This document shows, one piece after another, positions 1-64,000 of a stretch of 64,000 nt of DNA. Numbering within the stretch: position 1 is the first letter of the stretch; each line of letters begins with the position of its first letter. The position numbers were made by a program, and so were the translations under genes. The notes below the pieces were generated by a model. That model was not told the origin of the DNA. It ran no database searches and was given only the letters and a program-made list of their open reading frames with translations. Source of the DNA: Aurantiochytrium sp. KH105 (Eukaryota > Sar > Bigyra > Thraustochytrida > Thraustochytriidae); NCBI GenBank assembly GCA_003116975.1, contig BGKB01000093.1:124001-188000 (forward strand). The letters run 5' to 3'.

Positions 1-1273
1 TGCGAACAACGACTTGCGTGATGCGCTCGCGGAAAGTGTACCGACGGTCGGACACGACTCGCTCTCGAGTGGGAACTCCCTTCTTTGCAGCGTCTGCTTC
101 CGCTGCGCGGACACTTGCTACGGATGCCACTGTCGCGCCGCTCTCAATGTCCCATCCCAGCGGCTCCAGTCTCACTGACTGGGGCTCCAGCAGTCGATCG
201 CGAAGGTGTTGCTGCGAGGGACGTGCTGGGCTCATATGCTCACTGCTGCTACTGTCAAGCGAAACCACATCATCATCGTCTTCGAGGTCTGTCGTAACCA
301 GCTCAAAGGCGTGTCTGATGCAGAACTCACCAAAGTGGTCGACGATGCCTGTAAAAAACAGAACGTCGTCCTCGTTGATGACAAACTCGGGACCGACAGC
401 ATTGTGCATGCGCTGGCCGCGCTGGACGCTGACAAGGAAGAGGCCGTTGAGACCACGTAGACCAGCTTCATCGACAGCCTTGCCGACTGCGGGTGAGTAT
501 GGCGTGACAATGCATGAGACGGTAAAATTGCTGCGCTGGCCAGGAACGCTCGGCGCACTCTCTTCGCCTGTGTTTGCGAACGAAGGGTTGCTCGAGGTCT
601 CGCTTACGTCGAGTCCAAGAGCTTTGCGAGACCGGCGCTCCAACTCCTCGAACCCTGGAAGCAACATTGGCGCAAAAAGCAGAATGTAAACCATGCCAGT
701 CATTGCAGCAGGGACGCCGACAGCACCGATGTCAAAGAGACCAATACTTTGACCAGGAAACTGAGCAGAGAACTTGCCTGCGACCACCAGGTTGGTGCTC
801 GTGCCAATGAGCGTAATGGTGCCACCAAGAATGGACGCGAACGACAGTGGAATCATGAGCTGCGAGACGGGTTGCTTGATGCGTCGGGCCCAGCGTTGCA
901 CGAGCGGAATCATGATCGCGCAAAGAGGTGTGTTGTTGAGAAAGGCTGACGTCAGCACGATGGGCACCATGAGACGTAGCTGCGCTACCGTGAGCGACTT
1001 GGGGTTTCCGAGCACCTTGCCAAAGATGTGGTCAAGCGCACCAGTGGAGTTGATGCCTGCAGCAACTACGTAGAGGATCGCAACAGTGAGGACACTCGAG
1101 CTTGAGAATCCCTCGAGACCTTCCGATGTTGTGACAATCTGCGCTGCCATGAGCACGCCGAGTGTGGCGACGAGCGCAAAGTCTGCGGGCATCCATTCGC
1201 GCACGAGGACGACGAACATGACCGCGAGGCAACCCAGCGTGAACCATCCTTCCCAACCAAAGGGGACCGCCAT
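1..1273 (-). CDS. SLC13/CitT-type anion transporter with TrkA-C domain (5' part, runs off the left edge)
   Basis: The minus frame is open without a stop from an ATG at 1273 (context GGACGATGG) to base 1, so only the N-terminal 424 residues are in the window. It begins with hydrophobic helices (MAVPFGWEGWFTLGCLAVMF) and contains the motif pairs SAFLNNTPLCAIMIP and GGTITLIGTSTNLVV. Both are typical of ion-transporter-superfamily (SLC13/ArsB/CitT) hairpins, in which Ser/Asn and GTSTN contact cation and anion. A hydrophilic loop follows with a TrkA-C-like stretch (GLNGLFLVSVQRG to INEDDVLFFTG). This order (transporter half, TrkA-C, acidic/Ser-rich loop) matches the algal SAC1/SLT sulfate-transporter family and cyanobacterial relatives. 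The role is inferred as Na+- or H+-coupled sulfate or dicarboxylate uptake across a membrane; the substrate cannot be read from sequence. The second transporter half should lie left of the window. Confidence 0.75.
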   Translation of the reverse strand, partial: MAVPFGWEGWFTLGCLAVMFVVLVREWMPADFALVATLGVLMAAQIVTTSEGLEGFSSSSVLTVAILYVVAAGINSTGALDHIFGKVLGNPKSLTVAQLRLMVPIVLTSAFLNNTPLCAIMIPLVQRWARRIKQPVSQLMIPLSFASILGGTITLIGTSTNLVVAGKFSAQFPGQSIGLFDIGAVGVPAAMTGMVYILLFAPMLLPGFEELERRSRKALGLDVSETSSNPSFANTGEESAPSVPGQRSNFTVSCIVTPYSPAVGKAVDEAGLRGLNGLFLVSVQRGQRMHNAVGPEFVINEDDVLFFTGIVDHFGEFCIRHAFELVTTDLEDDDDVVSLDSSSSEHMSPARPSQQHLRDRLLEPQSVRLEPLGWDIESGATVASVASVRAAEADAAKKGVPTRERVVSDRRYTFRERITQVVVR

Positions 1274-2728
1274 CGTCCTCCTCGCCGCCTTTGCTTCCTC
1301 CTCCGCTGTCCCAGATCACCAACCTTCTCAAGACCCAAGGCCGTTTGCGATTTGCTTTGCAATCTTGCATGCTGGCCTGCTCTCGCCTGCAAGTGACGAG
1401 AGAGAGAGTCCATAGTCTCAATCGCAAGCACTACCAAGCTCAATGAAGATGAATAAAAAGCTGCCTGGCTTCTCCATGCATGACGCCTCACCTCACTGGC
1501 CTTGGACGATGTGCGGTGGTATGCTGCATCGTATGGCAGGTAAGGTGGTAGGTCGATCACGGTGATCGATCGCTGAGCCCGGGCCGGCCCTTTTTTTCCA
1601 GCCTTCCATGACAGGCTCTTCCTCCCAGTCTACTTCTTCATACCTCAGGAAGCTCCTAGACAACTTGTGGGCTCGCTCGCCGGCTCGCTTGCTGCAGCAC
1701 AGCCGCTGCTGCCGCCGCTGCCGTGGCCGCTGGCACCGACGCCGGCTTGGTGTGAGGCCGACGTGGGTCTATTCCTCCTATGTTTCTGCAGCTGCTGCTG
1801 CTGCTGCTGCTGCCTTCGCCTACGTTCACGACCGGATCGAGAGACCTGCTCACGTCAATCGCCTCGCCGTCGACGACAGGGAAAACAAGCGCAGCGAGCA
1901 CTGCTCACGACCCATCGCAACCGACACTGCTCACGACCCATCGCAACCGACGTCGCAGCTCGCCGTGCCGCTGACGTTGCGAGTCACCTGGCTCGCGAGC
2001 GTCCCCTTCTGGTACCCACGCGCCCCAAGGCGGCGTGACGTCTGCTCTGCACATGTGGCATCGCGGCGTGCCATTCACTCCGAGATTCTGCTCTCTCGAG
2101 TCCAATTGCGGCCCCGCAGCCACGGCCCGAGCTCGCCACGGCGGCGGCGACTCGGCCGGCACCGCGCAGCTCAGCACAGCACGACGCGGCGCCGGGGGGC
2201 GGCAAGCAAGATCCGGGGCGAGGCCTGTGGCATCCTCGCGACAGGCCGCGCCTGCCGCCTTAAGAAAGAAAAGGGAAAAGAGTCGGGCCGAGCGGCCAGG
2301 CGTCCAGCTCGGTTCTGCAGAGGTTCCGAGCTGGTTCTGTGAAGGTATCCGTTCAGAGGGGAGTCCCCATGACAGGACGATGAAGGCGGTCGTGGTAGTG
2401 ATGGTGATGGGCGCAGGTAGGCAAGAAGGCAGGCAAGACAGGCAAGACAGGCAAGGCAGGCAAGATAGAGAATAGGGGAGAATAGCGGCGCGCATATGCT
2501 TGAGGTAGCTAGCGTTGACCTTGCTTGGTTCTTGCGTGTCTGTCTGGCCAGATCACGGCTCACACGAATAAGAAGAGCCAAGGGCGCTGGCGAAAAAGTA
2601 GTGCTGTCTCCTCTCTAGATCAAGGCTTAGTCTTCTTTTGCCTTGGCATTTTTGCTCGCTTGCATTTTTGCTTGCTTGCTTGGTTACTTGCAAGTTTGCG
2701 CGCGGACGCACATCAGAGCAAGGCCACG
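1274..2728. other. Intergenic region between divergent transporter and IQ-ankyrin genes
   Basis: The region serves the 5' sides of both flanking genes. ORFs on both strands here (for example 1608-2342 plus and 1905-2495 minus) are low-complexity Arg/Ala/Pro translations of GC-rich DNA with no recognisable domain, so I do not call them genes. It contains a CTG run near 1792-1812 and a degenerate GGCAAGACA tandem repeat near 2417-2468. Confidence 0.5.
2417..2468. repeat. Short tandem repeat, GGCAAGACA-like unit
   Basis: About five imperfect 9-bp units of the form GGCAAGACA lie upstream of the IQ-ankyrin gene. It is related to the GCAA/TTGC simple repeats seen elsewhere in the window. Confidence 0.7.
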
Positions 2729-5700
2729 ATGGCGGCGACGGACCCGGCCAAGATGGCCATGAGAGTCCTTGCCGAAGCGCCGCTGACGCCACGAGCCGCT
2801 GCAGAGGTTGCAGCAATGGGTATCAACGAAGAAGAAGAGGACGCGAACCAAAGCTTGTTCCGGAGCGTCCTCGACGACTTTCAGCTCGACGAGTTGCTTT
2901 CCGGAGATGCAGACAAACAAATTAAACAGCAGAAAATTGTCACACCCGATCGCAAGCTGTGGTTCACTACCAGACGCACTACGCAGAGCAACGTGGTCTC
3001 CGTCATTTGCACAATACGCACCACGGCCAACGCAAAGTGGCAAAATGCGCTCTCCTCCGACGAAAGCGTGCGAGGGCGTCGTGCAAGCACGGCAGATGTG
3101 ACGAGGCTTGGCAGTCTTAAGTCGCCCTTTGAGTCAAGGCGACCTCGAGCCAAGGACCTCACTGCGTCTCTGCAGGTGCAAAAAGACCTACGCTGCGAAG
3201 AGGCGCATTTTCTGACCAAGCTAGGGATCCGGAGAGAAAAGCGATCTTCGCTCGAAAATTCGGCAGCCGTCGTCCTTCAACGTACCGCTCGAGGCTTTCT
3301 CATGCGAAGATGGCTCAAACGAAACGCTGGCCGCCTTCGCCTGCAACGCAAGATGAAGCGGTCGTACCAGGTCATCGCGCGTCAAATCCGATTGAAACTC
3401 GAGCTTGCAGAAAGTGCCAAGCGCGCCGAGGAGTACCGCGAGCGTTCGAGCATCAAAATTCAGGCCGCCACACGTATGTTCTTGGCCGCTCGAGCAGTCG
3501 AAAAAGAGCGCCGCACCCGCTTCGTTGAACTTTTGAACGAGGCTGCGACCAAACTCTGCGCATTTGTGCGTCGAGTCATCTCTGCGCGCACGGTGGCTGC
3601 CTTGCGTGATCGTCAAAATGCAGAGCGCATCCTGCGCGCAACTGTCACCATTCAAGCTTCTTACCGCATGTGGCATCTCGGCAAACAAAAGGCAAGAGCG
3701 CTTCAGCATCGGAGAACACGAATGAGCGCAGTGCGTATACAATGTGCCTGGCGATGCGTCTCGGCGAATGCCCAACGCATCCGCATGCAAAATCGCGTCG
3801 TGCAACGTGATCAGGTTCGTGCAGCAGTCCTGATGCAGGGAATCGCGCGTGGCGTGGCTTGTAGGACGCGCATTGGCAAAATCCAGAACGAGCATGAGGC
3901 TCTTGTCCGAGAAGCCATGGCGCTGAGCATCCAGCGTGTGTGCAGAGGGTGGTTGTATGGCCGCGCACGCGTTCGTTTCATTCGGGCTCGCAGGCTTTGT
4001 ACGTGTCAAATCTGGGCCGCAATTGACATTCAACGCATCGTGCGTGGCCGCTTGGCGCGGAAACGCACGGCTGCTGCTCTTGACGAAAAGCTTACAGACA
4101 TCTTCTTTCAAGCCCGGCTTGGACGTCGGCAAGAGGTGGAAGACCTCCACGAGCTTGAAAGCTGCGTCGGCATGGAGGATATCAACGGAGACTCCGTGCT
4201 CACCATTGCCTGTCGATTCGGATACCGTAAGCTCGTGCGCAAAGCCATCAAGTGGGGCCTCGACATCGATCACGAAAATGACGCAGGAGAAACAGGGGTC
4301 ATGCTTGCCACTCGAGGCGGCCACGTCGAAATTGCGGAACTCCTTCTCTCCAAACGCTGCAAGGTTTCTTCCGAGGGCAGGACTATTCTGCACGATGCAT
4401 GTGAAGCAGGTCTTGTGGCGCTCATCCTCCCGCTGCTTCTTTGCGAGCAGGACGCCAACCAAGTGGCACCCGAAGACCCAGATAATCGCGCCCCACTCCA
4501 CCTTGCCATCGCCGGGAGCGCCCCAAGCATCGAGCTCGTTCAGAGTCTCATAGAGGCTGGCCACGCCGACGTCAATCTTGCGGATCGCCACGGCGCCACG
4601 CCACTTCACATGGCGGCTGCTCGTGGCCTGACTGACATTGTGCGTTATCTCGTCGACGTTGCAAAAGCCGATGTGCACAAGCAAGACCTCCGAGGCCGCA
4701 CACCATGGAAGGTTGCCGTTCAAGTCGACGAGGATGAGTGTGCCGAGCTTCTCGCAAGTGGATGGCAAATTGATATTGAGAATGATGCGGTCACTGACGA
4801 CGAGCTGAAACGCATTCTTGACGGACCGGAAAAGCTTGTGCACGTTATCCGCACGCGAGGGGATCGCGCTTTTCTCAAAACTCGTGCCGCCGTTGAAGCT
4901 GGCTTTCCCGTCGAGTACCAGGATCCAGAATCGGGCCTATCCGTTCTCATGGCAGCAGCAAGCGCTGGTGCTGTCGACATTATCCGCCTCGTCGCAAACC
5001 CAGATCTCATTGCCAACCAGCACGATTCCTTTGGCAAAAACGTCTTTCATTATGCTGCCCATAGCGAAAAGGTTCTCGAGCTGCTACTCAAGCGAGCTAA
5101 GGCAGATCTTGGAGACTGTCTCTCCGAGCCTGACGGGGCCGGTGTTACGGCGCTTCACGAGCTTTGTGCCAAGGACTGCCTCACCGGCAACCTACTTCGC
5201 ACCCTGCAGTCCTCCAATCTTGTGCTAGGCGCTGTTCGCGATAAAGAAGGCAATACATTGCTCCATAGCGCTGCCCACACCTGCGCCCTTCGATCAATTC
5301 CGCGGCTGCTACAGCTGGGTCTGGAGCCTACAGTACTCAACTACGCAGGTGATTCTCCTCTGCACGTGGCTTGCAGCAATCCGTCCATTGCTGCTGGAGC
5401 TTCCGATCTCCTCGCTCATCTCGTTGCCTGTTTGACCCTTGCAAACAAAGAGGGCCAGCTTCCCGTCCACGTCGCAGCAGCAAGCGGGTCGGCCGCAATT
5501 CTCAAATGTATTCTAAAGACGGATAAGGAAAGCAAAGCCAACGCTCGACGTCCAGACGCCAAAGGACAGTCCTCTCTTCATCTCGCTACAGCCAATTCGC
5601 ATGAAGCCTGTCTCGAACTTTTGTTGAGGCGCTGCCAGTGCACTGCAGAAGATTTACACGGGCTTGCGCTCGTGGCCGTGGCCAAGGAGTTCGATGTGGG

Positions 5701-6535
5701 ATTTGATCTCCTTCTGGATTTGTCTCTTGAGCTAATTCGCAACGCAAACAAAGCATCGCAAAATCACGAGAGCAGAGATGGCGATGTCCAAGCAGAAGCT
5801 GGTGGGGAGGAAACCGAAAATCAGGATGGTGATGCCAAGAACGATATCCCCGACGAGGAAACAATTGTGCGCCAGTTGGGATTCCGCAAGATATTTGAAG
5901 AGGCCATTGCCGTGGGTTGCATTGGTATTGTTGACGCCCTTCTCAGGGCTCGCCCCGAGGTGCTAGACTTCGATCGCGATCTCGAGCTAGCCGCTCAGAG
6001 CGGAAGCGCTCCAGTTCTCGCAGCGTTTCTCAGAATCGCGAAAAGTGAACACGATGCAGACACCGGAGCACCTCGCGAGATCGATGTCGACTCCTTGGCC
6101 ACAATTGCCTGCTCTGCTGATACTCTCGACGTGCCCGAGATTCTTGCGGTCTTGGGCATTGAAAGTGCTGACGCAAGTCTCGTGCGACGTTTGGCAGTTC
6201 TTGCAACCAAGGCAGGCAAGGCGGAGTGTCTTAGTTTCCTCTGCGAAGTCGACCGGAATCTGCCGACAGCTGCCGCGCTGAAGGTAGACGAAACCGATGA
6301 GTCCAAGACGACCTCTTTATTGCATATCGCCTGCGCGGGTGGATGCATTCCCTGCATCGAGATCCTCGTAGGTTTGGGCGCAGATAAGAATGCGCGCGAC
6401 GAGAGTGGTGCATCCGCACTCGAGCTTGCCTCTGACGAGGTTGTGACCTACTTTGTTGCCCACGAGGACGTTTCAGAGGACACTACTACTCCGGAGGGGG
6501 GCGCCGAAGTGCCCGCGCAAGAAGATGAGTCATGA
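2729..6535 (+). CDS. Large IQ-motif and ankyrin-repeat protein
   Basis: The protein has 1268 residues counted from the ATG at 2729 (GCCACGATGG). The frame is open further upstream, but only from a TTG and through low-complexity sequence. After an acidic N-terminus, residues about 175-460 hold roughly eight IQ-like motifs of the IQxxxRGxxxRxxx kind (VVLQRTARGFLMRR, IKIQAATRMFLAAR, LSIQRVCRGWLYGR, IDIQRIVRGRLARK). Such motifs typically bind calmodulin or EF-hand light chains. From about residue 485 there are many ankyrin repeats (for example GATPLHMAAARGLTDIVRYL, and later GNTLLHSAAHTCALR), interrupted near residue 1020-1060 by an acidic linker. It is probably a scaffold linking a calcium sensor to partners; the closest known architecture is the IQ/ankyrin group (IQANK1, inversin-like). 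No enzymatic domain is visible. The gene is intronless and convergent with the next one, whose stop lies about 50 bp away. Confidence 0.85.
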   Translation: MAATDPAKMAMRVLAEAPLTPRAAAEVAAMGINEEEEDANQSLFRSVLDDFQLDELLSGDADKQIKQQKIVTPDRKLWFTTRRTTQSNVVSVICTIRTTANAKWQNALSSDESVRGRRASTADVTRLGSLKSPFESRRPRAKDLTASLQVQKDLRCEEAHFLTKLGIRREKRSSLENSAAVVLQRTARGFLMRRWLKRNAGRLRLQRKMKRSYQVIARQIRLKLELAESAKRAEEYRERSSIKIQAATRMFLAARAVEKERRTRFVELLNEAATKLCAFVRRVISARTVAALRDRQNAERILRATVTIQASYRMWHLGKQKARALQHRRTRMSAVRIQCAWRCVSANAQRIRMQNRVVQRDQVRAAVLMQGIARGVACRTRIGKIQNEHEALVREAMALSIQRVCRGWLYGRARVRFIRARRLCTCQIWAAIDIQRIVRGRLARKRTAAALDEKLTDIFFQARLGRRQEVEDLHELESCVGMEDINGDSVLTIACRFGYRKLVRKAIKWGLDIDHENDAGETGVMLATRGGHVEIAELLLSKRCKVSSEGRTILHDACEAGLVALILPLLLCEQDANQVAPEDPDNRAPLHLAIAGSAPSIELVQSLIEAGHADVNLADRHGATPLHMAAARGLTDIVRYLVDVAKADVHKQDLRGRTPWKVAVQVDEDECAELLASGWQIDIENDAVTDDELKRILDGPEKLVHVIRTRGDRAFLKTRAAVEAGFPVEYQDPESGLSVLMAAASAGAVDIIRLVANPDLIANQHDSFGKNVFHYAAHSEKVLELLLKRAKADLGDCLSEPDGAGVTALHELCAKDCLTGNLLRTLQSSNLVLGAVRDKEGNTLLHSAAHTCALRSIPRLLQLGLEPTVLNYAGDSPLHVACSNPSIAAGASDLLAHLVACLTLANKEGQLPVHVAAASGSAAILKCILKTDKESKANARRPDAKGQSSLHLATANSHEACLELLLRRCQCTAEDLHGLALVAVAKEFDVGFDLLLDLSLELIRNANKASQNHESRDGDVQAEAGGEETENQDGDAKNDIPDEETIVRQLGFRKIFEEAIAVGCIGIVDALLRARPEVLDFDRDLELAAQSGSAPVLAAFLRIAKSEHDADTGAPREIDVDSLATIACSADTLDVPEILAVLGIESADASLVRRLAVLATKAGKAECLSFLCEVDRNLPTAAALKVDETDESKTTSLLHIACAGGCIPCIEILVGLGADKNARDESGASALELASDEVVTYFVAHEDVSEDTTTPEGGAEVPAQEDES

Positions 6536-6584
6536 AACTGAAAGTGTATGACCTGACTCAGGTTGACGATGTGATTCAGCTATG

Positions 6585-8132
6585 TTATAATTTAGGTGTT
6601 CTCTTGAGAAATTTCTCGGCTTGGGTCTTGGACACGTCCGAGATTCGATCGCGCAGATTGTTGACCATCTTTTCGCCCTTCGCCAGCGCGTCAGGGATTA
6701 TGTCTTTCTCAATATGGTCCGCGGTGGTGGTCGCGCTCTTTTTGGCTGCATCGTAACTCTTCTTGCAATCCTCAATTGTACTTTGCAGCGCTCCCTCTGT
6801 TCGTACCGCAAGGCCCGACACATTTGCACTTTGGGCTTGCACCATTTCCGTGACAGGAATCGCTGCTGCCTGAGCCTTGGCGGCCGTCACGCCTGCGCTG
6901 ACGGCCTCTTGACTCTCTGCGCAGACACCTGTGATGATGTCTCTGGCCTGAGCAAGGTCCCCACTCGCAATCTTTTTCCCGACTAAAGCAGCTTGCTCGA
7001 TGACAGTCTCAGCCTTTCCCGCTACATCGCTCGTGCTTCCAATATTTTCAATGAGATCTCCGAGTTCTTTTGCGACAGCAGAACTTTTTGAGCTGCAAAT
7101 CGTTTGTGGAGTGAGCATAGCAACTTTGGCATCGACGCTGCGCAAAGCGCTATAGAACGCGCGCTGCGCGGGAGCCCCTAAGTCCTCTGCAATACGCTTT
7201 GACAATGTTTCCATTGCCTCTTGGCCATGAGACAAACTCGAGCTCAGCATGTCTCGCTTCGAAAGACCATGCTTGAGTTTATAAATTGCGGTCTTTCCTC
7301 GCTGTGCCGGCTCGGAGAAGGAGCCTTTGCACCAAACTACGTGCGTGCAGTCGTCTTGCACTGTCGCAACAAAGATGAGATCATGACAATGCACTGTGTC
7401 GAGACGAAGCACGCCATCGGCACCCTTTACAGAAAGGTCTACCTGAAAGCTCTCTGAGCAACGCTGTCCGGCACTTATCAAGAGCGAGCCATCGCAGGAG
7501 CCGAGACGTTCTTTCCAAAAGGGAATGAACTTTAGTGTGTCAGAACCTTTGTATGCTCGGCATGTCACGCAAGAGTCGTAAATGAGGACTTCGGCGCAAT
7601 TGCCTTCGGAGCCAAACATGCCATTGAGTGCAACGCCAGCTGCCACGTTGAATGCGACAGCTCCAGCAGCGACTGCAATGCCCGGAGGGCCGCTCCCGGC
7701 CGCAAACGCCAAGCCCATTTGCATTGCTAGGTCAGCAGCGAGAGCTGCTCGACTGGCCGTCACCTCATTTACGTCGAAAGCACCTTTCAAAGTTCCAGAA
7801 ACGACTGCTCCAATGAAGATATCAGCTAAGTTTGTACTTCCGAAATCGTTATACAGCGTCTGTAGAGTTTCCATGTTGCTCTGACCGTCGAGAAGCGCCT
7901 GGGTCACGGCGGTCGCACGAGCGCACGTCGCGGCTTCTTCCTCGGAGACGCTCCCGTCAACATGGCGATCGTACTTGAGGGCGTGTGCCTGCGCCCAAAC
8001 CCGGTCTCGCTCTACTTCATCGGGACAGAGCAGAACGTAAAAGGGGCGCTCTTGGATAGCTTCAGGCGTCAGATGCTGTGCGATCTCTACAAGAGCCTCA
8101 TCGCCATCGGCAATGGATGCGGACGCACCCAT
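6585..8132 (-). CDS. Unknown protein with N-myristoylation motif and central Gly/Ala-rich hydrophobic segment
   Basis: A 515-residue ORF starts at an ATG at 8132. The N-terminus MGASASIADGDE fits the MGxxxS consensus for N-myristoylation, so membrane attachment is plausible. Residues about 130-175 are rich in Ala, Gly and hydrophobic residues (MQMGLAFAAGSGPPGIAVAA), long enough for a hairpin membrane insertion. A Cys-containing beta-rich region follows (residues about 180-290). The C-terminal 220 residues are helical and Ala/Lys/Glu-rich, like an amphipathic apolipoprotein-type helix bundle. I recognise no named domain. The gene is intronless, convergent with the IQ-ankyrin gene and in tandem with delta-tubulin upstream of it. 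It may be a membrane- or lipid-surface-associated protein, but that is only inference. Confidence 0.7.
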   Translation of the reverse strand: MGASASIADGDEALVEIAQHLTPEAIQERPFYVLLCPDEVERDRVWAQAHALKYDRHVDGSVSEEEAATCARATAVTQALLDGQSNMETLQTLYNDFGSTNLADIFIGAVVSGTLKGAFDVNEVTASRAALAADLAMQMGLAFAAGSGPPGIAVAAGAVAFNVAAGVALNGMFGSEGNCAEVLIYDSCVTCRAYKGSDTLKFIPFWKERLGSCDGSLLISAGQRCSESFQVDLSVKGADGVLRLDTVHCHDLIFVATVQDDCTHVVWCKGSFSEPAQRGKTAIYKLKHGLSKRDMLSSSLSHGQEAMETLSKRIAEDLGAPAQRAFYSALRSVDAKVAMLTPQTICSSKSSAVAKELGDLIENIGSTSDVAGKAETVIEQAALVGKKIASGDLAQARDIITGVCAESQEAVSAGVTAAKAQAAAIPVTEMVQAQSANVSGLAVRTEGALQSTIEDCKKSYDAAKKSATTTADHIEKDIIPDALAKGEKMVNNLRDRISDVSKTQAEKFLKRTPKL

Positions 8133-8476
8133 TCGCTCAATGTCGCTCGTGCTCTCGCTGCTTCATGCGCGCACATCCACCGGGCCATGAAGGCTTTGCG
8201 TTTTGCCTGGGGAACGACGGGTGATTCCCATCAACTTTCATATAAGGGTTGGGCCCGGGGGAGAAAGGGCCTGAGAAGGGGTGTGACCTCGAGTGATGGA
8301 CTCCGCGCCCCCCCACACAGACCCCACAGTTAGTGCACATGACTTTCAAGGCGAAGCAGGGAAAGAGAAACTTTTGAGCGCTTTGGTGGTGTGTATATGC
8401 GTGCTTGCTTGGGTGCGTGCGCGCGTGCGTGCGCACGTAATATTCATATTTTACAAGTTGTCCTGATCTTCCTTGC
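8133..8476. other. Short intergenic region
   Basis: This is the 3' side of delta-tubulin and the 5' side of the myristoylation-motif gene. It contains a TGCG/TGCT-rich stretch near 8400-8440. No gene or structured element was recognised. Confidence 0.4.
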
Positions 8477-9961
8477 TCAAGTGTCTGGACCGACCGCTGT
8501 GTCATAGTCCTGAGCGAGCTGCTGCACACGGATGAGAGATTCGCGAATGCTATCGCGCTCGAGGCCCGCGCGCGCGTACTCGTGCATGTAGGCATCCACG
8601 GCAAACATCCGATTCGCACGCGCGAGAGCCGCGTGCACAGGGTCCGCAATACTCGCCGAGTTGCTCAAGCATGCGATCGTCTTTTCAATTCCTTGCAATG
8701 GCGAGCTCGACTCGTCGTAGCGAGTTCGTTGCTCATAATAAGGCCCGGCCTCTGTTGCTGCTAGTCTCGCGCCCTTGCCTCGGTATGTAAAGGTTGCAGC
8801 AATCGTTCCACGAAAGTTTTTTCGTGCGTTCGTCGCGGCCTCTTTCCCGAGCGCAGCCCAGGAAAACGACGAAAAGGAGACAGCTTCCTCGGATAATTGT
8901 GGTACAATTGCCGCGCGTAAACAATTGAGCGCCGGGCGAACGCACAGCTCACGCACAGAGGCATCAAGAATGTCATCGTCGCGCCAGCGACAGCTCGAAT
9001 CAGTACTTCGCGACGGAATGAGAGCGCTCGCGCAGAGATCGCGCGCAAGAACCCGGTTGAGATGCTGCATCTCAGGGCGCTCGACTCGAAGGGCTCCCTG
9101 GCAGACTGCCCGTGCCTCGTCATTAAACAAATTAATAATGCCATGCGAGGTGTGCTGAAGTTCTGCAAGTGTGAGAATGGCGTTATAGTTTTGAACGACA
9201 ACCTCGCCCAATTTGTGTGGCCAAACTACAACGTTTGCCACCGAAGCGCCAGGAAACTCGTCGCGAAGGACTTGCGTCACATGAGATCCAACGCCAGACC
9301 CTGTACCACCCGCAACGCTCTGCATAAGGAGGAAGCCACTCAGACTATCGGCGGCCTCGGCTTCGCGTCTCAGCATCTCTACACAGCGCGAGGCGACGAG
9401 CGGGCCATTTTGCACAAAACCTTGCGCCCAATTGTTTCCGGAGCCGCCCTCAAACGTGAGTCTTCGCCCGGGTGCGTAGCGCCAAAGTCCTCGTCGCGCG
9501 ACGCAAGAATCAACAACGCGAGGCTCCATGTCGACCAGGACTGCACGAGCAACGCGGCGGTCTGGCAGTCGAGGTGGTTTTCGAGAGCTCGCGTCAGTGT
9601 CTCGACGGAGCTCCTCGAGCACGATCTCTTCTTGTTCGTCGAGTTTAGAGTTGGCGTGAAAGAAGACCTCGCGACGACGTCTCGCGCTTATAAAGGCGCG
9701 AATCTGAGCATCTGATCGACGTTGTAGTGCCGCGTCAGTTGCGTGTTGCAAGCCTGTATCATCATGTGCGCCGCTGCGTCCACCTCGAGCATTTGAGAAG
9801 GCAGACGAAGACAACGAGGAAGAAGATGATGATGACTCGGTTCGTGGAGGAGTGGAGTCCTGGACGTTGCCCTTGATGCAGGTCGCGTGGAGGGCATCGA
9901 GAACAGCTTCGCCAAGCTGATTGCCGCACTGACCGATCTGCACCGAGACGACTGCGGCCAT
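8477..9961 (-). CDS. TUBD1: Delta-tubulin
   Basis: The protein has 494 residues from an ATG at 9961; a GTG 12 bases upstream is not needed. The N-terminus MAAVVSVQIGQCGNQLGEAV is the tubulin nucleotide-loop motif. GGSGNNWAQGF and the signature GGTGSGVGSHV (near residue 218) are the tubulin/FtsZ GTP-binding elements. The segment EVVVQNYNAILTLAEL resembles delta-tubulin rather than alpha, beta or gamma. Delta-tubulin is needed for triplet microtubules in basal bodies and centrioles, so its presence implies a flagellated stage. A Ser/Arg-rich insertion of roughly 80 residues lies between about residue 38 and 120, making the protein longer than the usual about 450 residues. The gene is intronless. 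Epsilon- or zeta-tubulin is the main alternative and is less likely. Confidence 0.85.
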   Translation of the reverse strand: MAAVVSVQIGQCGNQLGEAVLDALHATCIKGNVQDSTPPRTESSSSSSSLSSSAFSNARGGRSGAHDDTGLQHATDAALQRRSDAQIRAFISARRRREVFFHANSKLDEQEEIVLEELRRDTDASSRKPPRLPDRRVARAVLVDMEPRVVDSCVARRGLWRYAPGRRLTFEGGSGNNWAQGFVQNGPLVASRCVEMLRREAEAADSLSGFLLMQSVAGGTGSGVGSHVTQVLRDEFPGASVANVVVWPHKLGEVVVQNYNAILTLAELQHTSHGIINLFNDEARAVCQGALRVERPEMQHLNRVLARDLCASALIPSRSTDSSCRWRDDDILDASVRELCVRPALNCLRAAIVPQLSEEAVSFSSFSWAALGKEAATNARKNFRGTIAATFTYRGKGARLAATEAGPYYEQRTRYDESSSPLQGIEKTIACLSNSASIADPVHAALARANRMFAVDAYMHEYARAGLERDSIRESLIRVQQLAQDYDTAVGPDT

Positions 9962-10014
9962 CGCGCAGCGCACGTGCAGGCTGTCCTAGTCCACGCCAAG
10001 GGGCAGAAAGTGAA

Positions 10015-10049
<35 letters not shown>

Positions 10050-10411
10050 CGCTGCCCGCGCTCGCCTCAAGAGGCAGGCAGGCAAACGGGTTTCTCTCCT
10101 TTTTGGATTGACTTTTTGATTTTTTGGTCTTTATCAAGGCCTGCTACGATACGAACAAGCTAGACACTTGTCGAGGTGCCGCCTTCGCTCCTTTGCATTC
10201 GAGAAACCGGATTTTGAGGATGCTGGGACAACGAGCCCCAACTTTTCACCCAGGCAGGACTCGGCAGCCAGCATACAATGAAGGGTGGTCTTGGCAAAGC
10301 TCATGTCTGGAAAAAGAAAGGAAGAGAGAGAGACAGAGAGGAAATTCGGAAAGATCAGATGATGTTCAAATATGAGTTGCAATGCGACACCTGCTTTGTC
10401 GGACCCTGCGG
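9962..10411. other. Intergenic region with CG/AG dinucleotide repeat
   Basis: This is the 5' flank of delta-tubulin and 3' flank of the LRR-NEL gene. It holds a (CG)n run that passes into (AG)n near 10015-10049, and a second purine-rich stretch (gaagagagagagacagagagg) near 10319-10341. No gene was seen. Confidence 0.5.
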
Positions 10412-13270
10412 TTACGGCTTGCTTTCGAGGTTGTCAAAATCTGGAAAATCGAGTCTCCTCTTGTCGCCGTCGTAGTCTTCTTCTTCTCCTTCTTCTTCGC
10501 CGCCATGTTCTTCTGAGTCGCTGTCCATGCCACGTCTCACCGACAATTGAGCGTCAGCATCGCGCGAAAAAGTAGCTTCTGGTGTTGGAGCAGCACTTGT
10601 CCCGATGACCGATGACGCCGACGAAGGAAGCCAAGTCGACATGGCCCGCATCAGGACCGTAGATAAGGTGTCGTCAATAACCTCGCTCATGCGCGAGCTA
10701 CGGCGTCGAGCTGCAGAAGCGTCTGTGCCCGCACGTAGAGACACCCGGCGCGGAGCCAAGGAGGCTCGGCGAGGACTCTCCGCGGTCGTAGGTTCCGTAT
10801 CCTGAAGCCGCTGCGCAGCGGCAAAATCTGTGGAGGCATTGGAAAAGTCGAGACCCGTGCGAACCCAGTGAGCACAAAAGTCATTGTACGACCAAACGTT
10901 AGAAGTATCCGGAAGGACATAGATTGGATCCGTAATAACGTCGCCAAGAAGGTTCGTTGCGCTCGTAATGGCCTGCGGGTCGACTTCGGACGCAAAACGG
11001 GGCAGCTCCAGATATGGCACGATCTTTTCGAGACGCCCCTGACGCTGCCACTCAGGCCACGCCGCGAGCCAAGCCTCGAACTTTTCCTCTGGGATTGCAA
11101 GCGCAGCCTTTTTGGCCTTGTCGATATCTGCGTCGCTCACTTGCACGTGGTTGGCATACAGCATTTCCTTGGAAGACACGGGAAGTCCTAGTGGTTCCCG
11201 CAAGGCGATTTCGAAACGCAGGTACACGCAAACGTCGTCTACAGCTCTGTTCAGCGAATTGATGTAGCTTTCCACGTGCTCATGCACAATATTGAGACGC
11301 ATGATGGACCGACCAAGCTCGCGAAGCTTTGCACGGTCCCCGCGGGCGTGAGAAATGGCAACGACCAGCTGCATCTGCCCAAGTGCCCAAATGGGCTTAT
11401 CCGCACAGGCGTCCGTGGCATCAAGCATACGGATGACGATTTCATCGCGGGAAATTGGGTCTGCGATGATGGTCTCCAGAATCTCCTTGACGCGCGCTTT
11501 GAGATCGTCCCGATAATCTTCATTCTTGAACTCGCTCGACGAGAGCAGCATGCCGAGGAATTTGAGCACGCCATACACGTATGCAGCATCAATGTACTTT
11601 TCAAGGTCGATGGCCTGAACGTCGAATTCGCGAGCGACGTCGTAGAGCGTGCTGAGCTCAATTGCGTTGGAGCCTTCTTCGCTGGCAAAATGGCCCACAA
11701 AGAAACGCACATTCGCGTTCTCGACGTTTTGCAGCTGCTCGAGCTCGTTGCCGACAATACTAGTGTCAGCCACGTTGACCATGAGGTAATTGCCACGAGG
11801 CTGCTGAAAAGGCTCGAGTGGAAGTGAAAAGAGCGCCGTGCAGCCAGAGAGATTGAATTCGAACCCCAAGCAGCGCAGTGAAGCAGGAACCGTCCGCAAT
11901 GACCTGCAATTTATTGCCAAAATGTTGCCGGTAACTGTAAGGTCCTCGGGGAGGGCCTCGAGTGCCGTGCAACCGTGGAGCACGAGATCGCCCTTGACGG
12001 TGAGCCCCTCTGGAAGACTTGTCAGAGAGATGCATTCGATGAGGACCAAGTTTCCTTCCACAAGACTCAGGCCAGGTGGCAGCGTCTCGAGCGCGTTGCA
12101 GCCGGACAGGTTGAGAGATTTGGTCGAGGTCCATGACGACGGGAGCCCTGCCAGAGCGCTGCACGTGGAGCAATTGAGGTTGCCTTCCACAATCATGTCA
12201 TCGGGGAGATGAAAAGGCTCTGTGTTCTCTAGGCGTAGTACGAGGTCCTTTTTGAAGCGCATTTTGCGGCCAAAGGAGGTCACCGTAAGCCGAGCAACGA
12301 GGGCATTGCCATCGACGCAGAGACCGTCGGGAAGCGCGAGGTCGTCCTCGGGAGTCGTCGAGCGCGGTTCGGGGATAATCACGAGGTCGTTCCGGACGTA
12401 AAGACCATCTTGAATCTCGCCTGGATCGAGTTCCGTAACCATAAGAAGAAGACTCGAATGTACGCGAAGAGGGGGCAAATTATCCAGAATTGCAAGTTTT
12501 ACGTAGCCTCTGCGCGGATGGGAAACGCTGATGGCATGGTGCCGCGGATCCCAGTGAATCACGGCCTTTGCGAGCTCTTCGCGCACTTGCGAGGTTTCGG
12601 AGAGCGGCGCGAGCGCCTCTCCTACTGAACCGTATTTGCTGCACGTGAGTGCCTCGAAGGCTTTTCGTCCTGTGTGCAAAGCAAGTCCGCTCGTGCCTTG
12701 GATGGCGCGCAAGACACCGAGACCAATGGGTGTTACGCAAAGGAGTGGGCAGATTGGAAGCGTCAAGAGGAGTGCAGTGGTCGAGGCCGCGCAGTCCGCC
12801 ATACCGGAGGAAAAGTGGATCTCCTGGCCGCTCCGGCAATGAATGGCGCAGGCTTCCTCGTCATCATCCGGAATGGAAGGGATGCAGAAAGGCGTTGTGA
12901 CAAGTGCAATCGGGGTCACAATCGCGCAGGCACCAAGGTAGATGAGACAATCCATGCTTCGGACCCAAACGGTGTCGAGTCGGCAGCTGAAGCGGTTATC
13001 GAGATTGTAGCACCAGACGGGAGTCAAACTCAGCGACACGGGCTCGTCTTCGTCTGTGGTGACATAGGGCTCCCACTTGCTGGGGTGGCAGCAGCAGCAG
13101 ACCTCCTCATCCGCTCCTTCTGGTGTTGGCGACGAGGCCGTCAGAAGTCGCCGCGTCTCCGTCGCAAACCCATCGCGTCTTCGGTCCGCGGCCATCCACG
13201 TCCCAGCAAACGGGTCACCCGCGGCGAGGGCGCGCGTCACCAGTTCGCGCAGCAGGTTGTCAAGGTCCAT
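10412..13270 (-). CDS. LRR plus NEL-like (IpaH-type) E3 ubiquitin ligase candidate, paralogue A, with hydrophobic N-terminal segments
   Basis: The ORF is intronless, 952 residues, with its ATG at 13270. Residues 57-61 are a Cys cluster (VCCCCH), and two hydrophobic stretches follow (about 108-132 and 161-190), suggesting membrane anchoring. Leucine-rich repeats with short spacing (EGLTVKGDLVLHGC, EDLTVTGNILAINC) run from about 355 to 505. A helical domain follows (about 510-745) whose landmarks match the bacterial effector NEL fold in order: DATDACADKPIW (candidate catalytic Cys622 in C-x-D), LRELGRSIMRL, DDVCVYLRF, LGLPVSSKEM, and FEAWLAAWPEWQ. In NEL ligases this Cys forms a thioester with ubiquitin; I infer the same here. 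Residues about 773-808 (ITDPIYVLPDTSNVWSYND) look U-box-like. The tail is Ser/Arg-rich, then acidic. A divergent paralogue lies 874 bp away on the plus strand. Activity is unproven. Confidence 0.8.
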   Translation of the reverse strand: MDLDNLLRELVTRALAAGDPFAGTWMAADRRRDGFATETRRLLTASSPTPEGADEEVCCCCHPSKWEPYVTTDEDEPVSLSLTPVWCYNLDNRFSCRLDTVWVRSMDCLIYLGACAIVTPIALVTTPFCIPSIPDDDEEACAIHCRSGQEIHFSSGMADCAASTTALLLTLPICPLLCVTPIGLGVLRAIQGTSGLALHTGRKAFEALTCSKYGSVGEALAPLSETSQVREELAKAVIHWDPRHHAISVSHPRRGYVKLAILDNLPPLRVHSSLLLMVTELDPGEIQDGLYVRNDLVIIPEPRSTTPEDDLALPDGLCVDGNALVARLTVTSFGRKMRFKKDLVLRLENTEPFHLPDDMIVEGNLNCSTCSALAGLPSSWTSTKSLNLSGCNALETLPPGLSLVEGNLVLIECISLTSLPEGLTVKGDLVLHGCTALEALPEDLTVTGNILAINCRSLRTVPASLRCLGFEFNLSGCTALFSLPLEPFQQPRGNYLMVNVADTSIVGNELEQLQNVENANVRFFVGHFASEEGSNAIELSTLYDVAREFDVQAIDLEKYIDAAYVYGVLKFLGMLLSSSEFKNEDYRDDLKARVKEILETIIADPISRDEIVIRMLDATDACADKPIWALGQMQLVVAISHARGDRAKLRELGRSIMRLNIVHEHVESYINSLNRAVDDVCVYLRFEIALREPLGLPVSSKEMLYANHVQVSDADIDKAKKAALAIPEEKFEAWLAAWPEWQRQGRLEKIVPYLELPRFASEVDPQAITSATNLLGDVITDPIYVLPDTSNVWSYNDFCAHWVRTGLDFSNASTDFAAAQRLQDTEPTTAESPRRASLAPRRVSLRAGTDASAARRRSSRMSEVIDDTLSTVLMRAMSTWLPSSASSVIGTSAAPTPEATFSRDADAQLSVRRGMDSDSEEHGGEEEGEEEDYDGDKRRLDFPDFDNLESKP

Positions 13271-14144
13271 CTTGCCTTCGCGACCTCACGCGAGCTCGCT
13301 TGCCCTCTTTCCTCCCCTCGCTTGCGACCGCGCGTGCGCACTACGCGCCGCTCCTGCCTCCCGCGCCCGGCCTCCGTCCCTCGCCTCGCCTCGCCTCGCC
13401 CGCCTGCGCGCAGCACAGACAGCAGCAGGCTGCGCGTTTGTCAGAGTCTGCGGCCTCGCCTCCCCGGCCGTTCTCCCCCGCTCGCCGCAGCAGCTCAGCC
13501 GCCCGTGCTGGCCGCTGAGGCCGCGCGCACACTCGGCCGCGCTCGCGTCGCAGGCCTGGCAGAGGTAACTGCTCAGAGAGGCAAGCGGCAAGCAAGCAAG
13601 CAAGCAAGCAAGCACGAAGCAGCGCGCGCGACACAAGCGAGAAGAGCAGAGCACGCCTGGAAGGGCGACACGAGCCAGCGGCGGCGGGCCCTGCCTGGGC
13701 ACCGGTGCCCAGGGCCGCAGGCCCCAGCTGCCACGGGCGGGCGGGCGGGAAGAGCGAGCGAGCGTGCGTGCGTGCGGGCGGGCCGGGGCCAGCGGGTACC
13801 GCCACGTGGCTGCGAGCTGCAGCTGCAGTGCTGCGAGCGAGTGCGAGCACGAGGGGGGAGAGAGCAAAACGAGGAGACGCAGCGGCACGTGCCGCACGCG
13901 CTGCGCGGCCCCACATTAAATGGTACATTAGTGGAGCCGCGTGCACGCGCGGACTCGCAGTGTATACACGAGCACTGCCGTAAAATGTGCTAGGTAGTGC
14001 TAGTAGCTGTGACTGCTGCTACTACGTGAGGTACTAGAAGACCTGGGCGGTATCGTGAGCGAGCATCCGCAAAGCTGGGCAGAGGCAATTGCTCGCTCGC
14101 GTTGTGCACGCGCGGATAGCGCGAGCGCGCGCGGCACGGGCGGG
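13271..14144. promoter_or_regulatory. Shared divergent 5' region of the two LRR-NEL genes
   Basis: About 870 bp separate the two start codons, so both promoters must lie here or in the genes. The stretch is very GC-rich. It contains a (CAAG) tetranucleotide run at 13589-13613 and a perfect 20-bp palindrome at 13694-13713 (cctgggcaccggtgcccagg). Long ORFs across it in several frames are Ala/Arg/Pro low-complexity and are rejected as genes. Promoter function is inferred from position only. Confidence 0.5.
13694..13713. repeat. Perfect 20-bp palindrome in the divergent NEL-gene promoter
   Basis: The sequence cctgggcacc followed by ggtgcccagg is an exact inverted repeat with no spacer. It sits roughly midway between the two divergent start codons, a placement that would suit a dimeric regulator acting on both genes. 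No known binding protein is assigned. Confidence 0.7.
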
Positions 14145-16658
14145 ATGGAGAGCGCAACGGCGGTGGCCGAGGTGACGGCGTCGACGTGGGTACGGCGGGA
14201 CTCGCGCATGGAGGCGGCGGTCGTGCGCGTGCTGGGGCTCGCGCGCGAGGCCGCGGGGCTGCCGGCGCTCGGGGTCGCAAACGGGGCTGCCGGCGAGGAC
14301 GGCGAGCGCGGCCGCACGCTGCGCGAGAGCGCAGGCGCGAGCGCGCGCGCCCTCAAGAGGGCCATGGCGTGTATCACCGCCCAGTCGACGGCAAGACCGA
14401 GCACCCGGAGGATGTCCATCGGCGCTGGGCCCGCGGGAAGGGCCATGGTCGCGCGCGAACTGCGCAAACTGCCGCCAGATTCGGTCCTCCGACGCAGCCT
14501 CGAGGCGAGCAATGTGACCCTGCATTGGCTTGCCAACAGAGGAACCCTGCGCGTGTCACTACCCTTTGAAGAAGTTCTCGTCGTCGACCTGGTGGAAAAC
14601 TTTCCGCGCATGATCGTGCGTGGCAATGCCTTGATTCTCGTGCCAGGCGCGCAGAGATCACGACGTACCAGCACGAGTCGCGCTGAGCCTTCGCCGCCAC
14701 CCAGGATACCTAGTGGGCTGTATGTCCATGGCAACCTCGTCATCATGACAGAAATTAGCCCCGAGGGCGAGTTTCTTGATCCTGTACCACTACAGGTCCC
14801 AGAGCGGCTTCACGTCGGCGGAAGCCTCATGCTGCTCAATATCGACGTCAAGGACTGGGGCGCGAATATTCGCATCGGAGGAGACCTCGCGGTCCGTGAG
14901 GGAGGACATCGGCTCACGGAGCTCCCGGAGTTTGCCGAGCTCGGCGGTGCACTGGACTGCAGGGGATGCAGACTGCTGGAGAAGCTCCCCTCCAATTTGG
15001 AGCACGTTGAGAGCCTTTATCTGGAGGATTGTTCGTCGCTCGAGAGCTTACCGGACTCGTTAGCACGTGTCGGTGGCGAACTTTGCTTGGCAGGGTGTTC
15101 CCGGTTGTCCAAATTGCCCGACTACCTTATTGTCGAAGGCAATCTTGACATGCGCAGCTGCACCTCGCTCACCACGCTCCCGAACTTGTTGACGGTACAT
15201 GGAAACACGTGGCTTCAAGATGCGTGGTCCTTGACAAAGATTCCCGTCACTGCAAATTTTCAAGGCTCCAAGCTCGATCTTCGTGGCTGCTCCTCGCTCC
15301 GCCGACTTCCCGTGGTCGCTCTCGAGAAACAGCGAAGGAAGACGCTCCATGTCGATGTGCGTGCGACAAACCTCGAGCCTGACTCATACGAGGTTCTTCA
15401 AAGCATCGAGACTGATGTGCTCAAGTTTTCTTTTGATGCGTCGGTACTGACGCTGCTCGAAAACAGTCGGAGGGCAAACACAACGGACTTTGAACCGCGG
15501 AGAAGCGCGACAGGGACATCGAGAAGTGCAAGTACGGGTTCAGTCACCGGCACTGCCTCTGGCAAGCTCATGGCGCAGTCGCAAGGGCACGAGGCAAGAC
15601 TTGGGGCGACAGCGATGCGTCCAAACTCAAAAACGTCCAAGAAAAATTCTGATCAAGCGGTGCCCAAACCGCGGCGAAAGACACAGTGTCTTCGCGAGGT
15701 GGGCGATTTGAACTCGATCAATACAATAGAGGACGCGTTGGCTCTCTTTGGCGCCGAGGACATTGAGCTTGCTCCGTTTGTCGAAAACGCGTACGTTCGC
15801 GACATTATTGAGTTCCTGAAACTCCTCGCCTCGAGCTTAGAAAATCGCGTCCCGGACCTTCGAGAGAGTCTCTTGGAACGACTGCGAGATGTGCTCGAGA
15901 CTGCAGCAACGGACGAGGTGGCGCGAGAAGAGATTCTCATGCGCATGGCCGACGCCGTGGACACATGTGTGGACAAACCCGTCTGGGCTCTTGGACAGAT
16001 GCAACTTGTGGCTGCGCTTGCTCACGCCAGAGGCGACCGCACGGCCCTGCGCAAGCTCGGGCTAGGTGTAATGCGACTTGGAGTCGTACATCAACATGCA
16101 AGTAATCTGCTCAATTTGAGCGACCTCGACGTCGATGACGTTTGTGTATATCTAAAATTTGAGCTCGAGCTGAGGGACGACCTTGGTCTTCCAGTGTCCC
16201 CTCGGGCTATGGAATGGGAGCAGTATGTCGACGTTACCCCCGAAGATATCGAGGCTGCCCGCGCGGAGGCCCTCGCAATCACCGATGCGGATCTGGACGT
16301 TTGGCTCTTGTCGTGGGCTCCGTGGCAGGAGCAGCTGCGCGGGGAGGCCGTTGTTGCGTACGAAGATCTCAAGGTGCCAGACCACAAATTGCGCATCGAA
16401 GCCGATGCGGCGACTGCCACCGATCTCTTGGGCGACGCAATTTCAGATCCTGTCGTCGTTCTCCCGGACGTAGCCAATATATGGTCGTATCAAGACGTTT
16501 GCGTGCATTGGGTCAGGACGGGCCTTGACTTTTCCAATAATCAGCTCTCGAGCGAGTCCTTTCTCACTAATGTATGCAGACTTTACAAAAATGGTATGCC
16601 CATCAACGCATCGGAACGTCGGAGCTCTACTCGGCGCTCCTTTTTCGGTCTTCGTTGA
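14145..16658 (+). CDS. LRR plus NEL-like (IpaH-type) E3 ubiquitin ligase candidate, paralogue B, soluble
   Basis: The protein has 837 residues from the ATG at 14145 (GGGATGG); the frame extends upstream only to a GTG at 14055. Short LRRs (GGSLMLLNID, PDSLARVGGELCLAGC, PDYLIVEGNLDMRSC) run from about 218 to 412. After a Ser/Lys-rich linker, the NEL-like domain (about 510-735) shows ADAVDTCVDKPVW with candidate catalytic Cys608, LRKLGLGVMRL, DDVCVYLKF, LGLPVSPRAM, and LDVWLLSWAPWQ. Cys and Asp of C-x-D, the VYL strand and the W-x-x-W pattern are shared with paralogue A and with bacterial NEL ligases. The U-box-like end (LLGDAISDPVVVLPD, then WSYQDVCVHWVRTGLDFSN) spans about 760-799. Unlike paralogue A it lacks the hydrophobic segments and the acidic tail, so the two may act at different sites. 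Origin by gene transfer from bacteria followed by duplication is an inference. Confidence 0.8.
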   Translation: MESATAVAEVTASTWVRRDSRMEAAVVRVLGLAREAAGLPALGVANGAAGEDGERGRTLRESAGASARALKRAMACITAQSTARPSTRRMSIGAGPAGRAMVARELRKLPPDSVLRRSLEASNVTLHWLANRGTLRVSLPFEEVLVVDLVENFPRMIVRGNALILVPGAQRSRRTSTSRAEPSPPPRIPSGLYVHGNLVIMTEISPEGEFLDPVPLQVPERLHVGGSLMLLNIDVKDWGANIRIGGDLAVREGGHRLTELPEFAELGGALDCRGCRLLEKLPSNLEHVESLYLEDCSSLESLPDSLARVGGELCLAGCSRLSKLPDYLIVEGNLDMRSCTSLTTLPNLLTVHGNTWLQDAWSLTKIPVTANFQGSKLDLRGCSSLRRLPVVALEKQRRKTLHVDVRATNLEPDSYEVLQSIETDVLKFSFDASVLTLLENSRRANTTDFEPRRSATGTSRSASTGSVTGTASGKLMAQSQGHEARLGATAMRPNSKTSKKNSDQAVPKPRRKTQCLREVGDLNSINTIEDALALFGAEDIELAPFVENAYVRDIIEFLKLLASSLENRVPDLRESLLERLRDVLETAATDEVAREEILMRMADAVDTCVDKPVWALGQMQLVAALAHARGDRTALRKLGLGVMRLGVVHQHASNLLNLSDLDVDDVCVYLKFELELRDDLGLPVSPRAMEWEQYVDVTPEDIEAARAEALAITDADLDVWLLSWAPWQEQLRGEAVVAYEDLKVPDHKLRIEADAATATDLLGDAISDPVVVLPDVANIWSYQDVCVHWVRTGLDFSNNQLSSESFLTNVCRLYKNGMPINASERRSSTRRSFFGLR

Positions 16659-17397
16659 TAGGAGAACCAAAAAAATATGTGTAAAACTCGCAAAAACGAC
16701 GAGTTGTACGATCTAATCATGTGATTTCTGTGTTTGAATGTATGAATTATGAAATTTGCTGGTGCTCAAAAAGTAAAAAGTAGGGAGAGGAGGAATATTT
16801 AAAGACTGTCTACATGCACTGGTATTCAACTTGATGACGGCTAGTTGTTTCGCATCTTATCTTTCTCATTTTCAATTTTTCCAAAAGAGCTTCAATCACC
16901 AGTATAGATGGGCCAGTCCCAGTAGTTCGTACGAAATCCCATCTTTTCTTTTCCCCTTTTCCGCGCAAACTCTTGCACTTCTTTTTCAGGCAGTAACACT
17001 GAGGTTGATGGACGCCTACAGTTGGGGCCTAACGTACGAGTAGTTGCTCGGCGGTCATCAAAGGAGTGGCCATTACTGCCGTTCGGACTTGCATTTGGCT
17101 TTTTTAAAGACGCGCTACAGGGGCGGCAGGCAGCTCACCTCCCTGCGCAAATAGGCTCTAGCAACTCACCGCAATCACCTTGTATTTCTGCTCGCGGGAC
17201 CTTTTCCATTGTTATAGTACCGCGCGACAGGAACACTGGCAGCGCCAGCGCAGACCGGTTTGCGTTGGGGCAGACACGCAAGCTGAAGGCGAGAAGAGCG
17301 AGCGCGAGAGCACGCGCGTGGTAGCCCGAAGGAAACGCCGGGCCGCGCTTCGACTCTGCAGCGCTGCTGATAGATACGGACGAAGCGCACGGGCAAC
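16659..17397. other. AT-richer intergenic region
   Basis: This is the 3' flank of LRR-NEL B and 5' flank of LSM1. It is locally AT-rich (around 16660-16810 and 16850-16990), unlike the surrounding GC-rich DNA. I see no gene, repeat or RNA structure in it. Confidence 0.4.
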
Positions 17398-18098
17398 ATG
17401 AGCAAGCTCATGGAAAACTATCACCTGCCGGGTGCCTCGTCGCTCATCGAGGAGCTCGATCGACGCGTCATGGTCGTCTTGCGCGACGGTAGGCACCTCG
17501 TGGGGATCCTGAGCTCCATCGACAAGTACTGTGAGTTGGCATTATGCGCAGACCGTCTCGAAAAGTAGCACAAGACGTTGTTCATCGACCTTCTACAAGG
17601 ATCTTTTCAACGAACGGGCAGACAGTCAGACAGACAGACAGACAGACCAGCAATACTCACGCAACGCATGGTGCACTTGCTTGCTCGCTTACTTGACGCA
17701 GCCAACATTGTGCTCGAGGACGCATACGATTATGCTTTTGCCGGCACGAGCGTCTTCAAAGAGCCTTGCAACGAAGTCATTATTGTGCGATCCGACAATA
17801 TTGTTCTCGTCGGGCAAGTGGTACGTTGCCTGCAAGCGAAAAAAGTCACGTCGCTTGCGAGCGAGAACTTTTAGATTACTCCCTCGCCGTTATGTTCTCT
17901 CCCTTCGATCATCTAACCTATCTCTCGTTGACTCTCTCGGTGTCTCGTGCGCAGGATCAGGACAAGGAAGCAAGTTCCAAGCTCAAGGAGGTTGACCGAG
18001 CTACATACGAAAAAGAAATTAACGAGAAGCTCGAAAAGGAAAGCGACTTTGTGCCGCTCACTGACCCGGAAATCTGGGACTTTAACGAACCGGCATGA
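17398..18098 (+). CDS. LSM1: LSM1, Sm-like subunit of the cytoplasmic Lsm1-7 decapping complex (3 exons)
   Basis: Exons 17398-17530, 17702-17820 and 17955-18098 join in frame to 131 residues, close to the usual about 133. Donors are GTGAGT and GTACGT, acceptors end GCAG. Exon 1 encodes GASSLIEELDRRVMVVLRDG, the LSM1 N-terminus plus Sm1 motif. Exon 2 supplies SNIVLEDA and the Sm2-like IIVRSDNIVLVGQV. Exon 3 is the charged C-terminal helix. Lsm1-7 binds deadenylated mRNA 3' ends and promotes decapping in the cytoplasm. The first intron contains a (CAGA)n microsatellite (17618-17647). The gene is convergent with the aminotransferase gene. Confidence 0.9.
17618..17647. repeat. (CAGA)n microsatellite in LSM1 intron 1
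   Basis: The run is cagacagtcagacagacagacagacagac with one interruption. It lies wholly inside the first intron. Confidence 0.85.
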
Positions 18099-18272
18099 CA
18101 AACACGATAGTCTTTTTTTTTTTTGCCTAAATACATAACAACACAGGAACTCTACGTGTTCAACGTTCAGGACACTCATATTCTCTGCTTTGATCAAAAG
18201 CGCGGGTTATCTCACTCTGCGAGCGCTCTTGGCAATCACGTTACAAGTGCAACTCGGAAAGCCACGTCGAGG

Positions 18273-19862
18273 CTAGGTTGGAGTGTGTTGGACCTTGGAT
18301 AAGTCTGCGTCGTGAACGCTTTGCAACGCCAACTCAAGCGCATCGACAAAAGCGTTCACACTAGACTTGTCAAAAGTCAAGGGCGGCTTGATGACGAGGA
18401 CGTTGCTATGTTTGCCATCGCAACTTGTGAGAATACGGTGCTGGTGTAAAAGTTGCGTGATGATGAAAGAGACCTCCTTGCTCGCAGGCTCTTTGGAGAC
18501 ACGGTCGCGTACGAACTCGATGCCCAAAAAAAGACCGCTCCCACGCACGTCGCCAATCAGACGCCCCGCCCTGGTTTGCATGAGTGCGCGGAGACGCTCG
18601 CAAAAGTATGCACCTGTTTCTGCGGCGTGTGCCTGTAGTCGATCCGATTGAATGATCTCGAGCACCGCCAAACCTGCAGCGCATGCAACAGGATTGCCAC
18701 CAAATGTGTTGAAATACTCCATTCCATTCGTAAACGAGTTTGCAACCGCGTCAGAACACACCACCGCGGCAAGGGGAACGCCGTTGCCAAAAGGTTTGGC
18801 CATTGTGACAATGTCCGGATCCACGCCCTGTTGCTCAAAGCCCCAGAAATGCCCACCAAGACGACCAAAACCCACTTGCACCTCATCTGCCACGCAGACG
18901 CCCCCTTGCGCACGCACCGACGCGTACACAGAGGTCAAATACCCGCGAGGCGGCATGATGACGCCGGCGACTGACATTCCAGACTCTACAAAGAACGCAG
19001 CGGTTCGACGACCTTGGCCCTCTACATATTCAAGCTTTTCGTCCACGTAGGCGGCCATTCTTGATGCAAATTCCTGCTCCGATTCGTGATCGCTTCGTTC
19101 TCGATAGCTGTCTGGGCAAGGGACCACATGCGTTTGCTCTGGGCAACCTTTGCCGCCCTTGCCGAGAAACTTGTACGGAGAAATAGCAAGCACGGCCTCT
19201 GTGTGGCCATGATACGCACGTTCTACAACCACTACATCTGTGGCTCCAGTATGCGTGCGCGCAAGGCGCAGCGCGAGGTCGTTGGCTTCGCTGCCAGAGT
19301 TGACGAAAAACACGCGTTTCAGTCTTGATCCAGCTGGCATTGTGCGAATGAGCTCTCGAGCCAAGAGCACTGGATAAGGATGGAGGTATCTTGTGTTCGA
19401 GTTGGTTTTGGCAAGTTGACGCGAGACAGCGTCAACGACCGCTTGTCGCTGCCAGCCGACGCACGCCGGGTTGTTGCGCGAGTCCAGGTAGCGAAAGCCT
19501 CGGTCATCAATAAGGTGATGGCTCTCGCCCCGGACAATCATGAGCGGGTCCGAGTTCTCGTACGAGATACTTTGCGCGTCGCAAAAGAATTGCTTTCTCA
19601 GCGCATACACCTCCTCCTTGCTCATGTGTTCTGCCTCGTTTTCAAACGCAAGGATCTCCTTCGCCATCTTTGAGGTTTTCTCGGGTACCGGTTCTGCTGT
19701 CACTGTTGATCTCCACGCCAGCAAAGAGGAGTTCTTCTCCTGTCTTCTCTCCCGCACCCACGAGGCTCCCAGTGCGAGCGTCGCGCCCAAAATCGTGCCG
19801 CATGCCACGAGGCCTACGACGTGCAGCTGCTGCTGGTTCGCCGGGCTCTGTCGTGAGGTCAT
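18273..19862 (-). CDS. Class-III PLP aminotransferase-fold enzyme (ETNPPL/PHYKPL-like) with N-terminal TM helix
   Basis: The protein has 529 residues with its ATG at 19862. Residues 15-36 form one hydrophobic helix ([20 protein letters not shown]), so the enzyme is probably membrane-anchored; a soluble catalytic domain starts near residue 85. Class-III features in order: [39 protein letters not shown] (PLP phosphate site), [25 protein letters not shown] (Asp for the PLP ring nitrogen), and [12 protein letters not shown] with the Schiff-base Lys at 356. The asparagine-rich start and TNTRYLH-like motif resemble ethanolamine-phosphate and phosphohydroxylysine phospho-lyases, which eliminate phosphate and ammonia instead of transaminating. 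A true omega-amino-acid transaminase (AGXT2-like) remains possible. The gene is intronless, convergent with LSM1 and divergent from PEX12. Confidence 0.85.
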
Positions 19863-20418
19863 GGTATCTCCGGCTCTCGCGACCGTGCCCGAGTTCGCAG
19901 CCTTCGCGTCGCCGCTCGCTTCGTTGTGCGCACGACGTACTCTTGCTTGCTAGCTCGCGGCACCTCTATCCGTTTGCCTGTCTGCGCAGTGCGCCTGCGC
20001 GCCGCACGTGCGCGTCGCAAGTGGCTTCTGCCGGCAGCCAACTTGACTTTGATCGTGTCTGCGGCGGCAGACCTCGCAGCAGCAGACCATTATTCAGGTT
20101 GTCTCGACCGCGCCGGGATCTTACGACGGGAGCAACGACCGGAGCGGGCCCAGGCCGAACGCTTGCTGGCGAGGGCGCGCGCGGCCCTGCGTGCTCGCTA
20201 TTCTCTTGTCTTTTCGCGGCTCCTCGCAGCAAGCGCAGAATCGGAGTTGGGAAGCGCGAGGGCGAGGTGGGAATCCTGGCATTCTCGCACGAGGTGGAGA
20301 AGCAGCAAACCTGTTTGACCACTCGTTCGACAAGAGCAGGACAGGGCGAAAGCGCAGAACAGGGTAAAACACAAGGACGCACAGACGCTTGCAACGAATA
20401 AAACATCCGCGGGCGACC
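19863..20418. promoter_or_regulatory. Divergent intergenic region between aminotransferase and PEX12 genes
   Basis: The 556 bp must hold both 5' regions. It is GC-rich, with ORFs in several frames that show no domain. No specific site was recognised. Confidence 0.35.
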
Positions 20419-21749
20419 ATGTTCCTTTCCAACTTGCTCAACTCACCGAATCCGACGGTGTTCGAGCTGTCGATGGCAGGGGGACTCACTACCGCATTGC
20501 AGGTACGTGCTCGTGCATGCCACTCATGATCTTTTCTATGTGGCCAGAATGACTCACTTCCGATGAAACAACCCACGACTCCGTACTTTGACACAGCCGG
20601 CCTTTGATTATCTTCTCGTGACCCTCGGCGAGCGATATGCAACTTTTTTCCGCCTTTGCGCCTGGAAGGTGAGTTCGAAATGTGAAATGCGCGCATCACA
20701 AGCGTCGTCATTTCGTCGTCAGCCAAAGGAAAGTCCGACATACTAATGCATTTACTTTCGTTGTGCAGGATGAGCTCTACTATCTGCTGCTCGGGATCAT
20801 TGAGCGGCATTACCTGCAGGTATACGACGCGTGCTTCTCGGAGAATTTTTATGCGCTAAAACGGGTCAAACGGGCCGGCCCCCAGGGCGCACAAGTCCCG
20901 CTGAGTCCTCGCGACAAACTCGTGAGTCTCTTTTTCGTGACAGTGATCCCTTACTTGCGCATGAAAACCGTCAAGGCCCATGAGGTGCTCGCAGTAGAGG
21001 CTCAAGAAGAAGAACAGCAAGAGATGCAAGAACGACAGCGGCAGCAGCGAGAGGGTAGTAGCTCCAACGATGAACATGTGGGACATGGGCAGAATGAAGC
21101 AGCAATGGTGGCACGAGGTTCATCAGGAACCTCGAGCGCCGTTGGCCGCCGTCCGAGACTCTACAAGCGACTGCGCCAAATGTTTTTGCAGGGAGTACCG
21201 CTTACGCTTGCCAGCTACGAGCTTTGGGGCTTTTACCTCAAGATTTTGTTCATGTTCCAGCGCACGGAGCACTTTTCGCCGCCTCAATGGCTGCAGGGTA
21301 TATTTCTCGCTCGTGTCACGGGAGACGACATGCGCGCGCAAGCGCTTGCAGAAGAGCTTCGGGACTCGCACCGTGGCATTGTGGGCAAGATTGCTTCAAA
21401 GGGCATTTCATTCTTGCGAACGGCTCTTGTAGCCTCGGCTCTCATCTTCAAGCTCTTGGAGTGGTACTATTCGCCCGAAAACCAGAGTCAGCGGGAACAA
21501 AACAAGAATGCGCAGATTATTCCACCGCCGCCCATGCCGCCACGGCCCTCGTCCATGGGCGTTGGGTTGCCGCGCCATCCGCGCCAGTGCCCCCTTTGTC
21601 ATGAGCCGCGTGTGAATCCAGCCATTTCGTCAAGCGGGATCGCCTTTTGTTTCATATGTATTCACCGTCACGTCCTGGAGCATGGCGCCTGTCCTGTGAC
21701 GGGCACGCCTTGCCAAGTGTCACAGATTCGCCGCATTTTCGAGTCTTAA
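20419..21749 (+). CDS. PEX12: PEX12, peroxisomal RING E3 subunit (3 exons)
   Basis: Exons 20419-20502, 20597-20668 and 20769-21749 join in frame to 378 residues. Introns are 94 and 100 bp with GTACGT/GTGAGT donors and ACAG/GCAG acceptors. The N-terminal SNLLNSPNPTVFELSMAGGL and the exon-2 stretch PAFDYLLVTLGERYATFFRL fit the Pex2/Pex12 family. Exon 3 encodes helical membrane regions, a low-complexity Glu/Gln/Arg loop, and a C-terminal RING-type finger starting near Cys326 (CPLCHEPRVNP, then FCFICIHRHV and GACPVTGTPC). In known systems PEX12 works with PEX2 and PEX10 to ubiquitinate the import receptor PEX5 at the peroxisomal membrane. The reduced set of zinc ligands is normal for PEX12 and separates it from PEX10. 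A DECR2-like gene and a HACL1-like gene elsewhere in the window also concern peroxisomes. Confidence 0.9.
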
Positions 21750-22630
21750 GAGAGAAGGAGGCAAAGAGAGGGGCCGCACCTCTTCGAACAGCCGATACGA
21801 TGCGTAAGTTTGGGTGTCGCGATGGTAGGGTGTGGTTAGGCCTGATCTGGTATGGGATGGGATGGTACATGACAAATGGCATGGCATGACATGACATATC
21901 ATGGAAAAGTTTGCGGAATCATATGTGGGAAGGAATGCCCCTGTTTGCCCGATGTCATGAGATATATGTACATCAGCCCACGGCGATGGCAAGTCGACTG
22001 GCGGACCCTCCATGCCAGTTGGCGTCGCAAACCAGCGATCCGAGTCGTTGACCATGTTCAATGCAGCTTCGGTCAAGAGCTGGACTGGGCAAGATTGTCT
22101 GCGCGGCCGCCCTTGAGCGCACTGCGCACCCTGCGGCCGGCAAGGGCCCCTCAGGTTTCCTTTTGCTAGAGTTGGTCCCGCAAAGCAGAGAAGTGTAGGG
22201 CCCATACATACCACGCTTTGTGATCGTCGTTGACTAACACACACGTGACCGTCTTTTCTGGTTCAAACGATTCGTCAGCACAGATGGGGCCACGTCTATC
22301 TATGCCCATGCTCATGCCTATGCTCAGGCTCATACCCGTGGCACTCGACGCAATATCCCATCAAGCCAGTACTATTGTGTGGTTGTCTTGTACGGGCTTG
22401 GTACACACCGTTTTGGCGCTTTATCATTTTTTATTTTTTTCCCGATGAACGGATCATCTGGAGTGAATTTTAAGAGAGACAAGAGTCGCGCTGCGTACCT
22501 GAGGCGCGCGACGCGGCTGGGATTCTGATCTTGATCTTGTTCTTGCTCTTGCTCAAAGCCACGAGCTCCGGCCCGGCCTGGCCTGGCCCGGCCTGGGTTG
22601 GCTTGGCTTGACGCGGCACAACAAAAGAAC
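21750..22630. other. Intergenic region with ATGG/ATGC-rich simple sequence
   Basis: Between PEX12 and the next gene there is a degenerate GGTATGGGATGG / GCATGACATG stretch (about 21845-21905) and a ccatgctcatg-like repeat (about 22300-22335). Near 22500-22620 there is a gatcttgatcttgttcttgct run and a gcccggcctg repeat. No gene is supported. Confidence 0.5.
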
Positions 22631-24520
22631 ATGCCCAAGATGCAAGCACCGCGAGAAAAGCGACTCTCGCGCGCTGTACCGCCCAAGGGCTACACCAAGG
22701 CGGTCTTGGTGGACACGGCGGGCGTGCGAGATCCATATGCCGAGCTGCTCGTGCGCGATGAGAACGCCAAAGAGAAAGCACGGGGGCAAGAACATGCCGA
22801 TGCAGCCGTGACAGCCTTGGCCGCGGCCGAGGAAAACCTACACATGGTGAACTTGCGAACGACGAAAAAGTCGTACAGTGAGATCAACTTTGAGGCCTCA
22901 CTCATGCCCCGAGCCATCGACTATCTCATGGAGGAGCGAAAGCTCATTGCTTTGTCTCCGCAAAGCGTTGTTCCTGAAATGCTCACTCCTGAGAGAGATT
23001 TCGAGGATTGGGCGCTGACGAGACCAAATGTCCAGGTTGAAGCCTCGTACGGGCGTTTTACAGTCGTGCAACGTGGCAAGAAAGAAATTGAAGATGAAGA
23101 ACAGCATCGTAAACAAGCGCAAGGGTACTGGCGCCGATACCGCAAACGACCCGTGACTCCAGCCGAAAGTTTTCGCGTGGTTCGTCTCGAAGCGAACTCT
23201 CGACCCTTTCGACAAAGCTCGTGCCGACTACTGTACAAGCAGCGACGATTTGCCGAATTGGATCTCGAGCTTTTGAACCCGCTGCTTGCTGCTGCGTACA
23301 AGACGCGACCTGAAACACTGAACGGTATTGTCACAGAGAGACTGACGCCATTGTGCAGAGATCATTTGCCCAAGCTTTGGAAGCTCGTGGCCATGCGTCT
23401 TGCTTGCGTTCTAGCGCTTGGCGCGGTTCCCGCACTTCTCTATTTGATCCTAGGATGGACAATTGTCGACGTTGCGAGCGGGAGGCTCATTGACTTGGGC
23501 ATATGTGCTGGCCTGCTCGTATGGTTCACAGTGCCCATCCGCCGCTTTCGTCGCAAGAAGGCTGCTTACATACGGAAATGCTGGCAGCAGTTCCGCACGC
23601 GTCTCGATAGCGAATTGGCTTGCGTAAATGCAGAGCTTGAGGCGCTCGAGAGCCCGGACGCACCAGGAAGAATTCGCTTCGCCCCCGTTCTCGTGTGGCT
23701 CGGTCACGACCCGTACACCTCGGACCGCATGTCGCAAGTCGTCAAGGCCATCGCTGAAGCAGATCGTTTTCATCGCGCCCGGGCAATTTTAGCTGATCTC
23801 GAAGAGCGGGTGGCCAAGCTGGAGCGACAGCGCTACGAACTCGAAATGAATGGAGAAACAGCCAACACAGAGGTCATCGAGACCTTTGGTAGTGAGAAGC
23901 GGCTTCGTAAGCAGGTAAGCAAGCAGCGAAAGGCTCTTGCAAAGCTTTCGCGGCGCCGTCTGCTGCAAGGGCGCGAAGCAAAGGTTCCCAGCGGATCGTA
24001 CCTGGTTTTGCATCGTCTCACGATTGAGGTTGAGCTTCCAGGTCCGACCAATCCCGTGCTTGGTCTGCAGCCCGAGCCAGCCGCTATGCACGGCGAAAGA
24101 GCAGAGGACTCTGGCGGCGAAAGTGAGTCGGGACTCTTACGCCGCGTCGACACTGATCTTGTCGGCGCATGCTCACGCTGTCGACAAATTACTCTGTACA
24201 CGCGCAACGTGGGGCTCGAAAGCATCGCGAAAAACCTGTGCAAGAGTGCGCGCGAGGACGCCGTCGCCTTTGACGAGTACAGATTACGCAAGCTGCTCAA
24301 GCTCGAGCCAGGCACAGACCTCGCCAAAGCGCTTGGAGGGACCCACAGCGACGGCACCGATGATCAGGAGAAAAAAGAAGATCAAGACGAGAACAAGAAC
24401 AAGGACAAGGACCAGGACCAGGACCAAAACCACAAGCGCAACGAAACGGAGACGCTCGAAGACGAGGTTGCAGCGTCGGCATCGCGCTGCGCTGTGTGTC
24501 AGGGTCCCCGCGGCGCATAG
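22631..24520 (+). CDS. Unknown two-TM protein with coiled-coil and charged C-terminus
   Basis: The protein has 629 residues from the ATG at 22631 (GAACATGCC); a TTG lies 33 bases upstream in frame. The N-terminal half is basic and without recognised domain. Two hydrophobic helices occur at about residues 255-280 (LALGAVPALLYLILGWTIVD) and 285-305 (LIDLGICAGLLVWFTVPI), followed by basic RRFRRKKAAY. A long helical segment at about 375-455 is likely a coiled coil. Near the C-terminus a low-complexity stretch of Asp/Lys/Asn/Gln (DENKNKDKDQDQDQN) is followed by a final Cys pair (CAVCQG). Two other Cys pairs (CSRCRQ) occur at about residue 514, so a weak metal site is conceivable. I do not recognise a family. 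It lies just upstream of, and in the same direction as, the TRMO gene. Confidence 0.7.
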   Translation: MPKMQAPREKRLSRAVPPKGYTKAVLVDTAGVRDPYAELLVRDENAKEKARGQEHADAAVTALAAAEENLHMVNLRTTKKSYSEINFEASLMPRAIDYLMEERKLIALSPQSVVPEMLTPERDFEDWALTRPNVQVEASYGRFTVVQRGKKEIEDEEQHRKQAQGYWRRYRKRPVTPAESFRVVRLEANSRPFRQSSCRLLYKQRRFAELDLELLNPLLAAAYKTRPETLNGIVTERLTPLCRDHLPKLWKLVAMRLACVLALGAVPALLYLILGWTIVDVASGRLIDLGICAGLLVWFTVPIRRFRRKKAAYIRKCWQQFRTRLDSELACVNAELEALESPDAPGRIRFAPVLVWLGHDPYTSDRMSQVVKAIAEADRFHRARAILADLEERVAKLERQRYELEMNGETANTEVIETFGSEKRLRKQVSKQRKALAKLSRRRLLQGREAKVPSGSYLVLHRLTIEVELPGPTNPVLGLQPEPAAMHGERAEDSGGESESGLLRRVDTDLVGACSRCRQITLYTRNVGLESIAKNLCKSAREDAVAFDEYRLRKLLKLEPGTDLAKALGGTHSDGTDDQEKKEDQDENKNKDKDQDQDQNHKRNETETLEDEVAASASRCAVCQGPRGA

Positions 24521-24652
24521 ACTCTTCGTTACTCGCTCGCTCGCTCCCTCTCTGTCAAGTGCAGTTCTGGCGAGGACTTGCCGTCCGAGTGGTGGTGGTG
24601 GTGGTGGTGGTGGTCGCCGCGATCGGCGACGGGCGAGCGTCAGCTGCTGATC

Positions 24653-25924
24653 ATGAGCGCATCGGGGAGCGGCGACGCAGGCACGACATCGGGACGCAGG
24701 TGCGGCTGGGCCACGTCTTGGATGACGCAAGACTTTTCTCTACCCGTGGTCGTCGGACTCTGCGTTACGGCAGCGGCCACCGGTGCTGCCGTCGCATCGC
24801 TGGCGACAGCGCACGTGCTGCGACGCCGCGCACTCGGTGCCACAGCAACGGTGCAGCGGACCGTGCATGCAAACACAACCACAGCGCAGACATCAAAGGC
24901 AACTATAAATGCATGCGACGATAGTCTCGTACGCCCTGCAAAGTCCAACAATGATGACGCAAGGGCCAAAGCCAAAGCCAAGCAGCAACTGCAACAACAG
25001 AAACAACGGGTATGGTCTGAATTTCTCGAGAACGGGCTGCGCACGCGTTATGTTGGATACGCGCGGTCCGTGTACTCTGCCAGGAACTACACACCAAATC
25101 AGCCGACGCGCGTCCCTTCAAGTCGCGCTATGATCGACTTGCGAGATTGCGACAAGGGCTGCCTTGAGGACTTGGACTCTTTCAGCCATGCATGGCTTGT
25201 CTTTGTCTTTCACGACAACGAGTCAACCGACTTTGTCAAGTCAAAAATTCTTCCCCCGCGTAAGCCAGATCGACGCAAGGTTGGCGTCTTCAGCTGCAGA
25301 AGTCCCAATCGGCCAAATCCGATTGGACTCTCGATCGTGCGCATCGAGCACGTGGATCCCGACAACCGCAAGCTCCTTGTGAGTGGTGTGGATATCTTGG
25401 AAGGAACTCCTATACTCGACATCAAGCCATACATTCCAATTCACGATCAGCCGGGGGGCGAAGTGCGTGTACCGGAATGGATCGCTGCCTCATCTGCGCT
25501 GGAGCCTGATTTTGCGAGTGTGGAGATTGACCCCAAGGTTCTTGAGAAACTTCGTCGCTTGCCCCGCAAAGTCAAACGAGGTGGCCTATATCAGAGTCCA
25601 GAGGGCGTCGTACAAGTTCTCTCGGAAATTCTTCGGTGGGATGGCCGTAAGCGTCACATTCGGCAAATGCACGATCGCCAAGGCCATGGGGAGTGGCTTT
25701 TTGAAATGCTTGGCATGGATTTTAGTCTCGAGTACCCAGCGCCTGGAGTTGTTCATTGCACTGATGTGCATCCAATCGGCGTTGTGCACCTCGTGGATGG
25801 GCGCATCCGTTTTCGTGAGACCGAAGAAGCTGCAGAAGGTAAAGATAGCAATGGAGACAAAAGTGAGGACGTCAATTCTGTCCAAGATCAAGATAGCGCA
25901 AAAACTTCCGCCTCCCACTCATGA
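24653..25924 (+). CDS. TRMO: TRMO, tRNA N6-methyl-t6A37 methyltransferase (TsaA/YaeB fold) with N-terminal TM segment
   Basis: The protein has 423 residues from the ATG at 24653. Residues about 130-265 form the TsaA beta-barrel domain: YVGYARSVYSARNYTP, FSHAWLVFVFH, FSCRSPNRPNPIGLSIVRIE and the signature GTPILDIKPYIP. TrmO uses S-adenosylmethionine to methylate N6 of t6A at tRNA position 37, supporting decoding. A C-terminal region (about 280-390) resembles the extra eukaryotic TRMO domain, and the last 30 residues are acidic/Ser-rich. Unusually, residues 29-56 are a continuous hydrophobic stretch (SLPVVVGLCVTAAATGAAVA) followed by RRR, which could be a membrane anchor or an organelle-targeting signal. 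The gene is intronless and follows the preceding gene by 132 bp on the same strand. Confidence 0.88.
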   Translation: MSASGSGDAGTTSGRRCGWATSWMTQDFSLPVVVGLCVTAAATGAAVASLATAHVLRRRALGATATVQRTVHANTTTAQTSKATINACDDSLVRPAKSNNDDARAKAKAKQQLQQQKQRVWSEFLENGLRTRYVGYARSVYSARNYTPNQPTRVPSSRAMIDLRDCDKGCLEDLDSFSHAWLVFVFHDNESTDFVKSKILPPRKPDRRKVGVFSCRSPNRPNPIGLSIVRIEHVDPDNRKLLVSGVDILEGTPILDIKPYIPIHDQPGGEVRVPEWIAASSALEPDFASVEIDPKVLEKLRRLPRKVKRGGLYQSPEGVVQVLSEILRWDGRKRHIRQMHDRQGHGEWLFEMLGMDFSLEYPAPGVVHCTDVHPIGVVHLVDGRIRFRETEEAAEGKDSNGDKSEDVNSVQDQDSAKTSASHS

Positions 25925-26353
25925 TGGTTCTCGTTTGCTTCGTTCCACATGACATTGATTTTATGAAAAAATAATGCATCACATTTCTCGGTCAGTTCTC
26001 TTCTGGGATCTGTCTGTCTCTCTGTCTGTCCCTCAACAGCCTAACAGTAAGCTCTCACATCAATCGATTTCGATCATTCCTTGGAAGACGCCCCTCCGCA
26101 CACGAGTCATGTCTTGGTCCCCCTTTGCGCAAGTGTGCGCGTCGGACCTGCCATTTGGTGAGTTTTCTGTCAGTCCGATTCAGGAAAGCCTGGCTTGGGA
26201 CTCGCTCGCTGCCTTGATCCGTTTCCGCAAGGCAAGCAAAAACCTTTGCAACGCAACGCAACGCGACGCAACGCGACGCAGCGCGCGCGAGGACGAGACA
26301 GCAGCGCGACGATAGAGCAGAGGCAGATCAGCGACGTTGAGCAGCGTAGCAGG
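25925..26353. other. Intergenic region upstream of the DECR2-like gene
   Basis: About 430 bp on the 5' side of the reductase gene. It includes a short aacgcaacgc/gacgcaacgc repeat near 26250-26285. No other element was recognised. Confidence 0.4.
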
Positions 26354-27250
26354 ATGACGTTCAAGTCAGACTTTAGGCCCGACCTCCTCGAGGGGAAGGT
26401 GGTTGTCATCACCGGCGGCGGGTCCGGGATCGGCCTGGGCATCGCGCGCGCGTGCGGCCTGCACGGCGCCAAGGTTGTGATTGGTGGACGCCGCGAAGCC
26501 AAGTTGCAGGAGGCGTGCGAGGCTCTACGCAAAGACGGCGTCAAGAATATCGAGGGCTTCCCTTGCGATGTGCGGGACCCGAAGCGCTGCGAAGACTTTA
26601 TCAAGAAGGCTGTCGAGGCGTTCGGCACGGTGGACGTGCTTGTGAACAACGCGGCGGGCAACTTTTCCACGACCATCGAGAAGCTTTCCCCAAACGGCTT
26701 CAACACCATCATGCAGATTGATTTGATGGGCTGCTTTAACATGTCCAAGGCTGCGCTTCCTTACCTCAAGACGAGTGGCAAGGGTCTCATTGTCAACATT
26801 AGTGCCACGTTGCATTACAAGGCGTTTCCTTTCCAGATGGCGGCTTCGAGTGCCAAGTCTGCCATTGACGTTCTGACCAAGAATATCGGTGTGGAATGGG
26901 GCACCGACTATGGCATCCGCGCTGTCTCGGTGGCGCCTGGTCCAATTGAGAATACTGTTGGCGGACCCGGCGGCCGTGTTTTTGGCAAGATGCTTGGTGC
27001 TGATGGAGGTCCGGATCTGCGCGAGTTCGTGCCAATCGGCCGCTTTGGAACTGTCGATGACATTGGCAACACGATTCTCTTTTTGGCAAGTGACGCTGGC
27101 TCGTACATTAACGCGACGACGATCGTTGTCGATGGCGGACAGTACCACGAGGCGAGTGGGCGGTATCTTTTGGCCAAGCGTAAGATCGCCGAAGCTTCGG
27201 ACAAGGAGCGCCAGACGCACAAGGGCGGCGTCGAGCGTGCGAAGATGTAA
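26354..27250 (+). CDS. DECR2: Peroxisomal 2,4-dienoyl-CoA reductase-like SDR (DECR2-like), PTS1-like C-terminus
   Basis: The protein has 298 residues from the ATG at 26354; the human enzyme is about 292. It is a short-chain dehydrogenase with TGGGSGIGLGIAR (NADP-binding loop) and VLVNNAAGNF. The motif AASSAKSAIDVLTK lacks the classical Tyr of YxxxK, as in 2,4-dienoyl-CoA reductases, where other residues replace it. VAPGPIENTVG and VDGGQYHEASG complete the fold. The enzyme reduces 2,4-dienoyl-CoA with NADPH so that polyunsaturated fatty acids can enter beta-oxidation. The C-terminus ends AKM, which fits a peroxisomal targeting signal type 1. The gene is intronless and convergent with a lysine-rich unknown. 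The mitochondrial-type isoform is less likely because no N-terminal presequence is seen. Confidence 0.88.
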   Translation: MTFKSDFRPDLLEGKVVVITGGGSGIGLGIARACGLHGAKVVIGGRREAKLQEACEALRKDGVKNIEGFPCDVRDPKRCEDFIKKAVEAFGTVDVLVNNAAGNFSTTIEKLSPNGFNTIMQIDLMGCFNMSKAALPYLKTSGKGLIVNISATLHYKAFPFQMAASSAKSAIDVLTKNIGVEWGTDYGIRAVSVAPGPIENTVGGPGGRVFGKMLGADGGPDLREFVPIGRFGTVDDIGNTILFLASDAGSYINATTIVVDGGQYHEASGRYLLAKRKIAEASDKERQTHKGGVERAKM

Positions 27251-27293
27251 TATTTTCCCATAAAAGCAAATCCAAAGAAAGTAGACAAACAAA

Positions 27294-27330
27294 GATGATG
27301 ATGATGAAGAAGAAGAAGAAGAAGAAGAAG
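27294..27330. repeat. (GAT)n(GAA)n microsatellite after the DECR2-like gene
   Basis: The run gatgatgatgatg passes into a longer GAA array. It lies in the 3' flank, about 40 bp past the stop codon. Confidence 0.85.
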
Positions 27331-27525
27331 ATTATACTTTATAATGCTGTTTCGTTTCTTCAACGTATACTCGCAATTCTACAACGTGCACGTGTGCGTA
27401 TATGGGCGTGTTTTGTTGTATTCGCGACAGTTCAGATGGGCTCTCTGCATTGATCTATTTTTTACAAACACCCGAGCGATGAGGCGCACTATATTGGGCT
27501 CATCCCACTAGCTAGGTTCCATGTC

Positions 27526-28392
27526 TCATGACTGAGCGGGCGTTGCACCTTGTTGCGGTGGAGAGTTCGGCGTGAGCATTGCCTCTACAATTCTTCGCTC
27601 AAAGGGAGCTGGAAGCGTTCTTGAGGTTTGACGCAGAGCATCGAGATCGGCCATGGTCACGAGAATTTTCTTTGAAGCGACGTCGTTGGCGCCCTCGCGT
27701 TTTGATTTCTCAGCATTGGACTTGCCAGACTCGCCGCCCTTTGCGTCCACTGCTTGGGTCGGTTCCTCCTTCATTTCCACATCGCCGTCGGTCTCGTTTT
27801 CGCGCTCTGCGCGCTGGGCGTCGCGTTGCCTGCGCTGCGTTTCTCTGTGCCGAGCGATCGCTGCAACTTCGGGGAGAACCGAAGAAAGGAACTCCTGAAA
27901 ACTGCGCGCCAAGTACTCGACTTGATCTTCCGCCTCCTTGCCCTTGGGAAGAGAGATGGGTGGCGTGAGTTTGGATCCGGCGTTTGCGAGGACTCGTTTG
28001 GTGGTCATGCGTTCTACAACGTGGGTGTTGGGCCAGTATGCAAGGTCTTGCTCGGCTGCGGTCATGCTCGTACGACCCGTGCTAATAGCCATCTTGCGTT
28101 CTTCGTCGTCAATGTTCACGTCCGTGCAGTGCAGCACATCGTTCTCATTGTCCTCGATGACGCCTCGACCTCCAACTTCGAGGACTTTGAACTCGGGCAC
28201 GTCTTGGAGTTGATGCAAAAGAGGGGGCTCGGCGCTGCGTGGCTTTTTCGTGGCCTTTTTGGTGGTCGCTTTTCGGGGCGCGCTAGCTTTCTTTTTCGAT
28301 GCTGCGCTTGCTTTCTTGCTCGACGACTTTTTCGATCCTGCTGTTGTGCTTGCAGGCGATCGAGGCGCCGGCGACTTGTTTCCGCCCGCCAT
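27526..28392 (-). CDS. Unknown nuclear-like protein with H1-like Lys/Ala/Ser N-terminus
   Basis: The protein has 288 residues from the ATG at 28392. The frame continues upstream but only through GC-rich low complexity. Residues 1-62 are Lys/Ala/Ser/Pro-rich, like a linker-histone tail (KKASAASKKKASAPRKATTK), suggesting nucleic-acid binding and nuclear location. The middle (about 65-190) has a mixed hydrophobic composition with conserved-looking stretches (LLHQLQDVPEFKVLEVGGRG, EYLARSFQEFLSSVLPEVAA). A Glu/Arg-rich helix (about 190-220) and an acidic segment come next, then a last helical region (KILVTMADLDALRQTSRTLP). I do not recognise a family. It is convergent with the DECR2-like gene. Confidence 0.65.
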   Translation of the reverse strand: MAGGNKSPAPRSPASTTAGSKKSSSKKASAASKKKASAPRKATTKKATKKPRSAEPPLLHQLQDVPEFKVLEVGGRGVIEDNENDVLHCTDVNIDDEERKMAISTGRTSMTAAEQDLAYWPNTHVVERMTTKRVLANAGSKLTPPISLPKGKEAEDQVEYLARSFQEFLSSVLPEVAAIARHRETQRRQRDAQRAERENETDGDVEMKEEPTQAVDAKGGESGKSNAEKSKREGANDVASKKILVTMADLDALRQTSRTLPAPFERRIVEAMLTPNSPPQQGATPAQS

Positions 28393-29433
28393 TATGCTCT
28401 CTCCCGTCCGTCGGGAAACGCGCTCGTTTGGACGTCGGCGGGGATCAGTGCGGCGCGGCGCGGCGTGACGTGACGTAGCGTAGCGTAGTGTTGAGCGGCT
28501 CGAGGTGGGTGGCGCGAGGTGCCACGGCCGCTGGCCACCGCGTTCTAACTCCCGCCCAAGCTCTTTCTTTCCCGAGCTCTCTCCACTCCCTTTCGATGGA
28601 GCGACAGTTGTCTCGCGCCGCAAAAGGTCTCCTCGCGGAGGCAGGGGTCACGTCGCGGCGCTTCCCGCCTGCCTGCGCGTGGTCTGCGCGCGTGACGCGC
28701 GCAGCGCGTTGTTGCGTGCGCAGCGCGAAGTGACAGCTTTGCGAGTTTGGATTCGCCACTACAGTTGTATAGATAGAATACTAGGCTGGCTACTAGTACT
28801 AGTTGCAATCAATTTGGGGGAATCAAGCGGCCAGCGATGACGGCAAGAGCGACTCTATCACGTTTGCAAGCAAGGTTTTTTCTTTATTATGGTCAAACAA
28901 GTTTGCAAAACGGACAGGGCATTGTCATTTGCCGAAATTTGTCAATTTGCCTCGTGCAAGTCTGGCTCGTCTTGACTTTGTTGACAGTTTTCGCTCAACT
29001 CACCAGGAGAAAAAAGGACATGGGCTACACAGAAGGCGTATACATAGATTGCTATTGATCTCGCAAGGTCCACGAAAATAAAACCGAGTCCTCCGTGTCA
29101 TCCATGCTGTGAAAGCCAAAACAAAAAGTATTCTGCGAAAAGATCTAGCGTCTGGCTTACGCAATCGATCAATGATGAGAATTAGACAAGTCATTTGCTC
29201 TTCAAATTCTTCTGCAGACTCATGACCGCAAGTGTCAAGATCCTCACAATCTGACGCTAGCAGGCGCACCAAGACTGAGATAGCTTAGACGCGAGATGTG
29301 AATCGCAAACAAGACCTGACCTCAAGAAAAGAAACAACTTTCGCAAAGGAACAAGAGACTGGCAAGGAGCACAGACAAAAGGAGAAAAGGAAAGAGTTTG
29401 AGGGGAAAAAGGATAACAATGGACCCAATAGAT
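28393..29433. other. Intergenic region, no gene recognised
   Basis: This is the 5' flank of the lysine-rich gene and the 3' flank of eL42. The left part is GC-rich and the right part (from about 28740) AT-richer. Short ORFs (about 28800-29070) have no recognisable domain. No repeat array or RNA gene was seen. Confidence 0.4.
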
Positions 29434-30289
29434 TTAGTACTGGTGGCCACCGGCCTCCTTCTTCTGGCCGAGCTCGAAGGTCTTGCAGCGCTTAAGGCCG
29501 ATCTGGCACTTGGTCTTGCACTCCTTGCACTCCAGGCGCAGGGTCACCTTCTTGGTGGTCTTGGCCTTCTTGTGGAAGATAGGCTTGGTCTGACCACCGT
29601 AGCCCTTCTGCTTGCGATCGTATCGTCGCTTGCCTGTTTTTATGCAACATTGGAGATGAATATTGTCAGTTTCCGCGATTTTCATTCGAAGTCGACACGA
29701 AGGCATGCTGCTCTCGTCCAAACAAGCTAGCTGATTAGCTTGTTGGTCGATTGGTTGGAGAAAATGGAAAACAAGCCTCGATTTTCAGATCGATTTGTCA
29801 AGAAGAAAAATGACTTACCCTGGGCGAAGTTCGAGGCCTTGCCGGCCTTGTACTGGGTCACCTTGTGGACCGTGTGCTTGCGGCACTTCGAGCCCTTGCA
29901 AAAGGTGCGGCGCTCCTTGGGGACGTTCACCTACAGACCAAAAAAGCACACCATTGAAAAGTTCACGTCAGTCACCTACAAAGTTCATCCTCCGCGCCAT
30001 TCTGCTCCTCGCCCGACGCGCGCGAAGACGAACACAATCACAAACACGAGACGCTCCAGCGCGGCACGTGCGGGAGCAAGGCTCGGCGTTGCGTTGCGTT
30101 GCGTTGCGTGGCCTCGCCTTTGCTTTGCTCTCTCGCCGCGCGCCGCGCGCGCATCCATCATCATCTCGTCCTCTCGCCATGCATCCATCCCCTCGCGCGC
30201 GCTCCTCGCCTTTCCCGCGCGCGGCGCGACGCGCCCTCCGCTCCTCCGCGCCGCGCCGCGCCGCGCCGCCCCGCGCCCTCGCGTACCAT
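29434..30289 (-). CDS. RPL44: Ribosomal protein eL42 (RPL44/RPL36A), 3 exons
   Basis: Exons on the minus strand are 30287-30289 (the ATG alone), 29819-29930 and 29633 down to 29434, giving 104 residues. The last intron (GTAAGT to AACAG) is clear. The first intron is inferred from the eL42 pattern in which the ATG sits alone before VNVPK. The exon-2 acceptor TCTGTAG is good, and ATG followed by GTACGC at 30289 is the best upstream match. The protein reads [32 protein letters not shown], then [19 protein letters not shown]. Conserved zinc-site Cys residues occur in both halves. Pro56 of GQTKP, the residue linked to cycloheximide sensitivity in yeasts, is present. eL42 lies near the 60S E site. 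It is divergent from eL31. Confidence 0.85.
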
Positions 30290-31243
30290 CTTGCTGCGTG
30301 CGTGCGGCTGTCCTCGCTGCTTCGCTCGCTGCCAGTCTGCGCTCTGCCTGCCGCCCGCCTCTCTCCGGCGCCCCGCCCTGCGCCGCCCCTGCTTGCGCGC
30401 CTTTGCGCCGCCGCCCCTCGCTCCTGGCCGCTCGTCCCGGCGCCCGCTTTGCGCCCGTAGCGGTCCTCAACCCGCGCCCTGCTTGCGCCCCTTCGCGCGC
30501 CGCCCCTGCTTGCCGCCAGTAAATCCGCCCCGCCGCGCGCTCTCCCGCGCTGCCCCCCCCGCGGCGCCGCCCGCGCCCCGCCGCCCCGCCTCCGCGCGCC
30601 TCCCCGCGCCCGCCTTACGCGCGCCGCCGCGGGGTCAGGGTTAGGGTTTTACGCGGGGCGGCAGAGAGGGGGTTCGCCGCCAGGGGAAGGGGTTAAGGCG
30701 GGGCGGGCGGGGAGGGGGGCAGCGGGGGAGAGCGCGCGGCGGGGCGGCCAAGGCGGGGAAGCAGGGCGCGCGGGGGCGGATAGGGGGGAACGCGGGGAAG
30801 AGGACCGGGCGCCGTCGCGGAGCCACACAACAGAATGCAAAGAGGCGAGGAAGAGGTAGGTGGGCGCGGGCGGCGCGCGGGGAAGGGCGCGCGCGGGCGG
30901 CGCGGCGCGCGGGAGAGGCGGGCAGCGCGCCGGGGCCCCGGGCGGGCCGGCTGCGGAAAGAAGACGAGGACTGACGAGGACGAGCGACCTTGCTTACGAA
31001 CACGCTGATGCTGCCGACGCTGCGCGACGTGGTTTGAAACGACACGTGACGAACTTGCTCTGCTCTGCTCTGCTTTGCTTTGCTCTGCTTTGCGTGCGAC
31101 TGCGACGTGCGGAACACGACGTGATGGACGCGGTGATTGCGAACGTGTGGATCTACGGTCGATGGAATGCATAAATGATTGCTTGAACGATGCACAGACA
31201 GGCAGGGTCTCGACGCGCGTCAGTGAAAACCAGCTTCAACACA
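30290..31243. promoter_or_regulatory. Bidirectional promoter region of eL42 and eL31 with telo-box and mirrored GC skew
   Basis: The plus strand is strongly C-rich from about 30230 to 30640 and strongly G-rich from about 30650 to 30960. Each mRNA-sense 5' region is therefore G-rich, with the flip at about 30645. Exactly there sits ttagggttt (30641-30649), the reverse complement of the telo-box AAACCCTAA found in many plant ribosomal-protein promoters. A TGCTCTGCTTTGCT simple-sequence stretch occurs near 31055-31092. A possible 5'-UTR intron donor (gaggtaggtg, about 30852) exists before eL31 but is unproven. Confidence 0.6.
30641..30649 (-). promoter_or_regulatory. Telo-box (AAACCCTAA)
   Basis: The minus strand reads AAACCCTAA, within a longer AAAACCCTAACCCTGACC. 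It is located between two divergent ribosomal-protein genes, the usual setting of telo-boxes in plants. The regulatory role in this organism is inferred. Confidence 0.55.
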
Positions 31244-31579
31244 ATGCCCCGCGCCCAGAAGGAGGAGCCTTTGGAGCTCATCGCCACTGTGAACCTCCGC
31301 AAGGCGACTCACAAGATCACCTTCAAGAAGAAGGCGCCCCGTGCCGTGCGCGAGCTCCGCAAGTTCGCCACCAAGACCATGGGCACCAAGGAGGTCATCA
31401 TCTCCCCGGCTCTCAACCAGAAGGTCTGGTCCACCGGCATCCGCAACATCCCCACCCGCGTGCGCGTCCGCTTGTCTCGCCGCCGCAACGAGGACGAGGA
31501 CGCCAAGGAGAAGATGTACACCATGGTTGACGTCGTCGAGACCACTGGCTTCAGTGGCCTCGGGACCGAGAAGGTGTAA
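31244..31579 (+). CDS. RPL31: Ribosomal protein eL31 (RPL31)
   Basis: The protein has 111 residues from the ATG at 31244. Recognisable eL31 segments are LIATVNLRKATHKITFKKKA, APRAVRELRKFATKTMGTKE, VWSTGIRNIPTRVRVRLSRR and the acidic end NEDEDAKEKMYTMVDVVETT. It is a 60S subunit protein near the peptide-exit tunnel. The human protein is about 125 residues; the difference is at the N-terminus, where this copy starts directly with MPRAQKEEP. The coding part is intronless, and codon use is strongly biased to C-ending codons, as expected of a highly expressed gene. It is divergent from eL42. Confidence 0.95.
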   Translation: MPRAQKEEPLELIATVNLRKATHKITFKKKAPRAVRELRKFATKTMGTKEVIISPALNQKVWSTGIRNIPTRVRVRLSRRRNEDEDAKEKMYTMVDVVETTGFSGLGTEKV

Positions 31580-31791
31580 GATTGGCAAGAATGCTTTTTT
31601 TGCTGATAGACGTATTTTCCACAATCCCCATCCTTTGCCCCCCTCCCCCTGCATTCGACCAATTTTTTTCTGCTCTTTGCTTTTCCCTTTTGGGACTCAC
31701 ACATGCATGTATGCATTCATTGTTGCGGCCACCTCCAGTGTTCACGATCCATGATTGTGTTCATATTTTGCTTAGCTTTTTACCTCGGTTC

Positions 31792-31823
<32 letters not shown>

Positions 31824-32069
31824 GCTTCTTTTTTTGTTTGTTTATAAAGTCTCGCCACACGACGATTCCGTCCTCTCGCTGGCCTGCCTGCCCAAGGCGA
31901 TCGCTGCTGCGTGAAGCAAAGCCCAAGCTGGGCCTTCTTGGGACATTTCTCTTTCCGTGTGAATATGTGTGTGCTACCTTGCTTGCAATGTTTTCTTGCG
32001 CATGTGAATGCAATAAAGGGCAAAATGAGACTGTTCGTGAGTCAGACTAAGCCGCTGGCAGAGGCCGCC
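31580..32069. other. Convergent 3' intergenic region with (CTTG)n repeat
   Basis: Between eL31 and the J-domain gene there is a (CTTG) tetranucleotide array at about 31792-31826 and T-rich stretches. Both flanking genes end here, so it holds 3' UTRs. No gene was seen. Confidence 0.5.
31792..31826. repeat. (GCTT)n tetranucleotide repeat
   Basis: Eight or more units of GCTT. The same unit (or its complement AAGC) recurs at 13589-13613 and 36088-36124. Confidence 0.85.
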
Positions 32070-33812
32070 TTACGGCGGACTTGCAGTGTACGCCTCAGAA
32101 CTCGAGCTCGATGAAAAGTAAGAGGCAAAGGATTCAGAACGGTCCTTGCTCGTCCCTGTACTTGCGACACCGCCATTGGCAGATCCCGGGCGAGCCGCGT
32201 GAGGACTCGGAAAACACTCTCTGCGCACACCACTCCGCGAGAGGCCATGCTCGCGCATAGCTGCCGCGGACGTCGGCTTCCCTGTTGACCCACACGTCGC
32301 GCTTGAGCGAGTCTTGGCGCTCGTCACAAGAGTTCTGTAGGCTGCAGAAAAGGCACAAAAGGCTTCATTCGCCGCGGAAAGCTGATTCTTGTCCGGGTGA
32401 AACATGAGAGCCAATTTTTTGAAGCGCCTACGGATGTCGTTGTCCGAAGCCGTTGCCCCGAGACCGAGGCAAGCAAGCGGGTCAGAAGACGAGACATCGG
32501 GCATGAGGTCGAGGTCCTCGAGACAGAGGATGGTCTCGTCCCACCCACACTTGAGAAGCCAGGCGCGACGTTGCGCGCCCGTGTTGGCCTCGTCTTGCTT
32601 ACGCAGCTGGTCTTTCCGAAGACGCTCCGCCTCGATTTCCGCAGCCATGCGCACCTGCGCCTCGCGGAAAAGGCGATCTTGCTCCTCTGCGGCCTCGCGT
32701 TGCCATGCCTGCTCGAGTTTTGAATTGAATGACTTGATCTCGGCGAGCCAGCGCCGGTACTTTTCCCGTTTGCGAGTCGACCCGGGCTGGTCGCTGTACC
32801 CGCAAGTGCACTTTTCTTCGTTGCTTTCAACGACGTCTTGGTCGAGCTCGATACCCTCAGAGGGTTCCACATAGCAAGGACATTGCGGTAAGTGCTGGTG
32901 CTGGTGTTGATGCTGCTGACAGTGCGAGCCGGATCGCTCGCGTGCCATGGGCGAGTCGTAGTCAAAGGCGTGGTGCCGCGCGTCGGCGGCAGCGCGTGTG
33001 CTTCCTGGCAAAGACGAGTACCGAGGGGAGCACATTGTCGACTGACTGCCGACCGACTTTGAGGGTGATAAACATGAGGGCCCTCCGCAGAAACCTGCGT
33101 GAGGGTCCATTCCAAAAGCTTGCGTCGCTGTGGACGCCGTCGAGCTGTCGGAATTTTCTTGTACAAGATGGATGGTCTTGCGCGGCTTGGGCTTGGGCTT
33201 GGGCCGCGTTCGTTTGCCAGGTCCGGTCCTCGAGGTCATCTTTACGCGCTTCTTCCGCGAGAGCTCCTCCTCGAGACGTTCACGTTCTCGTTTTCGTTCC
33301 GCGGCGCGCACGCGCGCGCGCTTGTTCGCCTCACGACGTGCTGCAAGATCTGCTGCCGTAAGTGCGGCCAGACTCGTCAACCCGTTTGCGGGCGCTTCCT
33401 CTTCAGGAAGGGAACCTTCACTGGTGCTGCTGGTGCTGCTCTGGGCGCTACCACTGCTGGTGCCTTCACGGTAGCCACCGCTGCCATCCTCGACGTAATG
33501 CTTGTTGTGAGGTTGCTCTTGAGACGTTTTGCTATATTCAGAATCGTCTTGTCGGCCCTCTTCGTGTTGTTCTCGGTGCGACGCCGCTGTCAAGGTCGTG
33601 GTGTCATCGTGCGTTTGAGCGTCGCCCTGATTCAAATCTTGCCTCGTGCTTTCGGACACGGACATCTCGCCGCCGTCCTCTGTTGAGGAATCACGGTCGC
33701 TTTCACTGGAAGTGGACTCCATTAGAGTCCCCGTCCTGTCATGAATGTCATCTCTTTCTCCGTGGAGACGAGAGATCTCGCCCCAGTCTTCTTCTTCCGC
33801 TGTGGCGTGCAT
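32070..33812 (-). CDS. J-domain (DnaJ/HSP40) co-chaperone with C-terminal J domain
   Basis: The protein has 580 residues from the ATG at 33812; a GTG further upstream is ignored. The first about 170 residues are acidic, Ser/Glu/Asp-rich and presumably disordered. Basic Arg/Lys stretches (ERKRERERLEEELSRKKRVK) and a His/Gln run (HCQQHQHQHQHLP) follow, then a long Glu/Arg/Gln-rich helix (about 345-420). The J domain is at about 440-510: DPLACLGLGATASDNDIRRR, then FKKLALMFHPDKNQ with the HPD motif at 472-474, the triplet that stimulates HSP70 ATPase. No Gly/Phe or zinc-finger region exists, so it is a type-III J protein with an unusually C-terminal J domain. A Ser-rich tail (SSSSSSEAYTASPP) ends it. 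The client is unknown. Confidence 0.85.
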   Translation of the reverse strand: MHATAEEEDWGEISRLHGERDDIHDRTGTLMESTSSESDRDSSTEDGGEMSVSESTRQDLNQGDAQTHDDTTTLTAASHREQHEEGRQDDSEYSKTSQEQPHNKHYVEDGSGGYREGTSSGSAQSSTSSTSEGSLPEEEAPANGLTSLAALTAADLAARREANKRARVRAAERKRERERLEEELSRKKRVKMTSRTGPGKRTRPKPKPKPRKTIHLVQENSDSSTASTATQAFGMDPHAGFCGGPSCLSPSKSVGSQSTMCSPRYSSLPGSTRAAADARHHAFDYDSPMARERSGSHCQQHQHQHQHLPQCPCYVEPSEGIELDQDVVESNEEKCTCGYSDQPGSTRKREKYRRWLAEIKSFNSKLEQAWQREAAEEQDRLFREAQVRMAAEIEAERLRKDQLRKQDEANTGAQRRAWLLKCGWDETILCLEDLDLMPDVSSSDPLACLGLGATASDNDIRRRFKKLALMFHPDKNQLSAANEAFCAFSAAYRTLVTSAKTRSSATCGSTGKPTSAAAMREHGLSRSGVRRECFPSPHAARPGSANGGVASTGTSKDRSESFASYFSSSSSSEAYTASPP

Positions 33813-36087
33813 TTTCCTTTTATTCACGTTCTCGGTCACACCCAAGAACGGCCTTGATCGCGTCAAGGTGTACACGTGCGTATGAGCTTAAAGCCGTACG
33901 CTTTCTTGCTTTTTCTTTTCTCCTTGGTCTCTCGGTGCCTTTCTCTTGCTTTTTTGGCTCTGGTGGTTGCCTTGTGTCTTGGCTTGCTTGCAATGAATTC
34001 GTTTCTCTCTTCTCCCCCCCCCCCCCCCCTACCAGGGCACCGCCGCCTTCGGTCCTTGGTTTTCTAAAATGCGTGTGGTGTGAGTGTTCGTAATCGCGGT
34101 CCGGATTTATTCCTCTCTTCGTAAGCATTGTTGTGGTCGTGTTAATATTGGTCTCGTTGTCTCGGTCGTGATACTGCTGCTGGTAGTAAGATCGGTCTTC
34201 ATGTTCATGTCCATAGTCTCAATCTGCATGATATACTCGGGCCAACCGGCCATGGTGCTCAACGGGAAGGACTGTCAGAACAAGAGAAACCAGAACGAGG
34301 AAAAAAGTAGAGGCCAGGGCAGCGTGGCGTCGTGTGTCGACCCACTGCTTCTCCCCAGATAAGTATACTGCAACCTCCACTCCAAACGAAAAAGAGGACC
34401 CGATCAATCAGCACAAGACGGTGGTCGTCACGTGGCTGTTTCCCTTGTCCTCCTCGCCCTCCTCGTCCTCCGCCAGCTGCGTTGGCTTCTGGAGGTCCTC
34501 CTGCTCCTTGTTTCCGACAGACAAGTCTTGCCAGGACCAGAGGTTTCCGCGGATGCCTCTCCTTCCGAGTCCTCGCTCGGGACCTTGCGCGGGCGGGGCC
34601 GCGGGACCGGGGCGCGCGCGAGTCGCGAGCGTGCAAGCGGCCGGGCGTGCGCGTGCGTGCGTGCGTGCGTACGTGCGTGCGTGCGTGCGCGAGCCTCGGC
34701 GGAGCTGGCCACGACGCGAGGGCGGCGATGGCACGCGGACTCCGTCAGACGGACTCGGCAGGACTCCGTCTCGACCTCGGGCGGACGCGCGCGAACTCGA
34801 CGCCGGGCGCGGGGACCGCTGGCAGTCGCGGGTGCTCGTGCGCGCGTGCGGGCGGGCGTGCGTGCGTGCGTGCGAGCGAGCGAGCGAGCGTGCGAGTTCC
34901 GTGCAGGCAGGCCTCGAGGCGCGATGCTGCTGTCGCTGCTGCTCTGATGCTCGTGCGTGCGTGCGCGCGTGTGTGCGAAAGGCGACTGCTGACTGTGCCT
35001 GCCTGCATGCCTGCCACTGCACTTTCTTCGATTCTTCATTGACGGCGGGGTTTATACAGTCAACTTTAGGCCGACAGTGAAGTCGGAGTCAAGGCGCGCC
35101 AATGGCAGCCTGGCCTGTGAAATAAACAAAAACAAACACTTTGGACAAACAGAACAAAACAAATTTTTCACAGACACTGTGGCACACGGCCGATGCGTAC
35201 ACGTGAAAGTGAAACTGTTCCGGTTTCGCCTTCAGGGAAGTGCCCGTGGTGGCCATTCTTCACTTGGGGGGCGCCACGCAAGTGTCGCGAATCAATCAAT
35301 CAATCAATCAATCGCCCCGAGTGCAGGCAGTCACGACCAAGGGCGACGCAAGGAGGGCTCGGAAGCGCGTGCACAATGGCATGCATGCCTCGAGGGGAAA
35401 AGGAGGAAAAGAAAGGCCTCGGGTCCGCACGGAAATGGGGCCGCGCGGAAGCGCAGATTGGTTGGGTTCCGACGGCAGCAGGATGCGCGGGATACTGTAG
35501 GGAAGGCAGGCAGGCAGTCAGGCAGGCAGTGGTTGGGAATGAAGCTTCAGGTTAGGTTTGTTGACCCGGATAAAGGTGGTGCGAGAGAAAAATAGAGAGG
35601 TGTTCTTGCGATCAATGCGCATCGAATCTGAAAGTAGGACTTCAACCCAAGTTTGCTGGCTTCATGAACATGAATGCAGTGGGGAGAAAAATCATGAGCT
35701 TCGTTCGCATCCAGCTTGTTTCCTTTTAACTTTTTGACAAATCGTGATCGTACCAGAACAATGCATTGATGTCATCAAGTCAATGGACAAGACATGCTTT
35801 TCTCGAGCGCAAAAGGGGTGGCGAACAACATGACAGCCGCGCTGGCAGTGGCCGACTCGACCGACAAGACCAACTTGTTATATAGTACTCTTCTTCAACA
35901 AGTTGGCGGGCGCGGGGCCCCGCTTGTAAAAAATAAAACACGAATTTGATCTGGGCCGCAAAATAAAATTGGGTGACTTTGTGGTCACGCCCATTTTGGT
36001 CTGAGATTGATGAGGCAAAGCGTGGTCAGAGTAAGCACTGCTCCATCTCACGATAAACATTCTGCCGGCGAGCTCGCGGGCAGGCAG

Positions 36088-36123
<36 letters not shown>

Positions 36124-36380
36124 ACTCGTGGCAAAGCTGCGCAGCAGCAACAGCGCGCAAAGTGAGCAAGACGTTGTCAAGGCATCCTGAGTTCGAGGCT
36201 CAACGCGGCGCCTCGTGATTGGCAAGCCTTGCCGGGCTGACGGCCCTGCGCACGGGCAGGCGCAAAGCCTGTCCCTAACGAGCACGGCCGGGCGCGCTTG
36301 CTAGTGTGCTCGAACTCCCGTCTTGCTCGCTGCGCAAGGCGAAACAGATACGGTCCGGCACCTTTGTCACGCAAATTGCC
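33813..36380. other. 2.5-kb gene-poor region with many simple repeats
   Basis: It contains a poly-C run (34014-34029), (TGCG)n runs near 34645-34690 and 34855-34880, (ATCA)n at 35287-35312, gcaggcaggcag near 35505-35530 and (AAGC)n at 36088-36124. ORFs over 34330-35080 on both strands are Arg/Ala/Cys low-complexity translations of these repeats, so I reject them. A weak tRNA-like box pair near 36129-36205 was also rejected. Confidence 0.55.
36081..36124. repeat. (GGCA)n/(AAGC)n tetranucleotide repeat
   Basis: The array begins as ggcaggca and passes into about nine units of AAGC. It is located 250 bp upstream of the polyQ-LRR gene. Confidence 0.85.
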
Positions 36381-36988
36381 ATGGACTGGAACGATCGGCA
36401 GCAGCAGCAGCAGCTCCTCAATGCGAACGGGGCTGCCATGCACCAGCTGAGGAGCGAGGCATCGACGTCGCAGCCATCTGTCACGGAAAGCTCGTATTCC
36501 TCCGTCTCGCCTCCAACCAGCTCCAGTAGTTCTCCTGTTCGACCGGAGCACTTCAGCCCCTCGAGCAATATGCAGCAGCACAACAACAATAACATGAACA
36601 ACACAAACGGCAATTCGGGCCTCTTTCCGCCCATGATGCAACCGCAGCAGCAAAACTTTGTATTTCCACAACAAATGATGATGCAGCAAAATCCTCCTCA
36701 GCAGCAGCAGCAGCAGCAAATGATACAGCAGGGTCCCGGAAACGGTATGTTCATGATGATGCCAGCGCCACAGCAGCAGCAGCAGCAGCAGCAAGTCCCT
36801 TTTTTTCAGCAACAGCAGCATCCTCAGCAACAACAGCAGCAGCAGCAACAGCAGCAGCAACCGATGTTCTGTGCGCCAGCAGGTCAAGGCGGTTTCATGA
36901 TGCAGCAACCTCAAGGCCAGTACGTCATGTTGCCGGATGGTCGGATGGTGATGCTGCAGCAAGGTGGGATGCAGTTCATGCCGCCGCA

Positions 36989-37047
<59 letters not shown>

Positions 37048-38843
37048 AGCAGCAGCAGCCAAACATGGTCCAGACAGGTAACAGCATCAAAGGGACTCCC
37101 AGCGAGGCAAAGAAGAAAGATTCTGACAACTTGTCTCACTCGAACTCCTTCCCATCGCAAGGTGGCTCGGCAGAACCAACGCCGAATGACTCTACTCGTC
37201 AAAATGATGGCCGACCAACGGCGAGCGGAGATGATCAAACAGGTGACCCAAGAGCAAACCACAACACCGCACCAAGCGACGCTGGAGCATCACGCCAGCA
37301 AGAGCACCAACAACAGCAACACCAACAACAGCAACACCAACAACAGCAACACCAACAACAGCAACAGATACCACAGATGATGTCTGCACCAGGACAAATG
37401 TTCATGATGAATGGCGGTCAGATGGCAGGCATGCAGCCTCCACCGGGCATGATGATATTTAACCAGCAGGGCATGCCGATGCAAGCCATGCATCCCATGC
37501 AAATGCACCCCATGAACTTTCAAACAAACCAGAATAACCCAAACGGCATGCCCTTGATGGCAGCCCAAGGGATCCAGATGGGCCCAATGATGCAAGATCA
37601 TAGACAGGAACCCATGCGCAAGCGACGTCGGCGCAGAGGGCCGGCCGTCACATCTCTGCGTGCACTCATTCGACCGCGCAAGGCGAATAACCTCGTGCTG
37701 GACTTTGCAGGCCCCTTTCGCACTTCCAAACTGAACGAGGCCATCGAGCTGGTTCGCATAGTTCCCGGTGCTCAATTTGCGTCACACTTTCTCGTATCCG
37801 ACGCCTCGCTAGTCACGAACGTTAAATTCGGAGGTCTTGGGCTCTTACGAGGAAGCTGCTTTGCAGACATTTTCAGGGTGATCAATCGCACAAAAATTCG
37901 CAAGCTTGACCTGGACGACACGCAGACGATTGAACTTTCTGCGCTGGCATCCATCCCGGAAAATGCACGCAAGGGGAACACAATCGGAGCCGAGGCCCTC
38001 GGCCAGCTGTGGAGTGCGCTCAGATCCAGCGCATGCCCCTTGGAGGAGCTCAACGCTGGCGGAACTGACGCCGGTGCCAATGGTGGCTACCGTTCGTTGG
38101 GCGCTGCACTCACCCTCAATACTTCTCTGCACACACTAAACCTCGACGATACTTCGGATGAGAACACGACCGCGCAGGATTGCCGTGAGCTGGCCAACGC
38201 ACTGCGCACAAACTCGAGCTTGAAACACTTTCTGTTTGGAGGCAACCGAGTAGGCTCTGCAGGGTGCTCTGCTTTTGCGGAAGCGATTCAGTTCAACACC
38301 TCCCTTTCGACGCTCAATCTCGAGGCCAATGGAATCGGCGAAGAGGGCTGTGCTGCTCTCAGCGACATGCTTCGCTTCAATTCTGCGCTCCGAAAGCTAA
38401 ACTTGGCACGCAACACGCTCATCGGAGATGCGGGCTGCCGACTTCTGGCGGGAGCAATGAGCGCCAACGAAACCCTCGAGGAGCTCGATCTTGAGCAAAC
38501 GAACGCAGGAGCCAGCACTGGAGCTGGTATTCACGCGTTGTCGACCGCGTTGCGGTCCAACACGACCCTCAAGACGCTCAATCTCGCGGAGAACGACTTG
38601 GGGGCAAGTTCAGTGATCCACCTTTCGAAGCTGCTCTCATTAAACTCATCGATTACGACCCTGGTGCTTGCGCGGAATCGCATCGGGATCAAGGCCATTC
38701 GTCAGCTTGTGCTGGGTTTGAGCACCAACACCACGCTGAAACGTCTGGATCTCGTCGGCAACCCGCTCACGCCAGAGTGTCACCAAGAGCTAGAGGCTAT
38801 GAGTCGTACTCACCCCGAGCTGGCCCAAGGAATTATTCTCTAA
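36381..38843 (+). CDS. PolyQ/Met-rich protein with C-terminal ribonuclease-inhibitor-type LRRs
   Basis: The protein has 820 residues from the ATG at 36381 (GCCATGG). Residues about 8-410 are a low-complexity region rich in Gln, Met, Asn and Pro with many pure Gln tracts, the longest at about 202-226. A 15-bp tandem repeat encodes four HQQQQ units (37305-37364). A basic patch (MRKRRRRRGPAV) near residue 412 could be a nuclear-localisation signal. From about residue 535 to 800 there are at least eight 28-residue LRRs of the RI/NLR type (NTSLSTLNLEANGIGEEGC, NTTLKTLNLAENDLGASS, TTLKRLDLVGNPLTPEC). The Q/M/N-rich part resembles transcription co-activator or P-body prion-like regions; the LRRs suggest protein binding. 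No NACHT or other catalytic domain is present. Confidence 0.8.
36985..37058 (+). repeat. CAG/CAA (polyGln) repeat inside the coding region
   Basis: A mixed CAG/CAA array encoding about 25 consecutive Gln. The mixed codons are usual for tolerated coding polyQ tracts. Confidence 0.9.
37305..37364 (+). repeat. 15-bp coding tandem repeat (four HQQQQ units)
   Basis: The unit caccaacaacagcaa is repeated four times without change, implying recent expansion. Confidence 0.9.
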
Positions 38844-39560
38844 TGTATAACTCACGAATGTTTTTTTTTTGGCTCGAGATTGGTGGTCATAATGTATGGA
38901 ATGACTGACGCCTTCCTGCTTGTGGACGCAAACCGGCCCTCCCAGCTTGTTGTCTGCGAAAAGTCCGTCCGTCCGTCCGCCCGCCCGCATGTCGTGCAAG
39001 TTTTGCCCATAAAGACAACCCTCCCCACCCCAAGGAACATGAAGAATCCGCAAACAAATTGCAATGGATCCCGGGCCACCCACGGGCCGTGCATCGCCCC
39101 GAGTCGTCGCTCAGAGTCCCTCCTTCCTCCCTCACCTGAGGCCAGCCAGCCCGCCAGCCAGCTCGACATCCTCGTCGCTTCCGCCTACCACATACTACAT
39201 ATACGCGATGGCTCGGTCCTCGCGCTGCTGGAAGTGGCCAGGCAGCCGGTTCCCGGCCGCCAGCGCAAGTGGGTTATCGCAGCTCCCGCAAGTGGGCGGC
39301 CGGCGCGCGCAAGTGGCGCAAAGCCCGTGCCGCACTTGCGCGGCGGCGCGGGTCTCACAGTCAATGCGACTCGCAAAGTAAGTCTCTCCGGAGGCACGCA
39401 CTCGAAGCGGACGTTCGTTCTCCAAACACGCATCGCGCGCATCGCGTCCAGCGCCGCGGTCCCGGGCGAGCAGAGCCGCGGCGAGGAGCGCGCAGGCGAG
39501 GACGAGCCCCGCGCCGCCCGGGCGCGACGCGGCGGCGCTGCGCGGCGCGGCGCGGCGGAG
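38844..39560. other. Intergenic region upstream of the TPR-like gene
   Basis: GC-rich region with degenerate cagccagc and gtccgtcc simple sequence near 38965-38985 and 39140-39165. The downstream frame is open through it, but the predicted residues are low-complexity, so I place the gene start later. Confidence 0.4.
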
Positions 39561-40547
39561 ATGGCGACGTGCTTCGCGTTCCTGGGACGGGCCCATGGCG
39601 GCGGGGCCGGTACGGCGCGCCATGGGCCCGATGGGGATGGGGCCCGCGGGGGAGACGCCGGCGCCGTGCGGCGGAGGCGCGGCAGCAGCCTGTACTGCGC
39701 CGTGAAGAGGATCAGCTTCGGCGCGCCCGCCGCGCACGACCTCGGGCTCGCCGCAGGCTGCGTCGCGGACGAGGAGGCCGCCCACGCGGGCACGCGCGAC
39801 TTGGGACGTGCGAGAGCCGCCTCGGCGGCGTCGCGGACGCGGACGCGCACCTCGCGCCGCTCGCGCGCCCGGGCGAGGGCGCAGACCGCGGCAGGGACGA
39901 TGACGCAAGCGATGTCCGTCACGGCCGCGCTCGGGGGACCCGGCCTGCCGGGGTCGAGGAGCAGCGCCGCACGCGGTACAGGCAGGACGGCCCCTCTCAC
40001 ACTTGTCAACCCGGCCACCTCCGCCAACGCGTACAGCAGCAGCGGGAGCGGCGGCAGCAGCAATAGCAGCAGCAGCAGCAGCAGCAGGCTGTCGGCCATG
40101 AGAAACTTCTCCCCGCGTCTTGGCAAGGGTTTACGGAAAACTTCAACGCGTTTGGACGAGACTATGCTCGAGCTTGAAACACAAGTTGAGAACCTCCTCA
40201 CTGCAGGCGGGCGACCCTCCGAAATTGCCGAGGCCTTTGCGGAACTTGGTGATGCTCAACTTCAGCAAGGCGCGCTCCCGCAAGCTTTGGAAAGCTTTGC
40301 CTTTGCGCTCTCTTACTCGTCGCCGAGGGCGCAAGCCGTAGCGTACCTGGGTGTGGCCAAGACACGCTATGCCATGGCCAAGAAATTATCCAAGACGAAG
40401 CGCGCAAAGACTCGCGAGGAGGCACTACAAGATATCGAGGCTGCGCTGAAGCTCGTCGCTCGCTTCCATCAAGACACGCCCCTTGAGACCGAGGCCAAGC
40501 AGCTGCACAACGTTGTGCAGGCGCTTCCGTTCAAGGTGTCTGTGTAA
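39561..40547 (+). CDS. TPR-like protein with low-complexity N-terminus (start uncertain)
   Basis: The frame is open from 38880. Candidate starts are the ATG at 39561 (MATCFAFLGRAHGG; 328 residues) and the ATG at 39900 (MTQAMSVTAALGG; 215 residues). The N-terminal part is Arg/Ala/Gly-rich, then Ser/Gly-rich ([18 protein letters not shown]). The conserved-looking part is the last about 145 residues: helical, with TPR-like helix pairs (EIAEAFAELGDAQLQQGALP, QALESFAFALSYSSPRAQA, and EALQDIEAALKLVARFH). It is probably a small adaptor; no catalytic residues are visible. The polyadenylation side faces the convergent amidase-like gene about 290 bp away. Confidence 0.6.
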   Translation: MATCFAFLGRAHGGGAGTARHGPDGDGARGGDAGAVRRRRGSSLYCAVKRISFGAPAAHDLGLAAGCVADEEAAHAGTRDLGRARAASAASRTRTRTSRRSRARARAQTAAGTMTQAMSVTAALGGPGLPGSRSSAARGTGRTAPLTLVNPATSANAYSSSGSGGSSNSSSSSSSRLSAMRNFSPRLGKGLRKTSTRLDETMLELETQVENLLTAGGRPSEIAEAFAELGDAQLQQGALPQALESFAFALSYSSPRAQAVAYLGVAKTRYAMAKKLSKTKRAKTREEALQDIEAALKLVARFHQDTPLETEAKQLHNVVQALPFKVSV

Positions 40548-40835
40548 ACGCTCTTTTCCCGCCTCCACCTATTTCCTCGATTCCTCTTCTTTTTCTTCCT
40601 CTTCTCCTTTTTTGCTCTCGCTGACTATATCCCTTTGTGCCAGGTCGTCCTTGGTTTTCGAAAAGGATCCTGAGCAATCTTTTGTTTCACCTTCGTCTTT
40701 TTACAATTGGCACAACTATTTTCTCTCTACTTCTTCACTACTCATATCGGGCAAAGTCTCTTCCTTGTGCCATGGTTGCGCAACTCCCTTGCGAGTGCTC
40801 TTTCGTTACACTTTTCCCATGATTGACTTTACTTT

Positions 40836-42252
40836 CTACAGTTTTGCTCGTGATTTTGCGGGGCTCGACGATTTTACTTCATTCCAGGCCTCTAACAAGG
40901 CTCGACGAAGAACAGCAAGCTGAATCGCCCGCCATAGCATTTTGAGAATCGTCTTAAAGTTCCCGAGAGCCAAAAGGATGGCGCCTGCGTACAAGATCGT
41001 CGACAGAGCAGGATATTCACGTGCGAGCTGTGCATATCGATCGTAAACTTCATCAAAATCAATAAGCGGGAGCAAGGCCATTTGAGCGGTACGCAAAAGC
41101 ATGACCAAAGTTTTCCAGTCTCGTTTGCTCACAAGAATACCAGCTGCAGTCTGTGCAAGTCCCGCGAGCGTGCCGAGCGTTCCAAAGCGTTGAAGGCTGG
41201 AAAAAGCTCGAAAGAGGTCGTCAAAGACCTTGGCGCCGAGACCGCTCCCAGTCTCGGTACTTCCCTGATCCCGTGTGTCGCGGAGAATGAATACGTGATC
41301 CACATTGACCGCAGAGGCCCAAGATGATATGCGGTCACGTTCAGACCCAACCCAGGCTTCCACCTCGATGCATTCCACGTGTCGAAAGAGATCAGGACGG
41401 TTCCGCTGCAACGCGAGGAAGTCCTCCAAGGACCCACTCGCCTCATTTCTTGCATCAAAGTCGAGTCTCAAGCCGACTTCTCGAATGGCCTCGGCAACTT
41501 GTGAACTCGAGCTTGCCAATGTACCTCTGTTTCATGCACAATGCATTGTAGCACAGTGCGACACAGTGCAATGAGAAACAAAATACAATGAGCCGTCATG
41601 TAAGGATCGCGCACAAAAGATTAGCTCTCCGACGGCGCTTGATTCCCCTTTCCCTCCCTCCCCCCACTGTTTTAGCTCTTTTGGAAAGAAGACAAATCTA
41701 GAAAACTTACAAGATAGCGTTTGTGCAAATGCGCCCGTGCGGCGCTTTGCCACCTCCACGCGACCGACCATGCGAAAATTTCGGTAGAAAACCTTTGCCA
41801 ATGAGTTTTGACATGGCAAGAAAGAGCTGCGCGAGCGAGTACTCTTGGCCAACAAGTTGCTCAAGCTGTTCGAGCCAAGTTTGCGTGTCTTGAGGGCCCA
41901 TGCGCGGTCGAATGACGCGCGGACTCCTCGAGCTTCGGAGCACGGTGTCTAGTGCAAGCGTGCGAATCACAGGTGGACTAATGTGCAGTGCCCGCTGCCG
42001 GTCCAAGACAACTACAACGTGATCATACGTTTGTCCTGTGAGTTTTCTACCCAACGCGTAGACCGGGCCGGCCGTGGCCAAGAGAATAAGATCCCCAGGC
42101 TCCGGGTCTCCAGACATTTTACTTCGTGCAGCGCTCTCAATCCAGGCATCTTCTTTGCGAGCGCGATCGAGACCTTTTTCGAGAGAAAGACTGTCCGGAG
42201 CCAGTATCCGTGTCAACGCACGTGCAAAAGCCTGCACTGTTTTCTCCGTCAT
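40836..42252 (-). CDS. Permuted NlpC/P60 (papain-fold) hydrolase-like protein with C-terminal hydrophobic segment (2 exons)
   Basis: Minus-strand exons 41711-42252 and 40836-41526 join in frame across a 184-bp intron (donor GTAAGT, acceptor AACAG) to 410 residues; the ATG is at 42252. Residues about 50-180 resemble permuted NlpC/P60 (YiiX/LRAT-like) domains: EPGDLILLATAGPVYALGRK, then QTYDHVVVVLD with candidate catalytic His78, a second His90, and RICTNAIL with candidate nucleophile Cys176. In this circularly permuted fold the His comes before the Cys, as here. Known members cleave amide or ester bonds in peptides or lipids. The second half (about 180-410) is of unknown fold and ends with a hydrophobic helix (LSTILYAGAILLALGNFKTI) and a basic tail, so membrane association is plausible. 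It is divergent from the PPIP5K gene. Confidence 0.65.
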
Positions 42253-43011
42253 GACTTTTTGGATATAGCAAAAGACAAACGTGCCACGACGTAGTAGAGA
42301 ATGGCGCGCGCTGATCACTTTGTCCGCGCTGCAGCGCCGAGTAAAACGAAGGCGCCGCGCCAACGACAAAACGAAAAGGCCAACAGCGATCCAAGCTGGG
42401 CCACGAAGCAGCGAAAGAAGAAAAAGACAAATCAACGGAGACGAAAAGTTACTATCCGCGCAATGCGTCCTCAGCACCAGTACACAGGCTTCTCCGCTCC
42501 TTTGCTTTGTTTTGCTTCGTGTTGCTTTCCTTTCCTTTGCTTTGCTTTGCTTTGCTTTGCTTTGCTTTGCTTTGCTTTGCTTTGCTTTGCTTTGCTTGCG
42601 AAAAACGGTGCTGGCGCGTCCGAGTCGCTCGCGCTTTGTTTTGTGTGGCTCTTTTGGGGCCCTCTCATCAACATGTCCTAATCGTTCTACTCGTGCTAAG
42701 AGCTCCAAGAGGTCGAAAAGCTCGAGATCCACAAAGGCTTTCCTTTCTTCTCCTCCGCGCTCCAAACGCCGAATTGACACTGTGAAGAAGGCGTGGCGCA
42801 CGACGCACGGCGCACGCCGCACGAGGCCTGGCTTGCTTGCTTGGCTTGCTGGCTTATCTGCTGGCTTGCTTGCTGGCTGGCTGCCTGGCTGCCTGGCGTT
42901 CGCAGAGGTCTTGAGGTGCGCTGGCGAAAGCGCTGACGTAGATTGGCGTCAACGCGGTGAGCGCGGGAGACAGAAGTCTAGAGGTGCGGGCAAAGCGTCT
43001 CGGGAGCCAGC
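42253..43011. promoter_or_regulatory. Divergent intergenic region with (TTTGC)n repeat
   Basis: This is the shared 5' region of the amidase-like and VIP1 genes. It contains about twelve units of TTTGC at 42536-42597 and a degenerate gcttgctggctggctgcctggct stretch near 42828-42898. No domain-bearing ORF is present. Confidence 0.55.
42536..42597. repeat. (TTTGC)n pentanucleotide array
   Basis: About twelve near-perfect units between two divergent genes, on the 5' side of both. Confidence 0.9.
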
Positions 43012-46000
43012 ATGACGGACTACACGCAGTTCGAGAGCGACCTGCTCGACTTTTCGCGCCACAAGTATGGCGGCCTTGCTAAGCCAACCAAGTCTTCCCC
43101 GATCATTGTGGGCATCTGCGCGATGAAGAAGAAGGCCGAGTCCAAGGCGATGAAGGAAATCATGAACAGGTTGCGGCATCGCGGCGGCATCAACTCGCTC
43201 GTGTTTCCAGAAAAGGTGATTCTCGAGGGCCGCATCGAGGACTGGCCGCGCTGCCACAGTCTCATCTGCTTCTTCTCGGACGGTTTCCCGCTCGAGAAGG
43301 CAGTAGCGTACGCGGAGCTGCGCAAGCCCTTCTTGATCAATGAGATCAAGCCCCAATTTCTTCTCAAGGATCGGCGACACGTCATGAAGCTGATGGAAAA
43401 GTATGGCGTTCCCACGCCAGAGCACGTGGTCATGAATCGGTCCGCCGCGTCGCCCTCTGGATATCCTGTCGGTATCAATAGCGAAGACGACCTCGAAGAA
43501 TACGATGACTACATTGTCGTAAGCGGCGAGCGCATCGACAAGCCTTTCGTGGAGAAGCCGGTCGATGGTGACGACCACAACATTTACATTTACTACCCGC
43601 GTAGCGCGGGTGGAGGAAGCTGCAGGCTCTTTCGCAAAGTCAACGACCGCAGCAGCGAGTTCTTCCCCGACGTCAACAAGGTGCGACGCAATGGCAGCTT
43701 CATTTATGAAAAGTTCATTCGCACCGAGGGCTCTGATGTCAAGGTTTACACTGTGACGTCAGGGTACGCGCACAGCGAGGCGCGCAAGTCACCTACAATT
43801 GATGGAGTGGTCAGCCGCAACGAAGATGGCTTTGAGGTGCGTTACCCGGTGCTGCTCAACAACGAAGAAAAGGAGATTGCCGCGCGAATCGTGGCCGCGA
43901 CGGGCCAGCGCATCTGCGGCTTTGACCTGCTTCGCTCGGATCGTGATTCCTTTGTCTGCGATGTCAATGGGTGGAGCTTTGTCAAGAACAACCAAAAATA
44001 CTATGAGGACTTTGCGCTCATTCTCAGCGACCTAATTCGTCGCGCGATGGGCATGGCGTCTCCGCAGCGATTCTTTCCTGCAGGGTCGGGCTCTCTCTTC
44101 AACGAGGGCTTTGAAGACGATACCTCTGACACGGACACAGAGTCCGGACCGCCCACCCCGGTTGCAAAGGCGCCTTCACTCCGCGCGGCTTCCTTGGCCT
44201 CGCTGAAAGCGTCCGACAATGACGAAGCGACGGACGATAGCCCTCACGAGGAGCTGCGCTGCGTGATTGCAATCGTACGACATGGAGACCGCACGCCAAA
44301 GCAAAAGCTCAAGCTCAAGACAACCCACCACTCGCTGCTCGCTCTCTTTGACAAGTACGGCTCCGGGAACACCCGCGAGGAGCTCAAGCTCAAGTCGGCG
44401 GCGCAGCTGGGCGATGTACTCAAGATTCTCTCAGAGCGCATCGACGACGTGCGGCGCGAGCGCGAGGCCCGTTCGGGAGAGGATTCGGATAGCGAGGAGC
44501 AAGACTACCTGGACGGCCTCTTGCAGGCGCGCACCGTTCTGGAAATGCATGGTACTTTTAAGGGCATCAATCGCAAGGTGCAGCTGAAACCCACGGACTG
44601 GGATCCTGACACGGGCGACATTATCGAAGCCCAGTTCATTCTTAAGTGGGGTGGCGTGCTCACGTTTCCGGGCCGGCACCAGGCCGAGCTCATGGGCCAA
44701 TCATTCCGGCAAAAACTCTATCCTTTCGATGGTCTGCTGCGCTTGCATTCGACGTACCGCCACGATCTCAAGGTTTATAGTTCAAACGAGGGTCGTGTTC
44801 AAGTCACGGCGGCGGCCTTTGCCAAGGGCCTGCTCAGCTTTACGGGTCACTTGACGCCAATCTTGACGAGCCTTGTGCGCAAGTCTGCCGAAGTGGATAG
44901 TCTCTTGGACGACGCGTCGGATGCCAAGCAGCCAATCGAGAATGTCAAAAAGCGTCTCCACGCTGCGCTCTTGGATAAGGAGCCCGTCAAGGACGAGATC
45001 ATGCATCAGGTGGCGCCTACGGGCGCCTCGTCTCTGACGGATTCCTTCAAGCAGATCGACTTCAATCCACGCGCGGCAATGGGAACGCTGAACCTGCACA
45101 TTGTGGGTTTGGTCAAGCAACTCCGCGTTTTAGTCAAGACGCATCGCGAAAAGTTTGGAATCAACAACACGGGCTCTGCGGGTGTGGCAAACACGGGCAA
45201 ATTGCTCGAGGAAAGCTCGCAGAACGCCGAGCCTTCCGCGACCGGGGATATCAAGATGAGTGGCGAGGCAAACGAGGGCGTCTCGGCCTCGTTGGGCCGG
45301 ACCGATGTGGGCCACTCGCTCCAGTCAATCGTGTCGGCTGAAAATGGAACAGCTCTTCTGATGGCCTTGCATCGCTGGTCGAAGCTTGAAAAGGACTTTT
45401 ATGTCCGCAAGAAGGATCGTTTCGACCTTAGCAAGATCCCGGATATTGCCGACAGCGTCAAGTTCGACATGCTACACAACCAACAGCTCCTCAAGCTGCA
45501 ACCGCCGCACTTGCACGAGATCTTCAAGCTTTCTCTCTCGCTCGCAGACATTGTCGTCCCGCAAGAGTACGGCATGACGCCCGAGGAGAAGAAGAGCATC
45601 GGAGGTCGTATCGCACACAACCTGATCGAAAAGGTGCAAGCGGACTTTGCAAACACGGTCTCGTACTGCATCAATGGTCCCCGGGGCAGCGGTAGCGCCC
45701 AGGGCCATTCCGGAAGCGGGCCGGGTGTATCGGCCACGAGTGGATCCACGCGAAAGCTGTCGCATTTGCAAAAAATTGACCCGAACACCGTAACTTCGCA
45801 GCCTGGGGGAGGCAACAACCATACTTCTAACAGTACGAGCAGTTCCGCCGGTGCCAGCGCCAACGCGGCCATGAGCGTTGCTGGGGCAAGTCCACCCGAG
45901 ACGCCGAACAATGACAGCTGCGATTCCTCGGTTGGTGGCGGAAGTGTCGCAAGCGAGGAGACCTTTCACCGTCTCGATCGGCGACATGCGCGTTCGCTCG

Positions 46001-46755
46001 GTATCAAGTCAAGCGACCGTATGGTACGCACGCGTCTATACTTTACGAGCGAGTCGCACCTTCATTCGCTGCTCAACATCTTGCGCTATACCACGCCCGA
46101 GTCGCTGGGTTTGAACCAAGATGACGAGCTGGAGCTGCCCGAGCTCACCGAGGAGGCCAAGGCGAAGCTCGAAGCGATTCCGGAACTGAATTACCTGACG
46201 CATATCGTCTTTCGTCTCTTTGAGTTGTCCCCACGCAATGGCAATGGTCGTAGTTTCCGCCGTCGCCGCAGCGAATCCGACTCTCAAGCCGCATCCGAGG
46301 GCCAATATCCGCGCCGATTTCGCGTGTCGGTGGCCGTTTCGCCCGGTGTCGAAATCCACGTCGGCCCGGACGGCAAGGTCGAGCAGGGTTGCGGAACGCA
46401 GGCTTCCGCCGACAACACAGAGGCTCTTAATGTGCAGAACGGAGCTGCGTACGGCTCCGAGGCTGACATCCAGCTCCTTCCGTGCTCACCTCTCGTGCCG
46501 CTTTGGAACAACATTGAGTTTTCAAAGCTGAACAACCTCTTTCATCACGTACTCAAGGATGTCAACAACGAGCTCGCTCAGGAAGCCGAGGAGGCCAAGA
46601 CGCCGCATGTCTCTCGCGAGGTTCAGGCCAACGCCGAGGCTGAACTTCTCGACGAGGCAAGCAAGCTTAGGATTGACGTCATGACAAGTCCGCGACCGGC
46701 GCCTCTGCCCGTGACGAGTGAGGATGTTCCCGTGCGCAGCCTCAACGAGAGCTGA
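43012..46755 (+). CDS. VIP1: VIP1/PPIP5K, diphosphoinositol-pentakisphosphate kinase with phosphatase-like domain
   Basis: The intronless ORF of 1247 residues begins at an ATG at 43012. Residues about 22-355 are the ATP-grasp kinase: IVGICAMKKKAESKAMKEIM, CHSLICFFSDGFPLEKA, KPFLINEIKPQFLLKDRR, FVEKPVDGDDHNIYIYYP, and FLICDVNGWSF-like (FVCDVNGWSFVKNNQKYYED). Residues about 415-1140 are the histidine-acid-phosphatase-like domain with IVRHGDRTPKQKLK (His424) and LYFTSESHLHSL. The kinase makes 1-diphosphate inositol phosphates (1-InsP7, InsP8), and the phosphatase part can reverse this; the products signal phosphate and energy state. The RHGDRTP motif is intact. Low-complexity Ser/Gly/Asn insertions (about 905-985) split the phosphatase region. 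Length and domain order match the family. Confidence 0.95.
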   Translation: MTDYTQFESDLLDFSRHKYGGLAKPTKSSPIIVGICAMKKKAESKAMKEIMNRLRHRGGINSLVFPEKVILEGRIEDWPRCHSLICFFSDGFPLEKAVAYAELRKPFLINEIKPQFLLKDRRHVMKLMEKYGVPTPEHVVMNRSAASPSGYPVGINSEDDLEEYDDYIVVSGERIDKPFVEKPVDGDDHNIYIYYPRSAGGGSCRLFRKVNDRSSEFFPDVNKVRRNGSFIYEKFIRTEGSDVKVYTVTSGYAHSEARKSPTIDGVVSRNEDGFEVRYPVLLNNEEKEIAARIVAATGQRICGFDLLRSDRDSFVCDVNGWSFVKNNQKYYEDFALILSDLIRRAMGMASPQRFFPAGSGSLFNEGFEDDTSDTDTESGPPTPVAKAPSLRAASLASLKASDNDEATDDSPHEELRCVIAIVRHGDRTPKQKLKLKTTHHSLLALFDKYGSGNTREELKLKSAAQLGDVLKILSERIDDVRREREARSGEDSDSEEQDYLDGLLQARTVLEMHGTFKGINRKVQLKPTDWDPDTGDIIEAQFILKWGGVLTFPGRHQAELMGQSFRQKLYPFDGLLRLHSTYRHDLKVYSSNEGRVQVTAAAFAKGLLSFTGHLTPILTSLVRKSAEVDSLLDDASDAKQPIENVKKRLHAALLDKEPVKDEIMHQVAPTGASSLTDSFKQIDFNPRAAMGTLNLHIVGLVKQLRVLVKTHREKFGINNTGSAGVANTGKLLEESSQNAEPSATGDIKMSGEANEGVSASLGRTDVGHSLQSIVSAENGTALLMALHRWSKLEKDFYVRKKDRFDLSKIPDIADSVKFDMLHNQQLLKLQPPHLHEIFKLSLSLADIVVPQEYGMTPEEKKSIGGRIAHNLIEKVQADFANTVSYCINGPRGSGSAQGHSGSGPGVSATSGSTRKLSHLQKIDPNTVTSQPGGGNNHTSNSTSSSAGASANAAMSVAGASPPETPNNDSCDSSVGGGSVASEETFHRLDRRHARSLGIKSSDRMVRTRLYFTSESHLHSLLNILRYTTPESLGLNQDDELELPELTEEAKAKLEAIPELNYLTHIVFRLFELSPRNGNGRSFRRRRSESDSQAASEGQYPRRFRVSVAVSPGVEIHVGPDGKVEQGCGTQASADNTEALNVQNGAAYGSEADIQLLPCSPLVPLWNNIEFSKLNNLFHHVLKDVNNELAQEAEEAKTPHVSREVQANAEAELLDEASKLRIDVMTSPRPAPLPVTSEDVPVRSLNES

Positions 46756-47401
46756 TCTCCTTTTTCTCTTCGAGATCGAGTCGAGGCCAAACCATCCATC
46801 ATCGTCGTCTTCTTTTTCCTTGACAGTTTCCTGTTCAAGAGCAAAGGCAAATGTTTCTCTGGTTCTCGACCTCTTTTCACGTCAAACAATTACGTAGATT
46901 TTCTTTTCTTTTCTGGTTTGTTTATTTTCTTCCTCGCTGGTCTGGTGTTTTTGATCTCCCTCTTCCTTTGTGTGTGTGTGTGTTATGAAGAAAGGTCCTG
47001 ACGATGATGTTCAAACTCGAGCAGCACCACAAACACAGCAGCAGCAGTAGTGATAGCAACATGGACGAAGCAAAACAAGCACGGACGCGAGCACTTTCGA
47101 TAGCCCTCCTTCTCTTCACCCATCCTTTCGTGTATGCGTTCGTTCATTCACTCATTCATCCACTCCCAAGGGATGCAACAACACAGAGGCAAGTCTCCGT
47201 GTTTCTCTGCCAGTGCTGTAAGAACAGCAGCAGCAGCAGCAGAAACAAAGGAGACAATGAAAAGAATAGGGAAGGGAGAGAAAGAAAAAGTGCTCGGCTC
47301 ACGCTCGCTTACCCCAGTGTGCGTACTACTGCTTGTGCTGGTCAAATGCCGGTTCGCTCGCCGTACGCGCGCAAGGAGAAATTGCAATCGCCTATGTTTA
47401 C
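46756..47401. other. Convergent 3' intergenic region
   Basis: It lies between the VIP1 and methyltransferase stop codons. It contains (GT)n near 46970-46982 and short agcagcagc runs near 47035-47048 and 47225-47242. No gene was seen. Confidence 0.4.
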
Positions 47402-48309
47402 TTACTCCTTTTCTTCACCACCCTCCTTTTGCGCAACGAAAATGTAGTGCACGTTGGTGGAGTCCTTGGCCTCGGGCTGAGCAGCGGTCATGACTGTTGG
47501 TTTTGCTACCGTGGAGACGGAGACGCGCCAGGGGTACTCGTCATTCTCGAGGTAGCCGAGACGGTTATCCGGGACGCCATAAGAAATCATGAAGAAGATG
47601 CCATTGGGCTTGAGCACACGCACACACTCAGCGAGCATCTTGGACACGTTGCCAGTGGATCCCTCGCCGCAGAGAATAGAGTCCATCGTGCCTTTGTCGA
47701 TGATGCAGTCAAAGGTTTCGTCGCTAAAGTCCAAATGGCACGCGTTCATGACCTGCCACGTGAGCGTAGACTTGTCCTTGTGGCGCTCCTTCATCTGGTC
47801 AATGACCACTTTGGAGATGTCAATGTTGGCAATCGACGTAAAGTTGTCCTCGTACATGTCCTCCGTCATTCCTGTGTGTGTGCCAAAATATAAATTAAGC
47901 ATGTGACGTTTTGAGAACAAGCGTGAGTCGACAAGGTCCAACGATTGTAAAAACAAGTCCGTGTAGAAAAAGAATTTGAAGGAAATGGAAACCGCACTTA
48001 CGCGAGTTGCCACATCCGATGTTCAAGATGTTGTCGCTTTCCTTGACGCCTGCTCCCCGGAGCTTGTCCTTGAGGCCAGAGTACCTCTGGTACCAGTCAA
48101 AGGCCTCCGGGTCCTTGGTGTACCTGCGCAAAGGGAAATTCGCAGTGGACAGAAAGACGGACCCCATTGTTAGTGAGAGAGTGAGTAAAGCGCGCTCTGC
48201 GGAATAATCAATCTTTCATCGACATTAAAACAGGGATGCGCCGTCGAGCTTGCGCGCGTATGCGAACCTACCTCTCATCCCAGTACTGGTGCCGGCCGTA
48301 CTGCGCCAT
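47402..48309 (-). CDS. EEF1AKMT4/METTL13-like class-I methyltransferase (3 exons)
   Basis: Minus-strand exons 48272-48309, 48002-48123 and 47402-47871 join in frame to 209 residues. Donors are GTAGGT and GTAAGT, acceptors GCAG and ACAG. It begins MAQYGRHQYWDERYTKDPEA, the 'YW-x-x-RY' start of this family. Motif I is NILNIGCGNSRMTEDMYED (SAM-binding loop at about 47-53). IANIDISKVVIDQMKERH supplies the acidic ribose-binding residue, and CIIDKGTMDSILCG is the post-I DKGTLD motif. Known relatives methylate lysines of translation elongation factor 1A. Lys36-type versus N-terminal methylation cannot be told from sequence. The protein is single-domain, unlike METTL13, so EEF1AKMT4 is the closer model. 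Confidence 0.88.
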
Positions 48310-49565
48310 TTCTACCTGCTGCTGGCGCGCGTCGCGCGAACGGCTTCTCTGCTCGACGAAGGAGGCGACGAAGGCGTCGCGGGCTCGTCGCCGCTCTCCG
48401 CGTGCGTGCTCGGCCTGGCGACTGCGCGCGCGGTGGCGGGCGGCGTCGGGAGGCGCGCCGTAACGGGGGCGGCCAGCTGACCTGCACGCGAGCGGCTCTC
48501 GGCGCGGGCGCGGGCGTGGGCGCTTGCTCGCACGACGGGCTCGCTCGTTCCTGGCTCGGCACGATCGACGTTTGAGATCGAGCGAATCGCCCAAGTCTGA
48601 CTGACGCCGCCCAAACACTTGTAACGCCACCAATACTCGTGTTGCGCGTCGCTTTACTGCACTTGCTGGATCGGACCGCCACAGTACGTCATTATACAAC
48701 TAGCCTCGTTACTAATAGTGGTATAATAATAGGTAGTGGGAGTGAGGGATGCGCAACGGCACTCTCGCAGTTGGGTCTTCTCGGCTCGGCTCGGCTCGGC
48801 TCGGCTCGGCTCGGCTCGGCTCGGCTCGGCTCGGCTCGGCTCAACTCGGCCTATTTGGCTGGCCCAGTACGCGACAAAGCCCTGTAAAAAAGTCTTTTGG
48901 AAAAGTTGTAGATGAGATCGTCAAAAAGACAAGCACGAATCAGGAAATTAAAAGTCAACTGGGAGAAAGAAGCTCGTGTTTGCAACAGCAAACGTATTCT
49001 CCTACTTGGGATAGCTGGCGACAGTGACTTTCTCTTCTCAACAAATCTTCAGCCCAAATCTTTTCATGCTCGAAGCAAAAAAAGAGTTCAAGTACGTTGT
49101 TTTTGACCAAAAGTAACCATCGATGCAAGCGAAGAGATGGTGACCACTGTTCTCGTCCGAATAAAAAACCTGTTCCGCTTTGCATTGTGCATTGCACACC
49201 TGAAAGCGAGGGACATGAAGAAGCCAAAATACAATCATGCACAGCAAAGTTTGGTTGACATTGAAAAGCTGTTTTCCTTTTATTGCAGTGCAATTAAAAG
49301 CGAGGCGTTTCTTCTTTCAGATGCTGCTCAGCAGACTTTGAGAGGAAATAGAACGCTTCGTTTCTCTCACATGATGCACATCAAAGCTCGAAAGAATTGC
49401 AAAGCTTGCTTCACATGCTGCACGAGGCAGGAAGGCCACGAACTCAGCTGCCCCCAATGAACAAAGATGTGTACAAAAAGATGGTTTCGGTGCGACGCTA
49501 GTTTATGAGGATTCACCAAAGGCGCCAGAGAGTTCTACCGAACGTTTGGATAAGTAACTGGGTTT
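48310..49565. other. Intergenic region with (TCGGC)n array
   Basis: The 5' flank of the methyltransferase gene is GC-rich. A perfect array of about thirteen TCGGC units lies at about 48777-48840. The remainder (48850-49560) is AT-richer with short ORFs lacking any domain. Confidence 0.5.
48777..48840. repeat. (TCGGC)n pentanucleotide array
   Basis: About thirteen perfect 5-bp units; the perfection suggests a young, unstable minisatellite. Confidence 0.92.
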
Positions 49566-50555
49566 TTACGAAATTTCTAGCCTGTCGGACCGGATCTGAG
49601 ATGTAGATTGATGTTTTGCAAGATTTGGTTTTCCTCCGTACTCGTGAACAATAATTTCTGTTGTGACAGAGCTCTTTGAAGTTTCCTCGCCCGATGAAAA
49701 CTCTGGAGCTGGTTCACTCGCACAGCTTGTCTCACTACTTTGGTGAGCTTTCATACGCGATTCGGGAAAAGAATTGCTGTGGCGATGGCATTCTGTCTCG
49801 TGTGCGACATTGACAGAGGGCAGACCTTGGGGTCTGCTATGCCTATTTTCTGTTGCAGATGTGTTGTTTGATGGAGAATCTTCACGGTTCTCCACCTCCT
49901 CACGATGCAAATTCCTAGGCATTTCGGAAACTGCTGACCCTGTTTTCGATTCTGCGATGCTTGCGGCATCGTAATAGGTTTCGTCATTCTCCTCGTCTTC
50001 TACGTCTCTCCTTTCTTTCTCTTCTTCCACATCTTGATCCTCTTGACCCTCTTGCTTGTCCTTTTCCTCGCAGTCCTCGTTCTGGTTTCTCTTTCCACCG
50101 ATGGCAGCAAAGACATTGGGCAATATGGATGTAGCTACGGGAAGCGAGGCAGTACCGGAATAAAGCGTGCCGTGAAAGGCTGGCTGCAAGGAGAGCGCCG
50201 GGACGAAATCTCTTGAGCTAGCGCGCGACATTTCCTGTTCTCTTGGGGCCTGCAGCACGCGTTGCTCGGCATCGCGGAACTCTGTCTCGTTCAGAACTCC
50301 CAAGCGCAGATACTCTTGCAGCTGTTCGAGCTGGCGGCCCACCGAGACGCCGTGCATGTCATCGTGTAGGGAGAGCGCCCACGGAGGCAAGATATCCGGG
50401 ATCTCGCGCTCCGGCTGCTGCCCGTCATACTTTTTGCCCACGATGCGCACGCTGGGCTCGCGGAGTCTCTGCTCGCGCTGGGCGATCTCCTCGAGCTGCT
50501 GCGCCCGCCGCGTCTCACGCGCCTGCTGCTCCTCTTCGTCCTCGCAGACGCACAT
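49566..50555 (-). CDS. Acidic, largely disordered protein with a SHOCT-like helical hairpin
   Basis: The frame gives 329 residues from the ATG at 50555 (MCVCEDEEEQQA); a TTG lies five codons earlier. The true N-terminus could be in an upstream exon: a separate frame at 50515-50718 starts with an ATG at 50718 and is Asp/Ala-rich. The first about 45 residues are a Glu/Arg/Gln helix. Near residues 75-102, QLEQLQEYLRLGVLNETEF fits the short SHOCT pattern (helix, Gly turn, 'L-T-E-x-E-F'). SHOCT units typically mediate oligomerisation or pairing with membrane proteins. The remaining C-terminal about 200 residues are Glu/Asp/Ser-rich low complexity. No enzyme motif is visible, and family membership beyond the SHOCT-like hairpin is unknown. 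Confidence 0.6.
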   Translation of the reverse strand: MCVCEDEEEQQARETRRAQQLEEIAQREQRLREPSVRIVGKKYDGQQPEREIPDILPPWALSLHDDMHGVSVGRQLEQLQEYLRLGVLNETEFRDAEQRVLQAPREQEMSRASSRDFVPALSLQPAFHGTLYSGTASLPVATSILPNVFAAIGGKRNQNEDCEEKDKQEGQEDQDVEEEKERRDVEDEENDETYYDAASIAESKTGSAVSEMPRNLHREEVENREDSPSNNTSATENRHSRPQGLPSVNVAHETECHRHSNSFPESRMKAHQSSETSCASEPAPEFSSGEETSKSSVTTEIIVHEYGGKPNLAKHQSTSQIRSDRLEIS

Positions 50556-51712
50556 CGTCTGCCTCTCCAACGCGGTCTGCCTCCCCTCCTCGCGGTTCCG
50601 CCGTCGCCGCCGCCCCTGCCGCGTCTGTGTCGTCTTTGTCTGCGTCGGCGTCCGAGTCCGAGTCCGCCACGACGACGGACGGCATGGCGCCCTCGCTGTG
50701 CTGCTCGCGTTCGTTCATACGGCAGCGCAGGCAGGCAGGGCACGCGACCCAATGTCCCGGACCGGCTCACTCCGCCGAGCTCGACGCCGCGCGCTCCAGC
50801 CGTCGCCTGCTCCTCGCCGGCGGGGCTTCCCGTCGCCGCGGCGCAGTTTTCGCAGCTCGCCGTCGCCATCGCGGTCGCCGCGGCGTGCGGCGCGTCGCTC
50901 TGCAGCTGCTCTTGCGCGGGCTCGCGGTGCCGGATCCTTTTCCTTTCTTGCGCATGGTCAATCGCTCCCAGGAGAGAGGAAGAAGAACGCGAGACCCCGC
51001 GGCAGGTAAGGGCGCCCACCCTTTCTCGGGGGGAGAAGAACCGAGGCGAACGCCGCCCTCCGCAGCCGCGGGGCACGTGCCCCGATTTGGGGTTGCGGTA
51101 GTTCTATAAGTGCGGACTCAAGAGCCCCTCATTCGTAACCTCTGGCAGGCGTAGTAGAAGGCCTAGGTGGCGCTAGCCGGCTTTCCAGGGATCAACGTTA
51201 CTGGCACACAAAGCTGGCATAGGACTACACGCGCCAGCGGCAGCGGCCTCGGCAGGTGAGGAGAGGAGGTAGACCGCCTTCGCTCGCGAGATGGTGCTGG
51301 CGGCGTGCGGGTGGGTGCTGGCGAACGCCTCGCTTGGGGAGCTCCTGGTTCTGGAGCTGACGGGGGTCATCTTACTGGTAACGGCGCTCTTGGCCATGGC
51401 GGCGAACGGGGCGCACGACTTGGGCAGCAGCGCGTGGCGGGCAGCCTCGACTTCGGCAGCAACGACGACGATGACGACGATACTTGCAGCAGGGGGAAGG
51501 CAAGCGGTACGGCGACGAGCGGTGGACGATGAACAATTATAGCAGAAAAAGACACGAAGAAGGAGAAGAAGAAGAAGAAGAAGAATTAAGCTGCACACAT
51601 AGGCTACGTAGAGATAGCAGGACTACTATACCATTATAAAATAGGATTGGTGCCCTTTTGCCTCCAGGAGGCTTAGCATAGCACAGCATTCAGATAGCAG
51701 AGCAAAGTTCGC
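50556..51712. other. GC-rich intergenic region; one weak small ORF
   Basis: ORFs at 50243-51109 and 50291-51076 are Arg/Ala/Ser low-complexity and rejected. A small plus-strand ORF at 51291-51542 (83 codons) has a hydrophobic start (LVLELTGVILLVTALLAMAA) that could be a TM helix, but nothing else supports it. A (GAA)n run is at about 51560-51585. The stretch upstream of 51713 is the 3' side of the HACL1-like gene. Confidence 0.45.
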
Positions 51713-53458
51713 TTACAGGTTGGACTTGGACGGCTCCGGGGCGGCGTCGGAGTCCTCGGCGCGTGAAAGCCAGCCGAACTCCTGCTTCTTGCGACCGCTA
51801 AAGGGATCGATAATGATGTTAATGAGGCAAGGACGCGGATGCGCGACAGCCTCGCGAAGAGCAGGCTGAATGTCGTCCGGGGACTCGACGTAGAATCCCT
51901 TGCCGCCAAAGCCCGTGATGACATTCTCATAATGCGCCTGGTCTTTGGCCGAGAGACTCGTCACCGGGACACCGCCCTTGGCGCGTTCCTCGGGGGTCTC
52001 GCCAGAGTGCGGCACGCCAACGCCAATACCGCTGTTGTTGACAACAATAAAGGTGATGTTGTTGAGGTTGTACCTGCAAGCGGTCTCGACCTCCATGCCG
52101 GAAAAGCCAAAGGCAGAGTCACCCTCAATGCAAAAGATTTGCTTCTTGGGGTACAAGACGGCTGCGGCCAGGGCAAATCCGAGACCAACGCCCATGGTGC
52201 CGTAGGTGCCGGCGTCGAGACGATGCTTGGGAAGATAGTTTTCGAGAATCGTGCGGCCAATGTCGAGCGTGTTGGCGCCCTCTGTGCTGATGATGGCGTC
52301 CTTGTATCCGTTTTCGAGGAAAGACTGGATCTCCGAGAAGACGACATAGTAGTTCATGGGCGTGGAGCGATCGCTCGCGAGCTCGAGGTTGGCGTTGCGG
52401 TTCTTGCTGACCTTGGCATCGAGAAGCTTCCACCACTCGTCGTCGCGCTTGCGTGGGGCCACCTTTTCCTTTTCAACAGCGTCGGAGAGCTGCTCGAGGA
52501 CAGCGGACGCCTGGCCACAAAGCGTGGCGGCGGGAGGGACGTTGTCACCAAAGACTTCGGGGCAAACGTCGATCTGGATGATTTTCACATCCTTGCGGAA
52601 GCGTGGGGGCAGGCCAAAGTGGAGAATCCAGTTGAGGCGCGCGCCGCAAAGCACGACGACATCGGCGGACTTGAGTGCGGTCGAGCGGCCGGGAGCAATC
52701 GAGTTGGGGTGGTCGTCTGGGATGCAGCCCTTGCCCATGGGCGTTGGCAGGTAGGGCAGGTTAAGCGTCTCCACCAGACGCTGGGCCTGCTTGCCGCCGT
52801 TGCCATAGGCGCAGCCCTTGCCGACAATGACGAGGGGCCGCTCGGCGGAACGAAGGAGATCACAGGCCTTGCGAATCTGTGCAGGGTCTGCGAGCGAGAT
52901 GGGCGGCGGGAGCGCGCGCGGCACGCGCTCAAGGAGTTTCTCGTTCGGGGCCTTGTTGACAAAGTTGCCCGGAAGGTCAAGGTAGACGGCGCCAGGACGG
53001 CCGTAGGTGGCCATGCGAATGGCCTTTTCCACGTAAAAAGGGACCCGCTCGAGACTGTCGAACTGGGCCGCATACTTGACGTAGGGGCGCGCGAACTCGA
53101 CCTGGGGCGACTCCTGAAAGGCGCCGCGTGAGTTGAGCATCTGGTCGCTGGCGCCGCCGATGACGATCATCGGCCAGCAGTTCTCCTGGGCATTTGCAAG
53201 GCCCGCCAGCGCGTGCACGACGCCTGGGCCCGAGACGACCACGCAGACGCCGGGCGTGCCGGTCATGTACCCGATGGCGCCGGCCGCGTACGCCGCAGCC
53301 TGTTCATTCCTGCATCCGATAAAGTGGATGCCGGCCTCCTGGATGGCGCCTCCCAGCTCAATGACAGGGACGCCTACGATACCAAAGACGTACTCCACGC
53401 CCTGGTCCTTGAGCGCCTGCGCGATGACCTTGGCGCCGAGTCCCGCTCCCACGGACAT
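51713..53458 (-). CDS. HACL1: 2-hydroxyacyl-CoA lyase (HACL1-like), TPP-dependent, with SNL peroxisomal-type C-terminus
   Basis: From the ATG at 53458 the protein has 581 residues, close to human HACL1 (578). An in-frame ATG at 53821 would add 121 low-complexity residues and is less likely. It begins [20 protein letters not shown] and continues [13 protein letters not shown]. The catalytic Glu52 is in [12 protein letters not shown]. The TPP/Mg motif [20 protein letters not shown] ends in IVVNN (GDS to NN). [20 protein letters not shown] marks the lyase and oxalyl-CoA decarboxylase family. HACL1 cleaves 2-hydroxyacyl-CoA to formyl-CoA plus a shortened aldehyde, the key step of alpha-oxidation. 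Oxalyl-CoA decarboxylase is the main alternative. The end, SNL, is a plausible PTS1, fitting a peroxisomal site. Confidence 0.9.
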
Positions 53459-55595
<2,137 letters not shown>

Positions 55596-55804
55596 ATGGT
55601 AAACCCGGTTTTTGTACTTTTCTGACTTTATCACTTCCCTTGGCCCTTTTTACTTAGTCTTCTTGCTGGTTGCTTGCCTGACAGGGAGTTAGTTGTTGGT
55701 GACTTACTTTGTGCCTTGTTTTGCCCCCTTCTTATTTTCAAGGGTGATGAAGATGAAGCCGAAGCAGAGCTGATTTTTGCTTGGGTCCACAACCAAGATC
55801 GAGG

Positions 55805-56725
55805 ATGGAGGATGGCGCGCCCTCGGAGGACGTCTCGCGCGAGAGCGGCGGCAGCGCAGGGGGGCTCGTGACCGTGGTGCTGGATATGAACGAAGCTCTT
55901 TGGGCGCAAGTGTCGGCCAAGGGCGGCGAGGACAACGTGACGCTCGCGAGCGCCCTCAGCAGCGTGGTGGTCTTTCTCAACGCCGTGCAGCTCATGGACC
56001 GCGAGAGCGAGGTCTGTGTCGTGGCAGAGTGCCCCGACGGCACTGCGCGCGTACTTGCTCGTGGTGTTTCCGACGTCGGCCCTGCGGTAGAGGCCGCCAT
56101 GGACCTCGTTGCCAAAGCGGCAGCCGTTCCCAAGGCTGACCAGCGCTCGGGACTCTCGACGGCCCTCTCTGTGGCACTTGCCAGCACGAATCGAGCCATG
56201 GTCGACCACAAAACGCGCTTTGGCGTGGACCCTCTTGCGCGCGTTCTCGTTATTCAGGTCACTCCCGATGATCCTAGTCAATACATTGCTTCCATGAACT
56301 CTGCTTTTGCCGCACAAAAACTTGGCGTCCTAGTCGACGTCGTGGATCTCAGTCCAGAGCCATCCAAGATCCTGCAGCAAGTTGCGCACTTATCCAAGGG
56401 TATCATCCAGCGCTTTGAGACCATTACGACGCCTGCACTCATTGAGCATCTCTTGACCGTTTACCTGCCAGACGCCGAGACGCGCAAGCTTCTCAAACTT
56501 CCCCCGCAAGCAGCAATTGTCCTCCAAGCGGCCTGCTTTTGCTGTGGCAAGCTGCGCGATCGTGGCTGGGTGTGTTCTGTTTGTCTTTCTGTCTGGTGCA
56601 AAGATCCACGTCTCCGTAGCTTCCGCGCAGATCTCATCCCGGGTGTGGAGGGCGCTCAAAGCACCTGTCCAACTTGCCACACACGCATCAACAAAACAAT
56701 GAGCCTTCTTGATGCTTCTTCGTAA
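55805..56725 (+). CDS. GTF2H3: TFIIH core subunit p34 (GTF2H3/TFB4)
   Basis: The protein has 306 residues from the ATG at 55805 (GAGGATGGA). A von Willebrand A-like domain covers about residues 15-215: LVTVVLDMNEALWAQVS, VVVFLNAVQLMDRESEV, and LVIQVTPDD-like (LVIQVTPDDPSQYIASMNSA). A C-terminal zinc finger (about 255-300) has CFCCGKLRDRGWVCSVCLSV and CPTCHTRINKT. p34 is a structural subunit of TFIIH, which serves transcription start and nucleotide-excision repair, and pairs with p44. The gene begins 210 bp after the diubiquitin stop, in the same orientation and intronless. Confidence 0.92.
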   Translation: MEDGAPSEDVSRESGGSAGGLVTVVLDMNEALWAQVSAKGGEDNVTLASALSSVVVFLNAVQLMDRESEVCVVAECPDGTARVLARGVSDVGPAVEAAMDLVAKAAAVPKADQRSGLSTALSVALASTNRAMVDHKTRFGVDPLARVLVIQVTPDDPSQYIASMNSAFAAQKLGVLVDVVDLSPEPSKILQQVAHLSKGIIQRFETITTPALIEHLLTVYLPDAETRKLLKLPPQAAIVLQAACFCCGKLRDRGWVCSVCLSVWCKDPRLRSFRADLIPGVEGAQSTCPTCHTRINKTMSLLDASS

Positions 56726-57087
56726 AGAAAGGCAGTCGACCCCGACCCGGGCCATGGCGTGGCATTTTCCCCGGAGGCAGAGGCTTGCTGAAAGAACGAT
56801 GATGAGGTCAGGACCAGGCCCAGTTTGCGTATTGCGTCCTTTGAATTACATGCCGCAGAAATAGTGCTGCCGCGATTCGAATCTGTCCTGGCCTTTCTTC
56901 TTACAATGTACAATGATCACTCAAAATCAACTGTGAGAGAGATAGCATGCAAACAGACAGACGTCAAGTCCCTTTATAATGCGAAGTAGAAAAAGATAGA
57001 ATCTGTCAATTTACTCTCCTTGTGCTCGACAAGCTATGCCGATCTCACCTGCGAAAGGGGGCCTTTCTTCTTTTTGCTATTACAGTA

Positions 57088-57119
<32 letters not shown>

Positions 57120-57298
57120 AGGGAAAGACGGTGACGCAATTGATGATGACGATGGTGATGACAACCCAGTTATTGAGGACGCTCAAGCTATGGAGCACGG
57201 CCGAAAACCACACAGCATATAAGCTAATTTTTTTCTTAAAGTTTTGCTTTCTTGTAAAGTGCGCTTGGGGTCGTGTCGTCAGCGAGCGATATTTCTTG
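56726..57298. other. Convergent 3' intergenic region with (GCT)n
   Basis: Between the TFIIH subunit and the isochorismatase-fold gene there is a (GCT)n run of about eleven units at 57088-57119 followed by a gatgatgacgatggtgatga stretch. No gene is supported. Confidence 0.5.
57088..57119. repeat. (GCT)n trinucleotide repeat
   Basis: Roughly eleven uninterrupted GCT units in non-coding DNA. Confidence 0.9.
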
Positions 57299-58195
57299 TT
57301 ACTTTCTCGCGGAAAATGCCATTTCCGCAGTTGATACACAAAGGTTCAGCTTCTTCATGTCATCGATAAACGCGTCGGCCTCGCTCTCGAAAGACTGGAC
57401 GGGACTCATGGCGTCTTCGATGAGAACAAGCTGGCCCATCTTGTCACGGTCCCAGTTCTCAACGAGATCACGAACGGTATAGTTCACACAATGTGATTTG
57501 GCCTGGCCACAAATGAGAACCTCGTCGTGCTGCTTCAGACAATCAATCAGATGAGTGTTGAGCTGGGTGTTCTTGTCATCTTCGCGAGGAACCTCGGCAC
57601 GGAGCGCCGAGTAGTGCTCTGTATAGCTGTTGTTACCCTTGATGATGTACGTCACGGTGGACCCATGCTTTGCTTCCCAAGCTTCGAGTTCCTTGAATAT
57701 CGACTCACGAACAGCGTGACCCGTGCTGCCCACAAGACAATGCTCAGGCCAAATAGTGAGCGACATACGTCCTTCGCTTTCGAGGCCTTGCAGGTACGTC
57801 TCAACCCACTCCATAAGACCAGGGTCGTTGCGAGCGGGCTTCCACACCCCATTCTTGAAATCGCTCAGCGTGATTGTAGTAAAGTAGTCGGGCATCTTCT
57901 TCGTGTCGGATCCATCAGTCCAGAACATCTGATGCGCAATGTGGTATTTCATGTGTGTGTCGAGCGTCACGTAAATCTCGCGAATTTCCTCGCCGTGCTC
58001 CTTGATCATTTTCGCAATGCGTTCCGCATCTTCGTCGGCACTCGCGATGGCGAGACTGCCTCCGGGGTGAAAGTCGTTCTGCGGATCAATGATCAAGAGG
58101 CATTTACCGCCGCGTTCCAAGGGAACGTTGCGCTCGTAAATCGTTGACATGCTGGAATGGGTCGCCGAAAGGTAACGAGAAAGACAGGAACCCAT
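57299..58195 (-). CDS. Isochorismatase-fold hydrolase (nicotinamidase-like) with N-terminal dual-acylation motif
   Basis: The protein has 298 residues from the ATG at 58195; the next ATG is at 58150. The N-terminus MGSCLSRYLS combines a myristoylation consensus (Gly2, Ser6) with Cys4, a common palmitoylation site. The catalytic domain has KCLLIIDPQNDFHPGG (Asp37), TLDTHMKYHIAHQMFW (metal/substrate region), IWPEHCLVGSTGHAV, and LICGQAKSHCVNYTV with candidate nucleophile Cys236. This Asp/Lys/Cys fold hydrolyses nicotinamide to nicotinate in NAD salvage, or related amides. The family includes other cysteine hydrolases, so the substrate is inferred. Acylation of such an enzyme is unusual. The gene is intronless and convergent with the TFIIH gene. 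Confidence 0.85.
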   Translation of the reverse strand: MGSCLSRYLSATHSSMSTIYERNVPLERGGKCLLIIDPQNDFHPGGSLAIASADEDAERIAKMIKEHGEEIREIYVTLDTHMKYHIAHQMFWTDGSDTKKMPDYFTTITLSDFKNGVWKPARNDPGLMEWVETYLQGLESEGRMSLTIWPEHCLVGSTGHAVRESIFKELEAWEAKHGSTVTYIIKGNNSYTEHYSALRAEVPREDDKNTQLNTHLIDCLKQHDEVLICGQAKSHCVNYTVRDLVENWDRDKMGQLVLIEDAMSPVQSFESEADAFIDDMKKLNLCVSTAEMAFSARK

Positions 58196-59326
58196 AAAAA
58201 ATAGTCTGAAAGCCCGAACGCGAAGCGTTCACGAAAAGCCGCGACCTCTACAACGTGTCACAGAAGTAGCAACAACACTACCAGCTCTCCTCGTCAATCT
58301 GTGCTCCTCTTCAGACCTCAATAACAGCGCAGGTTCTCCCCCGCTGACCGATGAAGGGACGTCGGTCCACTTGCGTTGACCCTGCGATCGCTACGCTTGG
58401 CGCTCGAGCGCGGCGGCGGTGCGAGACCCGAGCCGCGAGTCTTCCGCCCCCGTTCCCCCTCTTTCCCCTGCTCCTTGCCAGCCCTGCCAGTCCCGCCCGC
58501 GACCTCGCGCTGCGTCGCCGTGTTGCCCACGCTGGAAACTCGCGCGCGCGTTTCGTGTTTGCTCGAAACGACCCCGAAAAACTCAGTCTGGCCTATAACT
58601 CACTGTATTGGGACGCTTTACTCTACTTGCGGACAAATGGAATCTGGCCTGCCCGTACCGTGCTTGCAGTGCTGTGCGCGTGCATAGTGCACAGCGCGCG
58701 CGCCTGCGCTCCCACGCTGGCTTGCCTGCCTGTAAGTCTGGCACTGGCCAACTCACGGCCGCACTCTCGCCGCTCGGGGCCGACGCCGAGCGCAATTCAG
58801 CTGCAGCTGGCTGGCCGGCGTCCCCAGCGCACGGGCGTCCGCCGCTGCCGCCTCTGGGGGGCAAGCAAGGGGCCAGCAGAGACGGAGAGTTGGGGAGAGT
58901 CGCGATTGACTAGCTCGAAGAGCGTGTGCGCGAGAATGTTGTCCCTGGCTGCTTGTAGGCCTGGCTGGCTCGAGGAGCCTACTTGAGCATTAATCCCTTT
59001 CCAATTCTCCAACCAAGGGCGGCCATGGCGGATGACGAGTGAGCTTTGCAACTCTTTGCCAATGGCCCAGGCCTTCTGGCATTTCAACGGATCAATCTCA
59101 GGCGCGGCTTTTTGCTTACTTGATGACTATGATGATGATGATAATGATGATGATGTGAAGTTGACGATGGTTCTTGCCAGACAGATAGATGACGAAACGC
59201 GCGCCGCACACGTAAGACGTAGTACGCAGGCAGGGAAACGTGGTGGGCGCGCTAGATCGCTTGCCGGTGGACAGCGTTGGCAAGCTTTTGCCGCAGCAAG
59301 AAATCCAAAACATCGTGAAGTGAAGA
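58196..59326. promoter_or_regulatory. Divergent intergenic region between isochorismatase-fold and EF-hand genes
   Basis: This 1.1-kb, GC-rich region contains a (GAT)n stretch near 59125-59153. ORFs (58351-58986 and others) have no recognisable domain. No defined regulatory motif is claimed. Confidence 0.35.
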
Positions 59327-60415
59327 ATGGCGCAAAAGGGAACTATTGCGCTGAGTGGCGGCAAGAGCACCTACGGGCCGAGCACACTGACGGGAAATTG
59401 GGTCGAGGATCGCGTCGCTGGACCCACCACAGAGTACGTCGAAATCCCTGGCTTTGAAACCACCAAGGGGTTTTCCGAGCTTTCGGGTGCCAATAAGACG
59501 CGCAAGATCTATGGCCTCACGCTCGGCGCTCCTCGCGACGAGTCCGAGTCCAAACATGCCCAATCCCCGCTGAGCCTTGTCTCGTATCAAGATCCGGCCA
59601 AGCTTGACAAGCCAGCGAGCATCTCGCAGCTCGCGTATAATCCTCGCACGCACAAAGCATTTCAGAACCAATTCGGCTCCAGATTCCCGCTGCGGACGAC
59701 GCCAAAGACCAGAGAAGAACTCGACAATTACCGCTCAGACTGGTCGATGGACCTCGAGACGCGAGAGCGCCGCTTTAAGACCGAAAAGGTTCACTGCGAC
59801 AACAGCTCAGTCGAGTCGCAGTTCCGCACGAGCGCGATGCGAGATCTCCCTAATGTCCCTGTTCCCGTGCGAAACCTCCGCGCTGCGATCCTTGATACAC
59901 ATGGCACACATGCCATGCACCTTATGATGCGTGTTTTCACCGCGTACGACGTTGACGGCTCACTCACGCTCTCTCGCGATGAGCTCCTCGAGCTTCTCAA
60001 AGATCTGGGTCTGCGCCTCACTCCGGACGATTTCCAGGTCATTTGGGAGCACTTCGATGTCGACGAGTCGGGGCAGATCGACTATGCCGAATTCCAGCGT
60101 GCGATGCGTGGCCCCATGTCGTCCGAGCGGCTCGTCAGCGTCCAGGCTGCCTATGATGACCTCGTTGCAAAATATGACGGGCTCTTGCGTCTGCAAGACT
60201 TGCTTGATGCTTTTGTGCTCAAACCTCGCGGCCTGCGCTACTCTGTTCACTTTGACTGCGTGTCTCGCGAGTTTGCGAACCAATGGGTTTTTCTCGACGC
60301 TGCTGCCCCCGTTTCTGCAGATCTCTTTGAAGAGTACTTTGCCAACTTATCCGCAGCCGTTCCAGACGATGGCGAGTTCCTCGCCATCATTGAGTCAGCT
60401 TTCTCGTACAAGTAA
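59327..60415 (+). CDS. EF-hand protein, calcyphosin-like
   Basis: The protein has 362 residues from the ATG at 59327. Residues 1-190 lack a named domain and carry short aromatic/Gly patterns (GKSTYGPSTLTGNWVEDRVA). Two consecutive EF-hands follow at about 205-262: DVDGSLTLSRDE and DVDESGQIDYAE, each with acidic residues at loop positions 1, 3 and 12, so both should bind calcium. The C-terminal about 90 residues form a helical pair typical of calcyphosin-like proteins (LQDLLDAFVLKPRGLRYSVH). Such proteins often occur in cilia or flagella, consistent with delta-tubulin in the window. Assignment to flagella is inference. Confidence 0.8.
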   Translation: MAQKGTIALSGGKSTYGPSTLTGNWVEDRVAGPTTEYVEIPGFETTKGFSELSGANKTRKIYGLTLGAPRDESESKHAQSPLSLVSYQDPAKLDKPASISQLAYNPRTHKAFQNQFGSRFPLRTTPKTREELDNYRSDWSMDLETRERRFKTEKVHCDNSSVESQFRTSAMRDLPNVPVPVRNLRAAILDTHGTHAMHLMMRVFTAYDVDGSLTLSRDELLELLKDLGLRLTPDDFQVIWEHFDVDESGQIDYAEFQRAMRGPMSSERLVSVQAAYDDLVAKYDGLLRLQDLLDAFVLKPRGLRYSVHFDCVSREFANQWVFLDAAAPVSADLFEEYFANLSAAVPDDGEFLAIIESAFSYK

Positions 60416-60479
60416 TTTTTGGTTTTGGTAAAATCGGGTGAAGCAATAAAATAAAATAAAAATTGGCAGGGGTTGACTG

Positions 60480-60900
60480 CGATGAAATGTTGACGAAAAA
60501 TGCGTGCGACTTGCCGTGAGGGGTCTTGTGATTTTGGCCGTGACCGTGTAGCTTATTTTAGCTAGTACGAGCTGCTGATCGATGTACATCGAGAGTGGAG
60601 CGTCCGCAGGAAGCTCGAGAGAAAAAGGAAATTGGTACTCGCCAGGATCGAGTACGACACCGCGGATTGCAGGTGTCACGAAGCGCCGTCTCGGCAAGGC
60701 GTCAATATAAGCAGTTCGCGACGTTGCATGTGAAAAGACTGTGAGCAGTTTGCGCGTTATGCTCGTCTTGGGCTTCCATCGCGTCGAGGACGTGGACCAG
60801 CACGAGACCATCAAGACTGTCGCCTTGGGGTACGCACGAGCGTGCTAGCGCAACATCGAGAAGCGCGGCGCGGCCTTTGGGCGGCGCAGCTAGCCGCGCG
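60480..60900 (-). pseudogene. Arrestin-like fragment, frameshifted and truncated
   Basis: On the minus strand one frame contains GEYQFPFSLELPADAPLSMY followed by ISYTVTAKITRP, the arrestin N-domain 'pG-y-FPF-s-LP' signature. Upstream, in another frame, CVPQGDSLDGLVLVHV resembles the preceding 'y-PGD-L-G-V-v' strand. The two parts are out of frame, the second arrestin domain is missing, and the frame ends near the stop of the EF-hand gene. It may be a decayed copy or a gene with an unseen intron. This is a motif-level call only. Confidence 0.35.
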
Positions 60901-61426
60901 GTTGGCACTGCAACAGCGCATTGTTGCGTTTCTGCGAATCCGTCCACAGGTGCTTCAATGGTGCTTTTCAAAAAAAAAACATCAATGGAAGAAAAAGGGA
61001 ATTTGAAGTTGACTTTCGCCAAGCCACAGAATGAACTTTTCAATTTATCCAAGAGCATTCTGAGATCCAAACGCAGCTCCGAAGGAAAGCGAGATAGAGA
61101 AGTTATTATGATTCGAGTGGGTTCTACTACTGAACACTGGCAAACCTGTTCTGCAGAATTTGAGTGATCGCAAGCCGCCGCATCACCTTTTGTTCAAAAC
61201 GCGAGTTACTGAACGCAGGTATAGGATGAAGTTGCTTGGGCGTAGGTCTTTGAGCGACTGTTGAGGGCGACTGATCTTTGATCGAAGCTGGCAAGATTCG
61301 TTCGAATACGCTGCCGCAAGAACGCGCGACTCTTCTCAATTCACCCTGCACGTACTCGTTGCACATTTGCACCAGGGATCCCCTCCGTACGTAATCGGGA
61401 TTCCGACCAAATAAATGATCTTCACC
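60901..61426. other. Intergenic region
   Basis: Short ORFs only. It includes an A-rich stretch near 60970-60995. No recognisable gene. Confidence 0.4.
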
Positions 61427-62182
61427 TCAGCCACCACCATCCCCACCATCGCCGCCACCGCCTGCGTTCCCACCTTCGTTGTCGGAAGATACAAAATTCA
61501 GCGCACCAGCAGGCCTATATAAGGCCGCGTTACTCCAAGCTGGGTATGGCGTGGTCGATACGAAGGGAATGACAACCACATCATCGCGCGTCGCCGCTAT
61601 GCGCGGGCCGTTGGAGTTGGGAGCTTCCTGGCTCTGAACAAAGGGTGCCTCACTTTCTAGATCCCTCACAAACTCTTCGGGTTCATCAGGACATAGAATG
61701 ACTTTGCCCAATGAATCTGCCGAACTCGTAAAAGTGATGCTCACGGCATCCGTGTGCTTCATATCAAGAGAAATAGAGCGGATTCGATCAAAAGGAACCT
61801 GAAGAAGTTTACAAGGTCCAGTCTTCAATGTGCCATACACGACGACGAGCTCGTGATTCGAAAAGCCTATGAACTCCATGTATTTTTGGGTCCGACTTAT
61901 GTAATCAATGACCTTTGCAATGGAGAACGTGATGAATAGAAAAGAACCGAAAGCTAAAAGTAATCCAAAATAACCAATTTTTGGTGCCCCCCAGAGAAGA
62001 ACGCCCGCAATTCCTAAACTGATAAGTAGCTCCGGGATATGGCTACGGAACGCTTTCCAAAAATCCAGGGGGTAAACGCGGCTTACATAGCACTTTTGGA
62101 CCTTCGCTTGGCCTGCGACTTCTTGTAGTACGGCCCAAGAGTACGCCTCCCATTCTGCGCGAGCCGCATCTTTTGCCGTCAT
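61427..62182 (-). CDS. Two-TM protein with PH-like domain and Gly-rich tail
   Basis: The protein has 251 residues from the ATG at 62182 (MTAKDAARAEWEAY). The frame extends to 62371 only from a TTG. Two hydrophobic helices (about 50-66, ELLISLGIAGVLLWGAP, and 70-90, YFGLLLAFGSFLFITFSIAK) form a likely membrane hairpin. They are followed by a beta-rich region (about 93-170, HELVVVYGTLKTGPCKLLQV, RIRSISLDMKHTDAVSITFT) resembling bacterial-type PH (bPH/YdbT-like) domains. The tail is Gly/Asn-rich (NAGGGGDGGDGGG). It could be a membrane-bound lipid- or protein-binding adaptor. No catalytic site is visible. Confidence 0.65.
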   Translation of the reverse strand: MTAKDAARAEWEAYSWAVLQEVAGQAKVQKCYVSRVYPLDFWKAFRSHIPELLISLGIAGVLLWGAPKIGYFGLLLAFGSFLFITFSIAKVIDYISRTQKYMEFIGFSNHELVVVYGTLKTGPCKLLQVPFDRIRSISLDMKHTDAVSITFTSSADSLGKVILCPDEPEEFVRDLESEAPFVQSQEAPNSNGPRIAATRDDVVVIPFVSTTPYPAWSNAALYRPAGALNFVSSDNEGGNAGGGGDGGDGGG

Positions 62183-62880
62183 CTTTTCCAGGTTGCCTCG
62201 TCGTTGCGCACGTCCGATCCGATCAGCAAGGCCCAGCGCGCTCGCGCTATGCGCTCGCTCTCTTCCCTCTGTCGAGCTTGGTGTCCGCCTGCACGCTTTC
62301 ACAACGAGCTCAGCGTGTAAGCGTCGCGTTGGCCAAAGGGTGTTTGCTGCTGCTGCTCTGGACGCGCGCAATGACGTTTCTGCACACGTGCACGCGCCAA
62401 CATTTTATTACCGCTAGGCCTAGGAGTAGTAGACCTACTTTTGGTGCTTTTTTCGTTGGCTTTTCCGAGGGGTGTTCTGATAAAATCGGGGCTGCAGTCA
62501 CATACCTGTCGTCTATAGTTTACAGTAAGACACTCTTAGTTTATTAGATTGGGTTCCGCACAACGTAGCCAGTTGGACGCGGTCCTTGGCCGGTTAGGCA
62601 ATTTTTTCTAACAAAAGCAGCAATAAGAACTTTTCCAAAACTTCGAATAAGGTCGCCTCAGAAACTAACACCCACCCTTCTTTCTTGCAAAACCCCTCTC
62701 GGGAACTTTTCTAACGTTTGTTTGTTTGTTTGTTTGTTTCTTTTTCCGGGTTTTTCTTACAAGTTGATGCAAGATCAAGATTGCACTCGAAAAGTTTTTG
62801 TGTTGCAGCGAAAAATCGGCGCACGCGCCATAATGAGCAGCCTGCAGCTGCAGCTGGCCGCGCGTGCACACAGAGCAACA
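62183..62880. promoter_or_regulatory. Divergent intergenic region upstream of the LRR membrane gene
   Basis: Non-coding except possible 5' leader of the LRR gene. It contains a (GTTT)n run near 62716-62740. In-frame ATGs at 62767 and 62833 precede my chosen start at 62881, so the LRR protein could begin earlier. Confidence 0.4.
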
Positions 62881-64000
62881 ATGATCGTGCGCGCGGCGGT
62901 GGCGGTAGCAGTGGCGGTGGTGGCGGCAGCGTCGTCGTCAGGGGTCAATGGCGAGTGCGAGTGCACGCCCTCTCCGTGCAGCTTTTCCAGCCTCGTGCTA
63001 GATTGCCACTCGCAAGGGTTGACCTCACTCGACGACTCGAATCTGCCATGGCCGCTCGCTGGTCTTCCGAGCCTTCAGAACCTGTTCGTCAAAGAGGGGT
63101 GGTCGATAATGTCTGGATTTTGCCATCGTCACAGATGAACTCACTCATGTTTGCTCCGAACAGAATCATCTACAATAACAGCCTCACTTCCCTGCCGGTA
63201 TCGATTTCCGGACTTGCCAATCTCAGGACCATGTGCGTTTGATTGTAAAAGTATTGGCACGCTCACGTCATCTGACAAAAGGTATCACAGCTTCGCGCAG
63301 AACAACGAGCTCACTTCCCTTCCAGAGAGCATCTCACAGCTCACTCAACTGCAGTATCTGTAAGTCCCTGCGTGCAGCGCGAGATTTTCTTTCTCATTCG
63401 AGGTGCTTACTGACCTCTGCTGGTGGCTCCTCAGCAACCTCGAAGCAAATCTGATCTCCGCAATCCCTAGCGGTCTAGGATACCTGGAATTGCTGACTTC
63501 TTTGTACGTGCTGCATGCAAGACGAGCAAAGCAGCAAATGGAATGGAGATTTCTGACGTCAAGTTGACCGAGACATTATTTTTTTTGCCTCGACACAGGA
63601 ACATTGCCAACAACCAAATCACTCTTCTACCATGCAGCCTAACCTTGCTGACACAGCTTACCTACGCGTGCGTCGCTCTCATTTTTTGCTCGGAAATGTA
63701 CAGCTTGCAGGGTTCATGAAATTCTAACAATTGCGAACGAGTCACACAGAAACATATCTGGAAACCCTTTCGAAGTCAATTATCCTGACCTGCCTTATCA
63801 GGAGGGCTCTTCAGAGTTCCTCGAGTGCGTCACGTCCTCGCCAACCAATGCGCCCACGTGGCAACCGACACCATACCCTTGGACAGATGATGATGAAGAA
63901 GAAGGCACTATCTCCCTAAAAACCTATTGCATACTTGTGGTGTCCTCATCCTTTGGGGTGCTATTGTGCTCAGGAGGAAATGGCTGTGCGTGGCAACATA
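62881..64000 (+). CDS. Leucine-rich-repeat membrane or secreted protein (5' part), one LRR per exon
   Basis: From the ATG at 62881 a signal peptide (MIVRAAVAVAVAVVAAASSS) leads to a Cys-containing cap (ECECTPSPCSFSSLVLDC) and LRRs. Exons: 62881-63083, 63164-63232, 63291-63359, 63435-63503, 63599-63667, 63750 to beyond the edge. The four middle exons are each exactly 69 nt and phase 2-2, each encoding one 23-residue repeat (for example NNELTSLPESISQLTQL, ANLISAIPSGLGYLELL). Exon 6 holds a final partial LRR, a Thr/Pro/Ser-rich stretch, an acidic segment (DDDEEE) and a hydrophobic end (YCILVVSSSFGVLLC) that may be a TM helix. The donor of exon 1 (GTTCGT) is weak. The rest of the gene lies right of the window. 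Confidence 0.75.

Follow-up and report, generated by a model that had tools for sequence, protein, structure and literature searches.

The ubiquitin ligases of the IpaH/SspH/SlrP class (PF14496, Proteobacteria) are characterized by leucine-rich repeats (LRRs) ahead of a NEL domain, which has a helical catalytic fold with a C-x-D loop and a [VI]D[DE]V-x-VYL motif. According to PMC12506513, bacterial NELs consist of a catalytic subdomain followed by a C-terminal thumb that binds E2-ubiquitin; in SspH1, a pair of long antiparallel helices plus one small helical segment make up the thumb. For eukaryotes, a "bacteria-like" NEL domain has been named in algal NLR proteins; in the part of that study available (PMC7145615), the label rests on an ODAL/LRR superfamily match and no C-x-D catalytic domain is described. 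PF14496 also occurs in a Giardia search list.

The two genes presented here, A and B, share all of the above characteristics of the IpaH/SspH/SlrP class except for the thumb; the structural model of B lacks the long helices and has a U-box-like C-terminus instead. They further differ from that class in that they belong to a eukaryote-encoded family of about 16 genes, some of which carry SPRY, SAM or hydrophobic N-terminal parts. Being encoded in a eukaryotic genome, A and B do not fall among the type III secreted bacterial effectors.

Organization of the Locus

Within the window, i.e., the whole 64,000-nucleotide stretch of Aurantiochytrium sp. KH105 DNA that was analysed, the following features were assigned to A and B:

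10412..13270, minus strand: gene A, 952-aa LRR-NEL-(U-box-like) protein in a single open frame (ORF, Pfam NEL)
12893..12949, minus strand: hydrophobic segment of A, residues 108-126, possible membrane helix (Kyte-Doolittle mean 2.02 over 19 residues)
12719..12775, minus strand: hydrophobic segment of A, residues 166-184, possible membrane helix (Kyte-Doolittle mean 2.11 over 19 residues)
11771..12208, minus strand: LRRs of A, residues ~355-500, limits approximate (NCBIfam SlrP model)
11042..11569, minus strand: NEL domain of A, residues 568-743 (Pfam PF14496, 105.5 bits)
11399..11407, minus strand: C-x-D of A, Cys622-x-Asp624 (residue numbering and alignment of 37 NELs)
10802..10984, minus strand: predicted C-terminal U-box-like module of A, residues 763-823 (alignment with the module of B)
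13271..14144, no strand: divergent upstream region common to A and B, 874 bp (between the two start codons)
14145..16658, plus strand: gene B, LRR-NEL-(U-box-like) protein, 837 aa counted from the ATG (ORF)
14700..15317, plus strand: LRRs of B, residues ~186-391, limits approximate (match to solved LRR proteins)
15792..16343, plus strand: NEL domain of B (Pfam PF14496)
15966..15974, plus strand: C-x-D of B, Cys608-x-Asp610 in ATG numbering (alignment; loop in the model)
16410..16589, plus strand: predicted U-box-like module of B, residues 756-815, at the position of the bacterial thumb (predicted model, hhalign)

The two genes point away from each other, with starts at 13270 (minus) and 14145 (plus), in agreement with the head-to-head arrangement proposed in the initial annotation. 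The frame of B is open from a GTG at 14055 (867 aa), and from the ATG at 14145 it encodes 837 aa. The landmarks on which the NEL reading was originally based are also present: Cys622 of A and Cys608 of B (counted from the ATG) are the cysteines of C-x-D, LGxxxMRL reads LGRSIMRL in A and LGLGVMRL in B, DDVCVYL and LGLPVS can be read in both translations, and the WLxxWxxW-like pattern corresponds to WLAAWPEW in A and WLLSWAPW in B.

Residues 1-910 of A are 99.8% identical to the GenBank protein P0004 of Hondaea fermentalgiana, a thraustochytrid to which the host genome corresponds, and residues 1-779 of B are 99.6% identical to the Hondaea protein P0001, which has the same start Met. Both GenBank models are fused with the neighbouring genes (tubulin for P0004, LSm1 for P0001) and named after them; other members of the family appear in databases as Importin subunit alpha, TAO1 and RPP5. 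The housekeeping neighbours noted previously were recovered as an ORF with a tubulin GTPase domain and an LSm1-like first exon, the latter located 3' of B. Pfam matches in ten other ORFs of the window included the tubulin GTPase domain, ankyrin/IQ, an aminotransferase, DnaJ and an LRR protein as well as a PPIP5K-like protein, a TPP enzyme and an EF-hand protein, with no Pfam match in the ORFs at 6588-8132 and 22598-24517. The further LRR protein, at 36306-38840 (LRR_6, 1.9e-13), has no NEL match. The eukaryotic neighbours and the Hondaea counterparts confirm a eukaryotic host for A and B.

The NEL Domain and Its Active Site

The NEL assignment was borne out by the profile search, in which A (3.6e-30, 105.5 bits) and B (6e-24, 85.1 bits) scored so far above the curated Pfam cut-off of 24 bits that the match is no accident. 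The NCBIfam models SlrP, IpaH, SspH2 and XopL match both proteins and XopAE additionally matches B, all of them far under the models' own curated cut-offs; the SlrP match covers A 355-752 (5e-16, likewise under its cut-off). No Pfam LRR model exceeded its cut-off in A or B. The LRRs ahead of the NEL domain were located in A through the SlrP model, from residue 355, and in B through matches to the LRR regions of the solved proteins 8z5u, 7crb and 4fcg.

Concerning the active site, the C-x-D of B was aligned with that of SspH1 and SlrP, and the C-x-D of the eukaryotic family profile with that of IpaH structures (best match 6e-28). The motif is found in all 16 genes of the host genome, in 37/37 rows of a mixed NEL alignment and in 29/29 database relatives; when the 16 genes are aligned, no variation is seen at C111 or D113 (B-core numbering). 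The 37-row alignment excludes second haplotypes, P0001, P0004 and P0006 (the same genes) and P0011 (a fragment). Within [VI]D[DE]V-x-VYL, the Asp of the VDDV motif, taken as the second active-site Asp, is kept in 36 of the 37 rows, and by our own mapping it corresponds to Asp397 of IpaH9.8, which is named in PMC9320238. Computation thus shows that A and B are NEL-class proteins by family membership, retained catalytic residues and NEL fold. The shortest paralog (L020:2683-4392) reads CGDMIVW where others have C-x-DKPIW, and P0007 reads CGDKIAW.

A U-box-like Module at the Position of the Thumb

The AF2 model of B recovered the NEL catalytic fold and placed Cys608 in the loop linking model helices 94-110 and 115-131, in agreement with the structural check proposed in the initial annotation. 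A thumb of two long antiparallel helices is not seen in this single model, for which DSSP shows strands at 272-275 and 278-284 and short helices. The match of the family profile to IpaH structures ends before this tail. The tail is predicted to fold as beta-beta-alpha (model residues 261-310, block pLDDT 84-93), and the model has a U-box-like fold without zinc ligands. Sixteen rows of the structure comparison lie on the tail alone, each of them a U-box protein or a spliceosome chain, and four bacterial rows extend into the tail stretch, mostly with high rmsd. The Z of the tail matches is shared with TRPV rows, which were dismissed as helical noise. These bacterial rows and the shared Z slightly reduce our confidence in the explanation proposed below.

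The U-box likeness had been noticed before any structural model was available. The tail follows approximately the motif LxGxxxxDPVxL....WSLxDLLxHWVxTGxDLxN. Used as a query, the tail of one paralog gave 28 matches in the host genome, all inside NEL genes (14 of the 16). None of the 16 tails exceeded the cut-off of the Pfam U-box model (PF04564), the search returning two chance families only (E 0.14 and 0.17), and the best match of the tail among PDB sequences had an E of 0.19, with no U-box among the matches. A match to the UBM motif of Pol iota (E 0.33) was set aside as chance. In hhalign, comparison of the tail with three U-boxes of the same genome (L041, L043 and L047 of 6 loci tried, with L039, L045 and L049 left out; 11 matches listed) gave P 0.0033 locally and P 0.068 globally, and none of 300 shuffles reached this score. 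With three plant U-boxes added, P was 2.2e-4 (Prob 45%), again with 0/300 shuffles (best 19.5 vs. 23.9). The tail and profile alignments also exclude P0015, P0019, P0021 and P0024, which are Hondaea copies. Since slices of the NEL domain itself reach 18.2 as a control, we regard the profile comparison as moderate support.

The module shares with U-box E3s (Prp19, Ufd2, Ube4B, plant PUBs) the beta-beta-alpha arrangement without a conserved zinc-ligand set, the DPV and the helix Trp. In contrast to them, it lacks the CPI start, has one residue more before the helix Trp and carries Asn in place of the second-loop Pro (both in a register of our own reading), and it is fused to a catalytic Cys domain. 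Computation on the predicted model shows a U-box-like fold in the place of the thumb in the A/B family, and in the host proteins a docking module of eukaryotic type seems to have replaced the arm used for docking in bacteria.

Family Size and Selection

The host genome (76.0 Mb, 367 contigs) contains 32 NEL places, all over the cut-off and without internal stops, while no NEL was found in 14 control genomes. By best blastp partners, the 32 places form 16 pairs of 95.3-99.3% identity, with the members on different contigs, and probably represent 16 genes on two haplotypes. The initial annotation had regarded A and B as just a duplicated pair, which does not hold given these numbers; a simple local duplication is also unsupported, because A is closer to L012, on another contig, than to B.

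The N-terminal parts vary, with SPRY in L010 and L023, SAM in L019 and two hydrophobic segments in A, and LRR models match several paralogs at weak or moderate strength. The frame reaches the edge of the genomic segment taken for the locus in seven cases (L010, L015, L019, L023, L024, L029 and L030), so the N-terminus is possibly incomplete there. SAM is joined to NEL in P0005 as well; L019 is 2144 aa as cut, inside a frame of 3546 codons. One or two N-terminal hydrophobic segments are found in A, L012 and P0003, and for this reason the branch of these three may be membrane-bound.

Omega between pair members, pooled over the 16 pairs, was lowest in NEL (0.082), followed by the tail (0.105), the N-terminal part (0.167) and the post-tail region (0.388). 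The catalytic part and the tail are therefore the most strictly kept, and both modules are under purifying selection, which supports the domestication suggested earlier for A and B.

Relatives and Phylogeny

Protein searches returned at least 29 relatives (P0001-P0029, in sets of 5, 6 and 19 rows with P0005 appearing twice); two of the searches scored the 8000 candidates with most words in common, and further relatives may exist. Seven relatives are named Hondaea and most others derive from jgi or lgn sources. P0010 and P0029 bear transcript names of MMETSP, a eukaryote transcriptome project. A survey of bacterial and archaeal genomes with two peptide patterns yielded 85 matching stretches, 14 of which encode relatives, all from Pseudomonas (28-31% identity). 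These Pseudomonas NELs (L050-L063, frames of 1562-1707 aa) share C-x-D and the conserved NEL core with the host family but their C-terminal segment lacks the DPV...WSLxDLLxHWVxTG motif. In the phylum of these relatives, NEL was found in 9 of 398 genomes, counting the centre genome G001. A viral route was also considered, and none of the seven pattern matches in viral contigs was a relative.

An unrooted tree, with bootstrap unsettled, was built from 16 host-genome paralogs, 7 other eukaryotic-type rows and the 14 Pseudomonas rows. A 100/100 branch separates the host-genome and other eukaryotic-type rows from the Pseudomonas rows; A is grouped first with L012 and P0003, and only then with B and P0002. 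Environmental rows are interleaved with the host paralogs, which suggests that the paralogs predate the splits of the host and environmental species. P0014, named "SspH1" in the database, has 55% identity to P0005 in the NEL region and the eukaryotic C-terminal motif, and lies on a 5.9-kb contig.

With Pseudomonas as the only bacteria and the bootstrap unsettled, the tree gives neither donor nor direction. Transfer from bacteria to a eukaryote is plausible and is the simple guess. The opposite direction is compatible with the data, as bacterial NELs are patchy and the tree is unrooted with a single bacterial genus. A more far-reaching version, which we consider unlikely, is that NEL is not bacteria-only and forms a native eukaryotic E3 class of RBR-like layout, from which the injected bacterial effectors would have descended by replacement of the U-box with the helical thumb.

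Proposed Mechanism and Alternative Explanations

In RBR ligases, an E2-docking module and a catalytic Cys are found in one chain. The host family would resemble them in logic only, with NEL in place of RING2. We consider it likely that A and B belong to a set of about 16 LRR-NEL-U-box E3 ligases native to a thraustochytrid, in which the E2 is docked on the ligase's own chain and the NEL Cys carries ubiquitin. The variable N-terminal part would pick the substrate through the LRRs, SPRY or SAM in some paralogs, and possible membrane helices in A; E2-ubiquitin would dock on the C-terminal U-box-like module, and ubiquitin would move, with help from the C-x-D Asp, to the NEL Cys (Cys622/Cys608) and from there to the substrate. 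E2 docking, Cys thioester chemistry and substrate choice by the LRRs are candidate functions of A and B.

The most serious competitor is a eukaryotic NEL whose U-box-shaped tail, as a binding domain or a remodelled thumb, does not dock E2, which would bind elsewhere. We regard this as rather improbable, considering that the tail occupies the position of the E2-ubiquitin-binding thumb, is constrained almost as strongly as the catalytic part and, taken alone, matched U-box proteins or spliceosome chains in all 16 rows. A family of catalytically dead NEL folds retained as LRR scaffolds would be favoured by L020, which lacks K-P after C-x-D; given, however, the invariant C and D in 16/16 genes, the VDDV Asp in 36/37 rows and a NEL domain more constrained than the remainder, there is little to recommend this explanation.

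Secretion of these proteins by the protist as effectors directed at other cells would be suggested by analogy with bacterial use only, and is still less probable, as B lacks a strongly hydrophobic 19-residue stretch (by Kyte-Doolittle hydropathy only). Finally, PMC9320238 treats NELs as a feature specific to Gram-negative bacteria, which could point to bacterial or symbiont contamination of the assembly. We reject contamination because of the eukaryotic neighbours, the 16 pairs of 95.3-99.3% identity on different contigs and the separate eukaryotic clade in the tree; the genes are also present among GenBank Hondaea proteins.

Novelty and Significance

Among open-access papers, judged by title and start of the abstract and with subscription papers outside the search, we found no description of a eukaryotic LRR-NEL-U-box family. 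Nothing was found in the open-access literature on thraustochytrid LRR E3 ubiquitin ligases or stramenopile IpaH/NEL either, and the accessible part of the Hondaea paper PMC12221091 contains no NEL or E3 ligase. A NEL label on Hondaea proteins is already public, as UniRef names P0006 a NEL domain-containing protein; neither the family nor the U-box exchange was found described. The initial reading of NEL ligases in a eukaryote is thus supported, although the number of family members and the U-box-like C-terminal module had escaped it.

An immune or quality-control role of the family may be proposed. Variable receptor ends joined to a constant catalytic end, together with names like "Disease resistance protein TAO1/RPP5", would fit a surveillance role; these database names probably merely reflect LRR likeness. 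If A and B are indeed LRR-NEL-U-box ligases, a native E3 class would be added to eukaryotes, the family would offer a natural experiment on how a NEL core functions when paired with another E2 adaptor, and it would become possible to test where the bacterial NEL effectors came from.
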